Assembly: GCA_016223145.1 (NCBI GenBank)
Contig: JACRPN010000013.1
Location: 1 to 59,871, forward strand
Direction of reading: 5' to 3'
Source: Armatimonadota bacterium
GTDB lineage: Bacteria; Armatimonadota; Fimbriimonadia; Fimbriimonadales; Fimbriimonadaceae
Length of the DNA: 59,871 bases
How positions within the stretch are numbered: position 1 is the stretch's first letter; each line of letters starts with the position of its first letter. The position numbers were made by a program, and so were the translations under genes. This document shows, piece by piece, positions 1 through 59,871 of the stretch. The notes beneath the pieces were generated by a model. That model had not been told where the DNA came from. It ran no database searches and saw only the letters and a program-made list of their open reading frames with translations.

Positions 1-543
1 ATGAGGCTCATCGCGATGTGGTTCGCCCACTCCAAGCCTGACGTCATGAGCAATGCCTTCAGGAGGCTGCAGCTTGTTTCCTCGGCCCTCATGGCGTTTA
101 CACATGGGCAGAACGACGCCCAAAAGAGCATGGGGATCATTACCCTTGCCTTGCTGAGTGGCGGCTACATCACCGGCGACCACATCCCAACATGGGTCAA
201 GCTGAGCTGCGCGATCGCCATGGGCCTTGGAACGGCCGCCGGAGGATGGCGGATCATTCACACGGTTGGCCAGAAAATCTCCAGGCTCGAACCCGTTCAC
301 GGGTTTGCCGCCGAGACAACCGGCGCCGCCGTGCTCTTTACGACGGCCCATTTCGGGATGCCGGTCAGCACCACTCACACGATCACGGCCTCCATCTTCG
401 GAGTCGCTTCCAGCAAGAGGCGTTCGGCCGTCCGATGGGGCGTTGCGCGCAATGTCGTGATGGCCTGGGTCATCACCTTCCCCGCTTCCGCCGCCGGCGG
501 AGCGATCAGCTACTGGATTCTCAGCAGATTCTTGGGCGCGTAG
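1..543 (+). CDS. Inorganic phosphate transporter, PiT family (C-terminal part)
   Basis: C-terminal part of a PiT-family transporter, which imports phosphate across the inner membrane by cation symport. The visible 180 residues carry the family signature GQNDAQKSMG (residues 36-45), several hydrophobic helices, and a PVSTTHT motif (121-127) before the last two membrane segments. The frame is open from base 1, so the ATG at 1 is an internal Met. Full PiT proteins are usually well over 300 residues, so the N-terminal half lies outside the window. It ends 85 bases before rpsD. The family call is secure; substrate (phosphate) is from family knowledge. Confidence 0.88.
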   Translation: MRLIAMWFAHSKPDVMSNAFRRLQLVSSALMAFTHGQNDAQKSMGIITLALLSGGYITGDHIPTWVKLSCAIAMGLGTAAGGWRIIHTVGQKISRLEPVHGFAAETTGAAVLFTTAHFGMPVSTTHTITASIFGVASSKRRSAVRWGVARNVVMAWVITFPASAAGGAISYWILSRFLGA

Positions 544-558
544 CCGGATTCGCCGAGG

Positions 559-564
559 TATAAT
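559..564 (+). promoter_or_regulatory. Perfect -10 box (TATAAT) upstream of rpsD
   Basis: TATAAT lies 63 bases before the rpsD start, just after the PiT stop codon. No good -35 sits at the usual 17-base spacing (TTGGGC at 532-537 is too far), so this is a -10-only call. It would give a leader of about 55 bases containing a small GGCG/CGCC hairpin. The rpsD start itself has no obvious Shine-Dalgarno sequence. Confidence 0.45.
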
Positions 565-627
565 GAGCGTTCCGCCAGAGCGGCGTGTTTCGCCCTGCCG
601 GAATTCAAGACGGACCAATAGCAGCTT

Positions 628-1236
628 ATGGCCACCTATCGCGGAAGAAAAACGGACATCAGCCGACGCGTCGGCTTCAGTATTTGGGGCGATCCCAAGT
701 GCCCCAGCGGCAAGCGCCCCTACCCCACCGGACAGCACGGCCCCAACATGCGGGAGCGCCGGCAATCCGAATACGGCGAGCAGCTCTTGGCCAAGCAGAC
801 GATTCGCCGGTACTACGGCCTTCTTGAGCGGCAGTTCCACAACACCTTCGTCAAGGCGCAGCGCATGCACGGCAACTCAGGCCTTAACTTCCTGAGGCTT
901 CTCGAAATGCGACTTCAGACCGCCGTTTGGCGACTCGGCTACGGACGCACGGTCTTTCACGCCCGCCAGCTCGTCACGCACGGGCACATCACAGTGAACG
1001 GTAAGCTCGTGGACGTTCCCAGCTACACCCTAAAGGTCGGCGATGTCGTTGGCGTGGCCGATAACGAGACCGCCAGAAAGATCGCCCGCCTCAGCCGCTA
1101 TGAGGGTGCAGCGGTTCCCGCCTACTTCGAGCCCGACGTGCCGAACATGAACGGAAAGCTGATCTCCTTGCCCGAACGCGAGGACTTCCCGAAGTTCTTC
1201 CAAGAGCAGCAGGTCGTCGAGTTCTACGCGCGATAA
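628..1236 (+). CDS. rpsD: 30S ribosomal protein S4
   Basis: Primary 16S rRNA-binding protein of the small subunit, 202 residues, the normal length. The N-terminal domain (about 1-90) includes the conserved KRPYPTGQHG stretch, and the S4 RNA-binding domain spans about 92-155 (LEMRLQTAVWRLG, HGHITVNG, VGDVV). The C-terminus ends FYAR. The start is the only ATG consistent with the conserved MATYRGRKTD opening. Unlike in many bacteria it is not in an S13-S11-rpoA operon here: PiT is upstream and a strong terminator follows at once, so it is probably transcribed alone from the TATAAT at 559. It may regulate itself as S4 does elsewhere, but I see no recognisable pseudoknot. Confidence 0.97.
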   Translation: MATYRGRKTDISRRVGFSIWGDPKCPSGKRPYPTGQHGPNMRERRQSEYGEQLLAKQTIRRYYGLLERQFHNTFVKAQRMHGNSGLNFLRLLEMRLQTAVWRLGYGRTVFHARQLVTHGHITVNGKLVDVPSYTLKVGDVVGVADNETARKIARLSRYEGAAVPAYFEPDVPNMNGKLISLPEREDFPKFFQEQQVVEFYAR

Positions 1237-1255
1237 TCTGGTCCCTGGTCTAGCA

Positions 1256-1293
1256 AAGCGGGCGTATTCCTCAGGAATACGCCCGCTTCATTT
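1256..1293 (+). terminator. Rho-independent-type terminator after rpsD
   Basis: Perfect 15-bp inverted repeat (AAGCGGGCGTATTCC, loop TCA, then its complement) followed by CATTT. It begins 20 bases after the rpsD stop. The T tract is short, but stem length and position are convincing. Confidence 0.8.
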
Positions 1294-1298
1294 ATAGG

Positions 1299-1391
1299 TG
1301 TAGCCGCAGACCCTTCAGCCTGCGCTTTCCTTCCTCAAGATCTTGGCGGCTTCAGCCCGTGCCCGGACACCGGCTAAAGCCGGCGGCTACA
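1299..1391. repeat. 93-bp REP-like element with 9-bp terminal inverted repeats
   Basis: The element is bounded by TGTAGCCGC (1299-1307) and GCGGCTACA (1383-1391), a perfect 9-bp terminal inverted repeat. Inside are stem-like units such as GGCTTCAGCC and CCGGCTAAAGCCGG. It fills the space between the rpsD terminator and the end of the convergent metal-transport operon. No protein is encoded. It resembles dispersed GGCTTTAGCC-type intergenic repeats that I recall from other bacteria; family membership is inference. Confidence 0.6.
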
Positions 1392-1421
1392 GATGGCCCT
1401 TGTCAAGCCAATAAGGACAAC

Positions 1422-2345
1422 CTAAGCCAACTCGGGCTTCTCTTCCGCCGCATCGAGCGCCGCGTCCTCTCCCGTCCGCCTCTCCGGAAGGAAGAGCCGC
1501 ACCAGATACGCAACAACAACCAAAGCTCCCAAAGCCACCACGACCGAGGGGCCCGTCGGCCAGTTTCCAGTCCCGGCAGCCTCTCCCATCGCCATCCCTT
1601 GGAACCGCAGGTCCGGCGCAAAATAGGAGATGAGCAGCCCTCCAAAGGACCCCAAGACCCCCAACGGGATCGCCAAGGCCGCCGCAACTCCGATTCTCTC
1701 GACAAAGAAGAACGCGATGACCGCCGGCATCACGAGCCAAGTGAACACCAGCAGCACCCCCGCCACCTTGACCGAAGACGCCACCATGAACCCCAGCAGC
1801 GCATAGAAGGCGAAGTCGAGCAGCACACCCTTGAAGTTCAGGCTCTCCTGCTTGCTCAATGTGAGCGCCGAAATGGGCCTCCAGAGCAGCAGCAAGACAG
1901 CCAGGATCGAACCAAAAGTGGCCGCGTAGCCCAGGTGCTGGGAGGACTTCACAAACATGATGTTGCCGGTAAGAATCTCTTTGAGCTCCTCGTGGCCATG
2001 CCCGGATGGGTCGAACTCCAGGACGATGATGGAGGCCGCCGTCGTCAGCACGTAGACGATGCCGATGATCGCCTCGTGAGGAACCTTCCCCAACCGAAAG
2101 CGGCTCAGCGAAATGAGCAGCGCTCCCAGTAGCGCAAAGACCACGGAATACTCGTAGGCAACCGTTGACGCGGCCTCATGCCCCATGGCGATGGCCAGAG
2201 ACATGCCAAGAGCCGCCACCTGGGCCACCGCTAGGTCGATGAAGATGAGCCCCCGCCGCACGATGTGTACGCCGAACAATGTGTGTACCGGGACCATGAT
2301 CAGGACCGCAATCGCCGCAGGACCCAGAATGCTCCAGAACCCCAT
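1422..2345 (-). CDS. Zinc/manganese-type ABC transporter permease (ABC-3 family)
   Basis: Membrane subunit of a metal-cation ABC importer of the ZnuB/MntB/TroC (ABC-3) family, 307 residues with about eight or nine hydrophobic helices. Typical elements are GVHIVRRGLIFIDLAVAQVAALG near the N-terminus and the later VGVLLV-like helix (VAGVLLVFTWLVMPA). A His-rich SGHGHEE segment near residues 114-121 could touch metal. It starts three bases after the binding-protein stop, so the two are translationally linked. The C-terminal 40 residues are charged and probably cytoplasmic. The metal (Zn, Mn or Fe) cannot be told from sequence. No ATP-binding subunit is encoded nearby. Confidence 0.9.
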   Translation of the reverse strand: MGFWSILGPAAIAVLIMVPVHTLFGVHIVRRGLIFIDLAVAQVAALGMSLAIAMGHEAASTVAYEYSVVFALLGALLISLSRFRLGKVPHEAIIGIVYVLTTAASIIVLEFDPSGHGHEELKEILTGNIMFVKSSQHLGYAATFGSILAVLLLLWRPISALTLSKQESLNFKGVLLDFAFYALLGFMVASSVKVAGVLLVFTWLVMPAVIAFFFVERIGVAAALAIPLGVLGSFGGLLISYFAPDLRFQGMAMGEAAGTGNWPTGPSVVVALGALVVVAYLVRLFLPERRTGEDAALDAAEEKPELA

Positions 2346-2348
2346 GAG

Positions 2349-3362
2349 CTATTTCCCCAGCGCCGAGGCCACCCTCGACACGATGGTATCGAATAGGCCG
2401 ATATAGTCCTTAGCTGCCGGGTCCTGGCCCACGCTGCCAGGCGCTACGACCAGCGTCGCCCCCGTCCGAGACTTAACGAACTCGCCGTTCTTCGTCGAAT
2501 AGAAGGGCTCCTGCAAGATCAACTTGATTCTGTCCTCTTGCACCGTTCGGATCACGGCCGCCACGTGCCCAGGAGTCGGGTCCAGGCCCGGTTTCGGTTC
2601 AAGTTCTGCCGCAACCTTGAGTCCGAAACGGTAGTTGAAGTAGTTCCAGCTTCGGTGATAGGTCACGATCTGGCTCTTCCAGAAGGGCCGCATCTTGTTG
2701 CACCAACCGCCCAATTCGTCCAACATCCCCTTTTCCTTCAGATTCGGGACGAGTTTGTTCTCGTTATCCCACTGCCACAGGGTCGCCCCGCCGACCTTTC
2801 CGACGAGGGCGCTGCCAAACATCGCCACGTCGAGCCGGTGAGAAAAGTCCTCGGCGTTCGCCTTGTAGGCGGCAGCGTTTGCCTTGTCGATCGTGCCGAG
2901 CCTTTCTGCCAGCTTCGCCGCGATGAGACGGCCATTGTACGGATCCAGCCAGACGTGCGGGTTGCCGTAGGGGTGCATGTCGCCCTGCGCGCGGGTCACT
3001 CCGCCCTGCGGCACGTCTCGCACCGTGACCCAATCCCCCACATAGACGTGGCCGGGCTGGCCGGGCTGAATTTTGGAGTTCGCGCTTCCGTCCAGAATCG
3101 GCTGCTCGTAGGCGACTTCCAGTTCCAGGCCCACGGCCATGAAGAGGTCGGCGTTTGCGGCCTTGTTGATGTAGCTCGGCTTGGCCTCAAGGCGGTGGGG
3201 ATCGCGCGAGCCGACGATCAGCGAGGAGACGCTGACCTTCTCTTTGCCAACTTCCTTCGCGAGGGCGGCGAGGTCTGGCAGGGTCGTCAGCACGTTCACG
3301 ACCCTGGATTGGCCCGCAGCGGCGATAGACAGGATGGTAAGGATGGCGGCAACGGTTTTCAT
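2349..3362 (-). CDS. Metal ABC transporter substrate-binding protein (ZnuA/TroA family)
   Basis: Periplasmic binding protein of the cluster A-I (ZnuA/TroA) family, 337 residues. It delivers a divalent metal to the downstream permease. A signal peptide (MKTVAAILTILSIAAAGQ) is clear. Candidate ligands in the usual order are His56 (DPHRLEAKPS), His136 (NPHVWLDP), His236 (TYHRSWNYF) and an acidic residue near 314 (PGSVGQD). A long His-rich loop typical of ZnuA is absent, only GDMHPYGNPH being present. It is the middle gene of barrel, binding protein, permease, all on one strand with small gaps. Confidence 0.92.
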   Translation of the reverse strand: MKTVAAILTILSIAAAGQSRVVNVLTTLPDLAALAKEVGKEKVSVSSLIVGSRDPHRLEAKPSYINKAANADLFMAVGLELEVAYEQPILDGSANSKIQPGQPGHVYVGDWVTVRDVPQGGVTRAQGDMHPYGNPHVWLDPYNGRLIAAKLAERLGTIDKANAAAYKANAEDFSHRLDVAMFGSALVGKVGGATLWQWDNENKLVPNLKEKGMLDELGGWCNKMRPFWKSQIVTYHRSWNYFNYRFGLKVAAELEPKPGLDPTPGHVAAVIRTVQEDRIKLILQEPFYSTKNGEFVKSRTGATLVVAPGSVGQDPAAKDYIGLFDTIVSRVASALGK

Positions 3363-3386
3363 GGTGAGTTCACTCTCGGATCAAGA

Positions 3387-4487
3387 TCAATACTTGTGGG
3401 CGGGGTGGGTACCGATGAGCCACTGGAGCTGAAGTCGCAGCACGTCGCGCGTGGGCTCGAAGTTGCTGGAGATCCTCTGCCATTCCAGACGCCAATGTTG
3501 GAACTCGGTTAGCTTGAATGTCAATCCGGCCAAGACGCCGTGTCTGGAATCCGACGTCCCTGGGATCTCGCTGTAATCCAGGCCAGTGGTGAGGTGCCAG
3601 CGAGGCGCCACTTCATATACCAATCGGCCAAATGCGCCCATGGTCCGCTTGCCGAAGCCTCCGGGTTTGGCCCAATAGGCCTCAGCCTCAAAATGCGCCG
3701 ACCTCCCCTTCGTTCCCGGGCGCCATTTCATGGTGTAGTCGACACCATAAAGGTCGCCCCTCTTGGCGCCGTCCGCAGCAGCCATCGGCATGGTCGGCCC
3801 GTTCGCATAGCTGAAGCCAAGCTGCCCGGAGAGGTCCTCGTTGAAGTCGAAGAAGGTCCGATAGCGCCCGACGTAGACCGGTGAACCAAGCGACGAGCCG
3901 TTGAAGAGCGGACCCTCATCGCCGGCGTCCATGATCTCGAATGTGAGCTCATTGAACCGATCTCCAGGCAAGAGATAGCTAAGAGAAGCGCCCGATTGGC
4001 GCAGGCCCTCGTCGCCCATCGTGTCCTGAATGATGAGCGGATATTCGCTGGTGTCGAGCTGATCCGGGTGATTGCGCTGAACGCGCCCAATGGCTGCCGC
4101 GAACTTGCCGACCTTGGCAGTGAGACCCTTCCCGAGCTTGGTGTACAGGCCGAACGCCTCCTCGAGCTCGAACACGCTCTTGCCCTCTTCGTCCTTCGTG
4201 AGAGCGGCGATCGCCGTGACCTTCATGAAAGGGTCGACGTCGCCGGCAAAGCCAAACTCCAGCTCCTTCATGTCGGCGTGGCGCTTTTCGCCGGAGTTGT
4301 CCCGCAAGGTGGCGTCGAACACCCCGATGATCGCCATCTGAGGGTTGAAGTAGCTAGGATTGACCTTTGGGGATTGAGCCGGCGGTGGGGCCGGGCCCTG
4401 AATACCGGGCGTAGGACTGGGCGGACCCGTCAGTATCGCCTTTGCGGCAAGCAAGGCTAGGGCTTTGGACGAGAGGACTGGGATCAT
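3387..4487 (-). CDS. Putative outer-membrane beta-barrel protein of the metal-uptake operon
   Basis: About 366 residues, unrecognised as a named family. After a signal peptide (MIPVLSSKALALLAAKAI) comes a Pro-rich stretch, then alternating aromatic/polar strands such as FEAEAYWAKPGG and HWRLEWQRISSNF, ending in a strand-like C-terminus. This pattern fits an outer-membrane barrel. It is first in the operon with the metal-binding protein and ABC-3 permease, so a metal-passage porin role is inferred. I chose ATG at 4487; an in-frame TTG at 4538 is also open, but it coincides with a -35-like TTGACA and would disrupt the signal peptide, so I reject it. Confidence 0.6.
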   Translation of the reverse strand: MIPVLSSKALALLAAKAILTGPPSPTPGIQGPAPPPAQSPKVNPSYFNPQMAIIGVFDATLRDNSGEKRHADMKELEFGFAGDVDPFMKVTAIAALTKDEEGKSVFELEEAFGLYTKLGKGLTAKVGKFAAAIGRVQRNHPDQLDTSEYPLIIQDTMGDEGLRQSGASLSYLLPGDRFNELTFEIMDAGDEGPLFNGSSLGSPVYVGRYRTFFDFNEDLSGQLGFSYANGPTMPMAAADGAKRGDLYGVDYTMKWRPGTKGRSAHFEAEAYWAKPGGFGKRTMGAFGRLVYEVAPRWHLTTGLDYSEIPGTSDSRHGVLAGLTFKLTEFQHWRLEWQRISSNFEPTRDVLRLQLQWLIGTHPAHKY

Positions 4488-4510
4488 GAGCAGGCACCTA
4501 ACGCAAGAAT

Positions 4511-4538
4511 ATTGCATTATGCACCTTTTGGTTGTCAA
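4511..4538 (-). promoter_or_regulatory. Putative promoter with palindromic operator for the metal-uptake operon
   Basis: Read on the minus strand, TTGACA (4538-4533) is followed by an AT-rich segment containing the perfect palindrome TGCATAATGCA (4523-4513), which overlaps the expected -10 area. The start codon at 4487 is 26 bases further. Position in front of a metal-uptake operon suggests a Zur/MntR/Fur-type operator; the factor is unknown. Confidence 0.45.
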
Positions 4539-4710
4539 GCGCGCACTCGCGGCATGGGGGAATTGAGCTTGGACCCATTCCCTTGCCGCTTTCGGTGCCG
4601 GGAAGCACCCGTGCCGTAGGCTTCAACCTGCGCCACTTTTGACGCCGGCAAGAGCCGTCGGCGACGGGCTTCCCTTTGGCCACTGGCCAGCCTCAAACCT
4701 CCCGATAGAG

Positions 4711-4750
4711 GTCCCTTTCACCCTCTCACCCTCTCACCCATTCCCCTACC
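4711..4750. repeat. Period-8 short tandem array (CACCCTCT type)
   Basis: Five degenerate octamers in a row, including two exact CACCCTCT units at 4719-4734, all pyrimidine-rich on the plus strand. The array lies in the 228-base gap between the divergently placed barrel gene and the end of the NrfD gene. The rest of this gap (4540-4710) contains only a degenerate REP-like stretch near 4616-4675 and no supportable gene. Similar octamer arrays are at 20596, 48915 and 56243. Confidence 0.55.
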
Positions 4751-4767
4751 CCCTTTTTCCCTCCTGC

Positions 4768-5994
4768 CTACGCTCCCGACTTTGGTACCGGGCCCCTGGG
4801 CTTATGCTGCGCCCATGGAGGAAGCAAGTAAGTGAGCACCCAGAGGATCGCCACCGGCAGCAGCAGGATCACCAAGGCCGCCAGCAATCCCTCTCCACCG
4901 ACCAGCTCAAGCTTGTAGGTGGTCAACCCCATCAGGGTCTTCGAGAAGAGCTGCCCGCCGATGACCACATTCCAGCGCATGAGCAGCACGCCGAGCAGCA
5001 CGAGTGAGGCGCACAGGAAGTAGTACCGGGCCCGGAGAGCCTCGGGCATCTTATGCTTGACCGCCTGCATGACGGCGAGGATGATAAGAGGGACCATGCC
5101 TCCAAGGAAGAGCTGCCCACCGAACATCGTCTCGTACAGATAGCCCGAACTCAGCAGCTTCAGGATCTCGAGCGATTCGCCGGCTTCGTAGATGCGGTGC
5201 ACGAGGTCGAGCAACTCCAGGGTGAGGTCGAAGATCAGGGCAAACATCAGGTAGCGCCCGATCGCGTCCAGGCACTGCACATTCACCTTCTGCTTGCGCC
5301 ACCAGGTGGTCACCATATACACGAGCGTCACCAGGGACATCCCCGAGACGATCGCCGAGAGCAAGAAGATGATCGGCATGAGTACGCTCGCCCACCACGG
5401 GTTGCTTTTCAGCGACCCAAAAATGAACCCAACGTAGCCGTGAAGCAACACCGCCGAGGGGATTCCAATGATCGTGATAAACCTTCCTGCCCGTTCGTCA
5501 AATTCCAGCGCGCGTGGCGAGACATCACGAACGCCCAAGGTGAGCACCGAATAGATGAGCTTCTTGACTCCGGTCGACTCATCGGCCCACTGAACGATCT
5601 CCTTGCGATAATCAAACCAAATCTCCAGCAACAGGACCGCCATCAGATACCAGAGGTACACGAACCCGAACACCGCCATCGCCGAGGAAAGGTGCGGGGT
5701 CATCATGATCTCGTAGAAGCGCTCTGGATGCCCAAGGTGCGCGACCAAAGGCAGCGGCGCGCAGATGAGGAATGCAAGGGCCGTCAGAAGCGACAGCCGA
5801 TACGTCGGCGCGATGGCTTTGGCGTCGAACACCCGAACGAGCGACGCCAGAATGAACGCGCCCGCCACCAGACCGGTGAGATACGGATACAGCACGATCA
5901 GGACGCTCCACTGGAGTTCCTTCTCGTTTGGAAGCACATAGCCGGTGGTTTGAGCCAGCGGCAGAAGGCTAAGGGTCGAACCGATCGGCAACAT
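4768..5994 (-). CDS. NrfD-family quinol-interacting membrane subunit
   Basis: Integral membrane protein of the NrfD/polysulfide-reductase (PsrC) family, 408 residues with eight to ten hydrophobic helices. Such subunits exchange electrons between menaquinol and a partner Fe-S protein. Visible hallmarks are LYPYLTGLVAGAF near the N-terminus, APLPLVAHLGHPERFYEIM, and ALPL/HGYVGFIFG-type helices. I start it at the ATG at 5994, which overlaps the stop of the upstream Fe-S gene by one base (TGATG); the longer open frame to 6285 only shadows that gene. It is the last gene of the multiheme operon. Confidence 0.92.
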   Translation of the reverse strand: MLPIGSTLSLLPLAQTTGYVLPNEKELQWSVLIVLYPYLTGLVAGAFILASLVRVFDAKAIAPTYRLSLLTALAFLICAPLPLVAHLGHPERFYEIMMTPHLSSAMAVFGFVYLWYLMAVLLLEIWFDYRKEIVQWADESTGVKKLIYSVLTLGVRDVSPRALEFDERAGRFITIIGIPSAVLLHGYVGFIFGSLKSNPWWASVLMPIIFLLSAIVSGMSLVTLVYMVTTWWRKQKVNVQCLDAIGRYLMFALIFDLTLELLDLVHRIYEAGESLEILKLLSSGYLYETMFGGQLFLGGMVPLIILAVMQAVKHKMPEALRARYYFLCASLVLLGVLLMRWNVVIGGQLFSKTLMGLTTYKLELVGGEGLLAALVILLLPVAILWVLTYLLPPWAQHKPRGPVPKSGA

Positions 5995-6773
5995 CAGACC
6001 ACCTCCTTGGAAAGGCCCTTGTAGGCTATCTTCGCGCCCGTCTTCAGGTTGGGTTTCAGGACCATCGTCGGGTTCTGCTTTAGGAAGGCTGAAACCGGGC
6101 TGTCCTCTTTCGAAAGGTCGCCGAAGATGCGCGCACCGGTCGGACACACCTCGACGCAGGCAGGCTCCTGGCCCTTTGTGACGCGGTGATAGCAGAGCGT
6201 GCACTTGTCGGCCGTGTGCTTTTGTGGGTTCCAGAACCGCGACCCGTAAGGGCACGCCTGGATGCAGTAGCGGCAGCCGACGCAATAGTCGTAGTCCACG
6301 AGGACCACGCCGTCATCGGTGATGAACGTCGCGCCCACTGGGCAAACCTGCGTGCACGGGCTATCCGTGCAGTGGTTGCAGAGCTTGGGCACGAAGAACG
6401 CGCGCTCGACCTGGTCAGCGGGCACGTCGTCCCTGAAGCCGTCCTTACCGCCGTTCGGCGAGCTGATCAGCACCGTACCGTCCTTCTTGATGACGTAGCG
6501 CTCGATCCAGGTTCGGAAGTGGCCGTCGGGCACGGCGTTTTCCTTCGCGCAAGCGTCCACACAATGGCCGCACCCGATGCACTTCTCGATGTCGATGCCC
6601 ATCGAGTAGGTCGTTGTCGTGTATCTGCCGTTCCTCTCGGGCTTGTGACGGGTGATCTTCGTGGTCAGGTTGGTCCACGCGCCATAGCCCGCGGCGCCCA
6701 CCCCGATCAGGAGCAGGGATCGTCCCGTGCTCTTCAGAAAGTCGGACCTTGAAGGCTGTTGAGAATCAGGCAT
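5994..6773 (-). CDS. Four-cluster [4Fe-4S] ferredoxin-like subunit (NrfC/PsrB type)
   Basis: Electron-transfer subunit of 259 residues with sixteen cysteines arranged for four [4Fe-4S] clusters: Cys65-68-71-75, 132-135-140-144, 164-167-170-174 and 191-194-206-210. The N-terminus has a hydrophobic helix (LLLIGVGAAGYGAW, about 21-34) after SRSDFLK, resembling a Tat leader that lacks the twin arginine, so it is probably an anchored, outward-facing subunit. It starts at ATG 6773, overlapping the tetraheme stop by one base, and its stop overlaps the NrfD start. In NrfCD/PsrBC systems this subunit docks on NrfD and passes electrons to cytochromes. No catalytic molybdoprotein is nearby. Confidence 0.93.
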   Translation of the reverse strand: MPDSQQPSRSDFLKSTGRSLLLIGVGAAGYGAWTNLTTKITRHKPERNGRYTTTTYSMGIDIEKCIGCGHCVDACAKENAVPDGHFRTWIERYVIKKDGTVLISSPNGGKDGFRDDVPADQVERAFFVPKLCNHCTDSPCTQVCPVGATFITDDGVVLVDYDYCVGCRYCIQACPYGSRFWNPQKHTADKCTLCYHRVTKGQEPACVEVCPTGARIFGDLSKEDSPVSAFLKQNPTMVLKPNLKTGAKIAYKGLSKEVV

Positions 6774-7321
6774 CACTTCACCTCCTGCGCCGGGTGCATC
6801 GTGTGACACGTGATGCACTTTTCGGTCGGGTTGTGGGTCGCCAGGTCTTGTTGGGGCAACGACGCCGGGCGCCCGGCCATCTTCTGGTGGCAAACGCCGC
6901 AAAACGCCCGGCTCGTGGGCTTCGCCGGCTTCATCTTCTCGAAATCCTGAACGTGGGCTTCGGCAGGTCCGTGGCAAGACTCGCAAGCGACGCCCGCAAC
7001 AACGTGCGGCGAAGCGAACTTGTCCTCATGGCAAGTCTTGCACGCTTCTTTGCCCGCGTGAGTAAGGGGCTTGGAGGCGTGTTCCTGGACGGAATCGGAG
7101 CGGTAGAATCCGGTTTGGCCGAATGATGGGGGCACGAGCACGGTCCGCGCCAACAAAAAGACGACGATCAGTACGAGTGCGGTAACAGCCAAGTGGATCA
7201 CCTGGGGTGGGACACCTCCCCGGGCCTCTCCCGATCCACCCTCGAGGGGTGGTTCCATTGGCGGGCCGCCGGCTGACCCTTCATCCGGCGACATCAAACG
7301 ACGAGCACGTTTCCCTATCAT
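6773..7321 (-). CDS. Membrane-anchored tetraheme cytochrome c
   Basis: Short protein of 182 residues with one N-terminal membrane helix (about 41-62) and four CxxCH heme motifs: CKTCH (94), CESCH (113), CGVCH (141) and CITCH (169). The helix and heme spacing suggest an inner-membrane anchor with a periplasmic heme domain. The first 40 residues are Pro/Gly/Glu-rich and would be cytoplasmic; a start at Met10 is also possible. It is coupled by a one-base overlap to the Fe-S and NrfD genes, forming a cytochrome/Fe-S/NrfD triad like Geobacter Cbc or Desulfovibrio Qrc modules (family knowledge). Confidence 0.88.
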   Translation of the reverse strand: MIGKRARRLMSPDEGSAGGPPMEPPLEGGSGEARGGVPPQVIHLAVTALVLIVVFLLARTVLVPPSFGQTGFYRSDSVQEHASKPLTHAGKEACKTCHEDKFASPHVVAGVACESCHGPAEAHVQDFEKMKPAKPTSRAFCGVCHQKMAGRPASLPQQDLATHNPTEKCITCHTMHPAQEVK

Positions 7322-7433
7322 ATTTCATCTCCTGCTCGGCACTCCGAGCTCTCGAGACAAACCCTGTTTTCGGTCCGGGCTGCCCGCTATCGCCCGGAAT
7401 CGCAATACTGCGCGCTCGCCGCGTTCTTGGCCC

Positions 7434-8927
7434 CTATTTCTGAACGCCGTGGCAGTCTTTGCACAGCATGTCCTTCCACATGTCCCCGACATCGCCCGGA
7501 TGCCGGAATTCCTGCCCGGTCGCAGAAACCGATGGCTTCCCGTTCGGCCCAGGCTGGGAGATGATCGTGTGGCAGGAGTTGCAGTCCTTCGTGATCACCT
7601 TGCCCTTGTCGCTCACGTGCTTTCCGTCATGACACCGGAAGCATCCCGCAGAATGGATGTGGTCCAGGTTGTTCGGAAATGCCTTCCAACTCACCCCCAT
7701 CTCAGGGAAGTAGTTCAATCCATAGATTCTCTGAAGCTCCTTGATGGCGGTGTCGAGTTCCTTGGACATTGAGGTCAGCACCCCCGGGTTCGCTTCTTTG
7801 TAGGCATTGCGGACAGCAGCAGCTATGCCCGCCTTCCCCTCGGCCTCGGTCTTGTATTTACCCTCCAGGGCCTCGACCGCAATTCGCTTGATTCCAGGCA
7901 GCTTGGGGCTGACCCACCCTTGCCCCATCGCCAGATTCACGGTCTCTTCAGGATGCTTGTACTGGTGCGATGGCCGGTTGTGGCAGTCGATGCAGTCCAC
8001 GAGGCGCTTCTCGCCGCTTTTGATCTGGGCATCGGTGATCTTCTCCTCGGTGCTTCGATAAACAGTGACATTGCCCTGCCCGTCGGTCATCTCCACATAC
8101 GGGATGACCTGGCGCTGGCGGTCCGATGCGATATAGCGCACTTCGTGGTCGAGGTACATGTGCGCGTGGATTCCCTGCGATGCCCCGCGCTCGTCGCCGC
8201 CGATCTTCCAGGACATCTGAAGGTTGTGAGCCGAGTTGGCGTCATCGGAGAGGTAATAGGTCCGGTCCCTCAGCTTCTGGCTATAGAACTGCTTGGGCCA
8301 ATGGCACTGCTCGCAGGTGTCCTTGGCGGGGCGCAGGTTCGCAATCGGGGTTTCGATCGGAGTCTTGTACTTGTGGAAGATCGTCGAATACACCTGATAT
8401 GCGCCGGAGAGCTTGGATTTGACGTACCATCCCGCTCCCGGGCCGATGTGGCACTTGACGCACGGCACCATCGCGTGGGGCGAGTTCTGGTAGGCCGTAT
8501 ATTCCGGCTTCATGATGACATGGCACGTGGTTCCACAGAACTCCACAGACTCCGTGTACTCGTAAGCCTGATAGGAGCCAAACGCCGAGATCGCGAAGAA
8601 GAACACCCCGCCATAGAGGATCGTGGCCACCGCACGTCGGTGCCGCGGGTTGTTGAAGTCCACCGTGGGAAGCCGATCCGGGTCTGTGGCCTTCTTAAGC
8701 TTCTTGTGGGTCTTCATGACGCCCAGAATGGCGATGAAGAGTCCCAACACGAAGAACGGCGGAATCCCCGTGAACGCGATCAGGCCCACATAAGGGTTCT
8801 GATTCTTGGCGAACGAATCGATGGCCATCAGGAAGAAAATCAGGCCAAGGGAGATGCCGGCCACAGTTATGCCGAACATCGTGGTCGTGTTATAAAATGC
8901 GCGCGGGAGTTTTCTCTTCATCGTCAA
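7434..8927 (-). CDS. NapC/NirT-like multiheme cytochrome c with three N-terminal helices
   Basis: Protein of 497 residues. Three hydrophobic segments (about 18-37, 46-71 and 100-120) precede a heme domain with six CxxCH motifs (CVKCH 156, CEQCH, CIDCH, CFRCH, CNSCH, CKDCH) and a first CxxxCH motif (CGTTCH, 131-136). NapC/NirT proteins take electrons from quinol and hand them to periplasmic partners, which fits the position between b-type fusions and the NrfD module. Having three rather than one membrane helix is unusual for NapC. ATGs at 8927 and 8921 both could start it. A 112-base gap separates it from the tetraheme gene. Confidence 0.87.
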   Translation of the reverse strand: MTMKRKLPRAFYNTTTMFGITVAGISLGLIFFLMAIDSFAKNQNPYVGLIAFTGIPPFFVLGLFIAILGVMKTHKKLKKATDPDRLPTVDFNNPRHRRAVATILYGGVFFFAISAFGSYQAYEYTESVEFCGTTCHVIMKPEYTAYQNSPHAMVPCVKCHIGPGAGWYVKSKLSGAYQVYSTIFHKYKTPIETPIANLRPAKDTCEQCHWPKQFYSQKLRDRTYYLSDDANSAHNLQMSWKIGGDERGASQGIHAHMYLDHEVRYIASDRQRQVIPYVEMTDGQGNVTVYRSTEEKITDAQIKSGEKRLVDCIDCHNRPSHQYKHPEETVNLAMGQGWVSPKLPGIKRIAVEALEGKYKTEAEGKAGIAAAVRNAYKEANPGVLTSMSKELDTAIKELQRIYGLNYFPEMGVSWKAFPNNLDHIHSAGCFRCHDGKHVSDKGKVITKDCNSCHTIISQPGPNGKPSVSATGQEFRHPGDVGDMWKDMLCKDCHGVQK

Positions 8928-8943
8928 CTCTCTGGGTCCGTTT

Positions 8944-8977
8944 TTGGAAGACGGGCCCGCGAGGGCCCGTCTTCCAA
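8944..8977 (-). terminator. 15-bp perfect hairpin between two cytochrome genes
   Basis: TTGGAAGACGGGCCC, loop of four, then its exact complement. Read on the minus strand it follows the 566-residue fusion gene by 14 bases and is trailed by AAAAAC rather than T residues. It precedes the NapC-like start by 17 bases, where it could also shield the ribosome site. Probably a partial terminator or mRNA-stability element that sets different levels within the operon. Confidence 0.55.
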
Positions 8978-8990
8978 TCGTCCGGTGAGG

Positions 8991-10691
8991 CTACTCCAGT
9001 TCGTGCCTCCCGTGCTCGAACTCCGCCTCCTCTTTGGTCACCGTGCCGAAGAACATCTTTCGGCCCAGCGGCAGATACAGCGGGCTGAATATCGTCGTGT
9101 ACAGGTGCCAGATAAAGATGGCGCCGATGGCGAGGATCGCCTCGTCCGCATGCGCCAAATAGGCCATTGAAACTCCCTGCTCCGGGAGCACCTTAGAGGC
9201 CTGTACCGGGAACCACAGGCAGAGCCCAGAGAGCATCATGATCGGCAAACCCCAGAACACCGCGAAGTAGCCGAATTTGGCGCGGAAGGAGTACTTGCCA
9301 TAAGTGGGAACTGACCCGCGCTTGCCAAAGTAAAAGCGGAACGTCTCGACGAGGTCGTGCCAGTCCTGCTTGTTCGGCAGCATGCTGATCTTTCGGATTG
9401 AGAACCCAATCTTCTTCCAGCTCCAGAGCAGGTAGATGAAGTGCATCGTTCCAGCCGCGATCATCACGAGCGCGCCGACGCGGTGGAGCGTCCTGGCGAG
9501 CCCAATCCCGCCGAGCGCCTCATAGAGTGACTGCATCCGGGGATCGTCGTAATACTTCAGCGGCAGACCGGTCAGCGCCAGAAGGATGAATGAGCTCGCG
9601 AAGGTCCAGTGCTGGAAGCGTTGGAAGGGCGTGAACCAGAGATAGACCTTTTCTTCGGCCGTTTCCCTCTCTGCATCGCCCCGCAAGATGTCCTCCTTTA
9701 AGTTCGCCTTGAAGCGCCGGAACTGATGCTTCACGCCCGCGCGCACGTCCAGGATGATCGAAATGATCAGCAGCCCAAGGACGCCGTAGGTGAGAATGGT
9801 GAACAGCATCACCTCGCCCCGAAGCACGGCGCTCTCTTTGGCCTTGATCGCCAGGTGCGTGACTCCCGACTGTGCGAACTTGGCAACGGCGCCTTCGTGG
9901 CACTTGGCGCAGGTCTTCTGCGAGTTTGCCGGATGAATGCTGGAGGCCGCGTCCGTTTTTGACAGCACTTGGTGTGGCGGGTGGCAGTCCGTGCAGATTG
10001 CGGCTTCCTTCGAGCCGAAGCGGACGGCCTTGCCATGGAAGCTCTCGTTGTACGACTTCACCGCGTCGGTGTCGACGTTGTGCTTGGTCATCAGAGACGT
10101 ATTGCTGTGGCACCTTGTGCAGATCGCCAGCTCTTCCTTTCGCGTGTAGGCCTTGGGCGACTGAACCGAGTGCGAGTTGCCACCGTGGCAGTAAAGGCAA
10201 GAGGGGCGGTCGAGGTCCACGGCAGATTCCGGCTGGTGGGCGCTCTTTTCGTACTGCTCGGCCTCATCGGGATGGCACATGCCACACGTGGGAGTCTCGA
10301 TCTTGGCTCTGTCATGCGGGACCTGGTCGATCCCCATGTGGCAGTCCTGGCAGGTCAGGTCCTTGTGAACACTGTGCGCCAGAGACTTCCCATCGACATA
10401 GAGTGATCGAACTCTTCCCGAGCCCTCTCGGACCACAAAGCCCAGGCCACCGTGGCACTGCAGGCAAACCGCCACCTCGTGCCCTTCGATTCTGAAGGCT
10501 CCCCGGTTCTGTGGAAGGCCTTGCTGGGAGTAGGCCGGGCTCCCAACCATGATAACGGCGGAAATCCCGGCGATGGAGGTGAACAGAGCGAAATCCCTAA
10601 GCCGCTTGCGGCCCGGCCCGCTCGCCGCTTGAGTCTGTGGCCTTCGCCGCCTGAACGTCATTTGCCCAAGGATGCGTCGTATGGTCTTCAT
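8991..10691 (-). CDS. Heptaheme cytochrome c fused to cytochrome b561-like membrane domain (CbcL-like), copy 2
   Basis: Fusion of 566 residues. After an N-terminal signal/anchor, seven CxxCH motifs are visible (CLQCH, CQDCH, CGMCH, CLYCH, CTRCH, CTDCH, CAKCH) in the first half. The second half has several membrane helices with conserved histidines (FQHWTFASSF, LHRVGALVMIAAG, HADEAILAIGAIFIWHLY) typical of the FdnI/HydC-like di-heme cytochrome b fold. In Geobacter, CbcL has this c-plus-b architecture and oxidises menaquinol at low potential. Its start overlaps the stop of the upstream paralogue by four bases. A role in quinol oxidation is inferred. Confidence 0.88.
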   Translation of the reverse strand: MKTIRRILGQMTFRRRRPQTQAASGPGRKRLRDFALFTSIAGISAVIMVGSPAYSQQGLPQNRGAFRIEGHEVAVCLQCHGGLGFVVREGSGRVRSLYVDGKSLAHSVHKDLTCQDCHMGIDQVPHDRAKIETPTCGMCHPDEAEQYEKSAHQPESAVDLDRPSCLYCHGGNSHSVQSPKAYTRKEELAICTRCHSNTSLMTKHNVDTDAVKSYNESFHGKAVRFGSKEAAICTDCHPPHQVLSKTDAASSIHPANSQKTCAKCHEGAVAKFAQSGVTHLAIKAKESAVLRGEVMLFTILTYGVLGLLIISIILDVRAGVKHQFRRFKANLKEDILRGDAERETAEEKVYLWFTPFQRFQHWTFASSFILLALTGLPLKYYDDPRMQSLYEALGGIGLARTLHRVGALVMIAAGTMHFIYLLWSWKKIGFSIRKISMLPNKQDWHDLVETFRFYFGKRGSVPTYGKYSFRAKFGYFAVFWGLPIMMLSGLCLWFPVQASKVLPEQGVSMAYLAHADEAILAIGAIFIWHLYTTIFSPLYLPLGRKMFFGTVTKEEAEFEHGRHELE

Positions 10692-12478
10692 GGTTGTTTG
10701 TCCGTCGTGTCCTCGCTTGGCGCCGCTGCGGCGTCCTCTCCCGCAGAAGCCTCGAGGAGTTCAAGTTCGTATGCGTGCTCCCGCTCCATCTCTTCGCGGC
10801 TGATCTTGCCGGTCACTGCGACTGGATTGAACGGGAACACGTTCGGATGGAAGAGCACATAGTTCAAGTGCCAGCAGATCACCGCAAGGAATGCGAGAGT
10901 CGCCTCGTAACCATGGGCGATGAAGGCGATCGGCCAAGCGTCTTCCGGCAGCCGGGTGCTGAAATACATCGGATACCAAAGGATGAACCCAGTCAGGATC
11001 ATCAGCGGGACACCCCAATACTCTGCCAGGTAGTCGATCTTCGATCTGAAAGTGTAATGGTCGAACTTGGGCTCCTCGTGCGAAAGCCCGAAGTAGGTCT
11101 TGGTCACCTGGATGAAGTCTTGGACGTCCTTGCGGTTCGGCAGCATTCGCCAAGTGGAAATGCCTCCGCCGTACTTCCGCCATCGCAGCAACAGGTAGGT
11201 CACATGCCAAAGGGCCACGACAATCAGGCCAATCGCGGCGACACGGTGGATGTATCGTGCTGAGTCGAGCCCTCCCACCAGGGCAAGTTGCGCTGCCGCG
11301 CCCTCGGCCTGGGAGAATCGAAGCGGCATGCCTGTGACCATGAGGGTCGTCACGCTAAGGAACAAGAGGAAGTGCTGCAGCCGGAGGTTGAGGTTCATTC
11401 GCTCAAACATCTGTTGAGGCACCGTGGGCTTGGGAGGTTTCGGCCGGATTGCGTGAAGGAAGAACGCGACGACCAGGGCGCCCAGGGTGCCGTATGCGAT
11501 GAACGTGGAAAGCGGCGAGCTCATGGTCGCCAGGATGATCGTCAAGACCAGGAGCAAATAGCTCAGGCTGATGAAGGTGGCCGCGGGCTTTCCGCACCTT
11601 GGAGGCTCCTTCGACCGGAACACGACTTTATAGAGGTCGAGGCCGATGCTTGTGACCATGAAGGCGATCGTCCCAAAGATGAGGATGCGGAAGAACAGAA
11701 GCACCCCATAGAGGAGCGGCTTCTCTTTGACCTTGAGCCTGAGGTGGTTCGCCCCAGAAATGGCGAAGTTCGCCTTTGCGCCGGGGTGGCACCCGGCTTG
11801 GCCGCACGTCACGGCGACGTTGTTGGGGTGCGTCGGCGACTTGGGGTTCATCGGCGAGAGCACGTCGTGATGTCCGTGACAGTCGGTGCAGATAGCGGTT
11901 TTGTGAGGGTCTTTGAACCGCATCAGCGCTTTGCCGTGAAAGCTATCGTTATAGGAGGACACGGCCTCCGCGTCTACGTGGTAGCGCTGCATGATGCCTG
12001 TCTGCTCGTGGCACTGGGTGCAGACCTCCACTTTCTGCGCGCGGGTCCACTTTGAACCGGCAGTGATCGCGTGGGGCTTGCCGCCGCCATGACAGAACAT
12101 GCACGTCGGATGATCGCCTTTCACGAAGTCCTTGTTGGAGTGCATGCTCGCCAAGAACGCCTCGGTCTGTCCCGAGTGGCAGGTCGAGCACGACGCCTTA
12201 TGCTTGAGCATCTCGGGCGTGTGGGGCGTTTCCGTGATCGTGCTGTGGCAGTCGGTGCAGGCAAAGGCCGCATGGGGCGACTTGCCGAGTTCGGCGGGGT
12301 CCACTGCCGGCCCTGCTTGAGCCTCTGCGGAGTGGCACGCCAGGCAGTCGGCATTCGCCGCGGAAGGCGCCGATGAATCGGGCGCCTGGCCCTGGTCTTG
12401 TTGGCCCAGGGTCGGTGCAACGAGGAAGGTGGAGACGGCGAGCAGGATGGGGATCAACCTCGCCAATAGGCGTTTCAT
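10688..12478 (-). CDS. Multiheme cytochrome c fused to cytochrome b561-like membrane domain (CbcL-like), copy 1
   Basis: Paralogue of the next gene, 596 residues. A signal peptide (MKRLLARLIPILLAVSTFLVAP) leads into six CxxCH motifs (CLACH, CTDCH, CSTCH, CMFCH, CTQCH, CTDCH) and a seventh, odd CGQAGCH motif with four intervening residues. Then follow membrane helices of FdnI/HydC type (LRLQHFLLFLSVTTLMVTGMPLR, YIHRVAAIGLIVVALWHV, FIAHGYEATLAFLAVICWHL). It has more helices before the b domain than copy 2. The C-terminal tail is acidic and Ala-rich. It is the first gene of the large operon; two tandem copies imply a heteromeric or bifunctional complex. Confidence 0.88.
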   Translation of the reverse strand: MKRLLARLIPILLAVSTFLVAPTLGQQDQGQAPDSSAPSAANADCLACHSAEAQAGPAVDPAELGKSPHAAFACTDCHSTITETPHTPEMLKHKASCSTCHSGQTEAFLASMHSNKDFVKGDHPTCMFCHGGGKPHAITAGSKWTRAQKVEVCTQCHEQTGIMQRYHVDAEAVSSYNDSFHGKALMRFKDPHKTAICTDCHGHHDVLSPMNPKSPTHPNNVAVTCGQAGCHPGAKANFAISGANHLRLKVKEKPLLYGVLLFFRILIFGTIAFMVTSIGLDLYKVVFRSKEPPRCGKPAATFISLSYLLLVLTIILATMSSPLSTFIAYGTLGALVVAFFLHAIRPKPPKPTVPQQMFERMNLNLRLQHFLLFLSVTTLMVTGMPLRFSQAEGAAAQLALVGGLDSARYIHRVAAIGLIVVALWHVTYLLLRWRKYGGGISTWRMLPNRKDVQDFIQVTKTYFGLSHEEPKFDHYTFRSKIDYLAEYWGVPLMILTGFILWYPMYFSTRLPEDAWPIAFIAHGYEATLAFLAVICWHLNYVLFHPNVFPFNPVAVTGKISREEMEREHAYELELLEASAGEDAAAAPSEDTTDKQP

Positions 12479-12701
12479 GGTTCAGCCCTCCGGGAGCTGA
12501 CGGGCGCGCCGGCACGACTGCTCCGACGTGAAGCGCGCAAGGGGAGTGGGGAGAGTGAAGGACGGCGGGTCTTGGCTTGAAGCCTGCTGTTAGGTTTCTG
12601 AAAGCTGGTTCTTCTACTTCCAGGTTCGGATAGCATCGAATACCGCCGAGAGGCCGATGCGCAGATTGTGTTCGCGCCCTGAAGCGCACGCTATGGGTTC
12701 T

Positions 12702-12734
12702 GGACGGGCTTGGTGAGATCTGTCAAGCCCGTCC
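12702..12734 (-). terminator. Terminator-like hairpin after small cytochrome gene
   Basis: Perfect 11-bp stem GGACGGGCTTG with its complement and an 11-base loop, 14 bases downstream of the 105-residue cytochrome gene on the minus strand. There is no T-rich tail. The rest of the gap to the 596-residue gene (12479-12701) holds a weak REP-like TTGGCTTGAAGCC stretch near 12571 and no gene I can support. Confidence 0.6.
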
Positions 12735-12748
12735 GGAAATCATCCGAC

Positions 12749-13066
12749 TTACTTGCTGGCTTTGTCGCCGGGAAGGGTGTCGGCTTTAAGCTCAGCGCCG
12801 TTCTTGACGCCGTCGCCATCCGAATCCAAGCCATCGACCTTTGCCAGAGTGTCCGCGGTGACCTTGCCGAGCTTGGCCAGATCGGCGCCAAACGGGTTGA
12901 GCTTTTTCGACATGCCAACGTGACAGACGCCACACTTGGCGCTGGCAACTTTGCCGTCCTTTTTCGGCTCGTACTTCCCTTTAAGGACACCTATGTAGGC
13001 GGGCATCGAAATTGCGGTAACCGCAAAGATGGAGATGAGTGACAACGAGATTAGCGTGCGTTTCAT
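12749..13066 (-). CDS. Small monoheme cytochrome-like protein with calcium-binding repeat, copy 1
   Basis: Secreted protein of 105 residues: signal peptide, one heme motif (CGVCH), then a DSDGDGVKNGAE thrombospondin type-3-like calcium loop and an LPGD tail. It is a clear paralogue of the 109-residue protein next door, sharing the KKDG, KLNP and DSDGDGVKNGAE segments. It probably acts as a periplasmic electron carrier for the multiheme operon that starts 270 bases downstream, though each gene has its own hairpin and this one its own possible promoter. I do not recognise a named family. Confidence 0.8.
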   Translation of the reverse strand: MKRTLISLSLISIFAVTAISMPAYIGVLKGKYEPKKDGKVASAKCGVCHVGMSKKLNPFGADLAKLGKVTADTLAKVDGLDSDGDGVKNGAELKADTLPGDKASK

Positions 13067-13145
13067 GGATTGACCTCGGTATTCACAATACCTGACGAAT
13101 CAAGACAGAATCCGTTTCGCGGCGCCATGGGCCAAATATATACAA

Positions 13146-13175
13146 TACATAAAAGTCAAGAATCAGATTTGTCAA
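13146..13175 (-). promoter_or_regulatory. Possible promoter for small cytochrome copy 1
   Basis: On the minus strand TTGACA (13175-13170) is followed after 18 bases by TATGTA (13151-13146). The region is strikingly AT-rich compared with its surroundings. The start codon is 80 bases downstream. Suggests this cytochrome gene is transcribed separately from its neighbour. Confidence 0.4.
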
Positions 13176-13242
13176 ATCGCATTAGCGGCTTGAAAACTTG
13201 AGAGAACTGCGAGAAATCGGGGGCCACAGCAGCAATGCCGGG

Positions 13243-13284
13243 GCCGGCCGCCACTCCGAGGCTCTCAACGACGTGGCGGCCGGC
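13243..13284 (-). terminator. Terminator-like hairpin after small cytochrome copy 2
   Basis: Perfect 12-bp stem GCCGGCCGCCAC with its complement and an 18-base loop, starting 22 bases beyond the stop of the 109-residue gene. No T tract. It separates the two paralogous cytochrome genes. Confidence 0.6.
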
Positions 13285-13306
13285 AATCCGCCCATGTCTG
13301 AGCCCG

Positions 13307-13636
13307 CTACTTGCTCGTCTTGTCGCCCGGAAGGGTGTCAGCTTTGATCTCGGCGCCGTTCTTGACGCCGTCGCCATCCGAGTCGAGGCTCTCGATCTTT
13401 GCCAGAACCTCGGGAGTGAGCTTCTTTTCGCCGGCCATAGCCTTGGCCATGGCGTCCCCGTAGGGGTTCAGCTTGGGAAGAGCCTTGAGGTGGCACAGGC
13501 CGCAGCGAGCCTTCGAGAGGTTTCCATCTTTCTTAGGACTGTATTTATGGTTGAAGGCTCCGCCAAACGGAGCACTGGAGAAGGACGCGACGGCCATAAG
13601 GGCAACGATCGCGCTAACGACGAGGTTCCGTTTCAT
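13307..13636 (-). CDS. Small monoheme cytochrome-like protein with calcium-binding repeat, copy 2
   Basis: Secreted protein of 109 residues with signal peptide, one CGLCH heme motif, and the same DSDGDGVKNGAE loop and LPGDKTSK end as copy 1. A strong AGGAGG ribosome site lies eight bases before the ATG. A perfect palindrome sits 25-44 bases upstream of the start, so it may be regulated. The pair arose by tandem duplication; the central region between heme and calcium loop has diverged most. A periplasmic electron-shuttle role is inferred from the neighbouring respiratory operon. Confidence 0.8.
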   Translation of the reverse strand: MKRNLVVSAIVALMAVASFSSAPFGGAFNHKYSPKKDGNLSKARCGLCHLKALPKLNPYGDAMAKAMAGEKKLTPEVLAKIESLDSDGDGVKNGAEIKADTLPGDKTSK

Positions 13637-13660
13637 TACGATGTCCTCCTGATGGATGCT

Positions 13661-13680
13661 ATCTAACTCAATAGTTAGAT
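13661..13680. promoter_or_regulatory. Perfect 8-bp palindrome upstream of small cytochrome copy 2
   Basis: ATCTAACT, loop CAAT, AGTTAGAT. It lies 25 bases upstream of the minus-strand start codon and 49 bases from the end of the GH116 gene. Being AT-rich and dyad-symmetric it looks like an operator rather than a terminator. Regulator unknown. Confidence 0.45.
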
Positions 13681-13728
13681 GCCTGAGGACGTCGTTAGTT
13701 CCGGCAAGTTACGCGCTAACAAACCCTA

Positions 13729-16143
13729 CTATTCTGTCAACTTCATCAGCGCTTTGGAGAGCAGCGAAGCGCCCTTCGCTCCATCCTGGCTTTTGTACGC
13801 CAGCAACAGCCCCCAGGCGGACATCGCGCGGGCATAGTGCGAGCCACATTCGAATTCGTTGTAGGGATTCCTGCGCGAGCCGTCGTGACGTTTGCGGATG
13901 CCGCGCACGATCGCCAGCCCCTCGTCCATGAGTCCCTCATAGATCATGTGGCTCGCCACCTGGTACTCGATCCCGGTCCAGACTTCGTCCGAGTACACAA
14001 ATGGGAACGCGGGCCGCGAACCCCTCGGCCACGAACAGAGCAGAAGCCCTGGCTCATCCTGCACCGCGTAAATGCGCTGCATGTTCGCGTGTTCGCCGAG
14101 TCTTGACTTGAAGTTGTGCTTGAAGATCGCCTTCATGGTCTTCTTCACGACGGCTTTGTCGTAGAGGTAGCCAAGACCCGCCACGTGCGCCGCAAGCTGC
14201 CCAAACACCTGGTCGCTCAAGCACCCTTTGCCATGCTGATATTTGGGAGCGTCCTTCGCCAAGCAGTCGATGGTCTGCTCGAAGTACTCGCCGTTGAACA
14301 TCGCCTCGACGGCCTTCTTCGAGCCCTGATCGAACAGCTTGCGATAGGTGCTGGCCGAGGCCGTATCGCCCAAGTGCCTTGCGATCTCTTCCCCACTTCT
14401 CAACGCCGCCAAGTAGAAGCTCTGCGTCAATGGATTTGGGCCCTGGAAGTTGATGTCGTAGGTGTTGTGTTGGTCGCCTTCGACCAGGCCGTCCTTGTCC
14501 CTGTCCCACTGAACCCACGCGAACTCAAGCGCCCGCTTGGCATAGGGCCACATGTGCTTGAGATACGCGTCGTCGCCTGAGATCCTCCAATCCCGATAGA
14601 GCTGCACCACACCGCCAAGCTGTCCATCAGAGGCGGCATGCCACAAGCTCGGCGCCTCGTTGAAGGGCAAAGGAATCCGGAAAACGATCGCGCCCTTCTT
14701 GCCTTGCTCTCCCTTATCAAACGAGTGCTCGTACTCGCTCTTTCGCATGGAGCGGTGCAGATCGGGGAAGAGATAGGCCTGCGTGAGCGCATAGTTCCAC
14801 ACATGCGTACATGAGCCCGAACAGCACCCATCGGCAGGCGAGCAGCCCTCCCAAGCCCACATGGAACCGTCCTCGGTGAGCAGGACCGTGGGGGAGCGCA
14901 GGGTGCTTGCGGTCGCAGAGACCGACTCCAGGACCTCCGCCGGCAGCTTGCTCTTGAAGATCGCGTCCTCGAAGCTTCGTGTGGCCTTGTGAAGCTGCTT
15001 GCGTCTGGCGAAGAAGTCTTCGGCGGCGTCCCACGCCGTGGGCCAGCGCTTGGCGTAGGGGTTCACCCAGCGGTATTTCTTGTCGTCGGCCGTGCCGCCC
15101 GGATAGCCCCAATAGCGCTGGTTGTTTGGAAAGCACCAGGAGATGAGCACCGGCAGCTCGGCGGATTCGCCAGGCTTGAGGGTGACCTTGAGGCCGAGGC
15201 ATCCCGAAGTGGGGTCGCCGTCGCCACGGTCGTGTTTCTCTTCGAGCAGGCCGTCCGGCGAGAACATGTCCCAGAAATCGTGCAGGCTGTCGAACCAATC
15301 TCCCCGCAGCCAATGAGTGAGGTAGGTCACGTCCTGCCAGTCGGTCGTCAGCGCCATCGAGCCTTGTCGTGAGTGCTTTTCGCCGAACCGCCTGTTCGCA
15401 TACTGGATGCCCCGGCACGACTTTCCCTGGTGAAAGGCGTTGGAGGACTGCTCCTTCTGGCCTTGCGGCAAGGGGCTTCCCTGTGCGATGGCGTTATAGA
15501 GGTTGAAGGCAACCGTGGCGCGAAGGGTCCTGTTGCTTTTGTTTTTCAGCTTGTAGGTCAGGCAGGCAACGGGAAATTGCGAGTCGGCGGAGTTGCGCGG
15601 AATGAACGGGCTCCAGGCTTCCAACTCCACGTCCAGCGGCAGACCCTCTTTGTGGAATTGGAGCCGTGCAAAGGGAAACGTGCCCTTGAACACCACGTCA
15701 TCGAAGCACGGCAGTCCGTCCCCCTGCTGCCGAATCTGCCCATGCCCGTACCCCCAAAACTCCCTAGGATCGCCCACGAACTCCTTCATCCTGGGCCCCT
15801 GGATGACGAGACAGTGGGTTGCCCCCTCCTTGGTTTTCGCTCCCGCGGAAACTGCTTCCGAGTCCCGACTTGTCGGGAAGGAGGGGGTTGTCGAAGATCC
15901 CGCCGAGCGTAGCGAGGGGAACGAAGTCGGGAGGGGTGGAGACTCCTCTCCAACCCACAAAATCGGAAACGTCATCGGCAGAATCGTGCCCTTGTTCGGG
16001 CGGTTGTAGATCTCCCAGTCGCGCAGCGCTCCGCGCCCCTCCAAGCTGACGCAGCCTGTGCCTATCCCCCCTAACGGGAAGGCGACTTCGCGGAGGTTTT
16101 CTCCAAAGTAGGTGTAAGGAGCTTTGCGGTGACGTTGTGCCAT
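13729..16143 (-). CDS. GH116-family glycosidase (GBA2-like glucosylceramidase/beta-glucosidase)
   Basis: Glycoside hydrolase of 804 residues with the GH116 N-terminal beta domain (FPLGGIGTGCVSLEGRG, NRPNKGTILPMTF) and the C-terminal alpha-barrel (GCCSGSCTHVWNYALTQAYLF; LGGVVQLYRDWRISGDDAYL). The Asp in HNTYDINFQGPN aligns by motif with the GH116 acid/base. The nucleophile Glu normally lies shortly before the THVWNY-like stretch; WEGCSP is the nearest candidate here. There is no signal peptide, so it is probably cytoplasmic. Residues about 66-108 are Ser/Pro-rich and coincide with an R1 repeat inserted in frame. It may digest oligosaccharides imported by the nearby ABC system. Confidence 0.92.
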   Translation of the reverse strand: MAQRHRKAPYTYFGENLREVAFPLGGIGTGCVSLEGRGALRDWEIYNRPNKGTILPMTFPILWVGEESPPLPTSFPSLRSAGSSTTPSFPTSRDSEAVSAGAKTKEGATHCLVIQGPRMKEFVGDPREFWGYGHGQIRQQGDGLPCFDDVVFKGTFPFARLQFHKEGLPLDVELEAWSPFIPRNSADSQFPVACLTYKLKNKSNRTLRATVAFNLYNAIAQGSPLPQGQKEQSSNAFHQGKSCRGIQYANRRFGEKHSRQGSMALTTDWQDVTYLTHWLRGDWFDSLHDFWDMFSPDGLLEEKHDRGDGDPTSGCLGLKVTLKPGESAELPVLISWCFPNNQRYWGYPGGTADDKKYRWVNPYAKRWPTAWDAAEDFFARRKQLHKATRSFEDAIFKSKLPAEVLESVSATASTLRSPTVLLTEDGSMWAWEGCSPADGCCSGSCTHVWNYALTQAYLFPDLHRSMRKSEYEHSFDKGEQGKKGAIVFRIPLPFNEAPSLWHAASDGQLGGVVQLYRDWRISGDDAYLKHMWPYAKRALEFAWVQWDRDKDGLVEGDQHNTYDINFQGPNPLTQSFYLAALRSGEEIARHLGDTASASTYRKLFDQGSKKAVEAMFNGEYFEQTIDCLAKDAPKYQHGKGCLSDQVFGQLAAHVAGLGYLYDKAVVKKTMKAIFKHNFKSRLGEHANMQRIYAVQDEPGLLLCSWPRGSRPAFPFVYSDEVWTGIEYQVASHMIYEGLMDEGLAIVRGIRKRHDGSRRNPYNEFECGSHYARAMSAWGLLLAYKSQDGAKGASLLSKALMKLTE
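15821..15946 (+). repeat. R1 palindromic repeat, copy inside the GH116 gene
   Basis: Begins GCCCCCTCCTTGGTTTTCGC and ends GGGGTGGAGACTCC like the intergenic R1 copies at 17542 and 55200, with extra internal stems (TCCCGACTTGTCGGGA). It is 126 bases, a multiple of three, and lies antisense in GH116 codons about 66-108. The encoded stretch (EESPPLPTSFPSLRS... SFPTSRDSE) is low-complexity and sits between two conserved GH116 segments. Confidence 0.65.
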
Positions 16144-16321
16144 GGCGTTCCTTTGAATTCTATGGGCTCGGCGGCTTCCCCTGCTTGCCCGTCACCAGCC
16201 TGGGCTCAACGAAGATCCCTGACCGAAATGTGTAGGATCACAGGGAACGGTTTGGCATCCTGATAACACTTACTGGATAAGCCCCGTCGTGGTACGGATC
16301 GGGGCACTGGAGAAACAAGCC

Positions 16322-17425
16322 ATGAAGATCGCATCCACGATCACCTATTGTCTCCTCATCGCTGGCTGCAGCCAAACGGGAGGCGAGAAGCCCAACCCAA
16401 GCGGCAAACAACCCGGCGCCGCACAGACGTCAATGAGCCGCGACCTGACCCCCATCGAGGGTCTGAGCCGCTATGCCCTTGCCTCACCGATTTCCTTCGA
16501 GAGCGCCACGATCGTGCCGATCGTCGACGTCTCCAATTCGAAGGAAAACCCACCCCCTCAGGGAACTGAGGACGCCATCAGCCTGACGGAAGCCAAGAAG
16601 AACGGCTGGATCGAAATCCATGAGACCCCTGGCTCGGCCGAAGTGAACAAGCTCGAGGTCAACAACGTGGGCCCGAAACCAATCCTCCTGCTTGCGGGAG
16701 AGCTGCTTCTTGGCGGGCGGCAGGACCGCATCGTGGCCAAAGACACCATCGTGCCCCCCGGCAAGATGGTCGAAGTGCCGGTCTTCTGCGTCGAACCGGG
16801 ACGCTGGGAGGGCGAAAGCAAGAAGTTCGAAGGCCAGGGCCGCATGGTGCCCCAGTCCATCCGCGAGGAGACCTCGACCTCCCAGGACCAGCAGCAGGTC
16901 TGGGCCAAGGTCGGGAAGTACAACGAGACGATCAGCACCTGGGATTCGGGAGTCACCCTCGGAATCACCACCAGCGTTCGCGGCGGACTTTCCTCAAAAG
17001 AGCTGGACAAGAAGGTCAAAGCCGGCCTCCCAGCTCTTCAGAACGCCCTCAGAGGCCTGAAGAACGTGGTCGGATACGTCTATGTGCTCAACGGCGAGGT
17101 CCAGTCGGCCGAGCTGTTTGGGACGCCAAGGCTCTTCGACGCGGGCCGCGACGCCCTGCTGATAGGAGTGCTCTCCGATGCCGCCGTCACCAAGGCAGAC
17201 AAGGCCAAATCGGCCAAGATGTCGGACTGTGTGGCGTTCTTCAAGGAAGCGCTGACGGCCAACCGCCGCCAGACCGCTCTCAGGATAGGCAACTCCGACT
17301 ATGGTGTCGACGGCGTGAGGATTGCAGGCGCCGAGGCGGCGCTGCCGAGCTACAAGGCGGATTCCCCGGCCCAAGATTCCAGCGGCTTCCTCCACGGAAG
17401 CTATAACAAGAAGAAGGAGAAGTAG
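16322..17425 (+). CDS. ARPP-1 (DUF6569) family lipoprotein
   Basis: Lipoprotein of 367 residues with a signal peptide and lipobox LIAGC. The body matches the ARPP-1/DUF6569 family, with VPIVDVSN, EAKKNGWIEIHE, PILLLAGELLLGGRQDRIVAKDTIVPPG and VPVFCVEPGRW, all typical of that family. Its function is unknown in general. I start at ATG 16322, since the in-frame start at 16289 would bury the signal peptide. It is alone on its strand, facing away from GH116 and convergent with the GH113 gene, so there is no clear operon partner. Confidence 0.8.
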   Translation: MKIASTITYCLLIAGCSQTGGEKPNPSGKQPGAAQTSMSRDLTPIEGLSRYALASPISFESATIVPIVDVSNSKENPPPQGTEDAISLTEAKKNGWIEIHETPGSAEVNKLEVNNVGPKPILLLAGELLLGGRQDRIVAKDTIVPPGKMVEVPVFCVEPGRWEGESKKFEGQGRMVPQSIREETSTSQDQQQVWAKVGKYNETISTWDSGVTLGITTSVRGGLSSKELDKKVKAGLPALQNALRGLKNVVGYVYVLNGEVQSAELFGTPRLFDAGRDALLIGVLSDAAVTKADKAKSAKMSDCVAFFKEALTANRRQTALRIGNSDYGVDGVRIAGAEAALPSYKADSPAQDSSGFLHGSYNKKKEK

Positions 17426-17451
17426 CGTCGGCAGCTTGCCGATGACGAAGC

Positions 17452-17500
17452 GAAGAGCGAAGGGCGATGCGCGAAGGGCGATGCGTGATGAACGAAGCGC
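17452..17500 (+). repeat. Period-7 short tandem array (GAAGGGC/GATGCGC)
   Basis: Seven consecutive heptamers: gaagagc, gaagggc, gatgcgc, gaagggc, gatgcgt, gatgaac, gaagcgc. It begins 27 bases after the ARPP-1 stop in the convergent gap with GH113. No gene is encoded here. Confidence 0.65.
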
Positions 17501-17541
17501 CGGCGTCTTTGTCTGGCCTTCGTTAACGTGAAGGATGATGT

Positions 17542-17597
17542 GCCCCCTCCTCGTTTTGGTTCGTAAATGAGGAGGGGGTTGGGGGTGGAGACACTCC
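17542..17597 (+). repeat. R1 palindromic repeat, intergenic copy
   Basis: Perfect 10-bp stem CCCCCTCCTC / GAGGAGGGGG with a 16-base loop, followed by TTGGGGGTGGAGACACTCC. Sits between two converging genes where it could also serve as a two-way terminator. Same family as 15821, 55200 and (inverted) 56282. Confidence 0.65.
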
Positions 17598-17631
17598 GGA
17601 TCGTACTCGAGCGGAGCCTCACACACGACTC

Positions 17632-18693
17632 CTAACCCAGCCTCTTCCTCCTCCGGAGCATCCACCCTGTGCCCAACACGAGCGCCAGGGCGCCGGCGGG
17701 CTCAGGCACCATCCCATAGTAGCGCTCGACCACACCTTCCGCAAGTTTGTTCTGCGGTGTAAAGCCGTCGTCGTTCACCCCGCCGGCGGACGGCCAGGTC
17801 TCCCAGTTCCACCAGTACGCTCCCTCCCACCACGGCCTATCCCAAAGGGTCGAGAGCAGCGCTTCATAGCAATCTGCCTGTTCCTGAAGGTCCACTGTGC
17901 CTGAATTTCCCCAGGACCAAGGCGCCTTGTTGGCCCCATCCATCGATCGATAGCCCACCTCAGTGAACTCAATCCTCTGCGACAGCCCACGCCCGACTCG
18001 CCATGAGTCAAGGGTGCTGGACAAGGCGCCCCATCGGCTCTGGAGCTCCTGCAAAGAGGGGTCGTTCTTGTTCGTCAGTGGGAAATAGGCGTCAATGCCG
18101 ATCGTATCCAGCGCATCCCACCAGGAGATCGACGCATAGGCGTCCCAATTCGCCGAATAGGTGAGCGCACCCGAATAGCGCGAGCGTACTCCTGCGATCA
18201 CGCTCCGCCAAGACGAAGCCCACGACTCGGTTCGGTTGAACTCGCAACCCACGCTGAGTGCCTCGACACCGTTCGAGGCAGCGAATTCGGCCCAGTGGTT
18301 GATGAAGTCCGAATAGCCGCCAAACCAAGCCCCACTGGGATTGATCGTGCCTCGCCAAGCGCCGTTGCGCAGGTCCACCATGGGCTTGAGCAGCACCCTC
18401 ATCCCAAGGGAGTGGATCTTCTGGATCGCATGCAGCACGGAGGGTTCGCTCGCGCTGTATCGCGAGAAATCCTCCGAAATCGTGTTTGAGTTTTCGCCGT
18501 CCTGGAACCACCAGACGTTCAGCGCGACCGTTCGCACGCCAATCTGCTTCATCCGCTCGATCGAGGCATCCGACGAGGGCTGAAGCAGAGCGTTCTGGCC
18601 CCAGGGCGTCAAAGACATTCCGCGGACATTGGAGTCCGCCATCACCAACGTAACCAAAGCGCCGAAAAAGACGGCGCAAACAAAAGAGCGCAT
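17632..18693 (-). CDS. GH113-like endo-beta-mannanase candidate with PEP-CTERM sorting tail
   Basis: Secreted (beta/alpha)8-barrel glycosidase of 353 residues. Signal peptide 1-19; barrel residues include the catalytic pair expected for GH113: Glu151 in VGCEFNRTE and Glu245 in EFTEVGYRS. GH113 enzymes cleave beta-1,4-mannan. The C-terminus VPEPAGALALVLGTGWMLRRRKRLG region is a PEP-CTERM signal (VPEP, helix, Arg cluster), implying export and exosortase processing. I start at ATG 18693, eight bases after GCAGGAGGAG; the longer frame to 19032 overlaps the permease gene. It is downstream of sugar ABC permeases, so it probably releases their substrate. Confidence 0.82.
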   Translation of the reverse strand: MRSFVCAVFFGALVTLVMADSNVRGMSLTPWGQNALLQPSSDASIERMKQIGVRTVALNVWWFQDGENSNTISEDFSRYSASEPSVLHAIQKIHSLGMRVLLKPMVDLRNGAWRGTINPSGAWFGGYSDFINHWAEFAASNGVEALSVGCEFNRTESWASSWRSVIAGVRSRYSGALTYSANWDAYASISWWDALDTIGIDAYFPLTNKNDPSLQELQSRWGALSSTLDSWRVGRGLSQRIEFTEVGYRSMDGANKAPWSWGNSGTVDLQEQADCYEALLSTLWDRPWWEGAYWWNWETWPSAGGVNDDGFTPQNKLAEGVVERYYGMVPEPAGALALVLGTGWMLRRRKRLG

Positions 18694-18746
18694 GGTGCTC
18701 CTCCTGCTACTTTCTTCTACGGAGAGCCCGCGGCTCCTTCTTCGGC

Positions 18747-19583
18747 CTACCTTCCCCCCAACCCCGTCGTGACGATCCCGCGAACAAAGAACTTCTGGGC
18801 CAGGAAGAAGAGCACGATCATTGGCAGCGTGTGAATCAGAGCCGCGGCCATCAGCAGCTCGGTCGAGGTTCCCATCGCGTCCTGGAACATCCGCAGCCCG
18901 ATCGAGACCGTGTACTTCTCTGGCGTGTTCAGATAGATCAGCGGCCCCATGAAATCGTCCCAATGCCCTAGGATGCTGAACACGCAAATGGTGGCGATGG
19001 CGGGCTTGGAGAGCGGCATCAGCACGCTCCACCAGATGCGCAGATAGCCGGCGCCGTCGATTTTCGCTGCCTCGTCCAGCTCCTTTGGGATCGAGCGATA
19101 GAACTGGTTGAGCAGGAAGATGTAGAACGCGCCGCCGCCGAAGAACGCGGGCACCGTGAGCGGCGCGAAGGTGTCGATCGCGTGGAGGTTCCGCCAGATC
19201 ATGAACACAGGGATCATCGTCACCTGCGAAGGCAGCATCATGGTCGAGAGCACTAGCACGAACAGCACGCCCTTGCCACGGAACCGGAACCGGGCGAACC
19301 CATAGGCGACCAATGACGCCGAAAGCACGCTGCCCAAGGTCGCGACGGCCGTCACGATGACGGTGTTCAGAACGAAAAGCGTGAAGGGCAAGCTGGTCCA
19401 GGCCTTATGGAAGTTGTCCCATTTGGCGGGGCTGGGGACCCATTGCGGCGGGAACGCGAACACGGCCTCGGGGGTCTTGAGCGCGGTCGAGAGGGTCCAA
19501 AGGAACGGGAGGGCGAACATCGCACCGCCGAGGATGAGGAGCACCAGAGCAACTACCTTCGGAAGGGGAAAGCGCTTCGTCAA
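18747..19583 (-). CDS. Carbohydrate ABC transporter permease, MalG/UgpE type
   Basis: Inner-membrane permease of 278 residues with six helices, family CUT1. The EAA-loop signature is present as ELDEAAKIDGAGYLRIWWSVLMPLSKPAI. The N-terminal helix (VVALVLLILGGAMFALPFLW) is followed by PPQWVPSP, a typical MalG feature. It overlaps the MalF-type gene by four bases. Together with the upstream binding protein it forms an oligosaccharide importer. No ATPase gene lies in the locus, so it probably shares an MsmX/UgpC-like ATPase encoded elsewhere. Confidence 0.93.
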   Translation of the reverse strand: MTKRFPLPKVVALVLLILGGAMFALPFLWTLSTALKTPEAVFAFPPQWVPSPAKWDNFHKAWTSLPFTLFVLNTVIVTAVATLGSVLSASLVAYGFARFRFRGKGVLFVLVLSTMMLPSQVTMIPVFMIWRNLHAIDTFAPLTVPAFFGGGAFYIFLLNQFYRSIPKELDEAAKIDGAGYLRIWWSVLMPLSKPAIATICVFSILGHWDDFMGPLIYLNTPEKYTVSIGLRMFQDAMGTSTELLMAAALIHTLPMIVLFFLAQKFFVRGIVTTGLGGR

Positions 19584-20491
19584 GTCGCCTCCCCCGCTTC
19601 ATAGTGCACCCACTTTTTCGAGAGCCGAAATTGGAGGAGCGTGAGCACCAGCAGGATCAGGAACATGATCCAGGCCATCGCCGAAGCCTTGCCCAGCTTG
19701 AAATACTCGAAAGCGTTTCTGAACAGATAGAGCGCATAGAACAGGGTGGCGTTGTTCGGTCCGCCGCCGGTCATGATGTAGGCGTTGGTGAACACGCCCA
19801 TGGCCCCGATCAGGCCGACAATCACGTTGAAGAACGTCACCGGTGAAATCAAGGGCCAAGTGACGTGGCGAAACCGCTGCCAACCGCTCGCGCCATCCAA
19901 AGTGGCGGCCTCGTAATAGGTCTCTGAGACCCCCTGCAGCCCCGCAAGGAAGATCAGCATGCGCGCCCCGCCGATGCCCCAAAGCGACATCAGCACCAGC
20001 GCCAGGAGAGCTGTCTTCTCATTCTGCAGCCACTCCGGGCCGGCAATGCCGACCTTCGAAAGGCCGATGTTCAGCAGGCCGTTGTCCGGGTTGAACACCC
20101 ACAGCCATAGGATCGCGCTGGCCACCGACGGCACGATCGAGGGCAGGTAGAAGAGGGTGCGAAACAGCCTTTGCCCTCGCACGCCCGTATTGAGCAGAAG
20201 AGCGCACGCCAGCGAACCTGCAACCCCAAGCGGCACCGAGAGCAAGGCGAACTTGAACGTGTTCGAGAGGGCGGTCCAGAAGAGTTGGTCCTGCGAAATG
20301 AGGCGACGGTAGTTTTCAACGCCGACGAACTCGGCGCTGGCCAGGTCGTACTTGTGCAGCGAAATCCAGAAGGACTCCAGCATCGGGCCAAGGGTGAAAA
20401 TCAGGAACCCAAGCACCCAAGGTGAGATCAGCAGCCAGCCCCAAAGCTCTTCGAGCTTTGCCGGGCCTGATCTCTGCCTTCTTGGTTTCAC
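19580..20491 (-). CDS. Carbohydrate ABC transporter permease, MalF/UgpA type
   Basis: Inner-membrane CUT1 permease of 303 residues with six helices. N-terminal LISPWVLGFLIFTLGPMLESFWIS is characteristic of UgpA/MalF-type subunits, and the EAA-like loop reads YYEAATLDGASGWQRFRHVTWPLISPVT. Its stop overlaps the start of the MalG-type gene. A 153-base gap with R2 and octamer repeats separates it from the binding-protein gene, which is unusual within such an operon. Confidence 0.93.
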   Translation of the reverse strand: MKPRRQRSGPAKLEELWGWLLISPWVLGFLIFTLGPMLESFWISLHKYDLASAEFVGVENYRRLISQDQLFWTALSNTFKFALLSVPLGVAGSLACALLLNTGVRGQRLFRTLFYLPSIVPSVASAILWLWVFNPDNGLLNIGLSKVGIAGPEWLQNEKTALLALVLMSLWGIGGARMLIFLAGLQGVSETYYEAATLDGASGWQRFRHVTWPLISPVTFFNVIVGLIGAMGVFTNAYIMTGGGPNNATLFYALYLFRNAFEYFKLGKASAMAWIMFLILLVLTLLQFRLSKKWVHYEAGEAT

Positions 20492-20533
20492 CGATTCACC
20501 CGCACGCCATTCTGCCCTTCCTTCGCCATGGCC

Positions 20534-20587
20534 CCCTCACCCCCGTTCACTTCGTTCACGGACCCTCTCCCGCGAGGGGCGAGGGAG
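20534..20587 (-). repeat. R2 GC-rich repeat, intergenic copy
   Basis: On the minus strand it reads CTCGCCCCTCGCGGGAGAGG, a spacer, then GAACGAAGTGAACGGGGGTGAGGG. Same architecture as the R2 copies at 47440, 48337 and 56346. Lies within the sugar-ABC operon between binding protein and permease. Confidence 0.6.
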
Positions 20588-20595
20588 CCCTCACG

Positions 20596-20643
20596 GTGTC
20601 CCTTGTTCACCCGTTCACCCACTCTCCCGCTCTCCCACTCATC
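20596..20643. repeat. Period-8 short tandem array
   Basis: Six octamers: gtgtccct, tgttcacc, cgttcacc, cactctcc, cgctctcc, cactcatc. Immediately precedes (on the plus strand) the stop codon of the solute-binding protein gene at 20645, so on the minus strand it begins right after that gene ends. Confidence 0.6.
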
Positions 20644-20644
20644 C

Positions 20645-21967
20645 CTAGAACCCTGCCTCGTCAGCCAGGACGGCGTCGATCTCGCGCTTCATCAGCCTAA
20701 GCTGCGGCGCCACATCGATGTGCCCTGCGTTATACAGGATCTCCAGGTGGCGGTTGGCCACCACGCTCCACTCGGGCCAGCGCTCATCGATCGGAAGCTG
20801 CTTGGCGACGGTCATGCCCGTGACGAACGTGTCGGTCTGATAGGGCGCTTGATTCGCCGCCAAATACTCTGGGGACTCCAGTACAGCGCGGCGAGAAGGC
20901 GCCGAGCGCCTCAGCTTGCCATACAGGTAGAGCTCCGCCTCAGGGCTCGTCATGAAGCGCATGAAGCGCCAGCTTGCTTCGGGATGACGGGTTTCTGCAT
21001 TCATGACGATCTGGTTGCCCTTGCAGACGGTCAGGTTGGCACGCGGGCCCCGAGGGACCGGGCAAATGTCCCACTCAAAGCTCTTGACCGTCTTGCGCAG
21101 GATCGGGGTGACCCCCATCCAATCGATGATGAACCCAAGCCGGCCTCCCTCGAACTTGAACGCCGCCTGAGCGGCCTCGCCGGGCGTCGGTGCGACGCGG
21201 TCCACAAACCGAAGGTCCAGCAAGAACTGATAGGCTTCGATCGCCTCAGGGGAATCCAGCAGGCACGTCTTGTGGGCGTCGTCCAGCATCTCTGCACCGT
21301 AGCCATAGAGGATCGGTGCCTGATTGACGAGGCCGGGGAATTGCAGGCCCATCTGCTCGGGCGCGCCGTCCCTTCGGCGCTTGGTGGCGGCCAGGCAATG
21401 CTCCCTGAGGCGCGCCCAGGTCCATTCACCGCGCTTCCAGAGCTTGTAGGGGTCTTCCACGCCTGCTTTCTCGAGGATGGTCTTGTTGTAGTAGAGGATA
21501 TTGCCGCCTGGCAGGGCGTTCAGGCCATGCAGCCGCCCCTCATAGCGGCACTCCTCCAGCGTCCACGGGATGAAGTCGGCTTCACTGAAGTCCTTGTCTG
21601 CCGCGCCAAGCTCTGTGAGGTCGTGGAAGTACCCCCGCCGGACGAGCTGAGGGAAATCGTAGTGGTCCACCCGCGCAACGTCCGGAGCCGTACGCGAGGC
21701 GAACATGAGGATCAGCTTGTTGCGGTAGGCGCTGCCGGGCACCTTGAGAAGGGTCACGTGGAGATCCGAGTTGCGTTCGTTGAAGCGCCTGAGGAGCTCC
21801 TCTTCGGTGGCGAGCTGGTCGGGGTTGCCCCATGCCATGTAGCGAAGGTGGGTCTTGCCGTCGAGGGACTTGCCTTGGCAGCCGGCGAGGCTCAAGAGAG
21901 AAGCGGCAGACGCCGACGCCAAAGCGCCCTGGAGAATTTCTCGACGGGTGAAGGAAGGACGCGGCAT
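20645..21967 (-). CDS. Sugar ABC transporter solute-binding lipoprotein
   Basis: Extracellular solute-binding protein family 1, 440 residues. N-terminus TRREILQGALASASAASLLSLAGC combines a twin-Arg-like start with a lipobox (LAGC), so it may be Tat-exported and lipid-anchored. The fold signature LRYMAWGNPDQLATEEELLRRFNE and the aromatic ligand region LNALPGGNILYYNKTILEKAG are typical of CUT1 binding proteins. It heads the operon with MalF/MalG permeases and the GH113 enzyme; the sugar is probably a manno-oligosaccharide, an inference from GH113. Confidence 0.92.
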   Translation of the reverse strand: MPRPSFTRREILQGALASASAASLLSLAGCQGKSLDGKTHLRYMAWGNPDQLATEEELLRRFNERNSDLHVTLLKVPGSAYRNKLILMFASRTAPDVARVDHYDFPQLVRRGYFHDLTELGAADKDFSEADFIPWTLEECRYEGRLHGLNALPGGNILYYNKTILEKAGVEDPYKLWKRGEWTWARLREHCLAATKRRRDGAPEQMGLQFPGLVNQAPILYGYGAEMLDDAHKTCLLDSPEAIEAYQFLLDLRFVDRVAPTPGEAAQAAFKFEGGRLGFIIDWMGVTPILRKTVKSFEWDICPVPRGPRANLTVCKGNQIVMNAETRHPEASWRFMRFMTSPEAELYLYGKLRRSAPSRRAVLESPEYLAANQAPYQTDTFVTGMTVAKQLPIDERWPEWSVVANRHLEILYNAGHIDVAPQLRLMKREIDAVLADEAGF

Positions 21968-22018
21968 CGCTCGCCTACTGATTCGCTAGATTCGTTTGCG
22001 CGTCCTTTCCGATCGGCG

Positions 22019-22384
22019 TCAACCCTTCGGCTGAAACAGCTCGACCGGGTTGCCGGAGGGATCGAGCACCAGCGCCTGGGAGCCCGCAGGTCCATGAATG
22101 ATCCCGCTTCGAATCTCGACCCCAGCCTGGGAAAGCTCCTGGACCTTCGTCTCGAGATCGTCCACCAGCGCCACGAACCGGTTCCAGCCCCCCGGCTCAG
22201 GCTTTGTTCCGTCGGGCATCGGCTGTGCGGCCGAAGCCTCCGGCCCGGCGAGCCAAAGCTCCAGATCCTCTTTCTGCAAGATCAGGATCACGCGGCCCCA
22301 CCGCTGCTTAAGCTCAAAACCCAAACGCTCGTAGAATGGAAGCGCCAAGTCGACATCGTGAACAAGGTAGCGGACCGTTGCCAT
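22019..22384 (-). CDS. VOC-family (glyoxalase/bleomycin-resistance fold) protein
   Basis: Small protein of 121 residues with the two beta-alpha-beta-beta-beta modules of the VOC superfamily: VRYLVHDVDLALPFYERLGFE at the start, and FVALVDDLETKVQELSQAGVEI plus LVLDPSGNPVELFQP at the end. The C-terminal Glu of VELFQP is a usual metal ligand. The specific reaction (lyase, dioxygenase, resistance) cannot be read. It lies 51 bases upstream of the sugar-binding protein on the same strand and may or may not share its transcript. Confidence 0.85.
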   Translation of the reverse strand: MATVRYLVHDVDLALPFYERLGFELKQRWGRVILILQKEDLELWLAGPEASAAQPMPDGTKPEPGGWNRFVALVDDLETKVQELSQAGVEIRSGIIHGPAGSQALVLDPSGNPVELFQPKG

Positions 22385-22760
22385 CGCGAGCTTTTACCCG
22401 AAGAGCGCCTGTTGACTCGACCCTTGGATTTCGTGTTCGCTTTTCCTGGCCCAAACCGTGGCCGCGCCGAATCGCGCCGCGACAGAGCGGCGTCAAGTCA
22501 CCCCACTCCCCCATTGGCTGCACCCCAAATCCGGCCGTACCCCCAAACCGGACCAAGTTCCTCGCTCATCGCTCTTCGACCTTCGCCTTCCCCTGAAAAC
22601 TGTTGTAGAATCCTCGTGCTCCAAGTGGGTGACATCCCTCAAAAAAAGAGGCACAGGACCTGGGACAATTCGCCCTGGTACTTGCGTCCTAAGAAGCATG
22701 TCGATCGAGGAGTTGGCCGTTGCGCCTGCAACCAAGCGGGAAACGGTAGGAGTTGTGAGC
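22385..22760. other. Intergenic region between divergent VOC and MoxR genes
   Basis: 376 bases without a gene I can support. It should carry both divergent promoters. A TGTAGAAT stretch (TAGAAT at 22606-22611) is a possible plus-strand -10, without a good -35. Codons from ATG 22698 are in frame with MoxR and could be an N-terminal extension. Confidence 0.3.
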
Positions 22761-23735
22761 ATGTCGTCGGAGGGTTCGAGCGCCGATTTCGCGAGGGTCG
22801 CAGAAGTCGCGAATCGGCTGATCAAAGAAGTCGAAAAGGTCATCGTAGGCAAGAAGGAAGCCGTGACGCACGCCGTCCTGGCGTTGCTCTGTAATGGGCA
22901 CGCGCTCATCGAGGACATCCCAGGCGTCGGAAAGACGACACTCTCAAAGGCGCTGGCGAAGAGCATGAACGGCATCTTCAGCCGTGTTCAGTTCACCCCG
23001 GACTTGCTGCCCGCCGACGTGACCGGATCGTCCATCTTCAACCAGAAGACCGGCGACTTTGAGTTCCGGCAGGGACCCGTGTTTGGAAACGTGGTGCTGG
23101 TGGATGAAATCAATCGCGCCACCCCCAAGACCCAGTCCGCGCTTCTCGAAGCCATGGAAGAGCGGCAGGTGACGGCCGACGGCATCACTCACAAACTGCC
23201 GATCCCCTTCTTCGTCATCGCCACCCAGAACAACATCGAAATGACAGGCACTTACCCGCTGCCCGAGGCCCAGCTCGACCGGTTCTTCGCGCGCATTTCG
23301 CTGGGCTACCCGGAGCGTGACGCGGAGATCGCCATCCTCGAACACCAGCAAACCGTTCACCCGCTCGAAAGCGTACGCCCGGTCGTCACGATGGACGACC
23401 TGATGGAAATGCAGCGTGCCGTGACCCAAGTTTTCGTACGGGACCGCATTCGCGAGTATGTCGTGGACCTCGTTAGGGCCACACGCGAAAACAACCAGCT
23501 CTTGATCGGCGCATCTCCACGCGGCGCGCTGCACCTGGTGCGAGCCGCGCAGGCGCATGCCGTGTTGAATGGCTTCGACTTCGTGAGGCCGGAAGACGTG
23601 AAGGCCGTAGCGGCCATCGTGCTTTCGCACCGAATCTTGCCCCGCGCCGAGCTTCGCGCCAGGGGTTCGACGGCGGAGCAGGTCATCCACAGGCTTCTCG
23701 AAACGGTGCCCGCACCGGTGCCCGAGGCGAATTAG
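22761..23735 (+). CDS. MoxR-family AAA+ ATPase
   Basis: AAA+ ATPase of 324 residues, MoxR/RavA group, thought to act as a chaperone for partner membrane or VWA-type proteins. Walker A (IPGVGKTTLSK, about 53-63) and Walker B (VVLVDEINRATPK, 111-123) are intact, followed by sensor-1 FFVIATQNN and the MoxR-typical GTYPLPEAQLDRF. I chose ATG 22761, preceded by GGAG at a good distance; ATG 22698 would add 21 residues but has a poor ribosome site. It opens the common MoxR, DUF58, transglutaminase cluster, with only ten bases to the next gene. Confidence 0.93.
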   Translation: MSSEGSSADFARVAEVANRLIKEVEKVIVGKKEAVTHAVLALLCNGHALIEDIPGVGKTTLSKALAKSMNGIFSRVQFTPDLLPADVTGSSIFNQKTGDFEFRQGPVFGNVVLVDEINRATPKTQSALLEAMEERQVTADGITHKLPIPFFVIATQNNIEMTGTYPLPEAQLDRFFARISLGYPERDAEIAILEHQQTVHPLESVRPVVTMDDLMEMQRAVTQVFVRDRIREYVVDLVRATRENNQLLIGASPRGALHLVRAAQAHAVLNGFDFVRPEDVKAVAAIVLSHRILPRAELRARGSTAEQVIHRLLETVPAPVPEAN

Positions 23736-23745
23736 GGGCTGAACC

Positions 23746-25005
23746 TTGGCGAAGGCTCAGACTATTACCTCGATCGTTCGCAGGGGTCCCAGCGCCCTAG
23801 TGGGCCGCATGGGCCGGCTCGCCGGCGTGGCCATCGGCACCGCCTCGGTGATGCTGCTAATGGTGGCGATCCCGCTCAATTCAGCGGCGCTCTTCTATAT
23901 GAGCACGGCAATGATTGTGACGTTGGTCGCCTCGCGTGTCCAGGCGCTTTGGGCGGTTCGTGGCCTGCGAGTCGAGCGCTATGGTCCCGACATTGTCCGG
24001 GTAGGCGAGGAGGTCACCATCGACCTCACCCTTTGGACCGAAACGCACCTCAAGCGGCCGCTGATATCGCTCGAAGACCAGCTTCCCGAGAGACTCGTGG
24101 TCGAGTCCCTCTCGCCGAGCCTTCCCATCGCGCCCGCCTACGGCCATCCGGTGCAGACCCACTACAAGTTTCGGCCCATGCGCCGTGGCCGTTACCGCTG
24201 GTCGAAGCTGACGGCCGTCGGAACCGACGCGCTCGGGCTCATCGCACTTGGCAAAGATTACGAGGCGGATCCGATGGACCTCACCGTTCTGCCGGCGCCG
24301 ATCCCGCTTTCTTTCGAACTCAATTCGGCCGCAGGGTGGGGGTTCACCGAGACCGACCATGGCCTTGGCCGTGGGCATGGCATCCAGCCAAGGGGAATCC
24401 GCGAGTATTCGTCGGGAGACTCGCTGCGCTATGTGCACTGGAAGTCCACGGCCCGAAGGGGCGAGCTGCTGGTCAAGGAGTTCGAGACCGGAGCGCAGTC
24501 GTCGGTCGCGTTCTTGTTGCAGCTTACGGAGGGCTCGGACATTGGCCAAGGCGCCAAGACTACGCTGGAGCACATGTGCGGGAACCTGGCGTACCTCTCG
24601 GGAACCATGCTGCGGCAGGGCATCGACCTGGCGTTCCCTGGGCTCGATGGCGACGACGTCTCGGCTCAACCGGTGGAGCGCGAGAACCAGATCCTCATGA
24701 TGCTTGCCGAGATCCAAGCAACCCGACAGGAGACCATCAGCGACCACTTGTCGAGCGCGCTTCCAACCCTTCCGACGGGAACGCACGTTCACGTTCTGAT
24801 CTCCGTGGTGGATGAGGGGCTACCCGACACGATACAGCGCGCCACGCAGTATGGCGATCCGGTCACCGTGCTCATTTACGATCCGCGCATCTATAGCTCC
24901 AAGCCCTTCCCGGTCGAACGGTCCGCCGCCAACCAGGCGTTCTCCAACCGGCTTGCCGCTGCCGGAGCGAGGATCGCCTTTGTGAGCGAGGAGTTCGGCA
25001 AATGA
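23746..25005 (+). CDS. DUF58 domain protein
   Basis: Membrane-anchored protein of 419 residues. Two hydrophobic segments (about 28-60) are followed by a beta-rich region and the DUF58 signature GIREYSSGDSLRYVHWKSTARRGELLVKEFE in the middle. DUF58 proteins have a VWA-like fold and are almost always partnered with MoxR. The start is a TTG at 23746; no ATG fits better. Its stop overlaps the next gene start by four bases. Role unknown; envelope maturation is the usual suggestion. Confidence 0.9.
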   Translation: MAKAQTITSIVRRGPSALVGRMGRLAGVAIGTASVMLLMVAIPLNSAALFYMSTAMIVTLVASRVQALWAVRGLRVERYGPDIVRVGEEVTIDLTLWTETHLKRPLISLEDQLPERLVVESLSPSLPIAPAYGHPVQTHYKFRPMRRGRYRWSKLTAVGTDALGLIALGKDYEADPMDLTVLPAPIPLSFELNSAAGWGFTETDHGLGRGHGIQPRGIREYSSGDSLRYVHWKSTARRGELLVKEFETGAQSSVAFLLQLTEGSDIGQGAKTTLEHMCGNLAYLSGTMLRQGIDLAFPGLDGDDVSAQPVERENQILMMLAEIQATRQETISDHLSSALPTLPTGTHVHVLISVVDEGLPDTIQRATQYGDPVTVLIYDPRIYSSKPFPVERSAANQAFSNRLAAAGARIAFVSEEFGK

Positions 25006-27047
25006 TGGACCACGCGTCGAGGAATCTCCTGCGCCTGAGCATCGTCGACTATTTGCTCTCGGCAATTGGGTGTTCGTCGGCGGTCTTGGCGCTTGGCCAG
25101 AGCCTGGCCAGGCCGAAGGTGGGCGTCTTCGGCTTCGTCGTCATCCTCGTCGGATTCCTGTTCAGCTTTGCGATGAGCCGGCGAAAGGACCCAGGCAAAC
25201 TCGAAGGATGGGACCCCATCGTCTATGCGCTCCTTGCTGCCTTTGCCATCGCGTTTGGGTCCAGCTTCAATGCGCTTATGCCGAGCGGCGGCTTCCCCGA
25301 CGACCTCCGTCACGTGACGGCGATCTGGTGGCTGCTGCTCTTCTGCAGCTTTGCGGCGTGGAGCGATTCAACGCTCCTTTTCCAAGCCGTGCCCTGCATC
25401 ACGTTGTTCGCGTTTGTGGGCGTCATCGAAATGTTCGCAGCGTCCACGTTTGCGTTCTTCATCTTTCTAATCGCCACGGCGTTTCTCTATGCCCGCGCGC
25501 ACCATCGCGCCATGCTCCTGCAAGCATCTCTAGCGGGCTACCGAGACCTGGCTACGATTCGGAAAGGGCCTTGGCGATGGGTGGCTGGGCCGGAATGGGC
25601 CATCGCCTCGGCCTTCGGAGTGATCCTCTTGAGCCTGATCGGTGCACCCGTGATTCAAAGGTCGGTCCAGAGCGTCGCCGGCAACGTGAACATCACGGCT
25701 TCCAGTTCGACCCGCACGCCGCCGCGCTCGATGATCGGCAGCACGATCAGCCCGGTCGCGCTTCGCATCGGCACGGGCCCGCGGGAGCTTTCCGACCGGG
25801 TCGTCATCCAGGCCAAGCTCGATGAGCCGCGCTATCTGCGTGCCGCAACCTACTTGACTTTCGTTCCCTCAAGCGGTTGGAGTCGCGCGACGACCAACGA
25901 CGTTTCGCCGGCGACCATCGAAGGGCTAGTCCGCGACCGCACCGAACGGCAGCGCTCCGGCAACATGGAGGAGAAACCGTTTTGGCTCATCCTGAACGAT
26001 GGTCTCTTCGATGACCTGCCGCTGCCCGGAGAGGCTGTCAGCCTTAACCCCGCTATCGATTGGCGCATCCGGGCCGACGGGACGGCGGTTCCGGGGTCCA
26101 ACTTGCCGGTCATGACCCGGGTATGGGGCTCGGTCTCCGTGCCATCGAAGAGCTTCGAGCCCGTAAACCGCCCCAGGCCGCTCCCCGCGTTCCTGGAGCG
26201 CTACGCAGATGCGGCAAGCGTCACGCGGCGCGTCAGGCGCTTGGCGTTTCAGGCGACCCGAGGCTACGAAACCGATATTGAGAAGGCCAACGCCCTGGTG
26301 GCGGCGATTGGGGCGAGGTGCCAATACAACCTGTACGCAGAGCCCGTGCCGCTCGGCCAGGACGGGGTCGACCACTTCCTATTTGTCTCGAAGGAGGGCT
26401 ATTGCGATCTCTTCGCCTCCTCGATGGTGCTCATGGCGCGATGCGTCGGCATCCCCGCAAGGGTCGTAACGGGCTACTATCCGTTTCTTGAAGAAAAGAA
26501 CGAGCAGGGCTACTACACCATCCGCGAATCCGACGGACACGCCTGGGCGGAGCTCTATTTTGAGGGCGCCGGATGGATCCCGTTTGATGCGACGGAGACG
26601 GCCCGCGTGGCTCCGGGATCGGGCCGGGGGCAATCCACGGAAGTCATTCCGTTGGTGCGGCGCGCTTGGTTCCAGTGGACGCTTGGGCTGATGCTACTTG
26701 CCCTGGGCTCGCTCGGAGGGATGGCGCTCGTCTCTCAGGCAAGGGCCTACCGCGTGTGGAGCCGCCAGGATCGGGTGATCCAAGCCCAGCTCTTCCAGCG
26801 CTTCTGCACGTCGATTCAAACGGTCACGCATCGCCCCAGGAGGCTCTATGAATCGCCAAGCGAGTATGTGGCTGCAACCCGCAAGCAACTCATCGAGCAC
26901 GGCGCGGAGGCTGAGGAACTGGCGGAGGGGTTCGAGCGGCTGTTCTACGCGCCGCCTGGCTCCACTGGAGGCATGGAAGTGTTGGAGCACAAGGTCGATG
27001 CCTTTGTGAAGACGCTCGCCCAATTCCGAAAGGCCAAGGGCTCTTAA
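25002..27047 (+). CDS. Transglutaminase-like membrane protease (TgpA family)
   Basis: Protein of 681 residues: N-terminal membrane helices (roughly 15-215), a periplasmic transglutaminase-like domain and another helix near 560 before a cytoplasmic DUF4129-like tail. The papain-type triad is visible as Cys468 (EGYCDLFASSMV), His513 (SDGHAWAELYF) and Asp529 (IPFDATE). TgpA-type proteins are peptidases or peptide crosslinkers. It overlaps the DUF58 gene by four bases and completes the MoxR cluster. Confidence 0.92.
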   Translation: MMDHASRNLLRLSIVDYLLSAIGCSSAVLALGQSLARPKVGVFGFVVILVGFLFSFAMSRRKDPGKLEGWDPIVYALLAAFAIAFGSSFNALMPSGGFPDDLRHVTAIWWLLLFCSFAAWSDSTLLFQAVPCITLFAFVGVIEMFAASTFAFFIFLIATAFLYARAHHRAMLLQASLAGYRDLATIRKGPWRWVAGPEWAIASAFGVILLSLIGAPVIQRSVQSVAGNVNITASSSTRTPPRSMIGSTISPVALRIGTGPRELSDRVVIQAKLDEPRYLRAATYLTFVPSSGWSRATTNDVSPATIEGLVRDRTERQRSGNMEEKPFWLILNDGLFDDLPLPGEAVSLNPAIDWRIRADGTAVPGSNLPVMTRVWGSVSVPSKSFEPVNRPRPLPAFLERYADAASVTRRVRRLAFQATRGYETDIEKANALVAAIGARCQYNLYAEPVPLGQDGVDHFLFVSKEGYCDLFASSMVLMARCVGIPARVVTGYYPFLEEKNEQGYYTIRESDGHAWAELYFEGAGWIPFDATETARVAPGSGRGQSTEVIPLVRRAWFQWTLGLMLLALGSLGGMALVSQARAYRVWSRQDRVIQAQLFQRFCTSIQTVTHRPRRLYESPSEYVAATRKQLIEHGAEAEELAEGFERLFYAPPGSTGGMEVLEHKVDAFVKTLAQFRKAKGS

Positions 27048-27075
27048 GCGGGCGCGGGTAGTCCACAATAGAGCG

Positions 27076-28146
27076 ATGCCGCTCATCTCGCCCAAGGCTC
27101 TCGATCATCGAGTCTTGCTGCTCTCCGGTGCCGAGGACGTGCTTCGGCGGGAGGCCCTCGACGAGATCAGGAACCAGCTTGGCGACGACGACGGATTCGA
27201 CACGGAGTCTTTCGTTGCGGGCGAAATCGACCCCCAAAACTGGATGGCGTCCGCGGGCACTTTGCCCTTCCTGGCCCAGCGGCGAACGGTCTTTGTAAGG
27301 CACCTGCTGCGCCTCGACCCGAAGGACACACTGGCCTCCATCGAGGCATCAATGATCGGGCTGCCGGGAAGCTCCCTCTTGGTGCTGGTGGCGGACGACG
27401 AGCCTGGCGACGACGAGCGCCAAAGAACGCTCGACCGGCGAAGGACGGCTTGGGAAGCCGGTGTCAAGAAGGTCCAGGGCTACGTCTTCGACCCGAAAAC
27501 CGACACCAAGGAGCTTCACCGGATGGTGCGGGACCGTCTCGCGGAATCAGGTTTGACGCTGTCCGACAGAGCCCTGTCGAGTTTGATCGAAATGACCGGG
27601 GGGAGCCTTGGGCGCGCGCTGGAAGAGGCCGACAAGCTGCGGCTCTACGTCGAACCCGGCGCGACCGTGCAGGCTGGGGACGTTCAGGCGGTCGTGGTCC
27701 CCTCGCGAGATTGGAACGTGTACCGGCTGGTTGAAGCCATTGTGAGCGGGCACCTGGGCCAGGCGATGCAGCAGCTCAGGAACCTGGTTGGAAGCTCCAA
27801 CAAGGCCGACAGCGCGGCCTTCCAGCAGATTTTCCCCACGCTTTCAAGCCAGTTCAAGCTCATCTGGCAGGCTAGGCTTTGCCAAGAGGCCCGGTGCAGC
27901 CCGCAGGCGCCCAGCGATGAGGTCCGGCCTCTGCTTCCAATGAAGGGGGACATCTCAAAGGAGCGGGAGTGGCGCATCCGCCCGGCCGTCTTTGCCGCCA
28001 AGAGGCTGGACCTGCCTCGTCTGGCCGACTGTTTGGACGTGCTGGCGGAAGCGGACGCAAGGATGAAGGGCCAAGGGGCCAGCTTCTCGGCCATCGAGAC
28101 GCTGGAGCAGACGGTGATGCGGCTTGTGGCAATTGCGGAACGGTGA
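27076..28146 (+). CDS. holA: DNA polymerase III delta subunit
   Basis: Clamp-loader delta subunit of 356 residues, the usual length. It opens the sliding clamp. N-terminal LLLSGAEDVLRREALDEI resembles the defective P-loop region of HolA, and the C-terminal domain has ISKEREWRIRPAVFAAKRL and a final helix EADARMKGQG, typical of delta. The start is 28 bases after the transglutaminase gene, so it may be co-transcribed. No other replication gene is nearby. Confidence 0.88.
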   Translation: MPLISPKALDHRVLLLSGAEDVLRREALDEIRNQLGDDDGFDTESFVAGEIDPQNWMASAGTLPFLAQRRTVFVRHLLRLDPKDTLASIEASMIGLPGSSLLVLVADDEPGDDERQRTLDRRRTAWEAGVKKVQGYVFDPKTDTKELHRMVRDRLAESGLTLSDRALSSLIEMTGGSLGRALEEADKLRLYVEPGATVQAGDVQAVVVPSRDWNVYRLVEAIVSGHLGQAMQQLRNLVGSSNKADSAAFQQIFPTLSSQFKLIWQARLCQEARCSPQAPSDEVRPLLPMKGDISKEREWRIRPAVFAAKRLDLPRLADCLDVLAEADARMKGQGASFSAIETLEQTVMRLVAIAER

Positions 28147-28335
28147 AGCCGTTCGGTGCAGAACTCGCTGGCCCGACACTAAAGGTCTACCTGGCACAAT
28201 TTCCAGGGAATTGTTTCATGTGTAGTGTGTTTTGGTCACAAAACTACTCATTGCAGACAAGTATGTGTTGTGGGAGGCAATTCCTCCTCCAATCGCCATT
28301 CGGAACTGGAGACGGTTCCTAAATGGAGGTACGAA
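28147..28335 (+). other. Structured 189-base leader before PEP-CTERM gene
   Basis: AT-richer than its surroundings. Contains small inverted repeats (GGAGG-CAATT-CCTCC near 28275-28290; GGAAC-N8-GTTCC near 28303-28320). The gene it precedes has an excellent GGAGGT ribosome site at 28324-28329. No promoter or known riboswitch recognised. Confidence 0.3.
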
Positions 28336-28995
28336 ATGAGTAATCGAAACTGGAAGATCGCCGTAACCTTGGGGATCTTGGCCCTGCAAGCAGCCGCAGC
28401 GTTTGCCGACGACCTGCATCCGCCGCCTTGGCGAGGTGCACCCAACACGACGTTCAATCACTGGACCTTCGACAACGCAATCAACCACAATGATGCGACA
28501 GCCGATCAGTGGGGAAACACCCTCGGAGTAGGTCCCGGAACGATCAGCAGTGCAGGTGGCGCTACCGGGCTGCTTACCTTTGAAGGCCGGACCAATGTGA
28601 TCCGCATCGCCCCAGGGGGCTGGATCATGTTCCTGCTACCCAACAAACAGATGCCTCCTCCCTGGAAAAAGGAGATCTACGTCCAAGTGACGTCCTTTGT
28701 GGATGATGGCGACAACGACGTGACCTTCGAACCGGACCCGCAACAGCCTCCAGGCGTTACGGGCTCGCATACGGGCCACGAGGACCTGGCAGGCGGATGG
28801 GACTGGGACAGGTTCGAGTTCCAACTCGACCGACAACCTGCGTTCGAGTTCTTTCGTATCCGCAACCTAACCACGGGCACCGACGTTTACATCGACCAGG
28901 TCGTGATCGATACGCGGTGCGTTCCTGAGCCGGCATCCCTTGCCGCGCTCGGACTTGGCATCTTGATGATCGCCTCCCGGCGAAGGCAAAGGTAG
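28336..28995 (+). CDS. PEP-CTERM sorting-domain protein of unknown function
   Basis: Secreted protein of 219 residues: signal peptide (AVTLGILALQAAAAFADD), a beta-rich body with many Trp/Asp/Asn, and the C-terminal PEP-CTERM signal VPEPASLAALGLGILMIASRRRQR. Such proteins are exported and processed by exosortase, often with exopolysaccharide. I choose ATG 28336 because of GGAGGT seven bases upstream. Body sequence is not a family I recognise. It is followed by a good terminator. The second PEP-CTERM protein in the window is the GH113 enzyme. Confidence 0.78.
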   Translation: MSNRNWKIAVTLGILALQAAAAFADDLHPPPWRGAPNTTFNHWTFDNAINHNDATADQWGNTLGVGPGTISSAGGATGLLTFEGRTNVIRIAPGGWIMFLLPNKQMPPPWKKEIYVQVTSFVDDGDNDVTFEPDPQQPPGVTGSHTGHEDLAGGWDWDRFEFQLDRQPAFEFFRIRNLTTGTDVYIDQVVIDTRCVPEPASLAALGLGILMIASRRRQR

Positions 28996-29010
28996 ACCGC
29001 TGAGCTTCTT

Positions 29011-29039
29011 AGGTGGGCCGTCGCCAAAACGGCTCACCT
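29011..29039 (+). terminator. Terminator after PEP-CTERM gene
   Basis: Stem AGGTGGGCCGT / ACGGCTCACCT (one G-T pair) with a seven-base loop, followed by TAGTCGCTTTGCTTTT. Located 16 bases after the stop codon. Confidence 0.65.
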
Positions 29040-29122
29040 TAGTCGCTTTGCTTTTCATGCCCGATAACCACGAGCCGCAAGTGGCGCAGGACCGCACTCG
29101 AACGGCCCCTCAGGTCGGCGGG

Positions 29123-29698
29123 CTATTGGCTACTCGTGCCTGGCTTGACGACCGGAAACTCTGCCAGCCAATCCGGCACATCCTCTGGCGCGTAGCTGGT
29201 CGCAGAAACCCGGTAGGCCGCAAACGAAGGGCATCCAAAGTCAATCGGCTTCTCCGAGCGATCGATCAACACCGCGACTCCATTCACGAGGCCGCCCTGA
29301 GCTCGAAGGACCTCCGCGGTTTCCAGAACCGACTTTCCGGTCGTGAGCACGTCGTCGACCACCAGGACCCGGGCGCCTGGGGGCACCGAGGCCCCTCGCC
29401 GCAACTTGCGGACCCCGTCTTCAGATTCGACGTAGAGCGCCGGCAGGCCCAGTCGCCGGGCCACCTCGAAGGCAATGATGATCCCACCGGTGGTGGGGCC
29501 GGCCACTAGATCGAAGGCGCCATGGCCCCCGTAATGATCCGCAATCGCTCCACAAAGCTCAGAGAGGACGTCGGGCCTCTCAAGAACTCGGAACTTCTCG
29601 AAATAGGTGTCGCTATGCCGCCCACTGGTCAGGATGAAGTGGCCTTTGAGAATGGCCCCTGAATCCTCGAGAAGCTTGCCCAGATCAACCTTCGACAT
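29123..29698 (-). CDS. pyrE: Orotate phosphoribosyltransferase
   Basis: Pyrimidine-synthesis enzyme joining orotate and PRPP to give OMP. 191 residues, close to the usual size. The PRPP-binding loop VLVVDDVLTTGKS is at 111-123, the N-terminal GHFILTSGRHSDTYF and LVAGPTTGGI match the PyrE family. I start at ATG 29698, whose protein MSKVDLGKLLEDSGA fits family starts; a longer frame to 29761 lies within panD. It overlaps the end of panD by 14 bases, so translation is coupled. Last gene of the ccmE-ccmF-panD-pyrE string. Confidence 0.95.
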   Translation of the reverse strand: MSKVDLGKLLEDSGAILKGHFILTSGRHSDTYFEKFRVLERPDVLSELCGAIADHYGGHGAFDLVAGPTTGGIIIAFEVARRLGLPALYVESEDGVRKLRRGASVPPGARVLVVDDVLTTGKSVLETAEVLRAQGGLVNGVAVLIDRSEKPIDFGCPSFAAYRVSATSYAPEDVPDWLAEFPVVKPGTSSQ

Positions 29699-30047
29699 GG
29701 AACGGCTCCATATCGCGAACGACGTTGTTGTCTTCGTCCAGCAGCACCATCTTGGGCACAACCGGCTCGTCGGTCCAGGTGAACGCGGCGATGATCACAC
29801 GGTCGCCGGCGTGGAAAAAGTGCGCCGCGCCGCCGTTGAGCCCGATGTGCCCCTTGGGACCGGCGAACGCATAGGTGGCGATGCGCGAAGGGCGGTCCAC
29901 GGCCCAAACCTGGACCATTTCACCGTCTACGATCCCGACGCGCTGCATGATCTCGCCATCGATCTCGATGCTTCCGACGTAGTCGGGGTTGGCATAGGTG
30001 ACCCTGGCGTGGTGGATCTTCGACTTAAGCAGTTGGAGCAAGCGCAT
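29685..30047 (-). CDS. panD: Aspartate 1-decarboxylase
   Basis: Pyruvoyl enzyme making beta-alanine for pantothenate, 120 residues. The self-cleavage site Gly25-Ser26 is present in YVGSIEID, with KSKIH before it and IGLNGGAAHFFHAGDRVII after it, all diagnostic. It overlaps ccmF by 23 bases and pyrE by 14, an unusually tight linkage of cofactor, nucleotide and cytochrome-maturation genes. The C-terminal VVRDMEPFHVEG is normal. Regulation would follow the upstream ccm genes. Confidence 0.94.
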   Translation of the reverse strand: MRLLQLLKSKIHHARVTYANPDYVGSIEIDGEIMQRVGIVDGEMVQVWAVDRPSRIATYAFAGPKGHIGLNGGAAHFFHAGDRVIIAAFTWTDEPVVPKMVLLDEDNNVVRDMEPFHVEG

Positions 30048-32745
30048 CGGCAGTTGGCTCGGCGAGGCTTTCCGGCTCGGTTTGAGCCTTTGCGCCCGGC
30101 GCCACGGGTTTCACCCTGCGGTGCCATGCGGCCAGAAATCCGCCGGCGGCAAGGATACCCAGCCCGATCCAGACCAGGCTCGTGAACGGCTTGTAGAAGA
30201 ACTCGATCGGGAAGACGGCGGAGCTGAAGCCAATAACGATGTTGGCCGACTGATCGGTGGCGTTCATCCCCGCAAGCGAAATCTGGTAGTCCTCATCGAG
30301 CACCGCTGGCTCCTCTACGGGCCCAGCCGAGGTGATTCGCATCTTCGGGTTCAGCTCTCGCATTTGCCCGGTCGCAACGTTATGAACGGCAAGCTTGGCG
30401 CCAAACTTGGTGCCCTCTTGGCCCGGCTGACCTTCGCGTGTCATGCCCTTGTAGCTGATGATGTAGTCCTTGAACCTAAGGGACCTTCCCTTTTGAAGAT
30501 TGTGGGGCTCGGTGGCGTCGGTCTGGATGCCGCCCATCGCCAGGTACATGTCGTTGAGCAGGCCATGCTGGATGTGGGGCCAGTTCATCGGGTTCGAGTT
30601 GCCCGCGGAGTCCTGAACGTAGTAGAGCCCAGGCCGCGCATCGAACGCCTTTCTTGTGTCGAGGCCGCCCAGCGTCTTGTCCATGATTCCGGCGAGCCCG
30701 GAGCGCCCTTGTGCAGCCAGGAGGGGCGTCGGTTCCACCCTCAGCTTGACCTTGTTTCGGCGATCGGCCAGGTCGGCGGTGATGCCTTCATAGGTGAGCT
30801 TATAGCCCATCGCGAACGCGGGCTTGTTGGCTTGAAGGAGCACCTGCTCCTTGCGCTCGAGGCCGCGCGAAAGGACCAGGCCGGCAAGCAGCACGCCGAC
30901 ACCGACGTGCATGGTCCAGACGGCGAGCGCCTCGCGTTTGGAGTGCTTCCAGCGCTCGCCCATGGTCCAGAGGCTCATGACGATCACGAAATAACAGAAT
31001 CCTGCGAGGATGAGGGTCCAGGTGAGGGCGGAAACCTCAATGCGCTTGCCCTCTGCGAGCTGGCCGGTGAAGAACAGGGGAATCTTGTCCTCGAACGCGC
31101 CGAGCTTGCCCCAGGGGCTATACATGAGCGCGAGGAGCGTTATGCCGGTCAGGCCAAACGACACGCAGGCAGGCCCGTATAGCCGCCCCAAAAGCCGCCT
31201 CATCCCGACGCCGCCCCATGCCACAAAGGGCGCCGCCGCCATGATGACCAGGATCGGGAAGACGAACCAAGGCACAATTTGGTGGTACTGCCACTCTTCG
31301 ATCACCTTCATGCGGTCGCCGAGCGAGGGCGCCATGAAGGCCGAGAGCGCTCCCACCGCGCCAATGGCCATGCCTAGACCTAGGGGGACGGTGACCCAAT
31401 AGGAGAGCGGCTTTGAGGGAGCCCCCGCCTTCTCTGCGGACTGAGAGCGCAATCGGAGCGCAAGGAACAGAATGGCGCTCACGATGGCGATTCCCAGCAT
31501 CCACCATTTGCCGACCGATGCCTGGCCGCCGAACTCCTTCGCCACACCGGAAACCATCGGCACGCTCATGCCGAAACCCGCGGCGAGAGCCAGGCCAAAC
31601 ATGAAAAAGCCGGCCCAGCGGTATGCGCCCTCGCGGGTCATCCCGGGACGAGCGTCTTCAGAGGCTGTGAACTCGCGCCTAAGTTCAAACGCCCGAACCG
31701 TCCAGAGAGCGCCGAACCCGACGATGCTGAACGCCCCGAGGCCGATCAGCAGCCAAAGCGCGCCCTTCTGCATCTCGGCGAAGCTGTGAACGCTGGTATC
31801 GCCCAAAAGGCCGCTGCGGGTCAAGAACGTCCCGTAAACGAAGGAAAGGAACGGCAGAGCGCCCAGCAGCAAGTTGGTGATGACCCACTTGCCACGGTTG
31901 ATCTGGACGATGAGGCCATGAATAAAGATCGCGCCAAGGACGAAGGGAACAAAGCTGGTGTTCTCGACCGGGTCCCACTTCCAGAAGCCGCCCCAGCCGA
32001 GCGTCTCATAGGCCCACAGACCGCCCATGCAGAGGCCGACGCCGACAAGCGTGAGGGAAACGAGCGCCCAGGGGCGGACGAGCCTGGCCCAGTCAACCAC
32101 CTGCTTCGTAATGAGCGCGCTGACGGAGTAGCAGAAAAGCGCCGTGAGCGATCCAAAGCCAAGGAAGATGACGGGCGGATGGATGATGACCCAGTAGTTC
32201 TGAAGCGCCGGCGAAAGGCCTACACCGTCCGGAGGGACGATGAACTTCCCTTCCGATGCGACGATGTTGAACGGCGACTCGTAGGCGATGATCGCGCAAA
32301 GCGCCGCTTGAAACAGAGCGTAAAAGACCGTGTACCAGCGCCGGTAGATCCCGGAGCTTTTCATCGTCAACAGCCCGAATGCAGCCGAGCAGACCGCCCA
32401 AAGCAAGAAGCTCCCCTCTTGGCCCGCCCAAACGCCGGCGATTCGATAGGGGACCGGGTTCATCAGGTCGTTGTGCCCGAAGACGTAGGGGTATTCGAAC
32501 CGGTTCTGGACGAAGAGCGTGGCAAGGACCAGGAACACGCCAAACAAGGAAGCCGATCCGAGCGTGAAGCCCCAACCGCCGACAGTTTTGCCCCACTTCG
32601 TCTTCGGGGCAAACAGCCAACCTACGATGGCTGCGATGAAGAAGGCGATGCCGAGAAAAACGAGCGCCCTACCGCAAACGCCAAGGGCCAGAGACCAATC
32701 TGGCGCTACGGGCATCTCGTGCTGGTGGTCAGAGAGTTCCTGCAA
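30025..32745 (-). CDS. ccmF: Heme lyase CcmF (cytochrome c maturation, System I)
   Basis: Large membrane protein of 906 residues with the WWD heme-handling motif WGGFWKWDPVENTSFVPF and conserved P-loop histidines such as IHPPVIFLGFG. CcmF transfers heme from holo-CcmE to apocytochrome CxxCH motifs. It is longer than the typical 640-700 residues because of an extended C-terminal periplasmic domain (about 640-880). ATG 32745 starts just three bases after ccmE; MPVAPDWS (32715) is an alternative. The multiheme operon in this window is an evident client. No ccmABCD, ccmG or ccmH is seen here. Confidence 0.94.
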   Translation of the reverse strand: MQELSDHQHEMPVAPDWSLALGVCGRALVFLGIAFFIAAIVGWLFAPKTKWGKTVGGWGFTLGSASLFGVFLVLATLFVQNRFEYPYVFGHNDLMNPVPYRIAGVWAGQEGSFLLWAVCSAAFGLLTMKSSGIYRRWYTVFYALFQAALCAIIAYESPFNIVASEGKFIVPPDGVGLSPALQNYWVIIHPPVIFLGFGSLTALFCYSVSALITKQVVDWARLVRPWALVSLTLVGVGLCMGGLWAYETLGWGGFWKWDPVENTSFVPFVLGAIFIHGLIVQINRGKWVITNLLLGALPFLSFVYGTFLTRSGLLGDTSVHSFAEMQKGALWLLIGLGAFSIVGFGALWTVRAFELRREFTASEDARPGMTREGAYRWAGFFMFGLALAAGFGMSVPMVSGVAKEFGGQASVGKWWMLGIAIVSAILFLALRLRSQSAEKAGAPSKPLSYWVTVPLGLGMAIGAVGALSAFMAPSLGDRMKVIEEWQYHQIVPWFVFPILVIMAAAPFVAWGGVGMRRLLGRLYGPACVSFGLTGITLLALMYSPWGKLGAFEDKIPLFFTGQLAEGKRIEVSALTWTLILAGFCYFVIVMSLWTMGERWKHSKREALAVWTMHVGVGVLLAGLVLSRGLERKEQVLLQANKPAFAMGYKLTYEGITADLADRRNKVKLRVEPTPLLAAQGRSGLAGIMDKTLGGLDTRKAFDARPGLYYVQDSAGNSNPMNWPHIQHGLLNDMYLAMGGIQTDATEPHNLQKGRSLRFKDYIISYKGMTREGQPGQEGTKFGAKLAVHNVATGQMRELNPKMRITSAGPVEEPAVLDEDYQISLAGMNATDQSANIVIGFSSAVFPIEFFYKPFTSLVWIGLGILAAGGFLAAWHRRVKPVAPGAKAQTEPESLAEPTADALAPTA

Positions 32746-32748
32746 AGG

Positions 32749-33123
32749 TTATTCCTTTTCCTTTCCTTCGTACTTGCTGGGGCACTTGAGGTTGAGCTGC
32801 CGCGCATGAAAGACGCCGTCCTTCATGCCTCCGATCGCCACGACCTGGGTGGCTTCCCCCATGTTTGAGGGCGCCGGGCCATCGTAGATAACGTCCATTC
32901 GGCCGCCATTGGCGTCGGTCATCGTGAAACGAACTTCGCTCTTGGCCAAATCGGTGAAGAGCGTCGTTTTGTCCAGGTCGCCGATCACGTGGAGGCCATT
33001 GGCCGTGCTCGTTTTTGCCTCTGCGATCGTGACGTAGGGGCTGGCGTTGTTTAGGAACGCCATCATCATCACGCTAGCGGCCAGGACGCCGACGACCACC
33101 GAAATCAGAACTCCGATCTTCAT
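32749..33123 (-). CDS. ccmE: Heme chaperone CcmE, CxxxY variant
   Basis: Periplasmic heme chaperone of 124 residues with an N-terminal membrane anchor (MKIGVLISVVVGVLAASVMMM) and the beta-barrel (GLHVIGDLDK, RFTMTDANGG, VVAIGGMKDGVF). Classic CcmE binds heme through His in HxxxY; here the end reads HARQLNLKCPSKYEG, so Cys114 and Tyr118 form CxxxY. This variant is known from some Desulfovibrio-type and archaeal Ccm systems (family knowledge). Start at ATG 33123 (GAGG upstream) rather than TTG 33144. It precedes ccmF with three bases between. Confidence 0.9.
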   Translation of the reverse strand: MKIGVLISVVVGVLAASVMMMAFLNNASPYVTIAEAKTSTANGLHVIGDLDKTTLFTDLAKSEVRFTMTDANGGRMDVIYDGPAPSNMGEATQVVAIGGMKDGVFHARQLNLKCPSKYEGKEKE

Positions 33124-33177
33124 ATGTGCCTCAAGGTTCAACAACGCACCGGCCCGTGTTGCTCCCAGTTATGTCTA

Positions 33178-33215
33178 CGAATGATTCCAGAATGAGATTT
33201 CTGGAAACTCATTCG
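33178..33215. promoter_or_regulatory. Long imperfect palindrome between divergent ccmE and secreted-protein genes
   Basis: CGAATGATTCCAGAA pairs with TTCTGGAAACTCATTCG (two-base bulge) around a six-base loop. It lies 55 bases upstream of ccmE and 49 bases before the plus-strand start at 33264; GATACAAT (33241-33248) follows as a possible plus-strand -10. Good candidate for a shared operator. Confidence 0.45.
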
Positions 33216-33263
33216 AAAGTGCGAGTGTTAGGTGCAATCAGATACAATCGGGACGTTCTTATC

Positions 33264-33824
33264 ATGATTCATTCGAAGAGAATTTGGCTCGGTGTTTGTC
33301 TGGCCTCGGTGCTGGCGGTGATTCCCGCTTGGCTGAGCGCCCAAGCTGGGACGATTCAGCCCGCAGCGCCTCAGACGACGAACCTCACCCTTTACTTCTC
33401 CTGCAACCTTGGCAGCTTCAAGATGCTGCCCAAGACGGAGCTTGCCGACGGGCACATCGAGGTCTCTTTCACGGGGACCCTCCTCCTGAGCGGTTTTCAG
33501 GGCAAGGCGCAAGTCACGGGTAACGTGAACAAGGAATATGAGGGCTATGGCAGGGTCGTCTACTTCGGAACGGGCAAGGCCGTCCTCGATGGGAAGTTCC
33601 GGGGCATCCAGTGGTTTGGGTCCAACATGACTGGTTCCTGGAAGGGGAACGGTGTCGCGCGGCTTTACGGCGAGTTTGACCAGCAGCTCAACACCGGCAA
33701 GTACTGGTTCGACAATCCCACCGACAAGAGCGATTGGGGCACATTCGGCATGAACGTCGAGGTTCCCAAGCGCATGGGCATCGGCCCCGAGCAGGTCACC
33801 CCGCGGCGGCGAACCGGCGGCTAA
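33264..33824 (+). CDS. Secreted protein of unknown function
   Basis: 186 residues. Signal peptide (IWLGVCLASVLAVIPAWLSAQA) then a beta-rich body with LTLYFSCNLGSFKMLP, FTGTLLLSGFQGKAQVTGNVNKEYEGYGRVVYFG and a Gly/Trp-rich middle (GIQWFGSNMTGSWKGNG). Looks like a small periplasmic or surface beta protein; no family recognised. ATG 33264 chosen because it gives a clean signal peptide. It is divergent from ccmE and ends ten bases before the exonuclease gene, so those two may be co-transcribed. Confidence 0.7.
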   Translation: MIHSKRIWLGVCLASVLAVIPAWLSAQAGTIQPAAPQTTNLTLYFSCNLGSFKMLPKTELADGHIEVSFTGTLLLSGFQGKAQVTGNVNKEYEGYGRVVYFGTGKAVLDGKFRGIQWFGSNMTGSWKGNGVARLYGEFDQQLNTGKYWFDNPTDKSDWGTFGMNVEVPKRMGIGPEQVTPRRRTGG

Positions 33825-33834
33825 GGCAAAGCCC

Positions 33835-34593
33835 TTGCTCAGGCAGACCTTTTTCCATATCCCCGGCATAGGACGCACCACGGAGCGCCTACTCTGGGAG
33901 CATGGCTGCCACGACTGGGAGACGCTGCTTTCCAGGTTGGACAGCGTGCCCATGCCCGAAACGGCGAAGGCCCTGGCCCCGGCCATACTTGAGCATTCGA
34001 TCCGCGCCGTCGAGTGCCAAGAACACCAGTTCTTCGCCAAGCCGCTTGGGCTTAATGAGGCGTGGCGCGCTTGGCCCGAGTTCCGAGAGAGATGTGTCTA
34101 TCTGGACATCGAGACCGACGGCGGCTTCGAGGGCGACTCGGTGACCATGGTCGGGCTCTACGACAAGGACGGCTTTCGCGCTTTGGTCCGGGACGTGGAC
34201 CTTCACCTCTTTCCCGACATCATCACTCACTACTCGATGATCGTCACCTTCTTCGGGTCGGGGTTCGACCTTCCCATGCTGCAGAAGAGGTTCTGGGGGA
34301 TGGAGTTCGACCAGATTCATCTCGACCTCTGCCCCACGTTCAAGCGGGTTGGGGTTCGGGGCGGCCTCAAGAAGATTGAGCGCGCGCTTGGCATTGCTCG
34401 GGGCGAAGAGACCGATGGCCTCACCGGCCTCGATGCAATTAAGCTCTGGCGCGAGTATCAAGAGGGCAGCGCAAAGGCGCTTCAGGTGCTCGTCGACTAC
34501 AACCGTGAGGACGTGGTGAACTTGGAGAAGCTCGCGGGAATCGCCTACCGGATGCTCAGGGACGTCACTGTTCCCTTCGCGATGAGGACCTAA
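33835..34593 (+). CDS. RNase H-fold 3'-5' exonuclease (YprB-like, DEDD)
   Basis: Predicted single-strand nuclease of 252 residues. An N-terminal helix-hairpin-helix (IPGIGRTTERLLWEHG) precedes the RNase H-like domain: Asp91 and Glu93 in YLDIETDGG, Asp145 in GFDLPML, and Asp226 in YNREDVVNL give a DEDD-type metal site. This matches YprB/RNase_H_2 proteins. The start is a TTG at 33835; the first good ATG would cut off the HhH. Gap to the previous gene is ten bases. Substrate unknown; DNA repair is plausible. Confidence 0.85.
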   Translation: MLRQTFFHIPGIGRTTERLLWEHGCHDWETLLSRLDSVPMPETAKALAPAILEHSIRAVECQEHQFFAKPLGLNEAWRAWPEFRERCVYLDIETDGGFEGDSVTMVGLYDKDGFRALVRDVDLHLFPDIITHYSMIVTFFGSGFDLPMLQKRFWGMEFDQIHLDLCPTFKRVGVRGGLKKIERALGIARGEETDGLTGLDAIKLWREYQEGSAKALQVLVDYNREDVVNLEKLAGIAYRMLRDVTVPFAMRT

Positions 34594-34684
34594 GCCCTAG
34601 CGGCCATCAGGCTTTTGCCTTGACCCTTGGGTGCGCGGGACCTTGCCGTCCCAGCGGCCTGTTGCACCGGGTGAGGTGCTCAAC

Positions 34685-35587
34685 ATGAAACAAACCCTCT
34701 GGGCGGCCCTTGCGGCCGTTCTACTCGTCATTTCGGGGTGCGCCGGCGGTTACGACGCCGCCGGCTCTGCCGAACAGGCCACTCCATCCTCCGTTGCGGA
34801 GGCTAACCCCGCTGAAGCCAAGCTCGCCTCCAATCCGGGCGTCCTAGAGAACATCGGGGAGCTCAAGGCCAACCTTGCCAAGCGAAGCGTCATCCGAAGC
34901 GGCGATCTCTCCGTTCTCGTCGAAAGCGCTCAGAAAGCCGAAAGGTCGGTGAATGCCAAGGTCGACGCTTGGGGCGGATACGTGGAGCGGTGCCAGACTT
35001 CCGATCTTGCCGGAAGCCAGCCACGGATTACCCTGCTGGTAAGGGTCCCCGCCAACCTGTTCGAACAGGCGCTCGACGCCTTTGCGGACCTCGGCACGCT
35101 GGAGTCCAAGTCGATCCAGAGCGAAGACGTCACATCGAAACTGGTGGACGTGGATGCCCGGCTGGCCACGATGAGAGCGACCGAGGAGGCGATGAGGCGA
35201 GCCATTCGTGAGTCGCGATCCGCAGCCGAGATCGCCACTCTCAAGGACCAGGCGCACAAGCTGAGAGTCGATATCGAGAGCGTGGCGGCGCAACGGAAGG
35301 CCATCGGTTCGTTGGCGGTGCTCTCCAAGATCGAGGTGAAGCTGGTGCAGCGGGCCAACCCGTCGGGCGTCGGCGATCCCAACTGGGCCAAAGAGGCCTG
35401 GGCCGGTTCGCTCAGCAGCGCTTCGGCTCTCGGCAAGGGGTTAGGCGCCATGGCGATCTACGCGGTCACTTACTCGCCGTTCTGGGGCCCCGTCCTCTGG
35501 CTTGCAGTCCATCTGTCGCGCAAGGCGGTTGCCAAGAAGCGGGAGCGATTCAAGCCCGCGACAGCTCAATCCTGGTTCGAGGTCTGA
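34685..35587 (+). CDS. DUF4349 lipoprotein
   Basis: Lipoprotein of 300 residues with lipobox SGC (VISGC). DUF4349 features: IRSGDLSVLVESAQKAERSV, GGYVE, LLVRVPANLFEQALDAF, and a long coiled-coil (about 145-215, VDVDARLATMRATEEAMRRA...). One membrane helix near residues 255-275 (IYAVTYSPFWGPVLWLAVHL) before a basic tail. The start at 34685 gives the signal peptide; the frame is open further upstream. Function unknown; family members are envelope proteins. It stands alone between the exonuclease and aldo/keto reductase. Confidence 0.85.
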   Translation: MKQTLWAALAAVLLVISGCAGGYDAAGSAEQATPSSVAEANPAEAKLASNPGVLENIGELKANLAKRSVIRSGDLSVLVESAQKAERSVNAKVDAWGGYVERCQTSDLAGSQPRITLLVRVPANLFEQALDAFADLGTLESKSIQSEDVTSKLVDVDARLATMRATEEAMRRAIRESRSAAEIATLKDQAHKLRVDIESVAAQRKAIGSLAVLSKIEVKLVQRANPSGVGDPNWAKEAWAGSLSSASALGKGLGAMAIYAVTYSPFWGPVLWLAVHLSRKAVAKKRERFKPATAQSWFEV

Positions 35588-35704
35588 GAAGCTGGGCTCT
35601 TGGATCGCGTGAACCGTCCCGGTGAGTCCAGGAGGCTCCGGGGCGGTTCCGGACTCATTCGCGCCAGCCCGCCCGGATATATGCCTGGTACGCTGAAGCA
35701 GTCT

Positions 35705-36664
35705 ATGAAGTACGGCTCCCTCCCTGGAATCTCGAAACCGATTTCGCGCCTGGTGCAAGGCACCGTGATGATCAACTCCAAGGAGAAAGACGCCAGTTTC
35801 GCCTTACTGGACGGCATCTTTGAGCTGGGCTGCAATTGCTTCGACACCGCCAACATTTATGGGGGCGGGGATAACGAGCGGACGGTCGGCGAGTGGATCC
35901 GCAGCCGGAAGGCGCGGGATTCGGTGGTCGTGCTCGGCAAGGGCGCGCACCCGAAAGACGGCGTCGAGCGCTGCAACCCGAGGCACATCGCCGAGGACAT
36001 CGAGGAGTCGCTTTCCAGGTTTGGGTTCGAGCAGATCGATCTCTATGTGCTTCACCGAGACGACCCAAAGGTCCCAGCAGACGAGATCATCGACGCCCTG
36101 AACCACCACAAGCAGAAGGGAGACATCCTGGCGTTCGGCGGGAGCAACTGGAAGCACAGCCGACTGGAGGAGGCCAACTCCTTCGCGACGAGAAAGGGGC
36201 TCACGCCATTTGTCGTCTCCAGCCCACAATACGGTCTCGCCTGGCCCCAACGAGAGGTCTGGGAAGGATGCGTCACGATCGGCAGCCCGGACGCCCAAGA
36301 GGCTCGGGACTGGTACAAGCAGCACCCGGAGGTCTCGCTCTTTCCCTGGTCGAGCCTTGGCGGCGGGATCTTCTCAGGCAGGTTCTCAAGGTCCAATGTG
36401 GACAGCTTCACAAGCTATATGGACAAGCTGTGTGTGGACTGCTATGCCCATGAAGAGAACTTCCGCAGGCTGGACCGCGCCACCGAGCTTGGACGCGAGC
36501 TTGGGGTGACGGCGGCGCAGGCGGCGCTCGCTTGGCTGCTGCACCAAGAGGGCAACATCCATCCGCTGGTGGGATGCGGGACCGTGGACGAGTTCAAGCT
36601 GAACCTCGAAGCCCTCCAACTCGAGCTGACCCCCGAGCAACTCCGGTACCTGGTAAACGGGTGA
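35705..36664 (+). CDS. Aldo/keto reductase
   Basis: NAD(P)H-dependent carbonyl reductase of 319 residues with the AKR catalytic tetrad visible: Asp47 and Tyr52 (FDTANIYGGG), Lys79 (VVVLGKGAHP) and His117 (YVLHRDD). The C-terminal NADP region (LAWLLHQEGNIHPLVGCG) is also typical. ATG 35705 chosen by family alignment of MKYGSLPG; ATG 35681 is possible. No operon partner; tatA is 142 bases downstream. Substrate unknown. Confidence 0.92.
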   Translation: MKYGSLPGISKPISRLVQGTVMINSKEKDASFALLDGIFELGCNCFDTANIYGGGDNERTVGEWIRSRKARDSVVVLGKGAHPKDGVERCNPRHIAEDIEESLSRFGFEQIDLYVLHRDDPKVPADEIIDALNHHKQKGDILAFGGSNWKHSRLEEANSFATRKGLTPFVVSSPQYGLAWPQREVWEGCVTIGSPDAQEARDWYKQHPEVSLFPWSSLGGGIFSGRFSRSNVDSFTSYMDKLCVDCYAHEENFRRLDRATELGRELGVTAAQAALAWLLHQEGNIHPLVGCGTVDEFKLNLEALQLELTPEQLRYLVNG

Positions 36665-36806
36665 ACTGGGCCAGACCGAAGATCGTTGACCCTGTTTGCC
36701 CTTGCGAGGGGCCCGGGCTCCCGGCGGGACAGCGAAAATCGTGCGCCCGCGCCTTCGGCGGGCGTATACTGTTTCGTAAGTCCTTCGGGCGCACCTTGAG
36801 GAAACT

Positions 36807-37049
36807 ATGCAGACTCTCGCATTTTTGCAGGGCCAAGAGATTTGGATCGTCGCCATCGTCATTTTGCTGCTGTTTGGCGGCAAGAAAATCCCTGAACTGA
36901 TGCGCGGCGTCGGCAAGGGCGTTGGCGAACTGCAGTCGGGCATCGAAGAGGGCAAGAAGAACTTCGAGGACGCCAAGCGATCGACACGAGATGCGATCGA
37001 GGCAAAGCCAAAGACCGACTCGGCAGAGCCTGCGAAGATCGAAGACTGA
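36807..37049 (+). CDS. tatA: Twin-arginine translocase subunit TatA/TatE
   Basis: Tat pore-forming subunit of 80 residues: short N-terminus, membrane helix ([15 protein letters not shown], about 10-25), [19 protein letters not shown] hinge and amphipathic helix, then an acidic/basic tail. Length and motif are typical. A TATACT -10 at 36765-36770 lies 37 bases before the start, without a clear -35. tatC is not in the window. The 60-base gap to the next gene leaves co-transcription with the export cassette possible. Confidence 0.93.
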
Positions 37050-37109
37050 GGGCGGCAGGGACCAGGGGACCAAGGGAAAAGAGGACGACGAGTCCATAGT
37101 CGCGATCCT

Positions 37110-37958
37110 GTGCAGACCGCCTGCTGGAGTTTGCCGACGGGGCTGGCTGAAGCTTTGGCATTGTTTGCTTGGCAGGGACTTCGCATCGAACACCCCGAGG
37201 ATTGGGCGCCCGTGGTGCTCTCCGGAACGCGCATAGAGGGTTACGCGCGATTGGCGGGGCCGGGCTCGCTGGGTTGCCAGCTTCGGTGGCAGAGCGCCAA
37301 GGCCGGCGCCGACCTGAACAAGGCCCTCAGCCATTACCTTGAACGCCTGAAGACTGACGCCAAGCGGGCAAAGGTCCCCTTCTCCTGCGAAAGCAAACCC
37401 ATAGGCCAGGGTCTCGCCTATCGCTGGACCGCCGAGGGCCAGGCGCGAGGCTCTCTTGTCTTTGAACCGGATTCATCGCGCGTGCTGTTCCTTGAGGTCT
37501 TCGGCGCAAAGAAAGACCAGCTTTTGCCACTGCACCGGCAGGTCTCCGATTCGCTGCGCTCCTCTGTGGATGAGGAGATGGAGCTCTGGTTGCTCTTTGG
37601 GCTATCGCTGCGCGTTCCGGCGGGTTTGTCGGTGCTCTCCAAGAAACTGGAATCCGGACGGACGACGCTGGAACTGGGCGCCAAGCGGCACTGGGTCCAT
37701 GCTCAGCGATGGTCGTTCGCCGAGCAGCTTATCCAGAAGCACGGGCTTGAGAACTGGGTTTCGGGCCTTCTCGGCAAGCGCGCTCGGGTGGTCGAAGGGC
37801 CTTTTGGTGAGGGCCGCGTTGCCGCCAGGTACGCTCAGGGTCCGCTTCGATCGCGGCTGGCGCTCATCCGGCACCAGCCCGATCGGAACCAGATCGTCGT
37901 GCTGAAGACCCTCGACGTAAAGGACAGCAGCAAGTGGCCATGGGATTGGATCGTCTAG
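37110..37958 (+). CDS. Unknown protein linked to PqqD/ABC cassette
   Basis: 282 residues, no family recognised. It seems built of two similar halves: FAWQGLRIEHPEDWAPVVLSG near residue 20 and LLFGLSLRVPAGLSVLSKKL near 165, each an aromatic-Gly-Leu-x-hydrophobic-Pro motif followed by beta strands, so an internal duplication is likely. No signal peptide, no membrane helix. The GTG start at 37110 is uncertain; a TTG a little downstream (37159) would also fit. Its last 25 bases overlap the PqqD-like gene, so the two are probably translationally coupled and functionally linked. Confidence 0.6.
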   Translation: MQTACWSLPTGLAEALALFAWQGLRIEHPEDWAPVVLSGTRIEGYARLAGPGSLGCQLRWQSAKAGADLNKALSHYLERLKTDAKRAKVPFSCESKPIGQGLAYRWTAEGQARGSLVFEPDSSRVLFLEVFGAKKDQLLPLHRQVSDSLRSSVDEEMELWLLFGLSLRVPAGLSVLSKKLESGRTTLELGAKRHWVHAQRWSFAEQLIQKHGLENWVSGLLGKRARVVEGPFGEGRVAARYAQGPLRSRLALIRHQPDRNQIVVLKTLDVKDSSKWPWDWIV

Positions 37959-38368
37959 TCGCCAAGTTCCAGCCGAGAGCCCCAAAGGACCCTCGGGCCG
38001 TGCTGCGATGCCGTCCACGGCGGTGCGAAGCGGTGGAAGAGGAGGCTCAGCCGGACGGATCGATGCAGCTCCGGGCGCCGCTCAACAAGACCTCGCGCGG
38101 CTTGCAGGCCATGATTGCCCGGGCGGCCAAGGCGCCGGTCAAAAAGACCTTCGAGCTTGAGGCCGTCGGGGCGTTCGTCTGGTCCCTGTGCGACGGCACG
38201 CTTTCCCTTGAGGCCATGGCAGAACGGCTGCGAACGCAGTTCAAGATGAACCGGCTGGAGGCCGAGGCGGCGCTCGTTGCGTTTGTGCAGACGCTGGGAA
38301 GGAAGGGGCTCATCACGCTGCTCCCCGCCGAGCCCAAGAGGTCAAAAGGAGCCAAGCATGGCCGATAG
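37934..38368 (+). CDS. PqqD-like peptide-binding (RRE) protein
   Basis: 144 residues. The second half shows the PqqD winged-helix pattern (LEAVGAFVWSLCDGTLSLEAMAERLRTQFKMNRLEAEAALVAFVQTLGRKGLI), used by radical SAM and other RiPP enzymes to grip a peptide leader. The first 60 residues are a basic extension not found in plain PqqD. GTG 37934 or ATG 37940 could start it. It overlaps the unknown gene upstream and the FtsX-like gene downstream. No radical SAM enzyme or obvious precursor peptide is nearby, so it is an orphan. Confidence 0.78.
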   Translation: MAMGLDRLVAKFQPRAPKDPRAVLRCRPRRCEAVEEEAQPDGSMQLRAPLNKTSRGLQAMIARAAKAPVKKTFELEAVGAFVWSLCDGTLSLEAMAERLRTQFKMNRLEAEAALVAFVQTLGRKGLITLLPAEPKRSKGAKHGR

Positions 38369-38942
38369 GCACCGATCCGACGCGGACCCGCCTCTCCGTG
38401 AGGCATGGCGACAGGCACTGGCCGGAATCCGGGTGCGTTTTGGGAGGCATGTGCTCACCGGCGTTGGAATCTGCCTGGGCACGGCGTTCTTCGCCAGCAC
38501 CTTGACCTTGCGCGCCACCGAATCCGCCTCGGCGAAAACCGATCCGGCGGCGCTTTCCCGCCTCGACTGGCTCGCGGGCACTTCCCTCTTGATGTGCCTC
38601 GTGGGTATCACGAATTCGATGCTGCTCTCGGTCGCCGAGCGCTTTCGCGAGATCGGCACCTTCAAGTGCATCGGCGCGTCGGACACGTTCATCGTCAAGG
38701 TGTTTCTGATGGAGGCGTTCGTGCTTGGGGCGATCGGCTCGATCGCTGGGGCGCTGCTAGGCGTTGCCCTGATGGGAGGAGCGCTCGCGATGATGGGTTT
38801 CGCGGTTCCATGGGCCGTATTGCCGGCTAAGGGGCTGCTCGCGATTGGGGTGGGGATGCTCCTGACGGTCGGGTCAGCGATCGGGCCGGCGGTGCAGGCG
38901 GCAAGAATGCCCGCCGTGTCGGCTCTCAGGACGGAGGTTTAG
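38358..38942 (+). CDS. Short FtsX/MacB-type ABC permease
   Basis: 194 residues with four membrane helices (about 31-51, 72-93, 114-145, 158-178). Family signatures ERFREIGTFKCIGAS and the terminal AARMPAVSALRTEV are those of FtsX-like permeases. MacB/LolC relatives have a large periplasmic domain between helices 1 and 2; here it is only about 20 residues, so this is a minimal permease. It overlaps the PqqD-like gene by 11 bases and is followed by its ATPase 32 bases later. Probably exports or extracts a hydrophobic or peptide substrate. Confidence 0.87.
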   Translation: MADRHRSDADPPLREAWRQALAGIRVRFGRHVLTGVGICLGTAFFASTLTLRATESASAKTDPAALSRLDWLAGTSLLMCLVGITNSMLLSVAERFREIGTFKCIGASDTFIVKVFLMEAFVLGAIGSIAGALLGVALMGGALAMMGFAVPWAVLPAKGLLAIGVGMLLTVGSAIGPAVQAARMPAVSALRTEV

Positions 38943-38974
38943 CCGCCTCGCCCACTTGCCGCCATAATCTGGCT

Positions 38975-39709
38975 ATGGCGAGGGAGTGCGTGGTGAGGAC
39001 TCTGGACGTCGTACGGACGTACGGCTCCGGCGATGCCGCCGTCCACGCGCTTGCCGGGATCACTTGCGAGGTGTTTCAGGGCGAGTACGTCTCGATCATG
39101 GGGCCCTCGGGGTCTGGCAAGAGCACGCTGTTCAACATGATCGGCGGTCTGGACAAGCCGACTTCGGGCAGCGTTTTCGTCAACGGCGTGGACATTGCCG
39201 CGCTGACTGCCCGCGAGCTGGCGTTCCTAAGATGCCACACCATCGGCTACATCTTCCAAACCTTCAACCTCATCACCGTGCGCACGGCGCTGGAGAATGT
39301 AACTTTGCCGATGCTCTTTGCCGGAAAGCTCCCCGACGAGGCCGAGGAAAAGGCGATGGCGCTGCTGGACCGGGTGGGGCTCGGAAACCGCTACCACCAC
39401 CGCCCCAGCGAGCTCTCGGGTGGACAGCAGCAACGTGTTGCGATCGCCCGCGCACTCGCCAACAGCCCCGCGATCATCCTCGCCGACGAGCCCACGGGGA
39501 ACCTGGACCTGCGCACCGGCAAAGAGATCATCGAGTTGCTGAAGGAGCTCAATTCCGAGCAGGGCGTGACCATCGTCTCGGCGACGCACGACCTGAAGAT
39601 GCTCGACGTCAGCGACCGGATCTTCCATATCCGGGATGGGATGCTGGATAAGGTGGAGGAGCGCCTAGACGTGCAAATAGAGCTTGGGACCGTCAGCTCA
39701 GAAGTGTGA
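38975..39709 (+). CDS. ABC transporter ATP-binding protein (MacB/LolD type)
   Basis: ATPase of 244 residues with Walker [11 protein letters not shown]-loop FQTFNLI, signature LSGGQQQR, Walker [13 protein letters not shown] and H-loop ATHD. The [19 protein letters not shown] / DEPTGNLD combination is that of the MacB/LolD/FtsE group, matching the FtsX-like permease just upstream. Last gene of the four-gene cassette beginning with the 282-residue protein. Start ATG 38975 agrees with family length. Confidence 0.95.
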
Positions 39710-39731
39710 CCGTTTCCAAAACACTTCCTGG

Positions 39732-39995
39732 CTAGTGCCTCGAAGTGCCTGTCTCCGTGTCTGGGTCTCGGTCCTCCGGGGCGAGTCCCTCATCATCGGG
39801 CATGTGCTTCCAGTATGCGCGCTCTTGCCAAGACACAAATGCCGCACCCGTTAGGCATAGAACGAAATAAATGGACGGTACGATCCAGTTAATGGGCGGC
39901 AAAGCGTTCTTTAGTGCCCACTCACTCGCGAAGCCTCCCCCAACTACAAAACCGGAAACACAGGCAAATAGAAGACAACCCCGAAGACAGGTCAT
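39732..39995 (-). CDS. Small membrane protein of unknown function
   Basis: 87 residues with two hydrophobic helices ([16 protein letters not shown], about 8-23; [19 protein letters not shown], about 38-56) and an acidic, Asp/Glu-rich tail. No family recognised. It converges on the ABC ATPase gene. Codon use looks real, but the call rests on hydrophobic pattern alone. The following gap (39996-40123) holds nothing I can identify. Confidence 0.5.
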
Positions 39996-40123
39996 CGTCC
40001 ACCCACTTCAGTGGGGACATCCAAACCCGATGCCGCTCCGACAGCCTGTAACGCCGTGACCGCGTTGTACCTCAAGCGGGCCCTTCTGAAGAGGTATGAC
40101 CTGCGCTCATTCGGCAAGCGCTC

Positions 40124-40747
40124 TCAGTTTCGTTTCCGCCTCGAGGCCCTTGTTCGATAGAGCTTCTCTGTGAAACCGCCCTCCGCCTCAAAGGCGTTGG
40201 CTTGAGCTTGGATCTGCTTGTCGAGCAGATGACAAACGAGATTCAGCAGCGCTAGTGCGGCGTTAGCGAGGGGGATGGACGGGCATGGACCAGCATGGAC
40301 GCCTTCCGGAGAAGGATTTTGAGACGAACGCTTTTCGAGGTTTGCCCTAGCCAACGCCATCTCCGCATCGCACCACTGGAGAACCTCTTCAAGGCATGAA
40401 TAGTGCCGGGCCCTGAACCGCTTGAGAGCGGCGTGGTCGGTATCCCACTGAGGGTACTTGCGCTGCCTCAAATAGTCCTCGTAATCGAGCCTGAGCTCCT
40501 CGAGGCTCGATCGCGCCGCGTTGGTCAGCTTCAACTCGAGCTTCTTGGACGTGGCGCTGAACTGGCTACCTTCAGCGATGTTCTGGACTCCGGATCGCGC
40601 CGCTTGAATCATCTGATCGCAGGTTCGGCTTGTCTTGGGAATGAAGTGCCTAACAAAGTAGTCTGTCAGATCGAATACCAGCCGAGCTAGCTGAAAGGTC
40701 TTGAGCTTCCGGTAACCGCCGTGCTTCGGAATGAGGGGCTCATCCAT
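40124..40747 (-). CDS. Four-helix-bundle protein (23S rRNA intervening-sequence / Avd-like family)
   Basis: 207 residues. N-terminal LARLVFDLTDYFVRHFIPKTSRTCDQMIQAARSGVQNIAEGSQ is the hallmark of the S23/IVP four-helix family, found in rRNA insertions and, as Avd, in diversity-generating retroelements. Family members are usually about 120 residues; this one has an extra C-terminal region (about 135-207) that includes a GVHAGPCPSIP segment encoded by an ATGGAC repeat. Role unknown, possibly nucleic-acid binding. It lies between an ABC cassette and livG, in the place where livF might be expected. A second repeat copy lies just upstream of its start. Confidence 0.82.
   Translation of the reverse strand: MDEPLIPKHGGYRKLKTFQLARLVFDLTDYFVRHFIPKTSRTCDQMIQAARSGVQNIAEGSQFSATSKKLELKLTNAARSSLEELRLDYEDYLRQRKYPQWDTDHAALKRFRARHYSCLEEVLQWCDAEMALARANLEKRSSQNPSPEGVHAGPCPSIPLANAALALLNLVCHLLDKQIQAQANAFEAEGGFTEKLYRTRASRRKRN
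40275..40300 (+). repeat. ATGGAC repeat inside the four-helix-bundle gene
   Basis: ATGGAC three times at exact 10-base steps (40275, 40285, 40295), separated by GGGC and CAGC. In the gene (minus strand) it is read as GTCCAT units. Confidence 0.7.
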
Positions 40748-40762
40748 AGCATCAATTCGCTA

Positions 40763-40797
40763 GTCCATGCCCGTCCATGTCCAGTCCATGCCTGTCC
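40763..40797 (+). repeat. GTCCAT repeat upstream of the four-helix-bundle gene
   Basis: GTCCAT at 40763, 40773 and 40784 plus a partial GTCC at 40794. It is the inverted counterpart of the copy inside the gene, so the two could pair across the coding region. It fills the 63-base gap to livG. Confidence 0.7.
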
Positions 40798-40810
40798 TAG
40801 TTCTCCTGAA

Positions 40811-41575
40811 CTACACAGCCTCGCCCAGATAGGCCTCAATGACCTTGGGGTTGTTGCGGATGTCCGCCGGGCCGCCAAAGGCGATCTCCTCGCCGTGGTC
40901 CAGCACGAAGATCTTTTCGCAGAGGTTCATCACGAACCGCATGTCGTGCTCGATCAGCAGCACGGTCTTGCCGAACTCGTCGCGGATGCGCCGAACGGTC
41001 TGCAGAAGGTCCTCGCTTTCTTGGGGGTTCATGCCGGCGGCGGGCTCGTCGAGCAGAATGAGCTCGGGCTTGGTGGCCATGGCGCGGGCAATTTCCAGGC
41101 GGCGCTGCTTGCCATAGGGCAGGTCGGAACTTCGGGCGTGGGCCACGTCCTGGAGATCCATCACTTCAAGCAAGTGATAGGCTTCTTCTTGAAGTGCCTC
41201 GGTTTCCTTGATCGCGGACGGCAGATAGGCAAAGGCGCTCGCCAGAGACGACTTGTGCCTGAGAAACGCCCCTACCGTCACATTCTCCAGCACGGAAAGC
41301 GCCCCGAAGAGGCGGATGTTCTGGAACGTGCGACAAATCCCCATCTGGGCGATCTTGTTGGGCGGGCTGCCGGTGATGTCCTTCCCGTTGAAAAGCACGG
41401 CGCCTTCCGTAGGTTGGTAAACCCCCGTGATCATGTTGAAAACGGTGGTCTTCCCTGCACCGTTCGGTCCGATGAGGCCGAAAAGGTCGCCCTTTTCGAT
41501 GCTGAAGTTGGCCCTGTTGACCGCCACCAACCCGCCAAAGCGGATCGTCAGGTCTTGAACTGTAAGGACGCTCAT
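40811..41575 (-). CDS. livG: Branched-chain amino acid ABC transporter ATP-binding protein
   Basis: ATPase of 254 residues: Walker A GPNGAGKTT, signature region LPYGKQRRLEIARAMATKP (the LivG-type YGKQR variant), Walker B LILLDEPAAGMNP and H-loop LIEHDM. The long GICRTFQNIRLFGALSVLENV and C-terminal EEIAFGGPADIRNNPKVIEAYLGE are typical LivG. It overlaps livM by four bases. LivG normally works with LivF, which is absent from this locus. Confidence 0.95.
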   Translation of the reverse strand: MSVLTVQDLTIRFGGLVAVNRANFSIEKGDLFGLIGPNGAGKTTVFNMITGVYQPTEGAVLFNGKDITGSPPNKIAQMGICRTFQNIRLFGALSVLENVTVGAFLRHKSSLASAFAYLPSAIKETEALQEEAYHLLEVMDLQDVAHARSSDLPYGKQRRLEIARAMATKPELILLDEPAAGMNPQESEDLLQTVRRIRDEFGKTVLLIEHDMRFVMNLCEKIFVLDHGEEIAFGGPADIRNNPKVIEAYLGEAV

Positions 41576-43245
41576 TGGCGAGCCCCCTTGCTCAGGGAGC
41601 CGGTCATGAGGGACTTGAAGAAGCTCCAGCTATATTCGTGATGGCCCATAAGGCCGGTCGGCTTGAGGATCATCACCAGGACGAGAGCGCCGGAGAACAG
41701 CGCCCAGCGCAGATCGCTGGCGGCGTAAACGGTCTTTCCGACAAGCGCTTCAAGTGGACCGATCTTCTGCAGCAATCCGCCAATGATCGGCTTGAGATAG
41801 ATGATCACCACGAGGCTAAGGCCGATGGCCCCAAAGCGTGGCAATCCGGTCGCCCGAGCCGGGGTGAAGAACAGCGCGATGATCAAGCAGAGCATCGCCG
41901 CAAGCGCGGGATAGGACAGGACCACGGAGAGCTGCTGGCCATACAGTTTGAAGCCAAGCCACGCCACACCCATTGCCGAGATGACGCCCAACACGCTCCA
42001 AAACGCCTTCTGCTTTCCATCGAACCGCAGGATCGCCTTCTGGCTCAGCACCTGGACCAGCTTGCAGATCAAGATCGCCGCGATGATGAGTCCATAGAGC
42101 TCGGTTGCGGGGATGTTGGGCACCTTGCGGAGGCCCTCTTCGAGGAGTTTCATCGTGATGCCGGCAAGAGCGGCGCCGGTGATGCTTCCCGTGCCGCCAA
42201 TCACGACCATGGCGACGAGCATGAAGCTCGTATCCATCTTGAAGTCGTCGGGAGAAACCGGGCCGTTATAATGCGCGAAAAGGGCTCCTGCCATCCCGGC
42301 CAGCGCAGCGCCGATCACGAATGCCTGGACTTTCACGCGCGTCGTGCTGACTCCGGTCGCATCCGCTGCGAGTTCGTCTTCCCGAACCGCAAGAAAGCTC
42401 AGCCCGTGGGCGCTCTTCAAAAGGTTGCGAACCACAGCAAGCGTCCCGATGAAAAGCAGGATGATGCACCAAAGCTCGGTGAGCTTGGGAACACTCTGGA
42501 TGCCCGTCGCGCCGCCCGTGTCGAGCTTGCTATCGAGCCCGATTGGGAAGTGGAGAAGCTGGATCACTTGCCACAGAACAAAGTGGACCGCCCGAACCAC
42601 CCCATAACCAACCACCGCCGTGAGGATGCCGACGCCCCACTTGCCGATGCCCTCGCGGTCCTCCGCATAGCGCCGATACACCGGCAGCAACCCGACCACC
42701 GCGACGACGATCGCAATGACCGTTAGGAACACAGAAAGCGTGATCGCCTGCGCGCCGCCATCCTGGTTCCTAAGGATGACGTTGACGATCTCACCGAAAC
42801 CGAGCGTCGCAACGGCCAGATAGTCGCCCTTAAGCCTTAGGGACGGCAGCCCGACGATCAAACCGGCGATAGCCGAAGCACAGGCTCCCGCCACAACCAT
42901 CATGGCGAGCCAGACGATCGGGTGCTGCTTCCCTTGCTGATAGAAGAGCAAAGTCAGCTTGCCGCTCGTCATGGCGCCGATCAAATAGAACGCGGCGTGG
43001 CCGATGCTGAACTGGCCGGTGATGCCGTTGATCAGGTTCAAGCTGGTTGCCAAAGTGGCAAAAAGCAGCGCCAGAACGAACAGCCGGACGTCGTAGATGC
43101 CCAGCTTCGGCGCCACAAAGTTGTGGAAACCGTAGAGCAACGCGAAAACGAGCAATAACGAGATGAAACGGACGATCCAATAGCGGCCGGCGCTGAACCG
43201 CGGGGCGTTCAGAACGGATTCGATCATGGTGGGTGCAATCGCCAT
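41572..43245 (-). CDS. livM: Branched-chain amino acid ABC transporter permease
   Basis: Membrane permease of 557 residues, much longer than the usual 320-420. The LivM core is seen in LINGITGQFSIGHAAFYLIGAM, LPSLRLKGDYLAVATLGFGEIV and ALAGMAGALFAHYNGPVSPDDF. Extra hydrophobic segments occur around residues 165-250 and in the C-terminal third. I start at ATG 43245, one base after the livH stop; the frame to 43419 is only shadow. It carries the substrate path with LivH. Confidence 0.93.
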   Translation of the reverse strand: MAIAPTMIESVLNAPRFSAGRYWIVRFISLLLVFALLYGFHNFVAPKLGIYDVRLFVLALLFATLATSLNLINGITGQFSIGHAAFYLIGAMTSGKLTLLFYQQGKQHPIVWLAMMVVAGACASAIAGLIVGLPSLRLKGDYLAVATLGFGEIVNVILRNQDGGAQAITLSVFLTVIAIVVAVVGLLPVYRRYAEDREGIGKWGVGILTAVVGYGVVRAVHFVLWQVIQLLHFPIGLDSKLDTGGATGIQSVPKLTELWCIILLFIGTLAVVRNLLKSAHGLSFLAVREDELAADATGVSTTRVKVQAFVIGAALAGMAGALFAHYNGPVSPDDFKMDTSFMLVAMVVIGGTGSITGAALAGITMKLLEEGLRKVPNIPATELYGLIIAAILICKLVQVLSQKAILRFDGKQKAFWSVLGVISAMGVAWLGFKLYGQQLSVVLSYPALAAMLCLIIALFFTPARATGLPRFGAIGLSLVVIIYLKPIIGGLLQKIGPLEALVGKTVYAASDLRWALFSGALVLVMILKPTGLMGHHEYSWSFFKSLMTGSLSKGARQ

Positions 43246-43246
43246 A

Positions 43247-44164
43247 TCAGACCTTATCCGCCGTGCTGCCGAAGAGCCCTCCGGGTCGGAAGAGCAGAAT
43301 GACGATGAGAATGACGAAGGCGACGGCGTCGCGATAGCCCGCATAGCCTGCCCAAACGACAAGCACCTCGGCGCACCCCATGATGAGGCCGCCGACCACA
43401 GCGCCCGGGATGTTGCCAATGCCGCCGAGCACCGCGGCGACGAACGCCTTGACGCCCGGGATCAAGCCGATGAAGGGCTGGAGAGGTTGGCCGAACGCAG
43501 TGGCGTTCATCATGCCCGCCGCGCCCGCCAGGCTCGAACCGATGACAAACGTGACGACGACCACCCGGTCCACGTTGACACCCATCAGCGACGCCGTTGC
43601 GAAATCGTGGGAAACCGCGCGCATGGCGCGCCCCATGGTGGTCTTGGTCACAAAGATCCAGAGCCCCGTCATCAGCACCAGCGTCACTCCAAGCACCGCA
43701 AGCTGGCTTTGCTGGATGGTGATGCCCGCAAAGTGGATCGGTTTGGCGAGGACGTTGACCTCCTCGACGATGCTGGGCTGCGGGGAGGTTTGGAAGATGA
43801 GGCGTCCCGTGTACTCCAGGAACAGAGAGACGCCGACCGCGGTGATGAGCACCGAGATTCGAGGGGCGTTCCTCAGGGGCCGGTAAGCCAGACGCTCGAT
43901 GATCACGCCGAGGATGGCGCACCCCACCATCGCGATCAGCAGCATGGCGATCAGCATCACGTAAGGGTTCATCGTCATGCGGTTGAACCACACCATCGCC
44001 GTGTAATAGGCGAAGTAGGCGCCAACCATGTAGATGTCGCCGTGAGCGAAGTTGATCAGGCGAAGAACGCCATAAACCATCGTGTAGCCGAGGGCGATGA
44101 GCGCATACACCGCCCCCAGCTGCACGCCGTTAACCAGTTGCTGCGGAAGTTGTCCCCAATCCAA
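43247..44164 (-). CDS. livH: Branched-chain amino acid ABC transporter permease
   Basis: Membrane permease of 305 residues with eight or nine helices. NGVQLGAVYALIALGYTMVYGVLRLINFAHGDIYMVGAYFAY is the LivH N-terminal hallmark and GRAMRAVSHD precedes the EAA-like loop. It follows the binding-protein gene by 11 bases and precedes livM by one base. Substrate may be Leu/Ile/Val or a related amide; family knowledge only. Confidence 0.95.
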   Translation of the reverse strand: MDWGQLPQQLVNGVQLGAVYALIALGYTMVYGVLRLINFAHGDIYMVGAYFAYYTAMVWFNRMTMNPYVMLIAMLLIAMVGCAILGVIIERLAYRPLRNAPRISVLITAVGVSLFLEYTGRLIFQTSPQPSIVEEVNVLAKPIHFAGITIQQSQLAVLGVTLVLMTGLWIFVTKTTMGRAMRAVSHDFATASLMGVNVDRVVVVTFVIGSSLAGAAGMMNATAFGQPLQPFIGLIPGVKAFVAAVLGGIGNIPGAVVGGLIMGCAEVLVVWAGYAGYRDAVAFVILIVILLFRPGGLFGSTADKV

Positions 44165-44175
44165 TCGTCGGCAAC

Positions 44176-45459
44176 CTACTTCTTCTTCGATTCGAACACA
44201 AAGAACGGGATCTGCTTAACGGGCTTGAACTCCGTCTTTCCAACCTGCAGCACGAGTGCCGGCTTCTGAGCGTTGCCGTCCGCGCCGATCGTGATGCTGC
44301 CCGACACGCCCTTCATGTCCTTCACGCCGGCAATCGCCGTGATCAGGCTCTTGCTGTCGGTCGCGCCGGACGCCTTCAGCGCCGTGAGCACCACGTTGGT
44401 CGCATCGTAGCCGAGGGCGCCCATCGCCGTCGCGGGCGGATGGTTGTACTTGGCCTGGAACTTCTTGACGAAGTCCTGGACCTCCGCTCGCTGCTCGCTG
44501 TTGTGATAGTGGTTCAGGAAGTACTGGCCCTGGATGCCGGTGCCGCCCGAGTTGATGAGCTGGGTGCTGTCCCAACCGTCGCCGCCGAACATCGGCACGT
44601 TCAAGCCGACCTGTTCGCGCTGGCGGGCGATGGGCCCAACCTCTGTGAAGTACCCCGAGCAGAACATGCCGTCCGGGTTCTTCGACTTGATGTTGGTGAG
44701 CTGGGCTTTGAAGTCCATGTTGCCGCCCGACTCATAGAACTCCTCGGTCGCGATCTTTCCGCCGAAGAACTCGAAGGCCTCTTTGAACACGTCGGAAAGG
44801 CCCGTCGAATAGGGGAGTTTGCGGTCTGTCATGACGGCGACGTTGCGCAGCTTGAGGTCCTCATAGGCGAACTTGGCCATCGCGGCGCCCTGGAAGTTGT
44901 CGGTAAAGCACGCCCTGAAGATCGCGCCGCCCTTTTGGGTGATGTCCACGCGGGTCGCGCCGACGGCGACGATCGGCACCGAGTTCTCTTGGCAGACCTG
45001 GGCGGCCGGAATGGTGATTCCGCTCGCCACTTCGCCGATGACAGCCAGGACCTTGTCCTCGCCCACCAGCTTTTCGGTGGCCGACTTGCCGCTCTCGGGT
45101 TTGGAAGCGGTGTCCTCTACCTTGAGCTCGATCATCTTGCCGTTCACGCCGCCTGCGGCGTTGAACTCGTCGACGGCGAGCTGGGCGCCATTCTTGGAGT
45201 CCTCGCCCCAGGGCTGGTTATCGCCCGAAAGGCTGGAGATGAGGCCGATTTTGATCGTGTCGCCCTCGGCTTTGTTGCCCTCGGCCGTAGGCAGTTCACG
45301 CCCTGGCGCCGCCGCCGTTCCTCCGGCTGCGCCACCGCCTGAGGGTGCAGGATTGTCGGTTCCGCCGCCCCCTGAGCAGCCAGAACAAGCAGCGAGACTG
45401 AGCGCCATAGCGGCGCTGAAAAGCGACATTGACAAGGAGAAAAGGCTTCTTTGCTTCAA
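44176..45459 (-). CDS. livJ: Branched-chain amino acid-type ABC binding lipoprotein
   Basis: Periplasmic binding protein, about 427 residues, LivJ/LivK (peripla_BP_6) family: IKIGLISSLSGDNQPWGEDSKNGAQLAVDEFNAAGGVNGK is diagnostic. Signal peptide with a lipobox (LSLAAC) and a Gly/Ala linker follow. Start: I take TTG 45459 (MKQRSLFSLS...), because a promoter with -10 at 45516-45511 makes the longer frames (45534, 45519) unlikely; ATG 45429 is a shorter option. First gene of the liv operon. Ligand specificity not deducible. Confidence 0.9.
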   Translation of the reverse strand: MKQRSLFSLSMSLFSAAMALSLAACSGCSGGGGTDNPAPSGGGAAGGTAAAPGRELPTAEGNKAEGDTIKIGLISSLSGDNQPWGEDSKNGAQLAVDEFNAAGGVNGKMIELKVEDTASKPESGKSATEKLVGEDKVLAVIGEVASGITIPAAQVCQENSVPIVAVGATRVDITQKGGAIFRACFTDNFQGAAMAKFAYEDLKLRNVAVMTDRKLPYSTGLSDVFKEAFEFFGGKIATEEFYESGGNMDFKAQLTNIKSKNPDGMFCSGYFTEVGPIARQREQVGLNVPMFGGDGWDSTQLINSGGTGIQGQYFLNHYHNSEQRAEVQDFVKKFQAKYNHPPATAMGALGYDATNVVLTALKASGATDSKSLITAIAGVKDMKGVSGSITIGADGNAQKPALVLQVGKTEFKPVKQIPFFVFESKKK

Positions 45460-45510
45460 CTTCGCACCATCCTGATCCGGGCGTCGTTCACACCGGTCGT
45501 TGAGGGCGTC

Positions 45511-45539
45511 AGTATACATAACCTCAGAGGGCAAGCCAA
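45511..45539 (-). promoter_or_regulatory. Promoter of the liv operon
   Basis: On the minus strand TTGGCT (45539-45534), exactly 17 bases, then TATACT (45516-45511). Transcription would begin near 45505, about 45 bases before the TTG start of the binding protein. The TATACA on the plus strand here could also serve the divergent TPR gene, but lacks a -35. Confidence 0.6.
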
Positions 45540-45579
45540 GGGTAATCTCGCGAAATCGCGTTTCAAGTTGAGGGCACCC

Positions 45580-46536
45580 ATGTCAGACGAGCAATCCAAA
45601 GCGTTTCTCGATTCCGCAACCCAGGCCTTGCACAACGGCGAGTTCGCCAAAGCCCTGGAGTTTGTCCAGCAGGCCATTGCCGTCCAACCTGAGAGCACCG
45701 ACTCCTATGTCTTGAAGGGCGTTGCCCACTCGCAGCTCCAGCAGGCCGATGAGGCCACGGAGGCATTTCGGCACGCCATTATGCTCTCGCCCTACAACGT
45801 GAAGGCCTATTACAACCTGGCCGTCCATTACAACAGCCTCGGGCAGAAGGTCTTGGCGGCTGAAATGGCGAAAGAGGCCGTGCGGATCGATCCCAAGCAC
45901 GTGGGCGCGAAGGACCTTTTGGGCCGCATCGAGAACGAGATCAAGCCGCCCGAGACGACGGTTCCGCATACCGGCTCCTCGGAGCCTCCTGCTGAACAGC
46001 CGATGGCGCCGCCGCCCGGCACGACGGGTCCCGACCCCGTCCCCGCGCCCGGCCCGCAGCCTTTTTCGCAGCAAGGTCCCGCTCCGGGGCCCTACCAGCA
46101 GCCTGGCCAGCCTCCACAGCCTGGGCAACCCTATTATAGGCCTGGATATGAGAACCGGTCGGTGCACAGCATCGGGTTCGTCGAAAACATGGGCGGCGCC
46201 TGGACGACGGTCGGCTATGCGATTGGAGGGATTGCGTCTCTCTTTTGGGTGATTGGCCTCGGACGGTTGGCCACGATGTGGAGCCAATCCGGCGGAGACT
46301 TCCAGAAGCTGGCCGAACTGAACCAGCAGCAGGCTTTTGCCACCGGCGCTCCGGGCGAGCTCCTGCTCCAGCTCGTTTCGCTTTTTGTGCTGTTGGTGTC
46401 GCTGGTCTGGATGATCATGGACATCGCCGACAGGCGCGGGAATTGGCTCTGGCTGCTGCCGTTTGTCATTTGCTGCTGCTGCACAGGCGCCTACGGACCG
46501 ATGCTCCTGATTTACGTTTGGAAGGGCCGAGATTAG
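45580..46536 (+). CDS. TPR protein with C-terminal membrane helices
   Basis: 318 residues. Three TPR units (about 1-105: LHNGEFAKALEFVQQAIAVQPES, YVLKGVAHSQLQQADEATEAFRHAIMLSP, YNLAVHYNSLGQKVLAAEMAKEAVRIDP), a Pro/Gln/Gly-rich linker (about 120-180), then three hydrophobic segments, the last with a CCCC run (WLLPFVICCCCTGAYG). No signal peptide, so the TPR domain is cytoplasmic. Probably a scaffold at the membrane. Start at ATG 45580, supported by the SDEQSKAFLDSA opening. Divergent from the liv operon. Confidence 0.82.
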   Translation: MSDEQSKAFLDSATQALHNGEFAKALEFVQQAIAVQPESTDSYVLKGVAHSQLQQADEATEAFRHAIMLSPYNVKAYYNLAVHYNSLGQKVLAAEMAKEAVRIDPKHVGAKDLLGRIENEIKPPETTVPHTGSSEPPAEQPMAPPPGTTGPDPVPAPGPQPFSQQGPAPGPYQQPGQPPQPGQPYYRPGYENRSVHSIGFVENMGGAWTTVGYAIGGIASLFWVIGLGRLATMWSQSGGDFQKLAELNQQQAFATGAPGELLLQLVSLFVLLVSLVWMIMDIADRRGNWLWLLPFVICCCCTGAYGPMLLIYVWKGRD

Positions 46537-46650
46537 GGCGCGTCCGTCGGGGGGCACAAGGGGCCGCAAGGTGAAAGCGAAGAGTGAAGCCCTGGTACCA
46601 AGGGCTGCCCCCTTCCATCTTCCCTAGCCCCAACGAGCCGCAAAGTGCCT

Positions 46651-47187
46651 TCAAATCCCCGGCTGGACCAGCTTCCTCCACATCTCCTGCAACAGGATCG
46701 CCTGGCCGCCGTGATAGGACTCATGCTGGATCACGTGGCCCACGATCCAGCGGGCCGTGAACTCCCACTCCTTGTAGGGCAACAAAGAACCAGGTGAGGG
46801 CCAACTTGCAATTGCCTTCAAAGTCCTTTCCCGGATCTGGTCGTGCATTGCCAAGTATGCGTTGATGGGTCGAGGCGCGACGGTCGGCCACTCTCCGATC
46901 TCGACTTTGGTCTCCTCGCTCAGCAGCAACTTGTCCTGGTTCGGGTCCGAGGGCAAGCCCATGAGCACGCGCTCAAACCAGAACGACTCCACGTCGGCGA
47001 TATGCAAAATGATCGACCCAATGCTGTGGCCCCCGGGATCCGGCTGCCAGGAGATCGCCTCAGGAGGCAGGTCGGAGTCCAGTTCGCCACGCCATTCGCG
47101 GGTGCCGTCGAGCAAAATGCCCGCGAGCAGCCCGTAGGGCTCCGGCAAGTGGTTGAATTCCTGAAGATCGGTCGTCACTTCTTCCAT
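46651..47187 (-). CDS. DinB-family metal-dependent protein, copy 1
   Basis: 178 residues of the DinB/YfiT four-helix superfamily. Metal ligands are expected from His in IILHIADVESFW and HVIQHESYHGGQ, the latter being the typical C-terminal pair. These enzymes are often thiol-transferases; here no specificity can be given. A second DinB protein lies 1.8 kb away with the FG-GAP gene between them, all on the same strand. Length is normal. Confidence 0.87.
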   Translation of the reverse strand: MEEVTTDLQEFNHLPEPYGLLAGILLDGTREWRGELDSDLPPEAISWQPDPGGHSIGSIILHIADVESFWFERVLMGLPSDPNQDKLLLSEETKVEIGEWPTVAPRPINAYLAMHDQIRERTLKAIASWPSPGSLLPYKEWEFTARWIVGHVIQHESYHGGQAILLQEMWRKLVQPGI

Positions 47188-47363
47188 GGCATCCCATTAT
47201 CGCCGTCAGTGACTGGCCGCCATCCGGCCCAAATGGCCCTGGCGGGCCCTTCGGGAACCGACACGAAGTAGAACGGCGCCGGTCCGCGCCATTACCAGAC
47301 GTCACTGGAAAACTCTAGAGTCAGGCGGAGAAAGAATAGCATTCTCAACCTGAGATGCGGATT

Positions 47364-47426
47364 GAGGTTCGAGGTGCAGGGTGTGGGGTGCTGGGTGTGA
47401 GGTGTGAGGTGTGAGGTATGGGGTGT
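47364..47426 (+). repeat. Period-7 short tandem array (GAGGTGT)
   Basis: Nine heptamers without interruption: gaggttc, gaggtgc, agggtgt, ggggtgc, tgggtgt, gaggtgt, gaggtgt, gaggtat, ggggtgt. It lies in the 367-base gap 47188-47554, which otherwise holds only the R2 repeat at 47440; no gene is visible there. Confidence 0.7.
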
Positions 47427-47439
47427 GGGGCCAGAATTC

Positions 47440-47512
47440 ACCTCGCCCCAGGGGGAGAGGTCGGTGCCTGCCCCGGTTCCATCGGGGAACGCAGTGAACC
47501 GGGTGAGGGGGA
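47440..47512 (+). repeat. R2 GC-rich repeat, intergenic copy with internal stem
   Basis: CACCTCGCCCC, GGGAGAGG, CGGTG, then an inserted hairpin CCCCGGTTCCATCGGGGAAC, then GTGAACCGGGTGAGGG. Same ends as the other R2 copies. Located 43 bases beyond the stop of the FG-GAP gene. Confidence 0.65.
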
Positions 47513-47554
47513 GGGGACTCAAACCCCGGGGCCACACCTTTGAACCCCTGACCC

Positions 47555-48841
47555 TTAACTCCTCTGCAGAAACACAAAGACGCCGTTCTTGTTGGAGATC
47601 ACGATGTCCGCGAGGCCGTCCCGGTTCATGTCTTGAACCACGAACTGCGTACCCACCCCCGAGTCCTCATCGATCACATGCCGTACCCATTCGACCTTGC
47701 CTTTGGACCGGACGAGTTCATAGCGAACGAGCCACGACGGCTCTTCCGAGCCCACGTCCACCCCGGGAGGATGCGCCCATTTGCGCTTTCCAGTGATCAG
47801 ATTCACTACCCTGGAGCGACCCAACGGAGCTAGGATCGCCGCATGGGTCTCCGAAACGGTCTCGTCGATCGTGTGGCGCTCGAATCTCCCGTCGGGCTTC
47901 TGTTCCGCCCACCACACGCCGCGCGCGTGGGCGGAGCTGGCGAGAAGGTCCACGCGTCCGTCCGCGTTCACGTCGAACGCGGGGATGTGGGCGCAGTCTG
48001 CGAAGATCACCGCACTCTGAAAGCTCCACGGGGCGGCCTTTGGGTCCTTGGGTTGAAGGTAGGCGCCGTCCTTGGTCAGTACATCCAGTCTCCCGTCGCC
48101 ATTGATGTCCCCCACACCCAGGCCATGCGCATACCGCTGCGAACCTGCGCCCTTGGGACCGCTGATCGGGTGGCAGGTCCATGGCTTATCCGAATCCGCA
48201 GAGGGCTCGAACCAAGCCAGATAGTTGTCGTCGGTGCCCATGACGAGGACCCGCTTGCCACTCTTGAAAAGGTCGATATAGAGCGGGCTCTCGTTGCAGG
48301 CGCTACGCCAGATGAGGTGCTCTTTCCATGACACTTCACCTCGCCCCATGAGGGAGAGGCCGGTGAGCTCCGGCGAACCGGGTGAGGGTTGCGTCTGAAC
48401 CTTAACCAGGCTCGTATCCTGCAACATGTTGCGCCCGGCTCCTGGATTCTCCCGCCAGATGGCCTGCTCTCCCGGCATCCCAATGACGATCTGGTCGATC
48501 CAGCCGTCGTGGTTCACGTCTTCGGCCCAGCAATGAAAGCAGTTGCTGTATTGGGTCTTGGGTTCCAGCTTGGGGACCGGAGCTATCTCGTGCGGCGTCC
48601 AAGGGTCAGAGAGCTTTCGGGGCGCTTCGTACCACACGTTCCCCGCCATCACGTCGAGCCTTCCATCGCGGTTGACGTCGGCGACGGCGACACCCTCCGA
48701 AACGAATCGCTGATCGAGAATGACCCGAGAGAAGCTAACGGCCTCGTCATGGATTGGGTGCATGCCCCGCTGGGCTCCAGGCAAAGATGCCAAGAGCGCC
48801 GCGAAAAGAGGGATTCGGAAGATCAAGGGTCCTGAAATCAT
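47555..48841 (-). CDS. Secreted FG-GAP/VCBS repeat protein
   Basis: 428 residues, signal peptide (FRIPLFAALLASLPGAQ) then a beta-propeller of FG-GAP/VCBS type. At least five calcium-loop motifs are present: DVNRDGRLD, DVNHDGWID, DINGDGRLD, DVNADGRVD, DMNRDGLAD. Such propellers are secreted binding domains. ATG 48841 is preferred to the longer frame to 48976. Residues about 151-168 (PSPGSPELTGLSLMGRGEV) come from an R2 repeat inserted in frame. Last strand KNGVFVFLQRS closes the propeller. Confidence 0.88.
   Translation of the reverse strand: MISGPLIFRIPLFAALLASLPGAQRGMHPIHDEAVSFSRVILDQRFVSEGVAVADVNRDGRLDVMAGNVWYEAPRKLSDPWTPHEIAPVPKLEPKTQYSNCFHCWAEDVNHDGWIDQIVIGMPGEQAIWRENPGAGRNMLQDTSLVKVQTQPSPGSPELTGLSLMGRGEVSWKEHLIWRSACNESPLYIDLFKSGKRVLVMGTDDNYLAWFEPSADSDKPWTCHPISGPKGAGSQRYAHGLGVGDINGDGRLDVLTKDGAYLQPKDPKAAPWSFQSAVIFADCAHIPAFDVNADGRVDLLASSAHARGVWWAEQKPDGRFERHTIDETVSETHAAILAPLGRSRVVNLITGKRKWAHPPGVDVGSEEPSWLVRYELVRSKGKVEWVRHVIDEDSGVGTQFVVQDMNRDGLADIVISNKNGVFVFLQRS
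48337..48388 (+). repeat. R2 repeat inside the FG-GAP gene
   Basis: CACCTCGCCCCATGAGGGAG opens a 52-base copy ending CGAACCGGGTGAGGG, matching the intergenic copies at 47440 and 56346. Within the gene (antisense) it supplies codons 151-168 without stop or frameshift. Confidence 0.7.
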
Positions 48842-48866
48842 GGGTTCCCGCGCAGAGATTACCGTC

Positions 48867-48882
48867 GCGGGCTGAAGCCCGC
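48867..48882. repeat. REP-like perfect palindrome GCGGGCTGAAGCCCGC
   Basis: A 16-base palindrome in the gap between the FG-GAP start codon and the second DinB gene, 26 bases upstream of the FG-GAP start. Related by eye to the GGCTTCAGCC units at 1299-1391. Confidence 0.5.
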
Positions 48883-48914
48883 TGACCCTGAAAAGGCGGG
48901 GTGAACCCAGCCCT

Positions 48915-48954
48915 CCTTCCCTTTGTCCCTCTATCCCTTTGTCTCTCTGTCCCG
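48915..48954. repeat. Period-8 short tandem array (TTGTCCCT type)
   Basis: Five octamers: ccttccct, ttgtccct, ctatccct, ttgtctct, ctgtcccg. Between FG-GAP and DinB copy 2. Same NNGTCCCT core as the array at 56243. Confidence 0.65.
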
Positions 48955-48994
48955 CCCCTTCAAAGCGCAGACCCAACGATGCGGTGCCATTGGG

Positions 48995-49480
48995 TCAGTT
49001 GTCATTGGTCTTGTGCCCCATCAGGTGGCGGACCGTGAACGCCTGCCCCGTGTGGTAGGCCACGTGGAACACCATGTAGTCCACAAACTCGCCAAAGGTC
49101 CGGCCAGGACCTTCACAGGTGAGCGGCGTATCGCGCTCGGCCTCAATCCCGCTTAAGGTGGCTTTGAAGTCCTTCTGTACGCGGTCGAACTCCTTGGCGA
49201 CTGCCTCCACCCCCAATTCCAGGCGCAGAGGGGTGTTCTTGCTGGTGAGGTAGTACCGCGCCTCATCGCGCATCAATGGCGACTCGACGGGCGCCACCGG
49301 ATTCAGCTTGTTGGCATAGGTGATCTGCCAGTAAGCCATATGGCAGACGATTTCGCCGACGCTGAGCAGCTTCGGGTCGGCCCGCCGCCAAAGGTCCGCG
49401 TCGTCCAGGTTCTCGAAGACTAGAGAGAACTCCCAATGGGCAGAGTCCCATGCTTGCGATTGACCTTCCAGAAAGTGCAT
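48995..49480 (-). CDS. DinB-family metal-dependent protein, copy 2
   Basis: 161 residues of the DinB superfamily: four-helix pattern with ligand-type His in EIVCHMAYW and MVFHVAYHTGQ. It shares the overall pattern with copy 1 at 46651 but little exact sequence, so it is an old paralogue or separate acquisition. It begins at ATG 49480 and is divergent from the DUF5990 gene. No specific substrate can be assigned. Confidence 0.87.
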   Translation of the reverse strand: MHFLEGQSQAWDSAHWEFSLVFENLDDADLWRRADPKLLSVGEIVCHMAYWQITYANKLNPVAPVESPLMRDEARYYLTSKNTPLRLELGVEAVAKEFDRVQKDFKATLSGIEAERDTPLTCEGPGRTFGEFVDYMVFHVAYHTGQAFTVRHLMGHKTNDN

Positions 49481-49562
49481 CTCAACACTATATCACAGAC
49501 GAATGTCTATGTATATCTGTCGACGTGCCGCTTTGGCTACGCCGCCTTGGATAGAATCGGCA

Positions 49563-50066
49563 ATGCCGGAGACACCCGAGTCTATTTCGCTGCTAATCAT
49601 CGTGCACCGGCCCGTGCCAGGCGTCTGGGGCGCGCTTCAAGAGGGCCACGGTTCGGCGGGACGCCCCTTTGCCCTGCAAAAGTCGCCTCCCGAAAGGGCG
49701 GTATGGGAGGCTCAGGTGACACTTCGCCAGGGCCGCCCTGCCGGCCCCTTCATCCAGAAGGACTCCAAGGGAAGCTTCATCTACCTCCTGTGGGGCGCTT
49801 CTTCTGGCCAGCCTGGTACAGCGATTCAGCGCCGCGCGAAGGTGTATCTACCCGGAGGGCCTGATTTCCCAGGCAGTCACAAGATCTGGGTCATTGAATT
49901 CGAGGGCCGTGGAAAGGACGGGGGCCCAGCTTGCGCGACGATCAAACCCACTTCGCCGTGGCGCCCTCAGGAAGAGTGGCCGCGGCGCAGGCACCCAAAG
50001 CCGAATGGCACTGACGGGGCCTTGGGGCCTGAAGCTGCGCGGACGTCGTCATGCGATCCCGTGTGA
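49563..50066 (+). CDS. DUF5990-like protein
   Basis: 167 residues. SISLLIIVHRPVPGVWGALQEG, the FALQ element and RRAKVYL resemble the DUF5990 family of small proteins with unknown role. The C-terminal 45 residues are Pro/Arg-rich and look like read-through of a diverged end, so the natural stop may have been lost or the tail is variable. ATG 49563 chosen as it starts at the family motif; frame is open upstream to 49503. Ends 74 bases before the MATE-like gene. Confidence 0.6.
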   Translation: MPETPESISLLIIVHRPVPGVWGALQEGHGSAGRPFALQKSPPERAVWEAQVTLRQGRPAGPFIQKDSKGSFIYLLWGASSGQPGTAIQRRAKVYLPGGPDFPGSHKIWVIEFEGRGKDGGPACATIKPTSPWRPQEEWPRRRHPKPNGTDGALGPEAARTSSCDPV

Positions 50067-50140
50067 GACGGCAGACGACGGCCCAAGCCCGGCAGGCGCG
50101 GGCACGGTACCATCTCTTTTCCCATCGGAGAACGTGATTC

Positions 50141-51490
50141 TTGGCGTCTATCGGAAGCTCTGCTCAACCACCCTTCGAGCGAGAGCCCCTTTCCACCCGC
50201 CGGATCTTCCGCTTCTACTTCCCTCTCGCCGCTTCATGGATCCTAATGGCTACCGACGGGCCGATTGCCGTCGCCGTGCTCTCGCGCCTCGCCAATGCGA
50301 CAGTAAACACCGCCGCTTTCGCTGTCTTGATGGGCCTTGCCCTCTGGATCGAAAGCCCGATCATCGACCTTCTCGCCACCTGCACCACCCTCGCGACGAG
50401 CCGCCACAACTACCTGCAGCTTAGGCGATTCACGCTGATGCTCCTGGCGCTCGTGACGGGAGTGCACCTGCTCATCCTCGTGCCCGGGATCTTCAATGTG
50501 GTTGCCTTCAAGATGATGGGTCTGGAGCCCGACGTGGCGCACGCGAGCTGGCTCGGGATGTGTTTCGTCGTGCCCTGGAGCGCATGCATCGGGTGGCGCC
50601 GATATTCCCAGGGAATCCTCATCCGAAACGGCAAGACCCGCCCGGTGGGGCTCGGGACTGTCGTGCGCGTGATCACCATGGGAGCGGTCGCTTTTGGCCT
50701 TTTGGGCCGCGTGCAATGGGAGGGCATCCAGATCGTGGCGGCTTCGATGGTGCTCTCGATCGCCGCAGAATCGGCCTACATCCACTTCGCATGCCGTGAA
50801 GTGCTCCGGCGACGCTACGAGTCACACCAGGGGCTGGATGACGGCCCTACGGTCACCTTCAGACGGCTGATTGGATTTCATTTTCCGCTAACGGCAACGA
50901 CCATGGTCACCATGGTCAGCTTCCCGATGATCTCGGGCTTTCTCAGCAGAACTCTGGAACCGACCCTTACTCTTGCCGCGTGGCAGGTGTCGGTCTCCGT
51001 AGTCTTCCTGATGCGCACGGCGGTCTTCGCGCTTCCCGAGGCCGTGATCGCATTGGCTAGGGACCGGTTCAGCTCACGGAAACTAGCCCGATTCAGCCTC
51101 GGGGTGGGGCTTTCCTTGTCAGGTCTCATGGTGCTGATGGCGGCCTTGGGTCTGGACAGGGTCTTGTTTGAACGGGTTTTGCGAACCGAGCCTGCCATTT
51201 CAGAGCTCGCCCACATCGCCTTTTGGGCTGGAGCGTTGATGCCCGTCATTGGGGCCGGGCAATCCTATCTTCGTGGCATGCTGACCGCCGGCCACCAGAC
51301 GCCATCAAGGCTTTGGGCGATGCTCGTCGGGTTTCTGGTGCTCCTCGGCGGGCTCGTGGCAGGCCTGCGTTCTCCTCTGCCAGGCGTCTTGTTCGCAAGC
51401 TTCTCGATGACGCTGGGACTCCTCGCCGAACTCATTGTGCTTGCCTGGTTTTGGGCCAGGCACAGCCCGACCGCCCTCGATCAAGCATAA
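50141..51490 (+). CDS. MATE/MOP-superfamily-like multi-pass membrane protein
   Basis: 449 residues, about twelve hydrophobic segments. The opening FYFPLAASWILMATDGPIAVAVLSRLANA resembles MATE-type exporters and bacterial relatives of the ANKH protein, and a second similar segment begins near residue 245 (LIGFHFPLTATTMVTMVSFPMISGFLSRTL), giving the two-bundle repeat expected of MOP flippases. Start is TTG 50141 with GGAG ten bases upstream; no ATG suits. Substrate unknown. It ends at a strong convergent terminator. Confidence 0.75.
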   Translation: MASIGSSAQPPFEREPLSTRRIFRFYFPLAASWILMATDGPIAVAVLSRLANATVNTAAFAVLMGLALWIESPIIDLLATCTTLATSRHNYLQLRRFTLMLLALVTGVHLLILVPGIFNVVAFKMMGLEPDVAHASWLGMCFVVPWSACIGWRRYSQGILIRNGKTRPVGLGTVVRVITMGAVAFGLLGRVQWEGIQIVAASMVLSIAAESAYIHFACREVLRRRYESHQGLDDGPTVTFRRLIGFHFPLTATTMVTMVSFPMISGFLSRTLEPTLTLAAWQVSVSVVFLMRTAVFALPEAVIALARDRFSSRKLARFSLGVGLSLSGLMVLMAALGLDRVLFERVLRTEPAISELAHIAFWAGALMPVIGAGQSYLRGMLTAGHQTPSRLWAMLVGFLVLLGGLVAGLRSPLPGVLFASFSMTLGLLAELIVLAWFWARHSPTALDQA

Positions 51491-51517
51491 GGGCTCCGGC
51501 GCCTGGCGCCGGAGCCC
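51491..51517. terminator. Two-way terminator between MATE-like and barrel genes
   Basis: Perfect inverted repeat GGGCTCCGGCGCC / GGCGCCGGAGCCC with one base between (three-base loop when folded). It starts right after the MATE-like stop and lies 22 bases from the end of the convergent barrel gene. Confidence 0.75.
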
Positions 51518-51538
51518 CTACTTGGTTGACGTAATGGA

Positions 51539-52093
51539 CTACTTCCCGAGCGGGAAGGAGATCGCCGCGTACCAACCGTTGTTGGACACGCCGCTGACCT
51601 TCGGCATCATGTAGTAGCCGGCCTCGATCGAGAAGTTGTTGCCGCTCGTCGAGGGCTGGTGCCACTCGATGGCCGCTGTGAAGCCGAAGCCTCCCTTCGT
51701 GGTCGACTCGGTGGCGACTTCGACGATTTCGGTGGTCAAGCGGGTGCTGTAATAGCCGCCGCGCAGCTTCACGTAGAGCGGCATCGAAGCGTTCGCATCG
51801 CCGAGCCCGAACATCACACCGTAGTGGATGCCATAGGACTGGGTCTTGAAGCTGTTGTCGCCGCTGCCAAAGAACGCTCCGATGCCGACGAACGACTGGG
51901 CGTTGGACCCGTCGCCGAGCATGCCGAGCGAATAGTCGAGACCGCCGAAGAACGACGTGCTCACGCCGGCGTCTTTCGTGTCACCGGTTGGGAAGCCGAC
52001 GCCGAGGGTCAGCGAGAGATTTTTGGTGGATGCGTCCGCATAGGCGGAGCCTATGGCCACGGTGGCCAAGGCGATAGAGGCAAGTGCCTTCAT
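51539..52093 (-). CDS. Putative outer-membrane beta-barrel protein
   Basis: 184 residues. Signal peptide MKALASIALATVAIGSAYA, then about eight amphipathic strands (SLTLGVGFPTG, STSFFGGLDYSLG, SFVGIGAFFG, YGIHYGVMFGLG, YVKLRGGYYS, GFGFTAAIEW, FSIEAGYYM, GWYAAISFPLGK), fitting a small OmpA/OmpW-size barrel. ATG 52093 is preceded by AGGAGG at a slightly long distance. No named family recognised. Divergent from the M14 gene and convergent with the MATE-like gene. Confidence 0.7.
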   Translation of the reverse strand: MKALASIALATVAIGSAYADASTKNLSLTLGVGFPTGDTKDAGVSTSFFGGLDYSLGMLGDGSNAQSFVGIGAFFGSGDNSFKTQSYGIHYGVMFGLGDANASMPLYVKLRGGYYSTRLTTEIVEVATESTTKGGFGFTAAIEWHQPSTSGNNFSIEAGYYMMPKVSGVSNNGWYAAISFPLGK

Positions 52094-52318
52094 CTTGTTG
52101 ATAGAACCTCCTGTTCTGTTGGTTGCGCTACCTTCCAGGCCCCTCAGCGACTTTCCAAAGTTTCGCACCGAACAGCCTTGGTAGGCGGCACATTATACCT
52201 TTCGGCTTTGCCCGGCAAATTCGCCAGGTAGGACCTATTGCTTTGGAGCCGAAGCGCGCTTGGCATGAGGGGAAAACCCCTGGAGGAACGCAGGGCCGTC
52301 CCAACGAATAGACACGGC

Positions 52319-55189
52319 ATGTTTCAGCCCCGTCCGCGTTCCATCGCCGCACTGGCAGCCATCGCCATTCTCACAATCTCTGTCCAGGCCCAGCAGGCAA
52401 TCGATGAGGGCTACACCAAGAAGATCCTCGAATACACCACTGAGAAGTTCTTCCTGACCGAGTTCGTCGACCACCTACCCGCCAGCAAGACCGTTCCGAC
52501 GCCGGAAAAGGTCTTGGGCTACGTGATCGGCACCCCAAAGGTGCTGACCTATGCCGAAGACTGTGCGCGGTACCTCAGGGAACTTGAAAAGGCCAGCCCC
52601 CGGGTCAAAGTGTTCTCAATGGGCAAGAGCGAGGAGGGCCGCGAGATGGTGGTGGCGGCGATCTCCGATGAAGCCAACTTGGCGCGGCTGGCCCGGCTCA
52701 AGGAGATCAACGGCCTTCTGGGCGACCCGAGGAAGCTCAAGACCCAGGACGAGGCCGAAAAGCTGCTCAAGGAGGGTGTGCCGTTCTACTGGGCCACCGG
52801 CGGGCTCCACTCGCCGGAAACGGGCCCTCCCGAGACGCTAATGGAGCTGGCCTATAGGCTTGCCGTGGACGAATCGCCCTTCTTTGAGACGATCCGCAAG
52901 AACTCGGTCATCTTGATTACTCCGGTCATCGAGACCGATGGACGGAACCGCATCGTGGACCTGAACAAGTGGCGCAACGCCAACCCCGGCAAGCGCCAGC
53001 CGCCGACCGTGTATTGGGGTAAGTACGTCGCACACGACAACAACCGCGACGGCATTGGCCTGGGGCTGGCGCTCAGCCAGAACATCATGAAGACCTGGCT
53101 CGACTTCAAGCCCACGGTCTTTCACGACCTGCATGAGAGCGTGCCGTTCCTGTATATCTCCACCGGAACCGGCCCCTATAACGCATGGCTGGACCCGATC
53201 GTCGTCAACGAGTGGCAGATCCTGGCCTACAACGAGATCAACGAGATGACCAAGCGCGGCGTCCCTGGCGTGTGGACCCACGACTTCTTCGATGGCTGGG
53301 CGCCGAACTACGCGTTCTACTGCGCCAACGGCCACAACGCCATTGGCCGTTTCTACGAGACCTTCAGCGGCGGCTGGGCAGACACGGGGATTCGGCAAGT
53401 CGGCTCTCAGTCCCAACGCGCCTGGTTCCGCCCGAACCCGCCCTTCCCCGAAGTGCGCTGGAGCATCCGCAACAACGTCAACATCATGCAGAGCGCGCTC
53501 CTCATCGGGATGAACAAGGTTGCTGGCGAACACGAGCTCTTCCTGAGGAACTACTACCTGAAGTCCAAGCGCAGCATCGCAAAGGCCACCACCGAAGGCC
53601 CCGCCGCCTATGTGCTGCCCGCTTCGGACAAGCGGAAGGCCAACCAGCTCGCGATCGTGCGCATCCTCCAGGCTCAGGGCATCGAGGTCCATAGGCTGGA
53701 CAAGGACGCAGACTCTGCCGACGGCAAGTTCGGCAAGGGCTCGTATGTCGTTCGGATGGACCAGCCCTACAGCCGTATGGCCGACATGCTGCTGGACAGC
53801 CAGTACTACAGCTCCAAAGATCCGCGAAGCTACGACGACACCGGCTGGCAGCTTGGGCCGCTCTTCAATGTCGCCACAGTGCGCTGTAAAGACGTAAAGG
53901 TGCTCGACGGCACGATGGCGCTCGTTCCTGCCGTGCCGGAGGTCTCCGTGGCGATCACTCCGGCCAACACAGTGCGCCCGGTTTCTTTCGTCCTCAAAAA
54001 TGGGGCCGACATCGGGTTCATCCGCCTCAAGGCCACCATGCCTGCGGTCGAATTGATGCGCGCGACCGCTGAATTCAAAAACAAGGAGGAAGGCGAAGTC
54101 ACGTATCCTGCCGGCACGCTGATCGCCAAGTTCCCGGAGGGCGCAGACGCTGAGACCAACCGCCAAAAGCTCGCCTCCAGTGTCGGGATCGACATGGCGC
54201 CGCTCGCGGCCTCGGGCGATCTTCAAACCGTCCCGATGGCGATGCCGCGCATTGCGCTGGTCCACACCTGGGCCAACACCCAGAGCGATGGCTGGTACCG
54301 TTTGGCCTTTGATCAATTGGGCATCAAATACGACTACATTTCTGTGCACGACATCCGCGATACGGCCGACCTCAAGTCCAAGTACGATGTGCTGCTGCTG
54401 ACCTCCGCCAGTGGATCGGCCCAGTCCCTCGTGAACGGCCTACCCAAGATCGGCGACCCGATACCCTGGAAGGCGACCGACGCCTACCCCAACCTTGGCG
54501 GACCCGCATCGAGTGACGACATTCGTGGCGGCATCGAGCTGGCGGGCATGGTGAACTTGCAGCGGTTCGTCACCGACGGAGGCATGCTCATCTGCACTGG
54601 CGCTTGGTGCCGCGTGCCGATCGACTATGGGATCGTGTCGGGGATCGGCTACCAAACCGACGTAACGGTAAACGCTCCGGGAGGCGTGTTCTTGGCTGAA
54701 AACGCTAACAAGTCCCACCCGGTGATGTCGGGCTATGACGACACCGTGGGGGTCTACTTCAACGCCAACTCGTGTGTGGTGTTGACGACGGGCGGTGGCG
54801 GAGGCTTTGGGGGACGTGGCGGCCCCGGCGCTGCGAGCGGCGAACGGCCCAGCGGCAGAGGCGGCAAGAACGATCCCGACGTGGTTCAGGGAAGGCCGCC
54901 GTACAAACCGGTGCTTCAGCCCGGCGATGAGACGCCGACACCGCAGATCGCCGACCCCAACCGGCCGCAGGTCCTCTTGCGGTTCTCAACGGCCGACAAG
55001 CTGCTGGTCAGCGGCATGGTCGACATGCCCGAGGAGCTTGCCGGACGTCCGCTACTCGTGGATTGCCCCGTGGGAAAGGGCCACGTGATGCTCTTCTCCT
55101 TCAACCCGATGTGGCGCGGCGAAACCGTAGGGAGTTACGCGTTCATCTTCAATGCTGCGATGAACTGGAACACGATGGGCGGAAAGTAG
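52319..55189 (+). CDS. Secreted M14-family zinc carboxypeptidase, large
   Basis: 956 residues. Signal peptide (RSIAALAAIAILTISVQAQ). M14 zinc ligands are His164 and Glu167 (GLHSPETGP) and His269 (TVFHDLHES); the NNRD substrate-binding stretch is in AHDNNRDG (239-245). The C-terminal third includes an amidotransferase-like region and a Gly/Arg-rich insert (GGGGGFGGRGG, from residue 825) of about 45 residues. ATG 52319 preferred over 52238 because of the signal peptide. Likely digests proteins or peptidoglycan-like peptides outside the cell. No partner in an operon. Confidence 0.9.
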   Translation: MFQPRPRSIAALAAIAILTISVQAQQAIDEGYTKKILEYTTEKFFLTEFVDHLPASKTVPTPEKVLGYVIGTPKVLTYAEDCARYLRELEKASPRVKVFSMGKSEEGREMVVAAISDEANLARLARLKEINGLLGDPRKLKTQDEAEKLLKEGVPFYWATGGLHSPETGPPETLMELAYRLAVDESPFFETIRKNSVILITPVIETDGRNRIVDLNKWRNANPGKRQPPTVYWGKYVAHDNNRDGIGLGLALSQNIMKTWLDFKPTVFHDLHESVPFLYISTGTGPYNAWLDPIVVNEWQILAYNEINEMTKRGVPGVWTHDFFDGWAPNYAFYCANGHNAIGRFYETFSGGWADTGIRQVGSQSQRAWFRPNPPFPEVRWSIRNNVNIMQSALLIGMNKVAGEHELFLRNYYLKSKRSIAKATTEGPAAYVLPASDKRKANQLAIVRILQAQGIEVHRLDKDADSADGKFGKGSYVVRMDQPYSRMADMLLDSQYYSSKDPRSYDDTGWQLGPLFNVATVRCKDVKVLDGTMALVPAVPEVSVAITPANTVRPVSFVLKNGADIGFIRLKATMPAVELMRATAEFKNKEEGEVTYPAGTLIAKFPEGADAETNRQKLASSVGIDMAPLAASGDLQTVPMAMPRIALVHTWANTQSDGWYRLAFDQLGIKYDYISVHDIRDTADLKSKYDVLLLTSASGSAQSLVNGLPKIGDPIPWKATDAYPNLGGPASSDDIRGGIELAGMVNLQRFVTDGGMLICTGAWCRVPIDYGIVSGIGYQTDVTVNAPGGVFLAENANKSHPVMSGYDDTVGVYFNANSCVVLTTGGGGGFGGRGGPGAASGERPSGRGGKNDPDVVQGRPPYKPVLQPGDETPTPQIADPNRPQVLLRFSTADKLLVSGMVDMPEELAGRPLLVDCPVGKGHVMLFSFNPMWRGETVGSYAFIFNAAMNWNTMGGK

Positions 55190-55199
55190 GAAGGAACTA

Positions 55200-55259
55200 G
55201 CCCCTCCCTTGTTTTACGCTTAGGCGGAAAATGAGGGAGGGGTTGGGGAGGGAGACTCC
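55200..55259 (+). repeat. R1 palindromic repeat, intergenic copy
   Basis: CCCCTCCCT and AGGGAGGGG form the stem (loop includes TGTTTTACGC and GCGGAAAATG), followed by TTGGGGAGGGAGACTCC. It begins ten bases after the M14 stop and may act as its terminator. Confidence 0.65.
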
Positions 55260-55327
55260 GGGAGATTGGGGGGTGGCGGACTTACTGGCACCACGCACCG
55301 CCGAAGCAGTACGCTCCACAGAACGCA

Positions 55328-55735
55328 ATGGATGACCGATCTACTTGGCCCTCGATCGTGTTCGTGTCGGCGGGCGCCGCGTTGAGCGGATTCGGCGTGC
55401 TGCTTGGCGCTGTGGGCACCCATGTCTTCGGCCAAGTGATGAACGCCGTCGAGGTTGACACGTTCAAGACCGGAGTCCAGTACCAACTCATCCACAGCAT
55501 CGCACTGGTAATGGTAGGAATCTTGCTACGCCAATTGGAGCGCCCCAAGGCGGCGGCGCTGGCGGGCTGGCTCTTCCTATGCGGCATCCCGTTCTTCAGC
55601 TTCAGCCTTTACGGGATTGCCTTGCTCGACGCGAAATTCCTTGGCGCGATTGCGCCGATCGGCGGCGCAAGCTTCATCGCGGGGTGGGGGTGCCTGGTCT
55701 TCGCGGCCAACAAAGGCTGGCGCCAGAGCCCATAA
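55328..55735 (+). CDS. DUF423 (YgdD-like) membrane protein
   Basis: 135 residues with four hydrophobic helices. FVSAGAALSGFGVLLGAVGTHVFG and VDTFKTGVQYQLIHSIALVMVGI are the DUF423 signatures. A small inner-membrane protein of unknown role. It ends 26 bases before rpiB, so the two probably share a transcript. Length is normal. Confidence 0.9.
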   Translation: MDDRSTWPSIVFVSAGAALSGFGVLLGAVGTHVFGQVMNAVEVDTFKTGVQYQLIHSIALVMVGILLRQLERPKAAALAGWLFLCGIPFFSFSLYGIALLDAKFLGAIAPIGGASFIAGWGCLVFAANKGWRQSP

Positions 55736-55761
55736 TCTTTCCCAGTCTGGAAAGCCAAGAG

Positions 55762-56193
55762 ATGAAGATCGCGATTGCCTCCGACCACGCCGGTTTCCTC
55801 TACAAGGAACAGATCAAGCGCCACCTGATCCAGGAGGGCCACGACGTGCGCGACTTTGGGACGGACTCACCGGAATCGTGTGACTACCCGGTCTTTGTCC
55901 GTCCCGCTGCGGAAGCTGTCGCGAAGGGCGAATGTGAGCGGGGAATTGTGCTCGGGGGCTCGGGAAACGGCGAGGCCATGGTCTCGAACCGTGTGGCGGG
56001 CGTCCGTGCGGCGGTGTGTTGGAATCGGGAATCGGCGATCCTCGGCAGACGCCACAACGACGCCAACGTGCTGTCCCTGGGCGAGCGCATGATGGACTGG
56101 GACACTTGCCTTGAGATCGTGGCCCTATTCCTTACTGAGCCATTCGATGGCGGGCGCCACGAAAGGCGCGTGCGGTTGATCGATGGAGAGTAA
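55762..56193 (+). CDS. rpiB: Ribose-5-phosphate isomerase B, Glu-base type
   Basis: RpiB/LacAB isomerase of 143 residues interconverting ribose-5-P and ribulose-5-P. Family motifs: MKIAIASDHAGF, GTDSPESCDYP, and GRRHNDANVLSLGERM. The loop reads GGSGNGE, with Glu71 where E. coli RpiB has a catalytic Cys elsewhere in GTGIG; this is the Mycobacterium-type active site using Glu as base (family knowledge). I start at ATG 55762; the longer frame to 55579 overlaps DUF423. Normal length, apparently intact. Confidence 0.95.
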   Translation: MKIAIASDHAGFLYKEQIKRHLIQEGHDVRDFGTDSPESCDYPVFVRPAAEAVAKGECERGIVLGGSGNGEAMVSNRVAGVRAAVCWNRESAILGRRHNDANVLSLGERMMDWDTCLEIVALFLTEPFDGGRHERRVRLIDGE

Positions 56194-56199
56194 GGGTTA

Positions 56200-56227
56200 G
56201 CGGTTTGCGGTTTGCGGTTTGCGGTTT
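56200..56227 (+). repeat. Period-7 tandem array GCGGTTT x4
   Basis: Four perfect GCGGTTT units starting seven bases after the rpiB stop. First of four repeat types packed in the 262-base gap before the VPS10-like gene. Confidence 0.8.
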
Positions 56228-56242
56228 GAGATGAAAGCCAAC

Positions 56243-56274
56243 CGTCCCTACGTCCCTTCGTCCCTCTGTCCCTA
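56243..56274 (+). repeat. Period-8 tandem array CGTCCCTN x4
   Basis: cgtcccta, cgtccctt, cgtccctc, tgtcccta. Last base of each unit varies. Same core as 48915. Confidence 0.75.
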
Positions 56275-56281
56275 CTTGTTC

Positions 56282-56339
56282 GGAACCTCCACCCCCTAAC
56301 CCCGTCCCCCCAACCGCTACGCGACAAGGGGAGGGGGGA
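56282..56339 (-). repeat. R1-like repeat, inverted copy
   Basis: On the minus strand it reads CCCCCCTCCCCTTGTCGCG, then GGTTGGGG, ending TTAGGGGGTGGAGGTTCC, a more diverged R1 relative. It abuts the R2 copy at 56346. Confidence 0.5.
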
Positions 56340-56345
56340 TGTCCG

Positions 56346-56395
56346 CCTCGCCCCTTGTGGGAGAGGCCGTTGAGCGAAGCGAACCGGGTGAGGGG
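56346..56395 (+). repeat. R2 GC-rich repeat, intergenic copy
   Basis: CCTCGCCCCTTGTGGGAGAG, then GCCGTTGAGCGAAGCGAACC, then GGGTGAGGGG. The best-preserved R2 copy in the window. It lies 61 bases before the VPS10-like start codon. Confidence 0.7.
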
Positions 56396-56455
56396 GGACC
56401 CCTCTTTAGTACCGTGTAGGAAGGAAACTCCTGAAAGCGTGTCGTATCCATCGCC

Positions 56456-59400
56456 ATGCGACGTGACTCTGCGTATTCGAAGGGCATGGCAGCCCTTGGC
56501 CTTGCCCTCGCGTTCGGGCTCTGCTTTGCCCAAGAGACCCCACCTGGATTCAAACCTCTGCCCTCCAAGATCGAAGAAAAGGCCAAGTTCCACACGCCGA
56601 CGGTCAAGGGGATGCCCGCCGCAACGCGTCTGCTGGGATATGACGCCAGGCTGAGGGCCGAAGCCAACTCCCCATTCGCAAACATCAAATGGCGAAGCGT
56701 CGGGCCTACGGAGCAAGGCGGCCGCGTCATCGACATCGAATGGAGCCCCGCGACTCCCAAGAAGATCTACGTCGCCTTCGCCACCGGCGGCCTTTGGGTC
56801 ACCGAGAACCAAGGCCAGACCTGGGCCTCCCTCTTCGACAACGAGAGTTCTTTCGCCATCGGCGACGTTGCGCTTGGCAAGGACGGCAAGACGATCTGGG
56901 TCGGCACCGGCGAATGCAACAACCAGCGCACCAGCTATAGCGGCACCGGAGTCTTCAAGAGCACCGACGGCGGCCAAACCTGGAAGAACATGGGACTCGC
57001 CGAAACCCACCGCATTGGGCGTGTGCTCATCAACCCGGCCAACGAAAACGTCGTCTACGTCGCGGGCAATGGCCACCTCTACAGCCAGAACCCCGAGCGG
57101 GGAGTTTTCAAGACCACTGACGGAGGCAAGACCTGGGACCTCGTGCTGAAAATCGATGAGTTCACGGGGGTCATCGACATGGCGATGGACCCCAAGAACC
57201 CCGAAGTACTGATCGCGGCGGCCTACGAGCGCGACCGCCGCGCGTGGAACTTCCTGGAGTCCGGACCCGGAAGCCAAATCTACCGGTCGGAGAACGGCGG
57301 CAAGACTTGGACGAAGTGTACGGGACTCCCCACAGGCGTGAGCCTAGGCCGAACGGGCCTGACCGCTTCGCCCTCCAAGCCAGGGCGCTTCTACGCGTTT
57401 CTTGAGAACACGGGCCCCGAGCAAGCCCCGTTCAACGCCGACGAAGCCCAGCCTGCTGGTTTTCTGACCAAGCTCCGATTCATGCGCATGAACGAGGAGC
57501 AATTCGGCCAACTCGACGCCAAGACCCTAGACCCGTTCGTGCGCCAGTTCTTCCCCGAGGACACGAACGCGGCGGACCTTATCGCGAAGGTGAAGGGCGG
57601 CCAAATGAAGATGGGCGACCTCCGAGCCCTGATGGAGAAGCGCAACGAGAACGTCTTTCGCATCACAGACGCCACGGCTGAGGTGTATCGCACAGAAGAC
57701 GCCGGCAAAACCTGGAAGCGCGCCCACACCCACAAGCTTGGCGACATGATGGGCTACTACTCGCACCGCGTAATCGTCAATCCCACTGACGAAAATGACC
57801 TGTTTATCACCGGCCTAATGCTCTATCGGTCCAAAGACGCGGGCAAGACCTGGGAACAGGGCGTAAGCCGCGCGCACTCGGACTTTCATGCCTATTGGGT
57901 GAGCCCGACAGACGCCAATTTCCACCTTTGCGGCAACGATGGCGGCCTCTATGCCTCGCACGACAATGGCGCGACCTGGTCGCATCTCAACAACCTGCCG
58001 GTCGGGCAGTTCACGACGATCGCCGTGGATAATTCGAACCCCTACAACATCATTGGGGGCCTGCAGGACAACGGCACCCTGATGGGAACGGCCTCGCGCG
58101 GAGGGTTCAGGGGGTTTGACCCGGACATGAGCTTGGGGCAGTTTCCGGACGCGATAGTCGCGCAGTTCCAGGGCGGCGGAGGCTTTGGCGGGCGCGCCGC
58201 CTCGACTCCCGCTTCGAGTTCGGCTCGCGACGTGATCGAGTGGAAGGTGATGGGCGGCGGAGATGGCAGCGCGGTTTCGTTCGACCCGAACGGCATCGTC
58301 TATACGGCCTCGCAGTTCGGCGCGCACGGCGCGCAGAACACCAAGACCAACGAGCGATGGAACGCCCGGCCCCCGAACAGGCGCGGAGACCCGCCGCTGC
58401 GGTTCAACTGGGTCTCACCGTTCATCGTGTCGCCGCATCATGCCGACATCGTGTATTGCGGCGCGAACAAGCTGTTCCGATCGCTCAACAACGGCCGAAA
58501 TTGGGAAGCCATCAGCCCGGACTTGACCCAAAATCGCGAGAACGGCGATGTCCCCCATTCGACGATCAAGGAAATCAGCGAGAGCCCCCTAAAGTTTGGG
58601 CTGATCTACGCGGGCACCGATGACGGTCTCGTCTGGGTGACCAAGGACCATGGCGGCAACTGGGAGTCGATCGACACGCCGGCGAGGGGCAAGTGGGTGA
58701 GCCGAGTCGTGGCCTCGATGTACGATTTGGCGACCGTGTATTGCTCTCAGAGCGGCTACCGCGAGGATGATTTCTCGCCCTATCTGTGGAAATCCACCGA
58801 CTACGGCAAAACCTGGACCTCGATCACGGCGAACCTGCCGACCGAGACCATCAACGTGGTGCGCGAGGACCCGAACCACAAGGGCACGCTCTATGTCGGC
58901 ACCGATCTCGGTGTCTGGGTGAGCTTCAACGACGGCGGCGAATGGGTGCCTTTGAGCGGGAACATCCCGAGAACGCCGGTGCACGACCTGGTGATTCAAG
59001 CCAAGGCGAACGAGATCGTCATCGGCACGCATGCGCGAAGCGTGTTCGTGCTCCAGACCGACCCGCTCTTCGAGTTGACCGACGAGATCAGGAAGAAGGA
59101 CATCCACCTTTGGACCATCGACAACATGCGCCGCGACCCGAGATGGGGCTTCCGCGCAAGTGCGAACTGGAACCGCGCGCTGCCCGCTGCCCCCGCTGTT
59201 CAGGGCAAGTTCTTCGCCAGGCAGGGCGGCGCGTGCACGGTCTCGATCAAGGATAAGGACGGCAAGACGGTTAAGGAGACTACGCTGGACGCGCATACCG
59301 GCTACAACTTCTTCGAGATCGACCTGGAAGTCCAGGCGGGCAAACCGATTCTCGACGACCCCGCAGCGAGGGACCTAAAGACGCTCGCCGACATTCTGGC

Positions 59401-59509
59401 CGACCCGTTCGCCGACCGACGGCCGAAGTACCTGGAAGCCGGGGACTACACGATCGAGGTCAAGGTGGGCTCGGCGACGGTCACGCAGAAGTGGCGGCTG
59501 ACGAGCTGA
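56456..59509 (+). CDS. Large secreted VPS10/BNR-repeat beta-propeller protein
   Basis: 1017 residues. Signal peptide (MAALGLALAFGLCFAQ), then at least ten Asp-box/BNR motifs of form SxDxGxTW (TENQGQTWASL, STDGGQTWKNM, TTDGGKTWDLV, TEDAGKTWKRA, SKDAGKTWEQG, SHDNGATWSHL, STDYGKTWTSI and others), giving the sortilin/VPS10 beta-propeller architecture common in secreted 'glycosyl hydrolase' annotated proteins. No sialidase active site is visible. A Gly-rich insert GGGGFGGR begins at residue 573, like the one in the M14 protein. ATG 56456 or Met11 (56486) could start it. Function unknown; surface or secreted binding is likely. Confidence 0.87.
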   Translation: MRRDSAYSKGMAALGLALAFGLCFAQETPPGFKPLPSKIEEKAKFHTPTVKGMPAATRLLGYDARLRAEANSPFANIKWRSVGPTEQGGRVIDIEWSPATPKKIYVAFATGGLWVTENQGQTWASLFDNESSFAIGDVALGKDGKTIWVGTGECNNQRTSYSGTGVFKSTDGGQTWKNMGLAETHRIGRVLINPANENVVYVAGNGHLYSQNPERGVFKTTDGGKTWDLVLKIDEFTGVIDMAMDPKNPEVLIAAAYERDRRAWNFLESGPGSQIYRSENGGKTWTKCTGLPTGVSLGRTGLTASPSKPGRFYAFLENTGPEQAPFNADEAQPAGFLTKLRFMRMNEEQFGQLDAKTLDPFVRQFFPEDTNAADLIAKVKGGQMKMGDLRALMEKRNENVFRITDATAEVYRTEDAGKTWKRAHTHKLGDMMGYYSHRVIVNPTDENDLFITGLMLYRSKDAGKTWEQGVSRAHSDFHAYWVSPTDANFHLCGNDGGLYASHDNGATWSHLNNLPVGQFTTIAVDNSNPYNIIGGLQDNGTLMGTASRGGFRGFDPDMSLGQFPDAIVAQFQGGGGFGGRAASTPASSSARDVIEWKVMGGGDGSAVSFDPNGIVYTASQFGAHGAQNTKTNERWNARPPNRRGDPPLRFNWVSPFIVSPHHADIVYCGANKLFRSLNNGRNWEAISPDLTQNRENGDVPHSTIKEISESPLKFGLIYAGTDDGLVWVTKDHGGNWESIDTPARGKWVSRVVASMYDLATVYCSQSGYREDDFSPYLWKSTDYGKTWTSITANLPTETINVVREDPNHKGTLYVGTDLGVWVSFNDGGEWVPLSGNIPRTPVHDLVIQAKANEIVIGTHARSVFVLQTDPLFELTDEIRKKDIHLWTIDNMRRDPRWGFRASANWNRALPAAPAVQGKFFARQGGACTVSIKDKDGKTVKETTLDAHTGYNFFEIDLEVQAGKPILDDPAARDLKTLADILADPFADRRPKYLEAGDYTIEVKVGSATVTQKWRLTS

Positions 59510-59567
59510 TCCTCCTTTGGTGAGAGCTCCAGGCCCTGAGCTCGACTATCGGGTGGAAGCCATGCCA

Positions 59568-59587
59568 CACCCCGACCAATCGGGGTG
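59568..59587. terminator. Two-way hairpin between converging genes
   Basis: CACCCCGA, loop CCAA, TCGGGGTG: a perfect 8-bp stem between the VPS10-like stop and the stop of the last, minus-strand gene. Confidence 0.6.
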
Positions 59588-59598
59588 CGCGGCCGCCG

Positions 59599-59871
59599 CT
59601 ATTCGCCCGGAGGCGCGTGCTTCATGATCTGCGTGCTGTCCGCAGGGTCCCTGTAGCCGCCGAGCTTGGCGTCATAGCGCTCGAAGGGCATGTTGTAGTA
59701 GGTCCCGTCCGAGGAGATCATGCGCTCATAGCCCATCGTCGTTTCGTGCCGCGCCTGATCGATTCGGTCCATCGATTCCTGGCGTGCCTGCCAAGCGCCC
59801 ATGATGCTCGAATCGTCGAGCGGGTGGTTCCTGGGCAGGAGCACCGTGTTCCGGTTGCCGAGACGCGAGGC
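59599..59871 (-). CDS. C-terminal part of a protein of unknown function
   Basis: The frame is open through the window edge (upstream codons give ASRLGNRNTV before LLPRNHPLDD), so the gene starts outside and the GTG at 59844 is probably internal. The visible 90 residues are hydrophilic with aromatic/Gly-rich end (TYYNMPFERYDAKLGGYRDP), no recognised family and no membrane helix. Convergent with the VPS10-like gene. Confidence 0.55.
   Translation of the reverse strand, partial: ASRLGNRNTVLLPRNHPLDDSSIMGAWQARQESMDRIDQARHETTMGYERMISSDGTYYNMPFERYDAKLGGYRDPADSTQIMKHAPPGE

What the first reader, a model, noticed from the sequence alone, without database searches (positions are those of the whole stretch)
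32749..33123. CcmE with CxxxY in place of HxxxY
Seen: the heme-attachment end reads QLNLKCPSKY, giving Cys114-x3-Tyr118; no His is at the position. Known: CxxxY CcmE is reported from a Ccm variant (Desulfovibrio-type and archaeal) that lacks usual CcmH/CcmG. Here ccmF is directly downstream, and no ccmG/ccmH lies in view. A bacterium outside those groups using this variant, next to many multiheme proteins, is notable.
Basis: partly seen in the sequence, partly recalled or inferred. Interest (0 to 1): 0.6.

Follow-up and report, generated by a model that had tools for sequence, protein, structure and literature searches.

The report
Cysteine-type heme chaperone, phylum-wide variant
This bacterium loads heme onto its cytochromes with a heme-carrier protein that uses a cysteine instead of the textbook histidine; its whole phylum does the same, mostly without two standard helper proteins, and its heme-attaching enzyme carries a doubled domain that might stand in for one of them.

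Summary
Window 32749-33123(-) is a 124-aa CcmE whose heme end reads KCPSKY: Cys114 sits where canonical CcmE has His, and Tyr118 is kept. It is the only CcmE in the genome. It is no local oddity: every CcmE I read in 106 genomes of the phylum (Armatimonadota; the window is Fimbriimonadaceae) has Cys. This is the known System I* (Desulfovibrio, archaea), and CPSKY is its commonest published motif. ccmF is adjacent; ccmABC lies on another contig. The genome's only canonical CcmG/CcmH/CcmI genes are on a 3,044-bp contig that looks like proteobacterial contamination; CcmH is otherwise in 2 of 237 phylum genomes. Beyond the lead: the partner CcmF has an enlarged periplasmic loop. The canonical CcmF 'beta cap' profile fits both halves, so the cap is duplicated in tandem (probably three copies in Acidobacteriota). 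None of 122 long-loop CcmF rows has CcmH in its locus; 9 of 12 short-loop rows do. In the CcmF tree this is one clade, so one event. That the second cap replaces CcmH is a testable guess. CcmE is a known kind; I found no description of a tandem-cap CcmF in the papers I could search.

The parts
32749..33123 (-). ccmE, 124 aa, one N-terminal membrane helix (by its sequence), Cys-type heme chaperone
   Evidence: ORF; PF03100 56.7 bits; the only CcmE in the genome
32770..32784 (-). CPSKY motif, Cys114 (32782-32784) to Tyr118
   Evidence: sequence; all 32 rows of A1 have Cys114 and Pro115
30025..32745 (-). ccmF, heme lyase, 906 aa from a TTG (start uncertain)
   Evidence: PF01578 and PF16327; best solved relative 6zmq, T. 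thermophilus CcmF, E 9.6e-42
31960..32016 (-). tryptophan-rich WWD heme-handling segment of CcmF, aa 244-262 (WAYETLGWGGFWKWDPVEN)
   Evidence: sequence; many columns invariant or nearly so in 54 CcmF. The name WWD follows the literature
30523..30861 (-). CcmF periplasmic beta cap, copy 1 (aa 629-741)
   Evidence: canonical CcmF loop profile A7 against A5: probability 97.3%
30187..30522 (-). CcmF periplasmic beta cap, copy 2 (aa 742-853)
   Evidence: A7 against A6: 95.9%; model matches the 6zmq cap, Z 11.1, 93 aligned, rmsd 2.9
6773..12478 (-). four ORFs with 4, 6, 7 and 6 CxxCH motifs: likely clients of the Ccm system
   Evidence: (Cytochrome_C7, NapC/NirT, b561-type families)

Best explanation
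The gene encodes a System I* heme chaperone. [quoted passage not shown] ccmABC on another contig; a DsbD; no CcmH, no canonical CcmG and no System II in the genome once one short foreign-looking contig is set aside; the same gene set in most of the class; and a CcmF whose periplasmic loop holds two tandem copies of the domain that canonical CcmF has once. Inferred: CcmABC put heme on CcmE; Cys114 holds it, probably by a thioether bond, with Tyr118 as iron ligand; CcmE hands it to CcmF, which attaches it to CxxCH sites of the multiheme cytochromes encoded nearby; DsbD and TlpA/ResA-like thioredoxins keep the CxxCH cysteines reduced. Guess: the extra cap does the substrate-holding job that CcmH does elsewhere.
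For: CcmE identity and single copy. Cys and Tyr positions against His-type CcmE. Cys in 71 of 71 class loci and 39 of 39 sequences outside the class. ccmABC; CcmB in 98 of 113 class genomes. DsbD in 108 of 113, own genome included. CcmH over cut-off in 1 of 113 class genomes and 3 of 237 phylum genomes, the own-genome hit being contig C7. dsbE/CcmG over cut-off in 1 of 113, also C7; CcmI likewise. No ResB in the own genome. Tandem cap: A5-A6 90.7%, A7-A5 97.3%, A7-A6 95.9%, with unrelated CcmE controls 0.1% and 1.9%; models at pLDDT 87.8 (whole CcmF) and 94.2 (loop). Literature: Cys-CcmE works in D. desulfuricans and M. acetivorans (passages of PMC3601427, and PMC9084895).
Against: No biochemistry exists for this protein. 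D. vulgaris CcmE was reported to bind heme non-covalently through its Cys (passage of PMC3884852). The long-loop CcmF is one clade, so its link with missing CcmH is one event. G113 has a short loop and no CcmH detected, so a single cap can perhaps also go without CcmH. The genome does hold a CcmG/H/I contig (C7); contamination is inferred, not proven. Eight of 113 class genomes gave no CcmE match, and I read only 106 of the 182 phylum genomes with a match (105 in the class; 77 outside it).
Confidence: 0.85

Rival explanations
1. The genome really owns the CcmG/CcmH/CcmI genes on contig C7, so it is a mixed system in which a Cys-type CcmE works with a canonical CcmFGH.
For: The assembly holds C7 with a ccmF 3' end, ccmG, ccmH and ccmI. 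G+C of C7 (61.5%) equals that of the window (61.2%). G115 and G116 show that Cys-CcmE can coexist with CcmH.
Against: C7 is 3,044 bp long; its tetranucleotide profile correlates 0.786 with the genome against a minimum of 0.836 for 96 own fragments. Its CcmH DNA is 69-73% identical to Cupriavidus, Caballeronia, Sphaerotilus and Rhizobium plasmids. None of the 112 other class genomes has CcmH or CcmG over cut-off, two same-genus single-contig genomes included. No second CcmE or CcmB that would belong to it exists.
Confidence: 0.05
2. CcmE carries heme non-covalently, Cys114 being an iron ligand rather than a covalent anchor.
For: Reported for D. vulgaris CcmE (passage of PMC3884852). [quoted passage not shown]
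Against: D. [quoted passage not shown] acetivorans CcmE is heme-stained on gels while its C120A mutant is not (passages).
Confidence: 0.15
3. The doubled beta cap has nothing to do with missing CcmH; it marks one CcmF lineage that happens to lack CcmH, and may serve other contacts or occlusion of the active site.
For: One change on the CcmF tree explains all long loops. G113 lacks CcmH with a single cap. Cys are rare in the loop, so the insert is not a thiol reductant as CcmH is.
Against: The gap in loop length is clean (114-142 against 205-330, nothing between), both kinds occur inside one phylum, and no long-loop locus held CcmH.
Confidence: 0.5
4. The second cap is not a duplication but an unrelated beta domain.
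For: For Negativicutes only the first copy is recognised, and for Bacteroidota neither, by profile; the Fimbriimonadia loop compared with itself gave a shifted match of only 1.0%.
Against: The canonical profile fits both halves, the halves fit each other when split, and the controls fail; the Fimbriimonadia loop takes the canonical profile at two successive places (95.5 and 89.5%). Structure places the second half on the 6zmq cap at Z 11.1. The Acidobacteriota loop matches itself shifted by one unit at 99.2%.
Confidence: 0.12

Closest known systems
System I* of Desulfovibrio (Allen 2006 and Goddard 2010; known here only from passages of the review PMC3601427)
   Same: Cys-type CcmE, ccmABC and CcmF, no CcmH and no CcmG; CPSKY is the commonest motif of the variant
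   Different: Here ccmABC and ccmEF lie on separate contigs; CcmD and CcmI were not detected (weak tests); a whole phylum is involved; CcmF carries a second beta cap. The cap state of Desulfovibrio CcmF was not seen
Streamlined archaeal CcmABCEF of Methanosarcina acetivorans (PMC9084895, passages and section 11)
   Same: CcmABC, Cys-CcmE, CcmF; no CcmD, CcmH or CcmI detected; ccmABC apart from ccmE and ccmF
   Different: One CcmF instead of split CcmF1/CcmF2; a bacterium with multiheme cytochromes and a DsbD. The set called Archaea-specific is close to what this bacterial class has
Canonical System I (E. coli; Cupriavidus pHG1)
   Same: CcmABC, OB-fold CcmE with the conserved Tyr, CcmF core with WWD segment and conserved His
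   Different: Cys for His, no CcmG/CcmH/CcmI, doubled cap in CcmF
System II CcsBA (7s9y, 7s9z)
   Same: Attaches heme without the CcmE and CcmH proteins (recalled); its periplasmic beta domain matches cap copy 2 (Z 10.2)
   Different: No CcmE; ResB was not found in this genome

Membership tests
System I* (Cys-CcmE Ccm variant) | CcmE family protein with Cys in place of the heme His, in CxxxY | tested here: met
   Cys in all 108 distinct CcmE sequences read in the phylum, window included, with Tyr replaced by Glu in 2
System I* (Cys-CcmE Ccm variant) | CcmH and CcmG absent (usual, though about a third of such bacteria keep CcmH according to PMC3601427) | tested here: met
   no CcmH or dsbE match over cut-off in the own genome except on contig C7, judged foreign; weaker TlpA/ResA-like thioredoxins do exist
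System I* (Cys-CcmE Ccm variant) | ccmA, ccmB, ccmC and ccmF present | tested here: met
System I* (Cys-CcmE Ccm variant) | CcmD and CcmI, present in the Desulfovibrio system | tested here: inconclusive
   CcmD: 0 of 113 class genomes over cut-off, but the model rings in only 2 control genomes. CcmI: over cut-off only on C7; the model rings in only 2 controls
System I* (Cys-CcmE Ccm variant) | heme bound covalently to the Cys | not testable with these tools
   needs heme stain or mass spectrometry
Canonical System I | CcmE with HxxxY | tested here: not met
   no His-type CcmE in the genome
Canonical System I | CcmH present | tested here: not met
   found only on contig C7, judged foreign
System II (CcsB/CcsA) | ResB/CcsB present | tested here: not met
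   no PF05140 match in G000; the only two PF01578 matches are CcmF and CcmC
CcmF/NrfE heme lyase | Cytochrom_C_asm and CcmF_C domains; fold of 6zmq | tested here: met
   whole model against 6zmq Z 34.2, 571 aligned, rmsd 3.3
CcmF/NrfE heme lyase, single-cap form | one periplasmic beta cap between the last two helices | tested here: not met
   two tandem copies

The most novel reading that the evidence does not exclude
A distinct lineage of CcmF, found here in Armatimonadota, Acidobacteriota, Zixibacteria, Calditrichota, Negativicutes, Bacteroidota and others, carries an enlarged periplasmic loop made of two or three tandem copies of the beta cap. The added cap replaces CcmH as the part that positions the apocytochrome, which would explain how Cys-CcmE systems make cytochromes c without CcmH.
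Probability: 0.3. Interest if true: 0.68.

Novelty: new variant of a known kind. Interest (0 to 1): 0.45.

Why it matters
How System I* attaches heme without CcmH, which E. coli needs, is open in the literature I could read. If the cap copy is the substitute, the question becomes testable by deleting one domain. The class-wide, archaea-like gene set also argues that the streamlined Ccm set is not special to archaea. Practically, none of the CcmA, B, C, E or F proteins here reaches its NCBIfam cut-off, so such systems are probably missed in annotation, while a 3-kb contaminant contig would make this genome look canonical.

Tried and rejected
Second CcmE copies: 19 weak PF03100 matches in class genomes end near profile position 80-88; I fetched all 19, and the 13 that my class profile also hit lack the motif. 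I take all 19 for OB-fold proteins, not CcmE; 6 of them I did not read. Four genomes (G042, G045, G078, G079) do have a second true CcmE, also Cys-type.

CcmF as a named-genome query found nothing. One of its two search patterns contains KCPSKY, so the absence of His among those 80 named loci is partly by construction and is not counted as evidence.

Sub-threshold CcmH matches in 10 class genomes: most of the 8 in family f3 lie in long frames that I read as CcmF, by position next to ccmE or by similarity to a CcmF query; the rest, the two in family f1 included, I did not trace. None was counted as CcmH. ResB partial matches in 11 of 113 class genomes were not followed.

CcmE tree: too few columns, 52 of 110 inner branches open; not used. 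CcmF loop counts leave out three incomplete rows (L114, L035, L105) of 137. L163 looks frameshifted and was left out of A5 and A6, but it remained in A3 and A4 and among the 122 long rows. Negativicutes and Bacteroidota loops did not show two copies by profile.

Foldseek alone gave no loop match at E under 0.001; the VIA-align second look gave Z 11.1. Conserved CcmF His were not mapped to E. coli numbers: the paper tried (PMC10746174) did not hold the terms.

Full report
What is there. Window 32749-33123, minus strand, is an open reading frame of 124 aa that starts with ATG at 33123. Pfam CcmE matches at 56.7 bits, and it is the only CcmE match in the 3.87-Mb, 97%-complete genome. The end reads LNLKCPSKYEGKEKE. 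Against two annotated His-type CcmE (Cupriavidus and Sphaerotilus plasmids) Cys114 aligns with the His of KHDENY and Tyr118 with the Tyr. ccmF starts a few bases further on (30025-32745).

Where it comes from. The genome's name is hidden. Class and phylum relatives share 400-base cores with named records: Fimbriimonadaceae MAGs (for example L035=L163, L087=L168, L088=L175, same family as the window), Fimbriimonadales KatS3mg018 (L070=L189, same order) and an Armatimonadetes MAG (L150=L222, same phylum). So the window is Fimbriimonadaceae, Armatimonadota; this is inference from those identities.

How far the Cys goes. PF03100 matches in 105 of 113 class genomes and in 169 of 237 phylum genomes at least 85% complete. 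I read the sequence in 67 class genomes, the window's included (71 of 71 fetched class loci), and in 39 genomes outside the class, of 77 with a match there. Every one has Cys. In 108 distinct sequences, the window included, the motif is KCPSKY in 87, QCPSKY in 9, KCPSRY in 6, KCPTKY in 4 and KCPSKE in 2. The two KCPSKE (G190, G192) have lost the Tyr; the 2011 review mentions only Phe in its place (PMC3601427, passages). The 79 distinct named sequences also read KCPSKY, but the search pattern favours that.

The rest of the machine. ccmA, ccmB and ccmC are together on contig C12. CcmB is in 98 of 113 class genomes. DsbD is in 108 of 113, own genome included. CcmH: the class search at E up to 0.01 gave 11 of 113, only one over the cut-off, the window's own genome; in the phylum 3 of 237, namely the own genome, G115 and G116. 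CcmG (dsbE): weak matches everywhere, over cut-off only in the own genome. CcmI: over cut-off only in the own genome. CcmD: none over cut-off, with a model that rings in only two control genomes. No ResB in the own genome.

The own-genome CcmG/H/I. They lie together on contig C7, 3,044 bp long, with a ccmF 3' end. Its CcmH DNA is nearest to beta- and alphaproteobacterial plasmids at 69-73% identity. Its tetranucleotide profile lies outside all 96 own fragments (correlation 0.786 against a minimum of 0.836), though its G+C is the same. Two single-contig genomes of the same genus have none of these genes over cut-off. I read C7 as contamination; recent transfer is not excluded.

What the literature already holds. 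System I* with Cys-CcmE, CPSKY as the commonest motif (25 of 36 genomes), delta-proteobacteria, Chloroflexi and Firmicutes, and CcmH present in about a third, are all in PMC3601427 (passages). M. acetivorans needs Cys120 of its CXXXY CcmE and uses CcmABCEF only (PMC9084895, passages and section 11). So the CcmE finding is a known kind. I found no paper in the held library that describes it for Armatimonadota (searches, listings only); that library lacks most subscription journals.

What I did not expect. CcmF here is 906 aa against 660 for the solved T. thermophilus protein. Much of the extra length is in the periplasmic stretch between the conserved His613 and Lys852. I measured this stretch in 134 CcmF rows, leaving out three incomplete ones. 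It is 114-142 aa in 12 rows (9 plasmid rows; Armatimonadota G113, G115, G116) and 205-330 aa in 122 rows (35 class, 29 other phylum, 58 named from several phyla). Nothing falls between. CcmH was found in the fetched locus of 9 of the 12 short rows and of 0 of the 122 long rows; for the phylum rows the genome-wide search agrees. For named rows outside the phylum only the fetched locus was tested. Exceptions: short rows without CcmH in the locus are L252 and L257 (plasmids, chromosomes unseen) and L117 (G113, none found in the genome).

What the long stretch is. I split it in two and made profiles: A5 (first half) and A6 (second half) from 43 long-loop rows, A7 from the 12 short loops. A7 fits A5 (97.3%, 81 columns) and A6 (95.9%, 91 columns); A5 fits A6 (90.7%, 62 columns). 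Two controls against unrelated CcmE give 0.1% and 1.9%. AlphaFold2 models are confident (whole CcmF 87.8, loop alone 94.2). The second half matches the periplasmic domain of 6zmq at Z 11.1 (93 aligned, rmsd 2.9) and CcsBA 7s9y at Z 10.2. In Acidobacteriota, whose stretch is 326-330 aa, the canonical profile fits at three successive places (97.1, 44.6 and 90.6%), and the stretch matches itself shifted by one unit at 99.2%. For Negativicutes only the first copy is seen, and for Bacteroidota none. A review names this domain the beta cap in CcsBA and notes a like structure in CcmF, above the heme (PMC10663686, passages). I found no report of a doubled cap (searches, listings; passages).

How much it proves. 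A CcmF tree without the loop (97 rows, quick method) puts all 85 long-loop rows in one clade with full SH-aLRT support, and one change explains long and short. The association with missing CcmH is therefore a single event. Cys-CcmE occurs on both sides (G113, G115 and G116 have it with a single cap), so Cys and the doubled cap are separate traits.

How it most likely works. CcmABC load heme onto Cys114 of CcmE; the Tyr probably ligates iron; CcmE gives heme to CcmF; CcmF joins it to CxxCH sites such as the 23 in the four ORFs at 6773-12478; DsbD and TlpA/ResA-like proteins keep thiols reduced. The loading, transfer and covalent steps are inferred from studied relatives. The extra cap as stand-in for CcmH is a hypothesis.

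Noticed in passing
G000 contig C7 (locus L107, 1-3044): Proteobacterial-type ccmF 3' end, ccmG, ccmH, ccmI on a short contig binned with this genome; probable contamination that would mislead pathway annotation.
   Followed up: yes
L132 (G190) and L133 (G192): Cys-CcmE with CPSKE: the conserved Tyr is replaced by Glu in two genomes of different families.
   Followed up: partly
L143/L159 (G115), L147/L160 (G116): Armatimonadota with Cys-CcmE that keep an unusual Cys-rich CcmH (ICSCPDCG, VCKCGCG) and a single-cap CcmF.
   Followed up: partly
L117 (G113): Cys-CcmE, single-cap CcmF, no CcmH detected; a short CcmI-like ORF (my reading; no Pfam match) follows ccmF. The exception to the cap/CcmH pattern.
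   Followed up: partly
L179 (record titled Nitrospira sp. ACE_NIT10): The CcmF of this contig falls inside the Fimbriimonadia clade; probably a mis-binned contig.
   Followed up: no
L037-L055: Weak CcmE-like hits in class genomes; the 13 of 19 that were read lack the heme motif. They look like small OB-fold proteins.
   Followed up: no
window 6773-12478 (-): Cluster of four multiheme cytochrome ORFs (23 CxxCH), two fused to b561-type membrane domains.
   Followed up: no
class genomes, for example G090 C19 and G063 C84: Partial ResB matches (profile positions 149-269) in 11 of 113 class genomes, most of which also use Ccm; frames of 411-695 aa, not read.
   Followed up: no
window 30025-33123 and C12 ccmABC: None of CcmA, B, C, E or F here reaches its NCBIfam cut-off, so automatic naming would likely miss this system.
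   Followed up: yes

Follow-up and report, generated by a model that had tools for sequence, protein, structure and literature searches.

A repeat of putative triplex class as a probable tolerated in-frame insertion in an FG-GAP protein gene of an Armatimonadota bacterium

Introduction

Repeats of the TM type are numerous in many bacteria, and we know of no function or means of spread for them. The intrastrand triplex motif TM-ECO, earlier named the PIT motif (Holder et al. 2015, PMC4666352), was found in E. coli MG1655 to be always intergenic and without a link to mobile elements (PMC4666352). Rickettsia palindromic elements (RPEs; Ogata et al. 2000/2002), as outlined in a review (PMC10969869), are dispersed repeats that lie in frame in unrelated genes and encode a conserved peptide. 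The GTAG and CGTC types of REPs, which are small and palindromic, also occur within ORFs, tRNA synthetase genes included, sometimes as dimers or clusters (PMC3733652), and two Xanthomonas species carry different REPs at about the same recB site (PMC3733652).

Here we analyze a window of 59,871 nucleotides (assembly GCA_016223145.1, contig JACRPN010000013.1, positions 1 to 59,871) and in it a copy of an interspersed repeat of about 52 nt, termed R2, which lies inside the gene of an FG-GAP repeat protein. We regard this copy as very probably a tolerated in-frame insertion of a triplex-class repeat, a judgement that does not extend to its mode of spread.

The R2 copy in the FG-GAP gene

The reading frame of the FG-GAP gene is free of stops across the R2 segment, the sequence of which is CACCTCGCCCCATGAGGGAGAGGCCGGTGAGCTCCGGCGAACCGGGTGAGGG. 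The features of the locus are:

47555 to 48841, minus strand: FG-GAP/VCBS propeller protein gene; the start at ATG 48841 is inferred, and the longest ORF begins at TTG 48976.
48337 to 48388, plus strand: R2 copy within the FG-GAP gene; the covariance-model match spans 48335-48391, and the minus-strand reading gives PSPGSPELTGLSLMGRG.
48339 to 48359, plus strand: first hairpin, with the C-rich stem CCTCGCCC (48339-48346), a loop and the G-rich stem GGGAGAGG (48352-48359).
48360 to 48381, plus strand: second hairpin, CCGGT-GA-GC(TCCG)GC-GA-ACCGG, a structured second loop absent in TM-ECO.
48380 to 48388, plus strand: third block, GGGTGAGGG, by consensus and sequence a candidate third strand of an intrastrand triplex.
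48389 to 48433, minus strand: 15 more inserted codons, RNMLQDTSLVKVQTQ, missing in orthologues.

The original prediction had taken the 52-base segment for an R2 copy, and on this the hairpin pattern, the terminal 14-mer and the genome-wide copies all agree. It had also placed R2 at codons 151-168 without a stop; the open frame was confirmed, but counted from ATG 48841 the codons are 152-169. The proposal that a propeller blade is interrupted or a loop extended can be narrowed down to the latter, as a loop between two blade strands is lengthened and no blade is replaced.

At this loop the protein of the window is about 32 residues longer (GAG-RNMLQDTSLVKVQTQ-PSPGSPELTGLSLMGRGEV-S). The second half of the extra sequence is R2, and the 15 of the 32 codons that precede it are filler. 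The 27-nt core of the filler is single-copy in the genome even if up to 3 mismatches are counted, and the idea that these codons are another genomic repeat was rejected on this ground. Since the insert has twice the length of R2, filler must have been added unless the loop was already expanded when R2 arrived there. A structure model based on an alignment of two sequences has a mean pLDDT of 55.5. Its longest internal stretch with pLDDT below 50 is the insert, which lies between strands 126-131 and 173-179; this poor model weakly suggests that the loop is disordered.

To judge the loop in relatives, homologues of the FG-GAP protein were drawn from related genomes, that is from other species at genus level or further. 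In full-length homologues without a repeat insert the inter-strand loop WRENP-WKEH nearly always has the form NP-x5-W, and the R2 peptide is missing from a planctomycete homologue (L104) as well. This constant short loop without the R2 peptide shows that R2 in the FG-GAP gene is a real insertion. Conservation of the segment at the protein level in distant orthologues, the finding that the original prediction had named as speaking against it, was not observed: full-length orthologues from other genera and families lack the segment.

Two genomes, each from another genus of the family, carry an insert in the same loop, namely PHPPAPSPRTNAPGRGGE in G013 and PHPPAPSPPEGRGGE in G035. The DNA of both belongs to the same motif class as R2, with a differing second loop (CCTCGCCCCTCTGGGGGAGAGGGGGCTGGGGGGTGAGGGG in G035), and all three inserts have the same orientation relative to the gene. 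The shared loop, orientation and motif class could point to one ancestral insertion, which sister lineages later lost and which gene conversion replaced with each genome's own type of repeat. In the tree calculated with the inserts removed, however, the three insert-bearing proteins do not group: G013 pairs with the insert-free G040 (100/99) and G035 with the insert-free G052 (96/80), while the backbone branches are unresolved. Moreover, at the CCTCACC end of the motif the reading frame in the genome under study is not that of G013 and G035. We consider a single ancestor, unsupported by this tree, to be improbable. The simplest reading is that three genera apparently acquired their inserts in this loop independently.

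Copies and structure of R2

The hairpin pattern CCTCGCCCC-N2-9-GGAGAGG occurs in the window at 20564 on the minus strand and at 47441, 48339 and 56346 on the plus strand, with 0.01 occurrences expected, and the last 14 bases of the segment, GAACCGGGTGAGGG, are found exactly at 47496, 48375 and 56381. The other copies predicted at 20534, 47440 and 56346 do exist, the one at 20534 on the minus strand and of a diverged subtype:

47437 to 47512, plus strand: R2 copy downstream of the FG-GAP gene, a long form with an additional internal segment.
56342 to 56397, plus strand: R2 copy, apparently intergenic.
20531 to 20588, minus strand: R2 copy of the diverged subtype TCCGTGAACGAAGTGAACGGGGG.

A genome-wide BLASTN search with the segment, proposed along with the prediction, matches 42 places. 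The 14-mer has 81 exact copies and 46 with one mismatch in the genome (reversed control: 7). With a covariance model made from 35 copies, at least 150 full-length R2 copies are found in 3.87 Mb. The consensus is CCACCTCGCCCC-N4-GGGAGAGGTCGGTGARCGNAGYGAACCGGGTGAGGGG, beyond the ends of which the information content falls near background. As single-stranded DNA R2 folds into two hairpins of modest folding energy (z about -1.7 to -1.8). In the alignment 97.4% of the cells are paired, and the nine double-sided changes all concern one pair (columns 35-42), the inner R-Y pair of hairpin 2, which covaries between GC in 22 and AU in 9 of the 35 copies. Rfam gave no match above the gathering score in the window, by which a known RNA family was ruled out for R2.

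Low-complexity runs (GGTGTGAGG..., GCGGTTT..., GTCCCTTCGTCCCT) often adjoin R2 copies, in the window at 47350-47435 and 56190-56275.

R2 in frame in other genes

The flanks of all R2 copies were scored by a simple codon model, for which 24 long ORFs from the window served as training set. The majority fall between genes. In fourteen cases the copy sits in an open frame and both of its flanks look coding; a tandem array in a fifteenth ORF is not counted among them, and one further candidate was excluded as probably non-coding. The fourteen hosts encode:

UbiE/MenG, MazG, AlaRS, XerD, a DUF5107 protein, an M28 peptidase and a family-2 glycosyltransferase (GT2);
the FG-GAP protein, AccC, an MBL-rhodanese, an S9 peptidase, a GH2 enzyme (assigned by eye), Era and a solute-binding protein.

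A stricter flank scan retained 10 copies in frame, and 2 had coding flanks on the same strand in differing frames. Alignments to solved structures gap or break at the insert for AlaRS, MBL-rhodanese, XerD, Era, AccC and MazG. The match of UbiE in the relatives is interrupted around residues 84-107, where the insert lies (e.g. 1-83 and 108-267), and that of AlaRS around residues 202-236, which the loop residues confirm. Taken together, the insert is missing from homologues in eight host genes (FG-GAP, AlaRS, MBL-rhodanese, XerD, Era, AccC, UbiE and MazG). As PF01411 identifies a single AlaRS in the genome, with an open frame of 999 aa, an essential gene carries the insert. Judged from the open frames and conserved flanks, the R2-bearing genes probably make working proteins.

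More than one repeat is found in a single loop in AlaRS, Era, AccC and GT2. The AlaRS loop (L257, G000:C11:135147 onward) combines R2 with an adjoining repeat similar to CCTCCTC/GAGGAGG, both in frame; the segment beside R2, CCCCCTCCTCCTCTCGCTCCGCTCCAAGAGGAGGGGG, looks like another repeat. The loops of Era and AccC hold R2 together with other repeats. At G000:C14:1885-2159 an ORF of RNase-H-like appearance carries at its start four R2 copies in frame, arranged almost perfectly in tandem. The GH2-like ORF (G000:C1:69262 region) shows several tandem copies of a different repeat peptide, KGFAPVAAGLQPASGSSVAAGSVPAS.

The second repeat family that had been predicted in a second gene is present in the window as well:

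15848 to 15943, minus strand: R1-type repeat, in frame in the large ORF 13729-16143.

This family, CCTCCTC...GAGGAGGGGGTTGGGGGTGGAGAC, has several matches elsewhere in the genome, and the peptide at 15848-15943 is PPLPTSFPSLRSAGSSTTPSFPTSRDSEAVSAG. R1-type repeats were also noted at 17546-17592 and 55198-55261.

The pattern CCTCNCCC-N2-9-GGGAGAGG-N8-38-GGTGAGG occurs in 51 of 151 related genomes, and its reversed control in none. Among 29 copies inspected in G055, G012 and G035, two lie in frame in ORFs, both in G012 and one of them in CysRS on a contig of 2.65 Mb. The general process suggested by the original prediction is thus borne out by the 14 copies and the array in frame, by the homologue comparison in seven further hosts and by CysRS in a related genus.

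Two contigs of the draft end exactly within R2 copies (C4 at 236507, C22 at 151777), and R2 therefore breaks assemblies. These ends could be taken as a hint that an assembly or binning artefact joined repeats into genes. Against this, many inserts are internal to contigs and keep the frame in conserved enzymes, and the same phenomenon occurs in other genomes: the inserts in CysRS of G012, on its long contig, and in the FG-GAP genes of G013 and G035 argue that it is not the artefact of one assembly. An artefact is extremely improbable.

Choice of reading frame

All eight R2 copies that run in the direction of the gene share one frame, TSPLxGEVGERSEPGEG, with two frames open per copy, and all six that run against it likewise share one frame, PSPGS...SPxxGEV, with three open per copy. 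The product of the per-copy probabilities for this uniform choice in 14 of 14 copies is 10^-5.3, or about 3e-5 if the favoured frame may be freely chosen per orientation (x6). The favoured peptides are rich in Pro, Ser, Gly and Glu and have no bulky hydrophobic residues.

This uniformity might also be expected if the R2 peptides were useful as a flexible linker or loop under positive selection. The recurrent inserts in the FG-GAP loop of three genera and the stacking of repeats in one loop (AlaRS, Era, AccC, GT2) point in the same direction. The host proteins are functionally unrelated, though, and close relatives manage without the insert; the favoured frame is the one with the fewest bulky or basic residues, for which tolerance alone suffices. 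Domestication therefore appears quite unlikely to us, and selection for tolerance is the likely cause of the frame choice.

With tolerance as the preferred explanation, the course of events could be described as follows. R2 is a short interspersed repeat made of a C-rich stem, a G-rich stem and a second G-rich stem, with a hairpin as second loop, and fresh copies of it would arrive throughout the genome. Copies inside genes would be purged unless they keep the frame and hit a surface loop. The survivors would be those with one frame per orientation, encoding a Pro/Ser/Gly/Glu-rich peptide that is probably disordered and may be neutral.

Spread of R2

As to how R2 copies spread, we infer a copying of structured single-stranded DNA coupled to replication or repair, with no dedicated transposase, and favour this tentatively. 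It is possible, though short of probable, that a Y1 (HUH) REP-associated tyrosine transposase moves R2 in trans via its single-stranded hairpins, and that the intragenic copies represent ordinary transposition. The genome contains 12 Y1_Tnp matches, and R2 has two such hairpins with covariation in the second. A target-site duplication, as in MITEs, was ruled out at R2, as the identity of the flanks is no higher than in shuffled pairings; the Y1 transposase group is expected to leave none. Genomes with at least 10 copies more often contain Y1_Tnp (16 of 18, compared to 63 of 100), but the correlation is weak (Spearman 0.21) and uncorrected for relatedness. At the eight of the 12 Y1 loci that were inspected, however, no R2 copy lies within about 1.5 kb of the gene, where one partial degenerate hairpin was all that was seen. 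Furthermore, G055 with 62 copies and G014 with 10 have no Y1_Tnp match, and the ends of R2 carry no tag (GTAG was found in 3 of 148 copies at either end region, CGTC in 7 copies at the 5' end region and in 2 at the 3' end region). Y1/RAYT was rejected as an evident mobiliser of R2, since none of the eight inspected loci is flanked by copies and a genome with no Y1_Tnp match holds many of them. A third route, neither repair-coupled copying nor a Y1 transposase, is not very likely.

Fixed in-frame copies together with empty orthologues represent insertion events with well-bounded ends, which are rare for intergenic copies. The mechanism of spread and the cost of an insert of about 17 residues in an essential enzyme therefore become testable. 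In a wider and rather doubtful reading, triplex-motif repeats might actively supply new coding loops across the family, spreading without a transposase and invading the same loops again and again in proteins that are unrelated and essential. With R2, 'selfish DNA in proteins' of the Rickettsia type is extended to another repeat class and lineage. As a matter of caution, loop insertions in R2-bearing proteins should not be taken as functional domains.

Comparison with known repeat systems

By sequence, R2 is best described as a variant, and not a member, of the TM-ECO intrastrand-triplex motif (CCTCKCCC-loop-GGGAGAGG-loop2-GGGTGAGGG), the triplex being putative. Three blocks corresponding to those of TM-ECO (CCCTCNCCC, GGGNGAGGG, GGGNGAGGG) follow in the same order, and are present as CCTCGCCCC, GGGAGAGG and GGGTGAGGG in most of 148 R2 copies. 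The match is incomplete, as block one opens with A where TM-ECO has C and block two ends in T/C, leaving agreement at 8 of 9 positions in each of these two. Both repeats have a first hairpin with a G/A mismatch of the 'mm' type (CTCGCCCC), both are interspersed without an identified mobile element, and the first loop of 3-6 nt in TM-ECO is mostly 4-5 nt in R2. The decisive difference is the second loop, which has 3 nt in TM-ECO and about 18 nt with a hairpin in R2, and because of it we speak of a variant. R2 also starts with CACCTCGCCCC, unlike TM-ECO. Close pairs are inverted for TM-ECO in E. coli, whereas R2 pairs less than 200 nt apart are direct (head-to-tail) in 22 of 23 cases. Finally, TM-ECO was reported to be strictly intergenic in E. 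coli MG1655, whereas many R2 copies lie in frame within genes.

In its behaviour R2 is comparable to the RPEs as the review presents them, being a dispersed repeat in frame in several unrelated protein genes (14 copies and the array) with one preferred frame of the encoded peptide. This likeness is one of behaviour, and membership in the same sequence family is not claimed. RPEs, according to the same review, have about 150 bp or are REP-like and belong to an obligate intracellular alphaproteobacterium, and the review describes no triplex-type blocks for them (PMC10969869). With the GTAG/CGTC REPs R2 shares that small repeats occur inside ORFs, including tRNA synthetase genes, and sometimes several together; these REPs, however, have a GTAG or CGTC end tag, the GTAG type being associated with RAYT genes, and R2 is without such a tag. 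In-frame intragenic repeats are hence known already from RPEs and GTAG/CGTC REPs, and what is new is a repeat class of putative triplex type that does the same.
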